17,530 nucleotides of DNA from Acidithiobacillus ferruginosus. GTDB lineage: Bacteria; Pseudomonadota; Gammaproteobacteria; Acidithiobacillales; Acidithiobacillaceae. The position numbers and the translations under genes were made by a program. Shown here one piece after another: positions 1 to 17,530 of this stretch. Within the stretch, counting starts at the first letter, position 1; every line of letters begins with the position of its first letter. The stretch spans positions 1-17,530 of the forward strand of contig NZ_JABBDR010000279.1 of the NCBI RefSeq assembly GCF_018854495.1, given 5' to 3'. A model generated the notes under the pieces. It did no database searches. It had not been told where the DNA came from and saw only the letters and a program-made list of their open reading frames with translations.

Positions 1-428
1 AGATTTGAACCCGCAGCGACAGGATAAAAAGGCTGCTTAAAAAATGGGAGACGCGACAACTACCTTGACAGACGCCGATACATCCCATCCTCAATACCCC
101 GAGTTCCTGTCCTAGCTTCATACGGTTAGTTAATCCGCTAGGATTCGCTGGCCTTCGTCCCCATTCTAAAGACTCGGCGGAACCACCCTACACCGCACTC
201 TCCCAGCATAACCATGCGGCTGACATTTACGAGGCTTGTTCAGGTTCACTTTCGTTACGGGCTGTATGCTTGCGCGCGCCCACGGTCTGGGTCGGGGGCC
301 ACGTTTATCCGGCGTTGCTTCCATGTTTCAGTCGCCGTCCACATGTACGCCATAGCTACGCAATCAAACTAACCAACTATTGCGGCAGGACTCACACCTG
401 CAAGAGACTGAGCAGCTTAGCGAACCGC
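1..428 (-). ncRNA. Candidate large structured RNA downstream of ssb
   Basis: No convincing gene occupies this stretch. Read on the minus strand it contains many complementary segments. A 6-bp helix (172-177 with 99-104) encloses a perfect 7-bp helix (137-143 with 110-116), which encloses a 3-bp CGG/CCG closing stem (135-137 with 123-125). Further 5-bp helices pair 397-401 with 385-389, 379-383 with 360-364, 341-345 with 322-326, and 215-219 with 193-197. The leftmost 20 bases read GCGGGTTCAAATC on the minus strand, like a tRNA T-arm, but the rest of a tRNA is not recognisable. Large phage RNAs of the GOLLD class are known in phage genomes near tRNAs, so that is one candidate identity; I cannot confirm it by eye. 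The 3' end may lie outside the window. It could also be an untranslated tail of the early operon. Pairings were found by hand; no folding energy was computed. Confidence 0.45.
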
Positions 429-866
429 TCAGAAGGGAATATCGTCGTCAAATTCCTCCATCGGTGCAGGTCCCATGTCCCCGCCGCCCCCACCACCATG
501 CTGTGGCGCTGGATTGCCACCGTCGGCCCCGTCGCGGCGCCCACCGATCAACTGGAGCCGGTCGCCCACGATCTCTGTGGAATACCGCTCCTGACCGTCC
601 TTATCGGTCCATTTTCTGGTGCGGATACGCCCCTCGATGTACGCCTGGCTCCCCTTGCGAAGATATTCCCCGGCGACTTCTGCCGTCCTCGCGTAGAGTG
701 CTACCCGGTGCCACTCTGTCCGCTCCTGGCGGTTGCCGTCCCGATCCTTGTAGGACTCCGACGTGGCGATGGTCATATTGGCTACCGCCGTCCCATCTGG
801 CATGTACCGCATCTCAGGGTCCCGCCCCAGATGGCCCAACAAAATCACTTTATTCACTCCTGCCAT
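429..866 (-). CDS. ssb: Single-stranded DNA-binding protein
   Basis: 145 residues. It coats single-stranded DNA in replication and recombination and recruits partners through its acidic tail. The N-terminus ([20 protein letters not shown]) is the first strand of the SSB OB-fold. TEWHRV and [11 protein letters not shown] are also family-typical, placing the OB-fold at about residues 1-110. A Gly/Pro-rich linker follows and the protein ends in DDDIPF (140-145), the conserved partner-binding tip. The start is supported by AAGGAG placed 6 bases upstream of the ATG. It is the last protein gene of the minus-strand early operon, 61 bp after the Dam-type methylase, and so is probably the element's own SSB supporting its replication module and not the housekeeping copy. 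Family assignment is secure. Confidence 0.95.
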
Positions 867-927
867 GGCTTTCTCCTTGATGCATTGCGATCAGTCCTGT
901 TCAGGCTCGGTATAGATCGGGAGTGGG

Positions 928-1818
928 TCACACTGCACACAGATCCAACAGGGAGCACTGGCGCGGAGCGTGCCGGTCGTACCAATCCGTAAGGCGCGGA
1001 TTCAACCAGATCCTTTCTGTCCGCTCTCGATCAATATCTTCTCCAGCTTGCCCTGATCGGTTCGCGTGACAGGCGTGGGCGACATCCACAAAGGACCATC
1101 CTTGCCCGGATTCCAAATGATCCGAATATAAATCACTGGGATAGCCGGAAATCGCGACATAGGCATCACATGCTGAGAGTACCTGAAGCAGGTTTTCATG
1201 ATCCTGGTCACTCATCTCATCGGCATATTGCCCGTCTCTGCGGGTGGCCTGGAGATACGGCGGATCACAGTAGATGACGGCGGATGGGGTATCGAATCTC
1301 CGGACAACCGCAATGGCATCATCGTTCTCAATCAGCGCGTACCGCAGCCGATCCCGAACCAATCGCAATTCCGAATCGATGACTGCGGCCATGGACCTTG
1401 CTTTATTGTCAAAAACCTTGGCAAAGGCCCATGCTGGATTTTTGCGGGTGGACTCGGCGGCGAATGCGGATCTGGCGATATAGAAAAACCGCGCGGCGCG
1501 TTCGAGGTCTGGCAGGCTTGCCGGGTCCGGAATGGCCCGCCACTCGTAAAACAGTTGGCGCGAGTAGGGGGTGTTCTGCAAGTATCGGATCAGTTCGTCT
1601 GTGTGGTCACGGAGCACACGAAAGAAGGTCACAATCTCGCCATTGGCATCATTGATGACCTCGATGCCGGAGGGACGACGGGCAAAGAATACCGCTCCGC
1701 CACCAAAGAAGGGTTCAACATAGGTCAGATCCCGCGACGGCGCGGGGAGGCGGGCAAGAATCTGGTCAGCCAGTTTTCCCTTGCCGCCCAGCCAGGGGAA
1801 TGGCGGATGCACTCTCAT
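928..1818 (-). CDS. Dam-type (D12 class) N6-adenine DNA methyltransferase
   Basis: 296 residues. It is predicted to transfer a methyl group from S-adenosylmethionine to adenine N6 in DNA. The N-terminal FPWLGGKGKL (7-16) is the alternative SAM-binding motif of D12-class enzymes. VEPFFGGGAVFF (34-45) follows, and DPPY (185-188) is the catalytic motif IV. The order of motifs and the length near 270-300 fit Dam/MboII-M-like proteins. No restriction endonuclease is adjacent, so it is probably an orphan phage methylase that protects phage DNA or affects replication or expression; the target site cannot be read from the sequence. Its ATG overlaps the stop of the preceding gene (ATGA, 1815-1818), showing translational coupling in the early operon. 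Confidence 0.9.
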   Translation of the reverse strand: MRVHPPFPWLGGKGKLADQILARLPAPSRDLTYVEPFFGGGAVFFARRPSGIEVINDANGEIVTFFRVLRDHTDELIRYLQNTPYSRQLFYEWRAIPDPASLPDLERAARFFYIARSAFAAESTRKNPAWAFAKVFDNKARSMAAVIDSELRLVRDRLRYALIENDDAIAVVRRFDTPSAVIYCDPPYLQATRRDGQYADEMSDQDHENLLQVLSACDAYVAISGYPSDLYSDHLESGQGWSFVDVAHACHANRSGQAGEDIDRERTERIWLNPRLTDWYDRHAPRQCSLLDLCAV

Positions 1819-3014
1819 ACGGAGGCCACCTGCAATGCAGCCATTACCGCATGTTCATCATTCTCCCCACGAAGGTATGCCTTGCATGTGTCGAAAAGGG
1901 AGACCACTTCACAGCCGTCGGCCCTGCCAACACGCAGGACCTGCTTGCGAATATCGGTCAACCCTCGATTGCCCAGCAGTTCACGCAGCGATGCTGCTTC
2001 AAGGCTGATTTCCTCGGTTTTCTTCAGTACTTGAAGAAGACCGAGAATGGCACGGTATTCCCTTGCCTCGGCCAGGTAAGGTATGAGCTGCTTTGCAGCG
2101 AGTTGCTGGTTACCCACCTGAATCAGAAGATCCAGGAACTCCCGCTGGTCGGCAGGCATCTCATAACTGTCGTCTTCCTCTTCCAGGTCAATACCTCCGA
2201 CCGCGATGGACACCTGGTCTTCCAGCGAAAGTCGCTCGCTACTGCCTCGTACCTCATGGTCTCCCCTTTCTTCCAGCGCATATTCCAGGCGAACCTCTGT
2301 TCGCGCTCCATGAAGCGTGGCTTCCATTCTTTCCAGTTCCCGCAATTTTTTCTGCCGCTTTTCTCCGGAGAGACTCTTGAGCTCCGATCGCCGCTGCCGG
2401 ATGACTCTTTCCAGCGATGCTTTCGAGAACGTCGGTTCGTGTGGCAACACAGATTCCGCATCAAGCCGTTTTCGATAAATAAAATCTTCCATGGCATCAC
2501 GGGAGGCAAACCGGGTATGCACGTCAACGAATGTCGCAATATTGGGGTGCGGCACCGTTGCCAGGTCGTGCTTCTCCGTAAAGTGTTGCAATGCCTTGGT
2601 GGCCGCCGTGACGGCAAGATCGTGATGATCGTCGCGATGATCTGGTATAGACCATTCAGCCGTCCTGATTTTGGTTTCGATGATTGCGGCTCCGCGCCGA
2701 ATGGCTTCGGAGACGATCTGGTTCATCACGTGATTTTGGCGGGGGGTCAACTGGATGCTTTGTGACCAGCGCATCAGGCGGATGGCGATCTGAGCGCTGC
2801 AATCGTATCCCTTCGGAGAAAAGTCGGTCGCACGCAGGTCTTCCAGGAACTGTCTTGGCTCAGCAAAGAATGGGCCAAGGTCGATCAGGTAGAATGCCAT
2901 GTTCCCGGTCGCGCTTCGGGCGCAAGCAGAGCGGATAGGATGAGGATTCAGTATCGGGTGGCCTTCTGAGAGACGAGTTATCAGCAGGCGCTGCTGTTCA
3001 TGATTCCTGTTCAT
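1815..3014 (-). CDS. Unknown early protein, possible sigma-region-2-like segment
   Basis: 399 residues, family not recognised. Residues about 95-190 have a spacing reminiscent of sigma-70 region 2: a helix with IVSEAIRRGAA, an acidic DHRDDHHDL, then AVTAATKALQHF, and ATFVDVHTRFASRDAMEDFIYRKR in the place of the 'F-TYA--RIRGAMLD--R' core of FliA-like factors. Residues 198-256 are very charged and probably helical or coiled-coil, followed by an acidic linker (277-284). The C-terminal third is Leu-rich helix without an obvious region 4 helix-turn-helix. The sigma resemblance is weak and by eye only. Both ends are ATGA overlaps with the helicase loader and the methylase, so it belongs to the early operon. 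An internal start at residue 39 (MAFYLIDLG) is possible; I keep the first ATG because of the overlap and a GGGGTG upstream. Confidence 0.75.
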   Translation of the reverse strand: MNRNHEQQRLLITRLSEGHPILNPHPIRSACARSATGNMAFYLIDLGPFFAEPRQFLEDLRATDFSPKGYDCSAQIAIRLMRWSQSIQLTPRQNHVMNQIVSEAIRRGAAIIETKIRTAEWSIPDHRDDHHDLAVTAATKALQHFTEKHDLATVPHPNIATFVDVHTRFASRDAMEDFIYRKRLDAESVLPHEPTFSKASLERVIRQRRSELKSLSGEKRQKKLRELERMEATLHGARTEVRLEYALEERGDHEVRGSSERLSLEDQVSIAVGGIDLEEEDDSYEMPADQREFLDLLIQVGNQQLAAKQLIPYLAEAREYRAILGLLQVLKKTEEISLEAASLRELLGNRGLTDIRKQVLRVGRADGCEVVSLFDTCKAYLRGENDEHAVMAALQVASV

Positions 3015-3871
3015 AGTTCACCCCGCAGGCAGGCCGCCGTATCGGATTTGCACTCTCTCCCCCGACGATGGCTCTGCCAGTCAAAAAGCAATAACCCGCC
3101 ATTCTGGCACAGCCGGTCGAAGGCGGCCGGACCCAGGTATTTCTCCACACCGCCAATACTCTCGTTGGACAGGATGAGGGTCGGCTTCAGGTCGCGGTAT
3201 CGGTGATCAATGACCTCGAAGAGATGCACCCGCTCTCCATCGCTGCCGAAGGTTTTCCCGACCTCGTCGATGATGAGCAGGCCCACTTCCGCAAACCCGC
3301 GGATGACCTCCAGTTCCGTGCTGTTGCCAATTCCCCGCTGCCAGGTCTGGCGGATCCGGGCAATGATGTCGTAGGCGGTGACCTGGAGCACGCTGTGCCC
3401 TTTGGCCAGCACCACGTGGGCGATGGCAGACGCCAGGTGGTTCTTGCCCGTGCCGGGATTCCCGCAGAGGACGAGACAGGATCCCTTACGGGCGTGCTCC
3501 TCGAAATGATCCGCGTAGTCCCGGCAGACATCGAGAGCCGTCTGCTGACCCGGGACCTCGACCACGTAGTTGTCGAAGCCGCAGTCAATGTAACGCTTTG
3601 GGATCGCCGCGCTCTCCATGAGCCGACGGGATGCCTGCTCCGCCGCGCACACCGGACAGACCGGCGACATGTAGCGGATGGCATCCCGCTCATCCACCAT
3701 GGAGATCGGATAGCGGCCGTGGCGCGCGCACTCGCGGTACTGGGGATGCCGGTCGGGCAGGATCGCCACGTTATTGGGATCGAACCCCCATCGGGCAAGG
3801 AGACCCCTGGCAGCATCGCCCGCGTGGACTAATGGCTGATGGTTGCTCTCGGACTTCTTTGGTATTGCCAT
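3011..3871 (-). CDS. DnaC/IstB-like AAA+ ATPase, probable helicase loader
   Basis: 286 residues. It is predicted to load the replicative helicase at the element's origin, as DnaC or lambda P do. A zinc-ribbon-like cluster C48-x2-H51 and C72-x2-C75 precedes the ATPase domain. Walker A is GNPGTGKN (137-144), Walker B LLIIDE (198-203), sensor I SNES (235-238), and AAFDRL carries a candidate arginine finger (R253). The open frame extends 13 codons further upstream, but the ATG at 3871 has AGGAGAG at ideal spacing just beyond the stop of the preceding gene, so I chose it. It sits directly after the DUF1376-type gene: initiator-like protein plus loader is the standard phage replication pairing. It ends in an ATGA overlap with the next gene. 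An IstB role is unlikely because no IS21 transposase is present. Confidence 0.88.
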   Translation of the reverse strand: MAIPKKSESNHQPLVHAGDAARGLLARWGFDPNNVAILPDRHPQYRECARHGRYPISMVDERDAIRYMSPVCPVCAAEQASRRLMESAAIPKRYIDCGFDNYVVEVPGQQTALDVCRDYADHFEEHARKGSCLVLCGNPGTGKNHLASAIAHVVLAKGHSVLQVTAYDIIARIRQTWQRGIGNSTELEVIRGFAEVGLLIIDEVGKTFGSDGERVHLFEVIDHRYRDLKPTLILSNESIGGVEKYLGPAAFDRLCQNGGLLLFDWQSHRRGRECKSDTAACLRGEL

Positions 3872-3881
3872 GGCAGCTCTC

Positions 3882-4928
3882 CTACAGGGCAATGAAATGA
3901 GATTCGGCAACGGCGACGGGCGGCAGGAGAGAGCGGTTGGGCGGCCCCGCTGCGGGCTTGTTCTTTCCTCCTTTCCCTGAAGATTTCCCAGCGTCTTTCA
4001 GCATCGCGGCGATATAGCCGACGTGGATGCCGCTGCCTTTTTTCTCCAGCGCGATTTCCGCCGCGGCCAGGATGTGTTCGTCGGAATGACGGGCGCACAT
4101 CTCCTGCACGACAACCATATGGGGGGCCGCACGGACGCCGAGCCCACGTAATTTCTTGCAGATCAGCCCTTCGCGGGTTGATGGGTGGGTTTCCAAGTTA
4201 TCTGGAGACGGCGTTTCTGGAGTTACGGATAACGGCGTTATGGGCGTTACGCGTGACGTTATGCGTGACGTTACTGTAGCGTTATCTTCATCTTTATCTT
4301 TATCTTCTTCTTTAATAGGTGACGTTACGGGCGTTACGCGTGACGTTATGGCAGGCGTTACGGGCGTTACGCTTTGCATGGCGTCCGCAGCGGACGACTC
4401 CGACTCCTCAGCACCCAGGTTGACCGGGGTCTCACTCTTGACCCGCTTGGCGCGCTGGCTGTCCCGGAACTTCTGTTGCCGTGCCCTAGCCTTGGCTTTC
4501 GCAACCTCTCGCGTGTCGAGGGGCTCGCCAACTGATGGTCGTGCGTGAACCGCAGCCAGAATATCGAGTACGGTGCCGGCCACCGCCTGATGGTAAAGAC
4601 GGCCATCCGAACACAATTCCCAGCCATGAAGCGCCATCTCCCGGATGCGCTGCCAGGGTTTCCGGCGATAGTCATATCCCCCAGCCAGCTTCGCCAGGAT
4701 GGCTTCGTCATTGGGCAGGCTTCCTGCCGGTAATTGATGGATGCTTTTTGTCCACAGCATGAAGGCGGCCTTGAACTCCTCCGGGCTCGCTAGTTGCATG
4801 AAATCCGAATTAAGCAGACTGACGATATCCAGCTTGAACCAGCGGACACTTCGGAGATCAACATCGGTTGTAATGGGTGGATCTATATCCGATATTTCTG
4901 ATATGAATGGCTTGCGTGGATTACACAT
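3882..4928 (-). CDS. DUF1376-type phage replication protein, internal repeat-rich linker
   Basis: 348 residues. The N-terminal part (about 28-125: WFKLDIVSLLNSDFMQLASP, then LPNDEAILAKLAG) matches the DUF1376/YdaU pattern found in phage replication modules next to DnaC-like loaders. A basic stretch (143-165) leads to a low-complexity linker (about 185-245) full of V-T-P, I-T-S-R and an acidic KEEDKDKDEDN run. The C-terminal domain (250-312) is helical. By position it is a candidate origin-binding initiator, analogous to lambda O, but DNA binding is inferred. I prefer the ATG at 4928, preceded by GGAGG at 5 bases; a GTG two codons upstream is possible. The linker is encoded by DNA repeats that may be the origin itself (see 4236-4372). 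Confidence 0.82.
   Translation of the reverse strand: MCNPRKPFISEISDIDPPITTDVDLRSVRWFKLDIVSLLNSDFMQLASPEEFKAAFMLWTKSIHQLPAGSLPNDEAILAKLAGGYDYRRKPWQRIREMALHGWELCSDGRLYHQAVAGTVLDILAAVHARPSVGEPLDTREVAKAKARARQQKFRDSQRAKRVKSETPVNLGAEESESSAADAMQSVTPVTPAITSRVTPVTSPIKEEDKDKDEDNATVTSRITSRVTPITPLSVTPETPSPDNLETHPSTREGLICKKLRGLGVRAAPHMVVVQEMCARHSDEHILAAAEIALEKKGSGIHVGYIAAMLKDAGKSSGKGGKNKPAAGPPNRSLLPPVAVAESHFIAL
4236..4372. repeat. Ten CGTTAY iteron-like repeats flanking an A+T-rich tract; candidate origin
   Basis: On the plus strand CGTTA(C/T) begins at 4236, 4245, 4257, 4269, 4280 and again at 4323, 4332, 4344, 4356, 4365. The spacings are 9, 12, 12, 11 and 9, 12, 12, 9. A 28-bp unit (4236-4263) recurs at 4323-4350 with one mismatch. 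Between the two groups, 4286-4318 is an A+T-rich, almost pure pyrimidine tract on the plus strand. Iterons plus an A+T-rich strand-asymmetric tract inside the replication-protein gene, next to the helicase loader, is the layout of the lambda origin within gene O. The origin function is inferred. A simple repetitive protein linker is the alternative, although the fourth interval of 11 breaks the codon phase, which argues that DNA spacing and not only peptide repetition is kept. Confidence 0.5.
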
Positions 4929-4930
4929 GC

Positions 4931-5074
4931 TCACCTCCAGTGAGATCGGCCGGCTCCTGCCCTGTAGTCGTAGCCGGCGGCCTGCGCCAGGGCGGCAGCG
5001 CGAATGTCGGTGTCCGGCGGGGTCAGCGGTTTCAGATCAGATGTGCCGATGATGCACGGTTTTAGTGCGCTCAT
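4931..5074 (-). CDS. Small early protein, 47 residues, unknown
   Basis: A short frame, MSALKPCIIGTSDLKPLTPP..., fills the whole gap between the BRO antirepressor and the DUF1376 gene. Its ATG overlaps the BRO stop (ATGA, 5071-5074), with AGGAG 8 bases upstream. Its stop lies two bases before the next gene's ATG, and its last codons carry that gene's GGAGG ribosome site. Such exact packing is typical of real coupled phage genes. No domain is recognised; the composition (DIRAAALAQAAGYDY) suggests one helix. It may act as a small regulator or only as a coupling cistron. Confidence 0.6.
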   Translation of the reverse strand: MSALKPCIIGTSDLKPLTPPDTDIRAAALAQAAGYDYRAGAGRSHWR

Positions 5075-5640
5075 AGCTTGAACTCCTGATCAATGGGCTT
5101 GGCGAGGATGTAGCCGTTGGCCTCAACAATCTCGGCGAGTTGCCGGGCGGTCACGACCATGGCACCCTCGGGAACGGGTTCGGCGCGACAACGGCCATCG
5201 GCCTCGAAGGTCAGCAGCAGTTTGGTGCCTGGTGGCACGAGGGAGGGTGTGTGGTCTTGGGGTACGGCATACCTGCCCGATCGCCGGATGGCGGGCAGGA
5301 CCTCGGCGGTGACCCACTTGCGGAAGGGCTTCGCTTCGCGCTTGCGGCTTTTCAGGAGGGCGTGATAAAGACCAGATTCGGAGATGATGGTGACTTCGCG
5401 GGTCTGGAGGGTGCCGTTCTCGGACCTGATCCGCATAGTGTGCGGGGCAGCTTCGTCCTCATCGAGAACGCGGGTCATATCACGAGACTCTCGATAGCCA
5501 AGAGCTTTGGCTACGTCATCAGCGACGAACCAGATCTGGCCGTCCCGATCGACGGTGCGAACTTCGGTGGAATGGAATTGAAAAACAGCGGGCTTCGCAG
5601 CCTGCAAGGGCGCGGACGCGCCGGGGGCATGAATATCCAT
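5071..5640 (-). CDS. BRO-N family antirepressor-like protein
   Basis: 189 residues. The BRO-N domain spans about 19-124: FQFHSTEVRTV, WFVADDVAKALGY (38-49), the ISESGLYHALLKSRKREAKP segment and FRKWVTAEVLPAIRRSGRY. Phage proteins with this domain (Ant of P1/P22-like phages and relatives) bind DNA or a repressor and relieve immunity. The C-terminal 65 residues are unrecognised. The frame stays open up to 5955, but the domain begins just after the ATG at 5640, which has AGAGGA 8 bases upstream, so I start there. That ribosome site is complementary to a segment of the leader (see the C4-like RNA), suggesting antisense control. A product starting at 5955 (294 residues, also preceded by AGAGGA) cannot be excluded. 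It heads the early/replication operon. Confidence 0.85.
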   Translation of the reverse strand: MDIHAPGASAPLQAAKPAVFQFHSTEVRTVDRDGQIWFVADDVAKALGYRESRDMTRVLDEDEAAPHTMRIRSENGTLQTREVTIISESGLYHALLKSRKREAKPFRKWVTAEVLPAIRRSGRYAVPQDHTPSLVPPGTKLLLTFEADGRCRAEPVPEGAMVVTARQLAEIVEANGYILAKPIDQEFKL

Positions 5641-5648
5641 GACGTCAA

Positions 5649-5691
5649 TCCTCTGATTGCGGTTGTCTCCGCACCCGCTACCAAACGGGTG
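5649..5691 (-). promoter_or_regulatory. Antisense target: hairpin and ribosome site of the antirepressor gene
   Basis: On the minus strand a perfect 6-bp stem (CACCCG/CGGGTG) closes an 8-base loop, TTTGGTAG (5672-5691). Farther down is ATCAGAGGA (5649-5657), containing the ribosome site of the BRO gene. The same loop and the same ATCAGAGG also occur at 5831-5856, and both are complementary to 5708-5727. This is the arrangement expected of a C4-regulated antirepressor start. Confidence 0.55.
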
Positions 5692-5705
5692 GACGGAACC
5701 GTGCA

Positions 5706-5875
5706 GGTTGGTAGACCGGTCAGAGGGCCGGCGAGCCTTACGGCTCCCCGCACGGCCCCGCCCATAGAGGGTAGAGCCATGCAAACGGACGAAAAAATAG
5801 TCGCAAACGCGAGGCTGGCGACTGTCCGCCTCTGATACCGGGCTACCAAACCCGGTCACCGGGACCCCGGTGACA
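5706..5875 (-). ncRNA. C4-like antisense RNA in the antirepressor leader
   Basis: The leader, read on the minus strand, starts with a 7-bp GC-rich hairpin (5856-5873). Then comes a 6-bp stem, ACCGGG/CCCGGT, closing the loop TTTGGTAG (5837-5856), followed by ATCAGAGG (5829-5836). About 100 bases later is CCCTCTGACCGGTCTACCAA (5708-5727), whose CCTCTGA and CTACCAA are complementary to ATCAGAGG and to TTTGGTAG, both in this hairpin and in the second copy at the antirepressor start. C4 RNA of phages P1 and P7 uses two short complementary segments in the same transcript to block ant translation. The match here is in architecture and location; I did not compare with a covariance model. The mature ends are estimated from the promoter at 5881-5910. 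Confidence 0.6.
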
Positions 5876-5880
5876 GGATG

Positions 5881-5910
5881 AGCGTAGTCCCGCGCCGCGG
5901 AGGGTGTCAA
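5881..5910 (-). promoter_or_regulatory. Promoter of the C4-like RNA/antirepressor operon
   Basis: On the minus strand a perfect TTGACA (5905-5910) is separated by 18 bases from TACGCT (5881-5886), a weak -10. Transcription would begin near 5874, exactly at the first hairpin of the C4-like leader. The position supports the call more than the -10 does. Confidence 0.5.
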
Positions 5911-6034
5911 GTGCCCAGGCTGCCGGTCGGTAAGGGCGATGCCTTGGCGGTTCATGCCGTCCTCTGGATGCGGTACAGTGACCGCCTTTGGTCATTGCGG
6001 AGGCGCCGGAAAGAAAATATTCCGAAACGCGTGC

Positions 6035-6289
6035 TCATGCGGATTCCCTTTCAGGCTCTGGGGCCTGGGAGGAGGGGGCACCATTACGTCGTCTCCGGGG
6101 GTCAGGAAGTCCCGGAGGCAAGAGCTTTAGACGGATTGCCGCACCGACCAATCTGTCGGAGGTGTCTTGGGGCAAATCTTCGGGCCACTGGTAAACGGCT
6201 TGGCGACTGATCCCAAGCGCATCGCCAACGGCTTTCATGGTGCCGCCGAAGATCCGTATCGCTTCCTGTTTTGTTCGGATGGTGCTCAT
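6035..6289 (-). CDS. Cro-like DNA-binding protein
   Basis: 84 residues with a helix-turn-helix at about 15-36 (GGTMKAVGDALGISRQAVYQW) followed by PEDLPQDTSDRLVGAAIRL. That combination is typical of small Cro/YdaS-type phage regulators. The C-terminal third is basic then Pro/Glu-rich and probably unstructured. I start at MSTIRTKQ (6289); the frame is open 14 codons further, but those codons lie over the putative promoter and the operator. It is transcribed divergently from the repressor gene at 6349, the classical cro-cI arrangement, and would repress repressor synthesis to favour early expression. No strong ribosome site precedes the ATG, so translation may be weak or the start uncertain. Confidence 0.82.
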   Translation of the reverse strand: MSTIRTKQEAIRIFGGTMKAVGDALGISRQAVYQWPEDLPQDTSDRLVGAAIRLKLLPPGLPDPRRRRNGAPSSQAPEPERESA

Positions 6290-6296
6290 GATTAAT

Positions 6297-6325
6297 AGTA
6301 AAGCAATCTTCACCATGTTAGTCAA
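6297..6325 (-). promoter_or_regulatory. Probable cro promoter
   Basis: The minus strand has TTGACT (6320-6325), 17 bases, then TTTACT (6297-6302), immediately upstream of the Cro-like gene. The second rightward promoter (7643-7671) has the same two hexamers with the same spacing and much of the same spacer, so both look like co-regulated promoters. Confidence 0.55.
6298..6313. promoter_or_regulatory. Operator-like dyad O1 in the cro promoter
   Basis: On the minus strand: GTGAAG-ATTG-CTTTAC. It is an inverted repeat with one mismatch in the arms and covers the -10 hexamer. The identical arms with a different central tetranucleotide recur at 7655-7670, again over the -10 of a promoter. A binding site for the adjacent repressor or the Cro-like protein is inferred. 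Confidence 0.55.
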
Positions 6326-6339
6326 GGACACTTTTCCTG

Positions 6340-6360
6340 GTGGTCAGTATGCTTGACCAC
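6340..6360. promoter_or_regulatory. Perfect 7-bp inverted repeat over the repressor start codon
   Basis: GTGGTCA and TGACCAC are separated by 7 bases and frame the ATG at 6349. It could be an autoregulatory operator or an mRNA hairpin that hides the start. Its arms differ from the dyad at 6298-6313, so a different protein or mechanism is likely. Confidence 0.45.
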
Positions 6361-6807
6361 ATGGACGACATCGGCGATCGCGTCAAGGAAATCAGAAAGC
6401 GACTGGGATTGACTCAGGCAGAGCTGGGGAAGCATGCGGGCGGATTGAGTAAATCCGCTGTCCACCAGTGGGAGAACGGCGGAACGAAGCCGGCATGGGA
6501 TGCCTTAACTGCCCTCCGAAAGAATTTGGGCATCAATCCCGACTGGGTAATGCAGGGAGAGGGTGCGATGCTCCAGGAGCTAGGGACACCTAACGCGGCA
6601 ACGTTAATAGAATCTGGCGCGGATGGGCTGCCGTTTGACGGACGGGGACTGACGCCTAGACAACGGGCCATGCTGGGGATCTTCGACCGCCTGACGTCCA
6701 GTCAACAGGATGACGTCATGCGAGAGCTTGAAGAGACTAAACGGAAGAATGAAGAAATAATTGAAGAGCTTACCAGCCGAAAAACCAACCATGCAAATGG
6801 GTCTTGA
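6349..6807 (+). CDS. CI-like phage repressor lacking a peptidase domain
   Basis: 152 residues. The N-terminal helix-turn-helix of the XRE/CI type spans about 7-62 (RVKEIRKRLGLTQAELGKHA, LSKSAVHQWENGGTKP), followed by the phage-repressor hallmark INPDWVMQGEG (62-72). The C-terminus (101-145) is a predicted coiled coil (SSQQDDVMRELEETKRKNEE), probably for oligomerisation. There is no S24 (LexA-like) peptidase domain, so RecA-stimulated self-cleavage is not expected; release would need an antirepressor such as the BRO protein. GTG at 6340 and ATG at 6361 are alternative starts; I chose ATG 6349 for the GGTGG just upstream. It is divergent from the Cro-like gene. Confidence 0.85.
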   Translation: MLDHMDDIGDRVKEIRKRLGLTQAELGKHAGGLSKSAVHQWENGGTKPAWDALTALRKNLGINPDWVMQGEGAMLQELGTPNAATLIESGADGLPFDGRGLTPRQRAMLGIFDRLTSSQQDDVMRELEETKRKNEEIIEELTSRKTNHANGS

Positions 6808-6842
6808 TATCTATGGTGCTTCAACCGGCGGTTGCAGCGAGG

Positions 6843-6880
6843 TTGACACCCTCGCCCTTCTAGGCGGGTGAGGATGTCAA
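6843..6880. other. Long hairpin (15-bp stem, one mismatch) between convergent genes
   Basis: Arms 6843-6857 and 6866-6880 pair at 14 of 15 positions (one G-T) around an 8-base loop. It sits between the convergent repressor and antitoxin genes. On the plus strand it is followed by only TTT, so terminator function is possible but weak. The TTGACA...TGTCAA ends with a GC-rich core also resemble end hairpins of IS200/IS605 elements, but no transposase or TnpB gene is present. Confidence 0.45.
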
Positions 6881-6889
6881 TTTCCTGCA

Positions 6890-7237
6890 CTATGTTCCGG
6901 CAACTTTCCGATGACGCGGCCCCTGCCGGGTTGGCTCGACCTTGAGTTGCTTGGAAACGATCTGGTTCCAGATCGCCTTTTTCTCGCACTCCACAAAGCG
7001 GCCCAGAACCTGCTTCATAAGGGTTTGATAGCCGATACCGTTGATATTGGCTATTAACTTTAGGTCCTCAATCATGGACACGCCAAGGCGGATGGAAATG
7101 AGTTGGGTGCCAGCAGCCGCATCTAGCTGGAGATCCGACGCCTTCACCACTCCTACATATGCCTCATCAGCTCCCAACTCCCGATTGTCCCACGCCTCAT
7201 CGGTCGATGGGATTTTGGTTTCATTGGTTGATTTCAT
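6890..7237 (-). CDS. CopG/BrnA-like antitoxin
   Basis: 115 residues. An acidic N-terminus (AWDNRELGADEAYVGVV) precedes ISIRLGVSMIEDLKLIANINGIGYQTLMKQVLGRF (about 46-81), a ribbon-helix-helix-like pattern of antitoxins encoded downstream of small toxins. Such proteins bind the toxin and autoregulate the operon. The ATG overlaps the stop of the upstream toxin gene (ATGA, 7234-7237), the usual toxin-first coupling in this family. The toxin gene appears broken, so this antitoxin may now act alone, perhaps neutralising related toxins. The tail from 95 onward is basic and unrecognised. Confidence 0.72.
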   Translation of the reverse strand: MKSTNETKIPSTDEAWDNRELGADEAYVGVVKASDLQLDAAAGTQLISIRLGVSMIEDLKLIANINGIGYQTLMKQVLGRFVECEKKAIWNQIVSKQLKVEPTRQGPRHRKVAGT

Positions 7238-7524
7238 TGATTCTCTCCATACTTTCTGTATATACGGACTTCCTCATCGTTCGGTTCATAAGCCGTGCGA
7301 ACATGGAAGTCCCCATCAACGGGAATAAAGGCCACTTTCAGCTTCCGCCCCATATACGTTTCAGCAATAAACCATAATGTGGGCGGATCAGAGCGGTGGT
7401 CTTCCCTTTGGTCGCGCAGGAAGTCTCCCACCAAGTTCGCAAAGCACTCCTCTACCTCCTCTTCGCGGACACCGTGCTTCTCTTTTAATTTTCATCTGAT
7501 TTTATTGGATATAATAATGGCCAT
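7234..7524 (-). pseudogene. Small toxin-like gene interrupted by an in-frame TGA
   Basis: From ATG 7524 the frame reads MAIIISNKIR, then TGA (7492-7494), then continues without a shift: KLKEKHGVREEEVEECFANL... LWFIAETYMGRKLKVAFIPV... VRTAYEPNDEEVRIYRKYG. The pieces on both sides of the stop fit one protein of about 96 residues that is commonly found next to CopG-like antitoxins (members are sometimes labelled as ADP-ribosyl-dinitrogen-reductase hydrolases). The stop replaces one codon only, so this looks like a point nonsense mutation. A shortened product of 66 residues could start at TTG 7434, losing the KHGV...CF segment. GGTGG lies shortly before the ATG. The function as toxin is inferred from the pairing and size. 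Confidence 0.62.
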
Positions 7525-7642
7525 GCGCCCACCGTACTCATAACGAGCCCTGCTCATCAGTATATACAATCCGACCCCGCCGGCAACCCCTCTATCAAGA
7601 ATCACTGTTCCCACAGCAGAACGCGGTCACCGGAAAGCCTGC

Positions 7643-7671
7643 TTGACTTATGTTGTGAAGCGTGCTTTACT
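7643..7671 (+). promoter_or_regulatory. Promoter of the rightward operon with operator-like dyad
   Basis: TTGACT (7643-7648), 17 bases, TTTACT (7666-7671). The dyad GTGAAG-CGTG-CTTTAC (7655-7670) covers the -10 and shares both arms with the dyad in the cro promoter. About 50 bases downstream begins the chain of small genes leading to the excisionase and integrase. The stretch 7525-7642 before it holds no feature I can identify. Confidence 0.55.
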
Positions 7672-7721
7672 TAGTTCATCGGCCGCCCACACCCGGCGCG
7701 GCATCATGGAGGCCAACAGCC

Positions 7722-7955
7722 ATGCAAAGCGCCATGCTCAATGGTGAATCAACCAGGCAGGGGTTCCGCCCCGATGAAAACGGGGTCATCCCGCATCGCC
7801 TGGCACCTCGCAGATCCCCTCAGAATCCCGCAACGGTTTCCGTCGCCTACCGCGACGGCGCTGTACTGACCTTTCTCTTCGATCGCTCCACACCCATCGT
7901 GGACCTCATGGCCATGGTCTCCCGCGCCGGCACGGTGCGGAAGGTGGTGCTTTGA
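7722..7955 (+). CDS. Small protein, 77 residues, unknown
   Basis: I start at MQSAMLNGEST (ATG 7722) because GGAGG lies 9 bases upstream; the frame is open 20 codons further but lacks a ribosome site. The first 35 residues are polar and Arg/Pro-rich. Residues 38-77 (TVSVAYRDGAVLTFLFDRSTPIVDLMAMV) look like two strands and a helix. No family is recognised. It is the first gene of the rightward operon and its stop overlaps the next start (TGATG). Confidence 0.55.
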   Translation: MQSAMLNGESTRQGFRPDENGVIPHRLAPRRSPQNPATVSVAYRDGAVLTFLFDRSTPIVDLMAMVSRAGTVRKVVL

Positions 7956-8032
7956 TGGAGCGCATTCTTCTGTCTATGAGTATTGGGAAAGCCTTGAAGC
8001 AGATTCCGGCAGAGCAAAGGAGATCATCATGA
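7955..8032 (+). CDS. Possible 25-residue coupling peptide
   Basis: The frame MERILLSMSIGKALKQIPAE... begins in a TGATG overlap with the preceding stop and ends in an ATGA overlap with the HAD gene start (8029-8032). AAGGTGG lies about 10 bases upstream. It fills the gap exactly and may mainly couple translation. It is too short for family assignment. Confidence 0.4.
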   Translation: MERILLSMSIGKALKQIPAEQRRSS

Positions 8033-8655
8033 ATAACGTTAATAATGGTGTTTTCGCCCGGCCCGCGCCGGTTGTCGCCCTCGACGTGGACGGCATCCTC
8101 ACGGACTTTGACGCCCATTGGCGGCAGTGCGCCGAGCATGTGCTGGATCGTGTGATTCCGCAAGTCAGCGAGGATCATCACCTGTGGATGCGCTATGCCC
8201 TGGCGAGCCAGGAATATGACGCGGTGTGGGACGCTTATCACGCTGACGAATGGCACCGCTTGCCCTTGTATCTGCATGCGGCTGATCTGGTGAACGCCCT
8301 GGAGGATCTGGGGTGCCAGGTGTGGGCGGTGACCAGCGTCGACCATTGTCATGCTGCCGCACGGACAGAATCCCTGGCCGGGCTGATCCCTGCACAACGC
8401 GTGGTGTGCGTGGGTCATGCCGCGCCGTCCGACGAAAAGGCAGAGGTCCTGCATCATTTGGGCGCTGTCGCCTTCCTCGACGATCATCCCGCCAACGTCA
8501 ATGCCGCACTGAGGACGGTCCTGGTGTCGGCACTGCTGGACCGCGGCTATAAGGGCCTGGAGACCCCGGAGCATGGGGTGACGGTCATCGATGACGCCAT
8601 GGATTTCCCGGTGCTGGTGGAGCAGATGCTGAAGCGGACCTGGAGGGTGGCGTGA
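8029..8655 (+). CDS. HAD-superfamily phosphatase-like protein
   Basis: 208 residues with the HAD motifs in order: DVDGILTDFD (19-28, nucleophile D19 and D21), VTS (101-103), K137 in PSDEKAEV, and FLDDHPANV (149-157, acidic D151/D152). The cap-region helices resemble 5'(3')-deoxyribonucleotidase-like phage HADs, so a role in dephosphorylating nucleotides is plausible but not shown. AGGAGA precedes the ATG at good spacing. Both ends overlap neighbouring small frames, so it belongs to the rightward accessory operon between the switch region and excisionase/integrase. Catalytic residues look intact. Confidence 0.8.
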   Translation: MNNVNNGVFARPAPVVALDVDGILTDFDAHWRQCAEHVLDRVIPQVSEDHHLWMRYALASQEYDAVWDAYHADEWHRLPLYLHAADLVNALEDLGCQVWAVTSVDHCHAAARTESLAGLIPAQRVVCVGHAAPSDEKAEVLHHLGAVAFLDDHPANVNAALRTVLVSALLDRGYKGLETPEHGVTVIDDAMDFPVLVEQMLKRTWRVA

Positions 8656-8903
8656 GCATGGCCTACTGGAAACTCAAGAGAGTAGACATATCCATAGAGC
8701 CCACCTCGGCGGCTCATGCCACCGTATGGTGGTTTTTGTTCGGCGCAAACCCCTACCACATTACGCCGGCCCTATACGGAGAAGTGGTGTGGTGTCTGCC
8801 CCGGCCATTCACGCCTGCATTTTTCGGGGAAGGGAGTTTTGACCGGCGGGGCGGAGTTCATCCGGCAACCCGCAGCATTGTAGGGGGTAGAGGACCAGCA
8901 TGA
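8652..8903 (+). CDS. Leader-like protein, 83 residues, unknown
   Basis: GTG 8652 overlaps the HAD stop (GTGA) and has GGAGG at 5 bases; ATG 8658 is an alternative. The sequence is unusual: Trp/Phe/Pro-rich (TVWWFLFGANPYHITPALYG, VVWCLPRPFTPAFFGEGSFD) with no evident fold, and resembles peptides read through structured phage leaders (Icd/Ash-like). The DNA beneath has short stems (for example 8717-8721 with 8726-8730, GGCG/CGCC at 8742-8745/8764-8767). It ends in an ATGA overlap with the excisionase gene. It may be a true small protein or mainly a regulatory leader. Confidence 0.45.
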   Translation: MSMAYWKLKRVDISIEPTSAAHATVWWFLFGANPYHITPALYGEVVWCLPRPFTPAFFGEGSFDRRGGVHPATRSIVGGRGPA

Positions 8904-9247
8904 AAACCTACGATCTGCACGAAGCCGCCCAGATCCTGCACCTGCACCCGGACACTGTGCAGCGCCGGGCCAAAGCGGGGGAGATACCGGGCGCTAAGCC
9001 GGGCAAAGAATGGGTGTTCCGCGAAGAAGCCCTTGCCGAGTATCTCTTGCGGCTGGAAACTCAACCACGGCAGGCAGCCAAAAAGGAGACAACAATATGC
9101 TCTACAAACGTGGTAACACTTGGTGGATTGACTTTACAGCGGCCAACGGGCAGCGGATTAGACGCTCGGCTGGCACCAGTAACAAGTCGCAAGCGCAAGA
9201 ACTTCACGACCGGCTCAAAACCGAAGCGTGGAGGCAAGTCGAGTTAG
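8900..9247 (+). CDS. Excisionase-type helix-turn-helix protein
   Basis: 115 residues as an open frame. Residues 1-52 (YDLHEAAQILHLHPDTVQRRAKAGEIPGAKPGKEWVFREEALAEYL) are a MerR-like winged helix of the excisionase/AlpA HTH_17 type, which bends DNA at attachment sites and directs excision. The remaining 60 residues overlap the integrase gene by 151 bases and read as out-of-frame integrase sequence, basic and unstructured, so the functional part is the N-terminal half. Start: ATGA overlap with the preceding frame plus GAGGA at 5 bases. Overlapping xis-int order is also seen in lambda, though with a shorter overlap. Confidence 0.8.
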   Translation: MKTYDLHEAAQILHLHPDTVQRRAKAGEIPGAKPGKEWVFREEALAEYLLRLETQPRQAAKKETTICSTNVVTLGGLTLQRPTGSGLDARLAPVTSRKRKNFTTGSKPKRGGKSS

Positions 9248-10152
9248 GGTCTCTGCCGCGCATGACCTGGGATGATGCCGGGCTGCGATGGCTGGATGAG
9301 CGGAGTCACAAAGCCAGCCTGAAAAAGGACATGATCGAACTGGCCTGGTTGCAAACCTATTTCCGTGGCATGTTTCTGGACAAGATGGATCGTAATTTCA
9401 TTCGGGAAGTGCTGGAAATCAAGCGGAAAGAATCCAGCCCGGCCAATGCCAATCGTTATCTGGCACTAATTCGGGCCATCCTGAATAGCTGTATCGAATG
9501 GGGTTGGTTACATTACGCCCCGAAATTGCGGCAATATCACGAGCCGAAACGTCGCATCCGCTGGCTCTATCCCGAAGAAGCGGCAAAACTTCTGGAATTG
9601 TTGCCGGAACATTTGCGTGACATGGCGGGATTCTCGCTTGCTACCGGGTTACGGCAAGCGAATGTGGCCGGACTTCGTTGGGATCAGGTGGATATGGCTC
9701 GCCGCGTCGCGTGGATTCATCACGACCAAAGCAAGAACAGAAAGCCTCTGGGGGTTAATCTGACCAATTCGGCCATTGCCATTCTGCAACGTCAGATAGG
9801 CAGGCATCTCACCCAGGTATTCACTTATCGCGGGAAGCCGGTGAAACAGACGAATACCAAAGCCTGGCAAAAGGCGTTGGAAAAGGCAGGGATTACCGAT
9901 TTCCGATGGCATGACCTGCGGCATACCTGGGCATCCTGGCATATCCAGTCCGGCACAAGCCTGGAGCGGTTACAGGAAATGGGCGGTTGGGAATCGGTCG
10001 AGATGGTGCGTCGCTATGCGCACATGGCCCCGGAACATCTTGCAGAGGATTCGGCAAAAATTGAGAGCATCCTGGAAAAGGTCTGTCCTCATGGTACAAA
10101 TACGTCACAACCGCACATTTTTGCCTTACCCAAAAATAGGGTAACCGCCTGA
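9097..10152 (+). CDS. int: Tyrosine-recombinase integrase
   Basis: 351 residues. It catalyses site-specific integration and excision. The N-terminal arm-binding region (MLYKRGNTWWIDFTAANGQR) and core-binding domain (about 55-150) precede the catalytic domain with R186 (ATGLRQANV), K213 (QSKNRK), H272 and R275 (WHDLRHTWAS), W298 (GGW) and nucleophile Y307 (RRYAHMAPEH). All residues are present, so it is probably active. The start ATG 9097 has AAGGAG 7 bases upstream; the open frame reaches back to 9010 but that part belongs to the excisionase gene. The gene ends 7 bp from the 3' end of tRNA-Phe, the likely integration site. The last 25 residues are a non-conserved tail. Confidence 0.95.
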   Translation: MLYKRGNTWWIDFTAANGQRIRRSAGTSNKSQAQELHDRLKTEAWRQVELGSLPRMTWDDAGLRWLDERSHKASLKKDMIELAWLQTYFRGMFLDKMDRNFIREVLEIKRKESSPANANRYLALIRAILNSCIEWGWLHYAPKLRQYHEPKRRIRWLYPEEAAKLLELLPEHLRDMAGFSLATGLRQANVAGLRWDQVDMARRVAWIHHDQSKNRKPLGVNLTNSAIAILQRQIGRHLTQVFTYRGKPVKQTNTKAWQKALEKAGITDFRWHDLRHTWASWHIQSGTSLERLQEMGGWESVEMVRRYAHMAPEHLAEDSAKIESILEKVCPHGTNTSQPHIFALPKNRVTA

Positions 10153-10158
10153 TTTATA

Positions 10159-10234
<76 letters not shown>

Positions 10235-10245
10235 CAAGAGCGCGT

Positions 10246-10274
10246 ATTTAAACGGGGTCCCGCCCGGAAGTCAA
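10246..10274 (-). promoter_or_regulatory. Promoter of tRNA-Phe inside the end of rsmI
   Basis: Minus strand TTGACT (10269-10274), 17 bases, TTAAAT (10246-10251). The -10 contains the rsmI stop codon. Between it and the tRNA 5' end is a GC-rich discriminator (ACGCGCTC), a trait of stringently controlled stable-RNA promoters. Confidence 0.55.
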
Positions 10275-11123
10275 GGCCAGGGCCCGCCCATAAAGGAAAC
10301 GATGCGCCATGCTGCTCTGACTGGCCGCGATACGCACGGCCTGCGCCAGCGGCAGTTCGGCGAGCAGCGGGCCGAGCAAACGATCGGCGTCGGCTTCCTC
10401 CAGAGTCTGTTCCGGTGCGCCGCCTACCACCAGCGTCATTTCGCCGCGCACTTTGTCAGGATGTGCCCGGAGTAGCGCCACCAGCCCCCCCAGCGAGTCC
10501 CGCAAACATTCCTCATATATTTTGGTCAGCTCCCGACACAGAGCCGCCCCACGATCCGCCCCCCACAATTCCATCATATCCGCCAGTGTCTCGCTGATCC
10601 GATGTGGCGCCTCATAAAAAATCATGCTGCGCGGCTCCCGCTGCAAGGCCAGTATCCGGGCCCTTCGCGCCCCCCCTTTGGCAGGCAGAAAACCCTCGAA
10701 GCTAAAGCGGTCACTAGGCAGACCGGACAGGGCCAACGCGGCCAGGGCGGCGTTAGGGCCGGGTATGATGGTCACCGGCAACTGTTGTTCACGGAGCAAA
10801 GCCAGCAGCGGAAAGCCGGGGTCGGAGATCAACGGCATTCCTGCATCTGACAACAACGCAATATGCTCCCCGGCGGCGACACGCCGGGCAATCTGCGGGG
10901 CAAGGGCCCGTTCGTTATGCTCGTGCAGGGCCAGCGTTTTGGGCTGCACGCCCAGATGCTGAAAGAGCCGCTGTGCGTGACGGCGGTCCTCCACCAGAAT
11001 CAGGGCGGCAGCCCCAATCGCACGTTGCGCGCGCGGCGAGAGATCATCGAGGTTACCGATAGGGGTGGCGATAATGGTTAGTTGCCCGACGGCTCCTTCC
11101 GCTGCCTCAGCATGGTCATTCAT
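10248..11123 (-). CDS. rsmI: 16S rRNA 2'-O-ribose C1402 methyltransferase RsmI
   Basis: 291 residues. RsmI (YraL) uses S-adenosylmethionine to methylate the ribose of C1402 in the decoding centre of 16S rRNA. The tetrapyrrole-methylase fold shows TPIGNLDDLSPRA (20-32), LSDAGMPLISDPG (91-103), PGPNAALAALALSGLPSDRF (121-140) and YEAPHR (170-175), all diagnostic. The open frame extends far upstream, but that part runs into the divergent lpoA gene. ATG 11123 just precedes the conserved GQLTIIATPIGNL and has GGGA upstream. It is divergent from lpoA; in E. coli the same genes are neighbours. Its final codons contain the tRNA-Phe promoter. Confidence 0.95.
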   Translation of the reverse strand: MNDHAEAAEGAVGQLTIIATPIGNLDDLSPRAQRAIGAAALILVEDRRHAQRLFQHLGVQPKTLALHEHNERALAPQIARRVAAGEHIALLSDAGMPLISDPGFPLLALLREQQLPVTIIPGPNAALAALALSGLPSDRFSFEGFLPAKGGARRARILALQREPRSMIFYEAPHRISETLADMMELWGADRGAALCRELTKIYEECLRDSLGGLVALLRAHPDKVRGEMTLVVGGAPEQTLEEADADRLLGPLLAELPLAQAVRIAASQSSMAHRFLYGRALALTSGRDPV

Positions 11124-11157
11124 AAGCGCATTCCCGGCCAAGACCGCGCTTCGGTCA

Positions 11158-11186
11158 TTGAACACCTTCGCCTTTCTCCATACACT
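11158..11186 (+). promoter_or_regulatory. Promoter of lpoA
   Basis: TTGAAC (11158-11163), 17 bases, TACACT (11181-11186). The expected transcription start is at or next to the lpoA ATG (11193), and no ribosome site precedes that ATG, so the message may be leaderless or nearly so. Confidence 0.45.
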
Positions 11187-11192
11187 CTGCTC

Positions 11193-13031
11193 ATGACAAC
11201 TCCCGCAGCCCTGAAGGCCTCTTTCCGCCTGCTGATGACCCTGGCCCTGGCCACGGGTCTGAGCGCTTGCGCGAGTATGCCACATAAAACGCCACCTTCG
11301 TCGAATCCGCCGCCTGTCGAAACGACCACAGCCGTCTCTCAGGCACCGATGGCACAGCGCGCCGACCAGCTCATGATCACAGGGCACTACCAGGAAGCGG
11401 CCAAGGACTATATTCACGCAGCCGCCGATGTGCGGGGGCAAGCCCAGCTCGATTACCTGATGAAAGCGGCACAGGCTTCCCTGAAGGGGCAAAAGCCGCA
11501 GGTTGCGATATTACTGGCCAATGAAGTACTGCGCTTGCAGCACGACAACGCCAGTCTGCGTGGCGCAGCGCTCTGGGTCCGCGCCCAGGGACTCATGGAT
11601 CAGGGGCAGACCCCCAGCGCCAAGGGCAACCTTGAAGAAATCCTGACCATCACCAGCACACCCCAGGAAGTGCGTGCCCGGGCCATGGGCACCCTAGCCA
11701 CGCTCTATACGCAGGAAGGCCATGAACTCACCGCGCTAAATTTTCTGATCGAACGGGATAGCCTGCTGGGCGGCGATGCGATCGCGGAGAATCACCGCCG
11801 CATTCATGTCCTCCTCGACCAGCAGTCGGTAGCAAAACTTCAGAACTGGCAGGGACGTAGCGGTAATCCCCTCGTGCAGGAATGGATCGCCATCGCCCTG
11901 ATCACCCGCCAAAATCCCGATCCCCAACAGCGGCAAACGGCGATCCGTGCCTGGCTGGCGGCACATCCGGGGCACCCCCCCATAAACTTTTCGGACGACG
12001 ACGCGACGGTCGCCGGCGCTTCCGCCCTCAACCGCGCGCCCGGCGGCATATGCGCTTTGTTACCTTCCGGCGGGTCCTACGGGCCGCTCTCTCAGGCCAT
12101 TGCCGCCGGGATGGAAACAGCAGCGCAATTACGGTCTGGACCCGCAGTGCGCATTCTGCGGAGTACCGGCAACCCCAGTTACACCGCCGTTCTCTTTGAG
12201 CGCGGGATCAGGGAAGGCTGCAAAATCTTCGTCGGCCCATGGCTGCCGCAGGATATCAACGCGGTAGCCGCCGTCAGGAAGCCCAGCGATCCGCCGGTCA
12301 TAGCCCTCGGCACGGCATCTGATGTGCAGCAGCCCGGACTCTATACCCTAAGCCTGAGTCGGGACGTCGCGGCCCGGCAGATTGCCACCCAGAGCTATGC
12401 AGCGGGTTATCGTCATGCCTACGTGCTGTATCCCCAGGACTCCAGCGGAGCCGCCATTCAGGCAGACTTTATCACCGCCTGGAAGCATCTCGGCGGCGAC
12501 GTCAGTGGCGTCACCACCTACCTGCCCGGTCGCTCACTCACCAGCAAGGCGCAACAGCTGTTGAGCGCGTCACCCGGGCGACACAGTTTTGTCTTTTTGG
12601 TTACCGATGCGAAAAACGCCAACTCTGCGGTGACATCCATCCGCCTGATCAATCGCACTGTGCCTGTCTTCAGCCCGGCCTTGCTGCACGGCGCAGTCTT
12701 GCCCAGCGACGCGCAGGGGCTCTCCGGCATTGAATCGGTCGATATGCCCTGGATCATCAACCCCGGGCAAAGCTGGCCGCAAGCATCACTACTGTTGCGT
12801 ACCAATCTCCCCAATGCCAGTGACGCCCAGTGGCGCATGGCGGCCTTCGGGCTGGATGCCTACCGAATGGCGGAGCGCGTTCTGGACCAGGATATGAGTG
12901 GCAGCCTGAACGGCGCTACAGGCGTCCTCCGCTTTGCTGCCGACGGCCGCATCGTGCGGGACATGGAATGGATGGAAGTGGAGAACGGACGGGTCGTCCC
13001 TTTATCGGGAGTGCCTGGGCCGGGCGCCTGA
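11193..13031 (+). CDS. lpoA: LpoA (LppC/YraM) family outer-membrane lipoprotein
   Basis: 612 residues. LpoA is anchored in the outer membrane and activates the peptidoglycan synthase PBP1A. The signal peptide (FRLLMTLALATG) ends in the lipobox LSAC with the acylated Cys at 26, followed by a Pro/Thr-rich linker. An N-terminal helical TPR-like region (ADQLMITGHYQEAAKDY, about 55-270) is followed by a periplasmic-binding-protein-like domain (about 290-600: CALLPSGGSYGPLSQAIAAGMETA, FVGPWLPQD, HAYVLYPQDSSG), as in the family. I start at MTTPAALKAS because it directly precedes the signal peptide; the frame is open 37 codons upstream. The order rsmI-lpoA-yraN matches E. coli yraL-yraM-yraN and supports the assignment. 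The PBP1A role is known from E. coli only. Confidence 0.9.
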   Translation: MTTPAALKASFRLLMTLALATGLSACASMPHKTPPSSNPPPVETTTAVSQAPMAQRADQLMITGHYQEAAKDYIHAAADVRGQAQLDYLMKAAQASLKGQKPQVAILLANEVLRLQHDNASLRGAALWVRAQGLMDQGQTPSAKGNLEEILTITSTPQEVRARAMGTLATLYTQEGHELTALNFLIERDSLLGGDAIAENHRRIHVLLDQQSVAKLQNWQGRSGNPLVQEWIAIALITRQNPDPQQRQTAIRAWLAAHPGHPPINFSDDDATVAGASALNRAPGGICALLPSGGSYGPLSQAIAAGMETAAQLRSGPAVRILRSTGNPSYTAVLFERGIREGCKIFVGPWLPQDINAVAAVRKPSDPPVIALGTASDVQQPGLYTLSLSRDVAARQIATQSYAAGYRHAYVLYPQDSSGAAIQADFITAWKHLGGDVSGVTTYLPGRSLTSKAQQLLSASPGRHSFVFLVTDAKNANSAVTSIRLINRTVPVFSPALLHGAVLPSDAQGLSGIESVDMPWIINPGQSWPQASLLLRTNLPNASDAQWRMAAFGLDAYRMAERVLDQDMSGSLNGATGVLRFAADGRIVRDMEWMEVENGRVVPLSGVPGPGA

Positions 13032-13034
13032 ATC

Positions 13035-13400
13035 ATGCCGTCGCCACGCCAGATTTCAGGTCAGCAGGGTGAGGACAGTGCGATTGCGCTGCTCGCCGGC
13101 CACGGACTGCACCCCCTGACGCGCAACTATCGTTGCCGGATGGGAGAAATTGACATCATCACCCTCGATGGTGATACCTTGGTCTTCGTGGAGGTACGCC
13201 AGCGTGCCCATGACCGGCAGGGGGGGGCGGCGGCCAGCATCACCGGCCGCAAGCAAAAACGGTTGATTCGCGCCGCAGAATATTTTTTGCTGCGTAACCC
13301 GCAGCATGGATTACGCCCCTGCCGCTTTGATGTGGTCGCCCTTGATGGTGATGCCCCGGCAGACTGGATTCGTGATGCCTTCAGAGTACCCAGCCCATGA
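13035..13400 (+). CDS. yraN: YraN / UPF0102 family nuclease-like protein
   Basis: 121 residues. The family motifs are [15 protein letters not shown] (11-25), [12 protein letters not shown] (31-42) and FVEVRQR (51-57), a restriction-endonuclease-like core with the acidic residues E38, D40 and E53. The biochemical role is not settled in the family; an endonuclease or Holliday-junction-related function has been proposed. It starts 3 bp after lpoA and its stop overlaps the next start (ATGA, 13397-13400), so it is co-transcribed with the lipoprotein and heptose genes. Length is normal. Confidence 0.92.
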
Positions 13401-14473
13401 CCGGCAATGACTGGATAGGTTCTGCCCTGCACAACAGTATCACCTGTATGGGGCACTCCGCCGCGGTCCTTGCAGCGCCTTTCGCGCAAGCCAGTCGGCG
13501 CCTGATCGCCACCCTGCAGGCGGGCGGGCAAGTGCTCAGTTGCGGTAACGGCGGTTCTTCCGGAGATGCCCAGCACCTCGCTTCGGAACTGGTCAACCGC
13601 TTTGAGACAACACGCCGCGCCCTGCCCGCCATCGCCCTCAGCACCGACAGCAGTGTGGTCACCGCCATCGCCAATGATGCCTGCTATGAACAGATTTTCG
13701 CCCGCCAGATCGAGGCCTTGGGCCGTCCTGGTGACTGTCTGGTCGCATTCAGCACCTCCGGCAACTCCGCCAACGTCATCGCCGCCGCCAGGACCGCTCA
13801 ACAGCGCGGCATGTGGGTGCTGGCTCTTACCGGCAAGGAAGGCGGGCAACTCGCGCCACTGCTGCGCCCCGTGGACATTGAACTGCGGGTGCCCGAGCAG
13901 AACACCGCACGCATTCAGGAAGTCCACCTCGTCCTCATTCACGCCCTCTGCAGTGGCGTCGATGCCAGCTTTGTGGGCGACGCCCCCGCGTCCGTATTCC
14001 ACACCGGCCAGGTGCTCCGCGACTGGGACGCGTTGGGTGAAGCCTGCACCTTCCGTCGCCCCCTGGTCTTTACCAACGGCGTCTTCGATGTATTGCACCG
14101 GGGCCATGTGCAGTATCTCGCCGAAGCCCGCGCCGAAGGCGCCTGCCTGGTGGTAGGCGTCAATAGTGATGCCTCGGTGCGCCGCCTCGGCAAAGGCGCG
14201 GATCGCCCGGTCAACAGCGAGGAAGACCGCATGGCGGTGCTCGCCGGATTACAGGCGGTGGATTTCGTTACGGCGTTTGACGATGACACCCCGCTGAAGT
14301 TGATCCAACATCTCCAACCCGACGTGCTGATCAAAGGTGGCGACTGGCCGATAGAGCGCATCGTCGGTGCCGATTGGGTGCAGGCCGGAGGCGGTCGCGT
14401 ACTCAGCATTCCTTTTCGCCACGAACGGAGCACCACCGCGCTCCTGCAAAAAATCCGAGGGAGCCAACCATGA
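13397..14473 (+). CDS. gmhA-hldC: Fused sedoheptulose-7-phosphate isomerase / heptose-1-phosphate adenylyltransferase
   Basis: 358 residues in two domains. Residues 1-195 are a SIS-domain GmhA-like isomerase: [22 protein letters not shown] with E64 matching the catalytic Glu, [10 protein letters not shown] (119-128) for phosphate binding, and ARIQEVHL with H177 matching the catalytic His. Residues 222-354 are an HldE-C/RfaE2 nucleotidyltransferase: [14 protein letters not shown] (224-237, HxGH at 234-237), [19 protein letters not shown] and RSTTALL. It would make D-glycero-D-manno-heptose 7-phosphate and later ADP-heptose for the LPS inner core; HldD, kinase and phosphatase must be elsewhere. 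In E. coli the SIS neighbour of yraN is DiaA, but DiaA lacks the catalytic Glu seen here. The two domains are separate proteins or differently fused in most bacteria. The ATG overlaps the yraN stop. Confidence 0.9.
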
Positions 14474-15855
14474 GCGTCAGCACCATCATTCCCGCCCTGC
14501 GCGCCGCTCTCGATGCCGAGCGGGTGCGCGACGATGCAGAAACCCTCGCCATCTATAGCCGCGACGATACCCCGGGGAGTTGCGTACCCGTGATGGTGCT
14601 TTTTCCGCACAGCCATGAAGAGGTGCAGGCGATTGTCAGCATTGCCCGCCGCCATCGTCTGCCCCTCGTGCCGCGCGGAGCAGGTTCCGGGAATGTCGGC
14701 GGGGCACAGCCGGTACCCGGCAGCGCCGTCGTCAGCTTCGAGTGCATGCAAAAAATCTGCGATTACAGCGCGGTGGACCGTACCATTACCGTAGAAGCCG
14801 GATATATCACGGCCGCGATCAGTACCTATGTACAGGCCGACGGCCTATTTTACCCCCCTGATCCCGGCAGCAACCCCTACTGCCGCATCGGCGGCAATCT
14901 GGCCATGAATGCCGGCGGGCCGCACGCCGTAAAATATGGCGTCACCCGCGATTACGTACTGGGCCTGCGTGCCGTCACCGGCGCCGGCGAAACGCTATGC
15001 TGCGGCGTTCATACCAGCAAAGGTGTGGTCGGCTATGACCTGACCCGTCTGTTGGTAGGCAGCGAGGGCACCCTTGCCCTCATCACCGAGGCCACCCTGC
15101 GCCTGCTCCCCCTCCCCGCCGCCCAGGCCACCCTGCGCGCCGTCTATGACAATACGGCCAGCGCCTGCGCGGCGGTGCAGCGGGTGATGGCACAACACCA
15201 TACGCCCAGCGCCCTGGAACTCATGGACCCCTACGCCCTGGCCGCAGTGCGCGCCATGGGCGCCGCCAGGGATCTGCCCGAAGGCAGCAACGCCCTGCTG
15301 ATGGTCGAGGTGGATGGCGAGGCGGTCACCATCCCCGACCAGGTGCGGGCCATCCGCGCCGCTCTGGCGGGCGAGGGAAACCTGGAAATCCTGGAGGCGA
15401 CTGACGCGGCTGCCGTCGCCGATCTGTGGGCGGCGCGCAAATCCCTGTCCCCCGCCACCAAGGCCATGGCACCCCTCAAAATCAACGAGGACGTGGTCGT
15501 GCCGGTCAGCCGCCTGCGCGAATTGCTGGAGGCCATAGAAGGGATCGCTGCAGAACAGTCCCTGCATATCGTCAGCTTCGGGCACGCCGGGAACGGCAAC
15601 CTGCACGTCAACTTTCTGGTCCATCCCCAAGATGACAACGAAATGCGCCGTGCCAGGCACGGCCTGCAAAAGCTCTTTCAGGCCGTACTGACACTGGATG
15701 GAACCCTCTCCGGCGAACACGGCATCGGCAGCAGCAAGCGCGCCTATGTCCCCCTGGAACTGAGCCCGGAAAGCCTGAGCATCCAGCGCGCCATCAAACG
15801 GGTCTTCGACCCTGACGCCATTCTCAACCCCGGCAAACTGCTCCCCGAGGCCTGA
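14470..15855 (+). CDS. FAD-linked oxidase, GlcD / D-lactate dehydrogenase type
   Basis: 461 residues. It is predicted to oxidise a 2-hydroxy acid (glycolate or D-lactate class) using FAD. The FAD-binding (PCMH) domain covers about 35-215 with [11 protein letters not shown] (68-78), [20 protein letters not shown] (131-150) and [17 protein letters not shown]. The C-terminal domain has GHAGNGNLH (371-379), SGEHGIG (414-420) and a final [15 protein letters not shown]. All are family signatures. The ATG at 14470 overlaps the stop of the fused heptose gene and has GGGAG at proper spacing; the open frame upstream overlaps that gene and is not used. GlcE and GlcF partners are not adjacent, so it may act as a single-subunit dehydrogenase. 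The substrate cannot be told from sequence. Confidence 0.9.
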
Positions 15856-15858
15856 GCC

Positions 15859-16623
15859 ATGAACAGCATCCTCCACGCCATCCAGCCGGTACGTCATATC
15901 TCTCTCAAAAGCTGGCGCGAAGATTTCGGAATAGAAATAGCAGAGGATACGCCCGCCCATCGCCTGCTTCGCGACGGTGACGCCTGGGTGGTGCTCTTCC
16001 GGTCCGGCGTCATCTGCTTTTTCGGCGCTGGACCGGCATTGCAGGCCAGAGTCATCGCCACCGTGCAGGCGCAGTTCACCCCCATCGCCAACCCCAAGGT
16101 CGAAGAGCTCGCGATCCTGGTCGGCGAACGTGATGGCGTGGGCCGTGACGGCGTCACCCTTAAGAATCTCGATGAAGAACGCATCCTTCTGGTCGCCCTG
16201 CGTCTGGCCCAGAGCCTAGCCCTGGAACTCCACGAAGAAGCCGTCGAAAATCTGCTGGAAACCACCCTGAACCTACTCTCGGAAGTGGCCCGCACCGGGC
16301 GTTTGCCGGGATGGCGCGGCGGACATCTGCGCTTTCTCGCCTCGACTTCCGCCACCCGCACCGAAATCCTTTCCCGTCTGGCGGTGCTGGACAACCCCGA
16401 CATTGTCTGGGAAACCCCGGGGCTGGAACTACTCTCCCGCGAACTCTCCGCCGATCTGGAGCTCACCAGCCGGTTCCGCGCCCTGGATGAAAAACTCGAC
16501 GCCATTCATGAGGGGCTGGAAGTCATGATCGTGGCCAGCCGGCACCACCGGGAGACGATTCTGGAATGGATCATCATCATCCTGATCTCGGTCGAAGCGC
16601 TGATCATGCTCATAGGCAAGTAA
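15859..16623 (+). CDS. RMD1/YagE (DUF155) family membrane-anchored protein
   Basis: 254 residues. The pattern WVVLFRSGVICFFGAGP (43-60), LAQSLALELHEEAVENLLETT (115-136), a helical region with RTEILSRLAVLDNPDIVWETPGLE, LTSRFRALDEKLDAIHEGLEV and a C-terminal hydrophobic helix (ILEWIIIILISVEALIMLIGK, 234-254) is that of the RMD1/SIF2/YagE family. Eukaryotic members (RMND1) act in mitochondrial translation; the bacterial role is not established. One C-terminal membrane anchor is seen. It starts 3 bp after the oxidase gene and ends 1 bp before waaF, so it is co-transcribed. The start has no strong ribosome site, suggesting coupling. Confidence 0.82.
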   Translation: MNSILHAIQPVRHISLKSWREDFGIEIAEDTPAHRLLRDGDAWVVLFRSGVICFFGAGPALQARVIATVQAQFTPIANPKVEELAILVGERDGVGRDGVTLKNLDEERILLVALRLAQSLALELHEEAVENLLETTLNLLSEVARTGRLPGWRGGHLRFLASTSATRTEILSRLAVLDNPDIVWETPGLELLSRELSADLELTSRFRALDEKLDAIHEGLEVMIVASRHHRETILEWIIIILISVEALIMLIGK

Positions 16624-16624
16624 T

Positions 16625-17530
16625 ATGGCCGAGCAACGACCAAAGTTGCAGGATGATCCCGATGCACACGATGCCGGCGCAGCAGAACCGCCCTGTAACG
16701 AACATGAGGCCTTTGCTCCGCACAACACCCGCATTGCCCACAGCTACGATCCCGCCCGCCTGCTGCTGATCGGTCCGGCCTGGGTGGGAGATATGGTCAT
16801 GGCGCAGGTATTGTTGCAGGTACTGCGCCGTCGCTGGCCACGCCTGCAGGTGGATGTCCTGGCGCCGCCCGCCAGCATTCCGGTGGCAGAACGCATGCTG
16901 GAGGTGCGGCGGGCCATGCCCCTGAGCATCGACCACGGTCAACTGGGGTTGCGTCTGCGGCGCCGGACCGCAGCGGAATTGCGCGCACAGAACTATGACT
17001 GGTCCATCTGCCTGCCCAACAGCTTCAAATCCGCGTTGGTCCCTTATTGGGCACGTATCCCGACCCGCACCGGTTTCAGCGGTGCGGGGCGCCGTTTGCT
17101 CCTGAATGACCGCCGTCGCTTGAACAAAAAGAAACTGCCGCGCACCGTGGACCGCTTCGTTGCCCTCGGACTGCCGCTACGCCTTCCACAACCCACGCAA
17201 CTGCCCGCGCCCCGTTTACAGGTAAACCGGGCGGCCCTTGCCGCGACCCTGCAGCGGTTGGGCATAAGCCCGCCACAACGGCCCCTGGTCGCCCTGGCAC
17301 CCGGTGCCGAATATGGTCCGGCCAAGCGCTGGCCGGTGCACCACTGGAGTACCCTGGCCCAAGCCCTTGTCGACCGCGGCTATGCCGTGTGGATTTTCGG
17401 CAGTCCCAAGGATGTGGAAATCACTCGGGCGATAGCGGCGGTCGTCCCGGAAACCCTTGACCTGGGGGGCCGGACCACCCTGCTGGAAGCTCTGGACCTG
17501 CTGTCGCTCGCCCCCCTGACGGTCAGCAAC
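16625..17530 (+). CDS. waaF: LPS heptosyltransferase II, 3' end cut by the window
   Basis: 302 codons are present and the frame is open at the window end. WaaF adds the second L-glycero-D-manno-heptose to the LPS inner core at the cytoplasmic face of the inner membrane. Signatures: LLLIGPAWVGDMVMAQ (46-61), DWSICLPNSFKSAL, RTGFSGAGRR and the donor-site motif APGAEYGPAKRWP (225-237), all of GT9 heptosyltransferases. The first about 43 residues before YDPARLLLIG are a polar extension that usual WaaF proteins lack; no better in-frame start is evident. It uses the ADP-heptose made through the fused gene upstream, giving functional coherence to the cluster. Confidence 0.9.
   Translation, partial: MAEQRPKLQDDPDAHDAGAAEPPCNEHEAFAPHNTRIAHSYDPARLLLIGPAWVGDMVMAQVLLQVLRRRWPRLQVDVLAPPASIPVAERMLEVRRAMPLSIDHGQLGLRLRRRTAAELRAQNYDWSICLPNSFKSALVPYWARIPTRTGFSGAGRRLLLNDRRRLNKKKLPRTVDRFVALGLPLRLPQPTQLPAPRLQVNRAALAATLQRLGISPPQRPLVALAPGAEYGPAKRWPVHHWSTLAQALVDRGYAVWIFGSPKDVEITRAIAAVVPETLDLGGRTTLLEALDLLSLAPLTVSN

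Follow-up and report, generated by a model that had tools for sequence, protein, structure and literature searches.

What controls the antirepressor gene in the phage-like element carried by this contig, and does the leader ahead of that gene work as the c4-ant leader does in phages P1 and P7? In those phages the c4 RNA is described as binding the ant mRNA around its ribosome site, the basis of P1/P7 heteroimmunity (review PMC12197685); C4 is cut by RNase P, its b' segment partly covers the ribosome sites, and a' confers specificity (PMC5320573). Expression of P1 Ant is reported to be controlled by C1, C4 and Icd (PMC8201110). The original prediction for this DNA carried the same logic over to a BRO-N protein. 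We conclude that the locus is very probably an antisense switch like that of P1/P7, with a C4 RNA ahead of a BRO-type antirepressor, a reading that is supported by the match to the C4 family model, by the domain and phage-family matches of the BRO protein, and by a three-way complementarity that recurs across loci.

The element and its probable antirepressor gene

The window, meaning the whole stretch of DNA that was analyzed, is one entire contig (17530 bases); the genome it comes from has a size of 3.0 Mb and comprises 309 contigs. On its minus strand lies a phage-like early region, in which the C4 leader (about 5640-5910) stands between a Cro-like gene and the BRO-N gene and is followed further on by replication genes and a methyltransferase:

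6340-6807, plus strand: CI-like repressor with a helix-turn-helix (domain and phage-family matches)
6035-6331, minus strand: Cro-like protein (P22_Cro, domain match), upstream of the C4 leader
5071-5640, minus strand: BRO-N antirepressor-like protein, 189 aa (open reading frame with domain and phage-family matches)
3882-4934, minus strand: replication protein
3011-3910, minus strand: DnaC-like loader
1815-3014, minus strand: frame without a family assignment
928-1818, minus strand: D12 adenine methyltransferase
9010-10152, plus strand: integrase

The BRO protein passes the cut-off for the Bro-N domain (PF02498, E 1.8e-23) and, among phage protein families, hits those of anti-repressors (phrog_130, E 2.8e-42); a search of solved structures gave no sequence match to it up to E 0.01. 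Judging from these family matches, the gene probably serves to wake a dormant phage-like element, and the CI-like repressor is a possible target of its product. Within the window the BRO frame is open upstream for 117 codons, and a fusion of BRO to a conserved ORF ahead of it (a 294-aa frame from 5955) was considered. We rejected it because stops lie close upstream in 5 of 11 relatives: the frame is open for 4-16 codons in L032, L036, L037, L084 and L086 and for 58-232 in the other six. No conserved icd-like or orf45-like leader ORF was found in the window and these 11 relatives; BRO lies directly behind the second target element described below.

Three further features of the contig are recorded here. 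A tRNA gene (10162-10234, minus strand) ends 10 bases from the integrase gene and is a likely attachment site. Close to the contig end, a group II intron model (group-II-D1D4-4) matches at 250-403 on the minus strand with 66.7 bits against a cut-off of 49. A CopG-type antitoxin-like protein (6890-7237, minus strand, E 4e-7) has its start overlapped by a 66-aa frame (region 6890-7434), and the two may form a toxin-antitoxin pair.

The C4 leader

Read 5' to 3' on the minus strand, the leader runs from a TTGACA box through a hairpin presenting a1, b1, a terminator-like hairpin, C4, a hairpin presenting a2, and b2 to BRO-N. The parts, all on the minus strand, are as follows:

5905-5910, minus strand: perfect -35-like box TTGACA, conserved in 7 of the 9 leaders aligned, the window included
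5881-5886, minus strand: weak -10-like box TACGCT, 18 bases past TTGACA, a 3/6 fit to TATAAT
5835-5887, minus strand: c4-a1b1-like element (RF03163), 40.4 bits, below the gathering score of 46.7
5837-5856, minus strand: hairpin presenting a1, loop TTTGGTAG at 5843-5850 (folding)
5829-5836, minus strand: b1, ATCAGAGG (sequence)
5794-5865, minus strand: weak isrK-like match (RF01394), 27.2 bits, below the cut-off of 50
5792-5823 (hairpin 5799-5823), minus strand: terminator-like hairpin with 6 pairs, a loop of 13 and a run of six T (folding; position conserved in aligned leaders)
5685-5769, minus strand: C4 antisense RNA (RF01695), 65.2 bits, gathering score 45, E 5.9e-11
5720-5726, minus strand: b' of C4, CCTCTGA, complement of ATCAGAGG
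5708-5714, minus strand: a' of C4, CTACCAA, complement of TTTGGTAG
5673-5690, minus strand: hairpin presenting a2, loop TTTGGTAG at 5678-5685 (folding)
5650-5657, minus strand: b2, ATCAGAGG, containing the BRO ribosome site (sequence)

The locus belongs to the C4 family, its score lying over the curated cut-off of the Rfam model that had been suggested as the check. The C4 fold has a z-score of -4.37, with none of 200 shuffles as stable, and 13 of the 19 consensus pairs are changed on both sides among 33 chosen sequences. A C4 RNA is expected to be trimmed by RNase P to some 77 bases; the 5' end here carries ATGGGCGG, and the GGW motif named in PMC5320573 is not exact there. The c4-a1b1 and isrK models are matched in place and in order, both below cut-off, and the terminator-like hairpin is the 3' part of the weak isrK-like match.

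Most of what had been read from the letters holds. The two hairpins do carry the same loop, each is followed by the same element, the second copy of which contains the BRO ribosome site and ends 9 bases upstream of the BRO ATG (5640), and the segment at 5708-5727 is complementary to both elements through a' and b'. Of 5000 dinucleotide shuffles of the region 5600-5960, none gave an ordered 8-base repeat pair with both intervening complements, and 95 gave the paired repeats alone. Two points need qualification. Of the proposed TTGACA promoter, the box itself stands, but its partner is poor, and a promoter scan listed nothing on the minus strand, this pair included. The duplicated target inside the regulator RNA is present, but it is the standard a1b1/a2b2 layout of the family, with a1b1 parted from C4 by the terminator-like hairpin. 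A terminator scan likewise listed nothing on the minus strand, the hairpin at 5799-5823 included; the loop of this hairpin has 13 bases, over the limit of 8 that the scan applies.

Target pairing and a proposed switch

In the window, both the a and the b code match 7/7 at the targets before and behind C4. We set this beside other loci, having found 62 distinct C4 places, of which 37 were retrieved as loci for a test of the longest exact complement (gathering-score scans covered L002-L021 and 18 further loci). Over these 37 loci, the longest complements between a C4 core and the flanks of the same locus add up to 292 upstream and 302 downstream; with partners swapped in 10000 shuffles the sums were 224.7 upstream (sd 6.0, maximum 247) and 212.9 downstream (sd 6.2, maximum 236). 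The 7-base codes were compared in the same manner over 43 loci, leaving aside L080 (twin of L079) and L085 (same scores as L084). The a code reached at least 6/7 at both flanks in 39 of 43 loci (swapped mean 5.2, max 13) and 7/7 in 33 (swapped mean 1.5, max 7); for the b code the counts were 43 of 43 (swapped mean 11.7, max 23) and 25 of 43 (swapped mean 1.0, max 6). Thus, across 43 C4 loci, a', a1 and a2, like b', b1 and b2, agree much more closely within a locus than when partners are exchanged between loci; as related sequences are not independent, the shuffle figures of both tests are not probabilities. Distinct codes numbered 31 for a and 36 for b (44 rows including one twin, 43 with an a candidate), as called by an automatic caller that can confuse the two and sometimes mistook b for a (L083, L101, L109, L112 and L139).

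The exact 7/7 matches at both targets, together with the intact reading frames for BRO, Cro, CI, the replication proteins and the integrase, argue against the locus being a decayed remnant that has lost its expression or regulation. The contig covers 17.5 kb, with the remainder of the element out of view, and this leaves some room for such decay, which we regard as very improbable.

We propose the following order of events for the C4 switch. A minus-strand transcript would start near 5880, and a partial stop at the hairpin (5792-5823) would yield a short a1b1 RNA, while the read-through RNA would hold C4, a2b2 and BRO. C4 would then be excised from the read-through RNA, as RNase P does in P1/P7, and its a' and b' would pair with a2 and b2 and mask the ribosome site of BRO, whose translation would thereby be blocked; without BRO, the CI-like repressor would keep the element quiet. 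Because a1b1 can also pair with C4, it may be a decoy that frees the BRO mRNA when abundant.

The layout of a target, an antisense RNA and a second target, in which a terminator-like hairpin follows the first of the two targets, also resembles the seqA-CI-seqC arrangement reported for P4 (PMC4825925). By analogy, C4 might pair with nascent a1 (seqA-like) and a2 (seqC-like) to bring about early transcription termination, with translation affected only indirectly. The computed pairing is in keeping with this, being stronger with a1b1: only 4 of 200 shuffled targets were as good as the duplex of the C4 core with a1b1, and 52 of 200 were as good as that with a2b2. This lack of contrast for a2b2 counts against the P1/P7-type switch, as do the weak -10-like box, the empty promoter and terminator scans of this strand and the scores of c4-a1b1 and isrK below their cut-offs. 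That b2 covers the BRO ribosome site, and that it is the C4 family model and not another that is matched, speak for a translational block, and we consider termination as the main mode unlikely.

A second alternative concerns the short RNA. Experiments on the Salmonella prophage Gifsy-1 showed that a short RNA from the same promoter, IsrK, acts in trans on the read-through mRNA of the antirepressor gene anrP and lifts its translation about 140-fold (PMC4825925). The window has the same order of parts, so that the a1b1 RNA could bind the read-through RNA in trans and turn BRO translation on as the main switch. We hold this to be possible, if on balance not favored: the isrK model reaches only 27.2 bits, well short of its cut-off, a conserved orf45-like leader ORF is absent, and BRO lies directly behind b2. 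Activation of this type is compatible with C4 repression, so the two are partly the same model. The decoy idea was itself suggested by Salmonella IsrK. In Gifsy-1 a small processed RNA sits between the short RNA and the antirepressor gene, and the growth arrest mediated by IsrK was enhanced, not relieved, when this middle RNA, STnc1160, was co-expressed (PMC4825925), a result at odds with a simple decoy. By analogy with these systems, we assign moderate confidence to the a1b1 RNA acting as a decoy or activator.

Distribution, code alleles and known systems

C4 occurs in 24 of 369 genomes sampled from the class and in 6 of 31 genomes of the order, the own genome (which has one C4) being counted in both. 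Of the 1123 phage records that contain a relative of BRO, four were examined for C4, and in all four (PAJU2, R656, P54 and IFTN3) a C4 above cut-off lies directly upstream of a BRO-type antirepressor; that of IFTN3 is labelled Rha family in its record. In IMG/VR, C4 is present in 4 of 41 records that contain a relative of BRO, and these 4 are among the 5 records with the best-matching proteins, so elsewhere either C4 does not control BRO or the record is fragmentary. Downstream of C4 we found 8 Bro-N, 3 AntA and 1 SymE protein among 31 scanned, the scan having excluded six of 37 loci in which the ORF was absent or its automatic start poor (L005, L007, L011, L024, L025 and L034). The SymE case (L030 1501-1832, G077:C13) has C4 ahead of a gene for a 66-aa SymE-like toxin (SymE_toxin, E 7.4e-13) that starts 51 bases past C4, and from its sequence it would be a C4 switch that controls a toxin in place of an antirepressor; C4 is present in 1 of 4 genomes of the family to which that genome belongs.

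Loci with several C4 units, or with one target missing, were also seen. L087 (1700-3092, G261:C9) packs four tandem C4 units into 1.4 kb. Within every unit a1, a' and a2 match one another; the four a codes differ, and b is identical in three of the four. In a same-genus genome, L089 (1-10362, G369:C105) holds two C4-BRO units of different code after a TraG_N-domain protein; the stretch between the units has separate frames with repeated pieces that resemble the C-terminal tail of this protein. At 11 of 43 C4 places from genomes with at least two C4 loci (L098, L099, L100, L102, L103, L104, L109, L110, L111, L112 and L135), a1 is present upstream at 7/7 and a downstream a2 was not found (at most 5/7); these C4 RNAs perhaps act in trans.

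The most informative relative is L037 (inside L095), from a same-genus genome. Its CI-like protein is 64% identical to that of the window over 154 aa, its Cro-like protein 82% over 73 aa, and its leader DNA 86% over 240 bases. The b sites are identical to those of the window, and a1, a' and a2 are changed together. Its antirepressor has AntA (E 2.5e-25) instead of BRO-N, with 48 of the last 58 residues the same (a hand count on the alignment), so that L037 appears to be one case of a joint change of a code and N-terminal domain. In L035, from another genus of the same family, both codes are retained along with a BRO protein. It is conceivable, and in our estimation quite improbable, that C4 switches form a bar-coded immunity family, in which the a code changes as a unit (a1, a', a2) on a constant scaffold and can accompany a swap of BRO-N for AntA over a retained C-terminal tail. 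If that were true, tandem C4 units of different code and C4 loci lacking a2 would serve as a reserve for silencing antirepressors that other elements encode. An insulation of codes within genomes was looked for and rejected: in 12 genomes with at least two C4 loci (45 places, of which 43 gave a candidate for a'), the mean Hamming distance was 3.08 within and 3.31 between genomes, and 93% of permutations gave a mean at least as large as that within genomes. Codes within a genome are thus not more different than between genomes, and the bar-code idea gains no support from this test. The coordinated code changes are in any case natural alleles for testing which bases define immunity groups.

Among known systems, the closest is C4/immI of P1/P7 (RF01695), which has the same C4 fold with a' and b' and, as described in PMC12197685 and PMC5320573, a target copy before C4 and another over the antirepressor ribosome site. 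The window differs from it in having a BRO-N antirepressor (AntA in L037) and in that no conserved icd-like leader ORF was found. The isrK-orf45-anrP region of Gifsy-1 has its parts in the same order, from the promoter through a short RNA that ends at a terminator (in the window, a terminator-like hairpin) and a small middle RNA to the antirepressor gene (PMC4825925); in the window the isrK match is below cut-off and an orf45-like leader ORF was not seen. The P4 CI RNA, likened here by its description in PMC4825925, is an antisense RNA flanked by its own targets seqA and seqC, as in the window, but it acts by transcription termination on replication genes. The Group 1 C4-like sRNAs of Acinetobacter baumannii are reported to have the C4 fold with a variable a' loop and several copies per genome (PMC5320573); their targets are open, whereas in the window the target gene is adjacent.

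The c4 and c4-a1b1 motifs are among those of Weinberg 2010 (PMC2864571). In a literature search whose scope took in few subscription journals, no title or abstract start among the matches listed names a C4-controlled BRO gene. A C4 before a BRO-type antirepressor is nevertheless already known from sequenced phages: Pseudomonas phages PAJU2, YMC11/02/R656 and YMC11/07/P54 and Bordetella phage IFTN3 have C4 above cut-off in this position, as in the window. Of these four phage loci, c4-a1b1 is above cut-off only in PAJU2 and R656 and isrK in PAJU2, R656 and P54, and their codes differ from that of the window. The locus thus looks like a well-formed new addition to the known C4 family, and not like a system of a new kind. 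It adds, in an order with C4 in six of 31 genomes, a C4 switch with both targets intact before a BRO antirepressor, and, apart from the natural code alleles, it confirms established biology.
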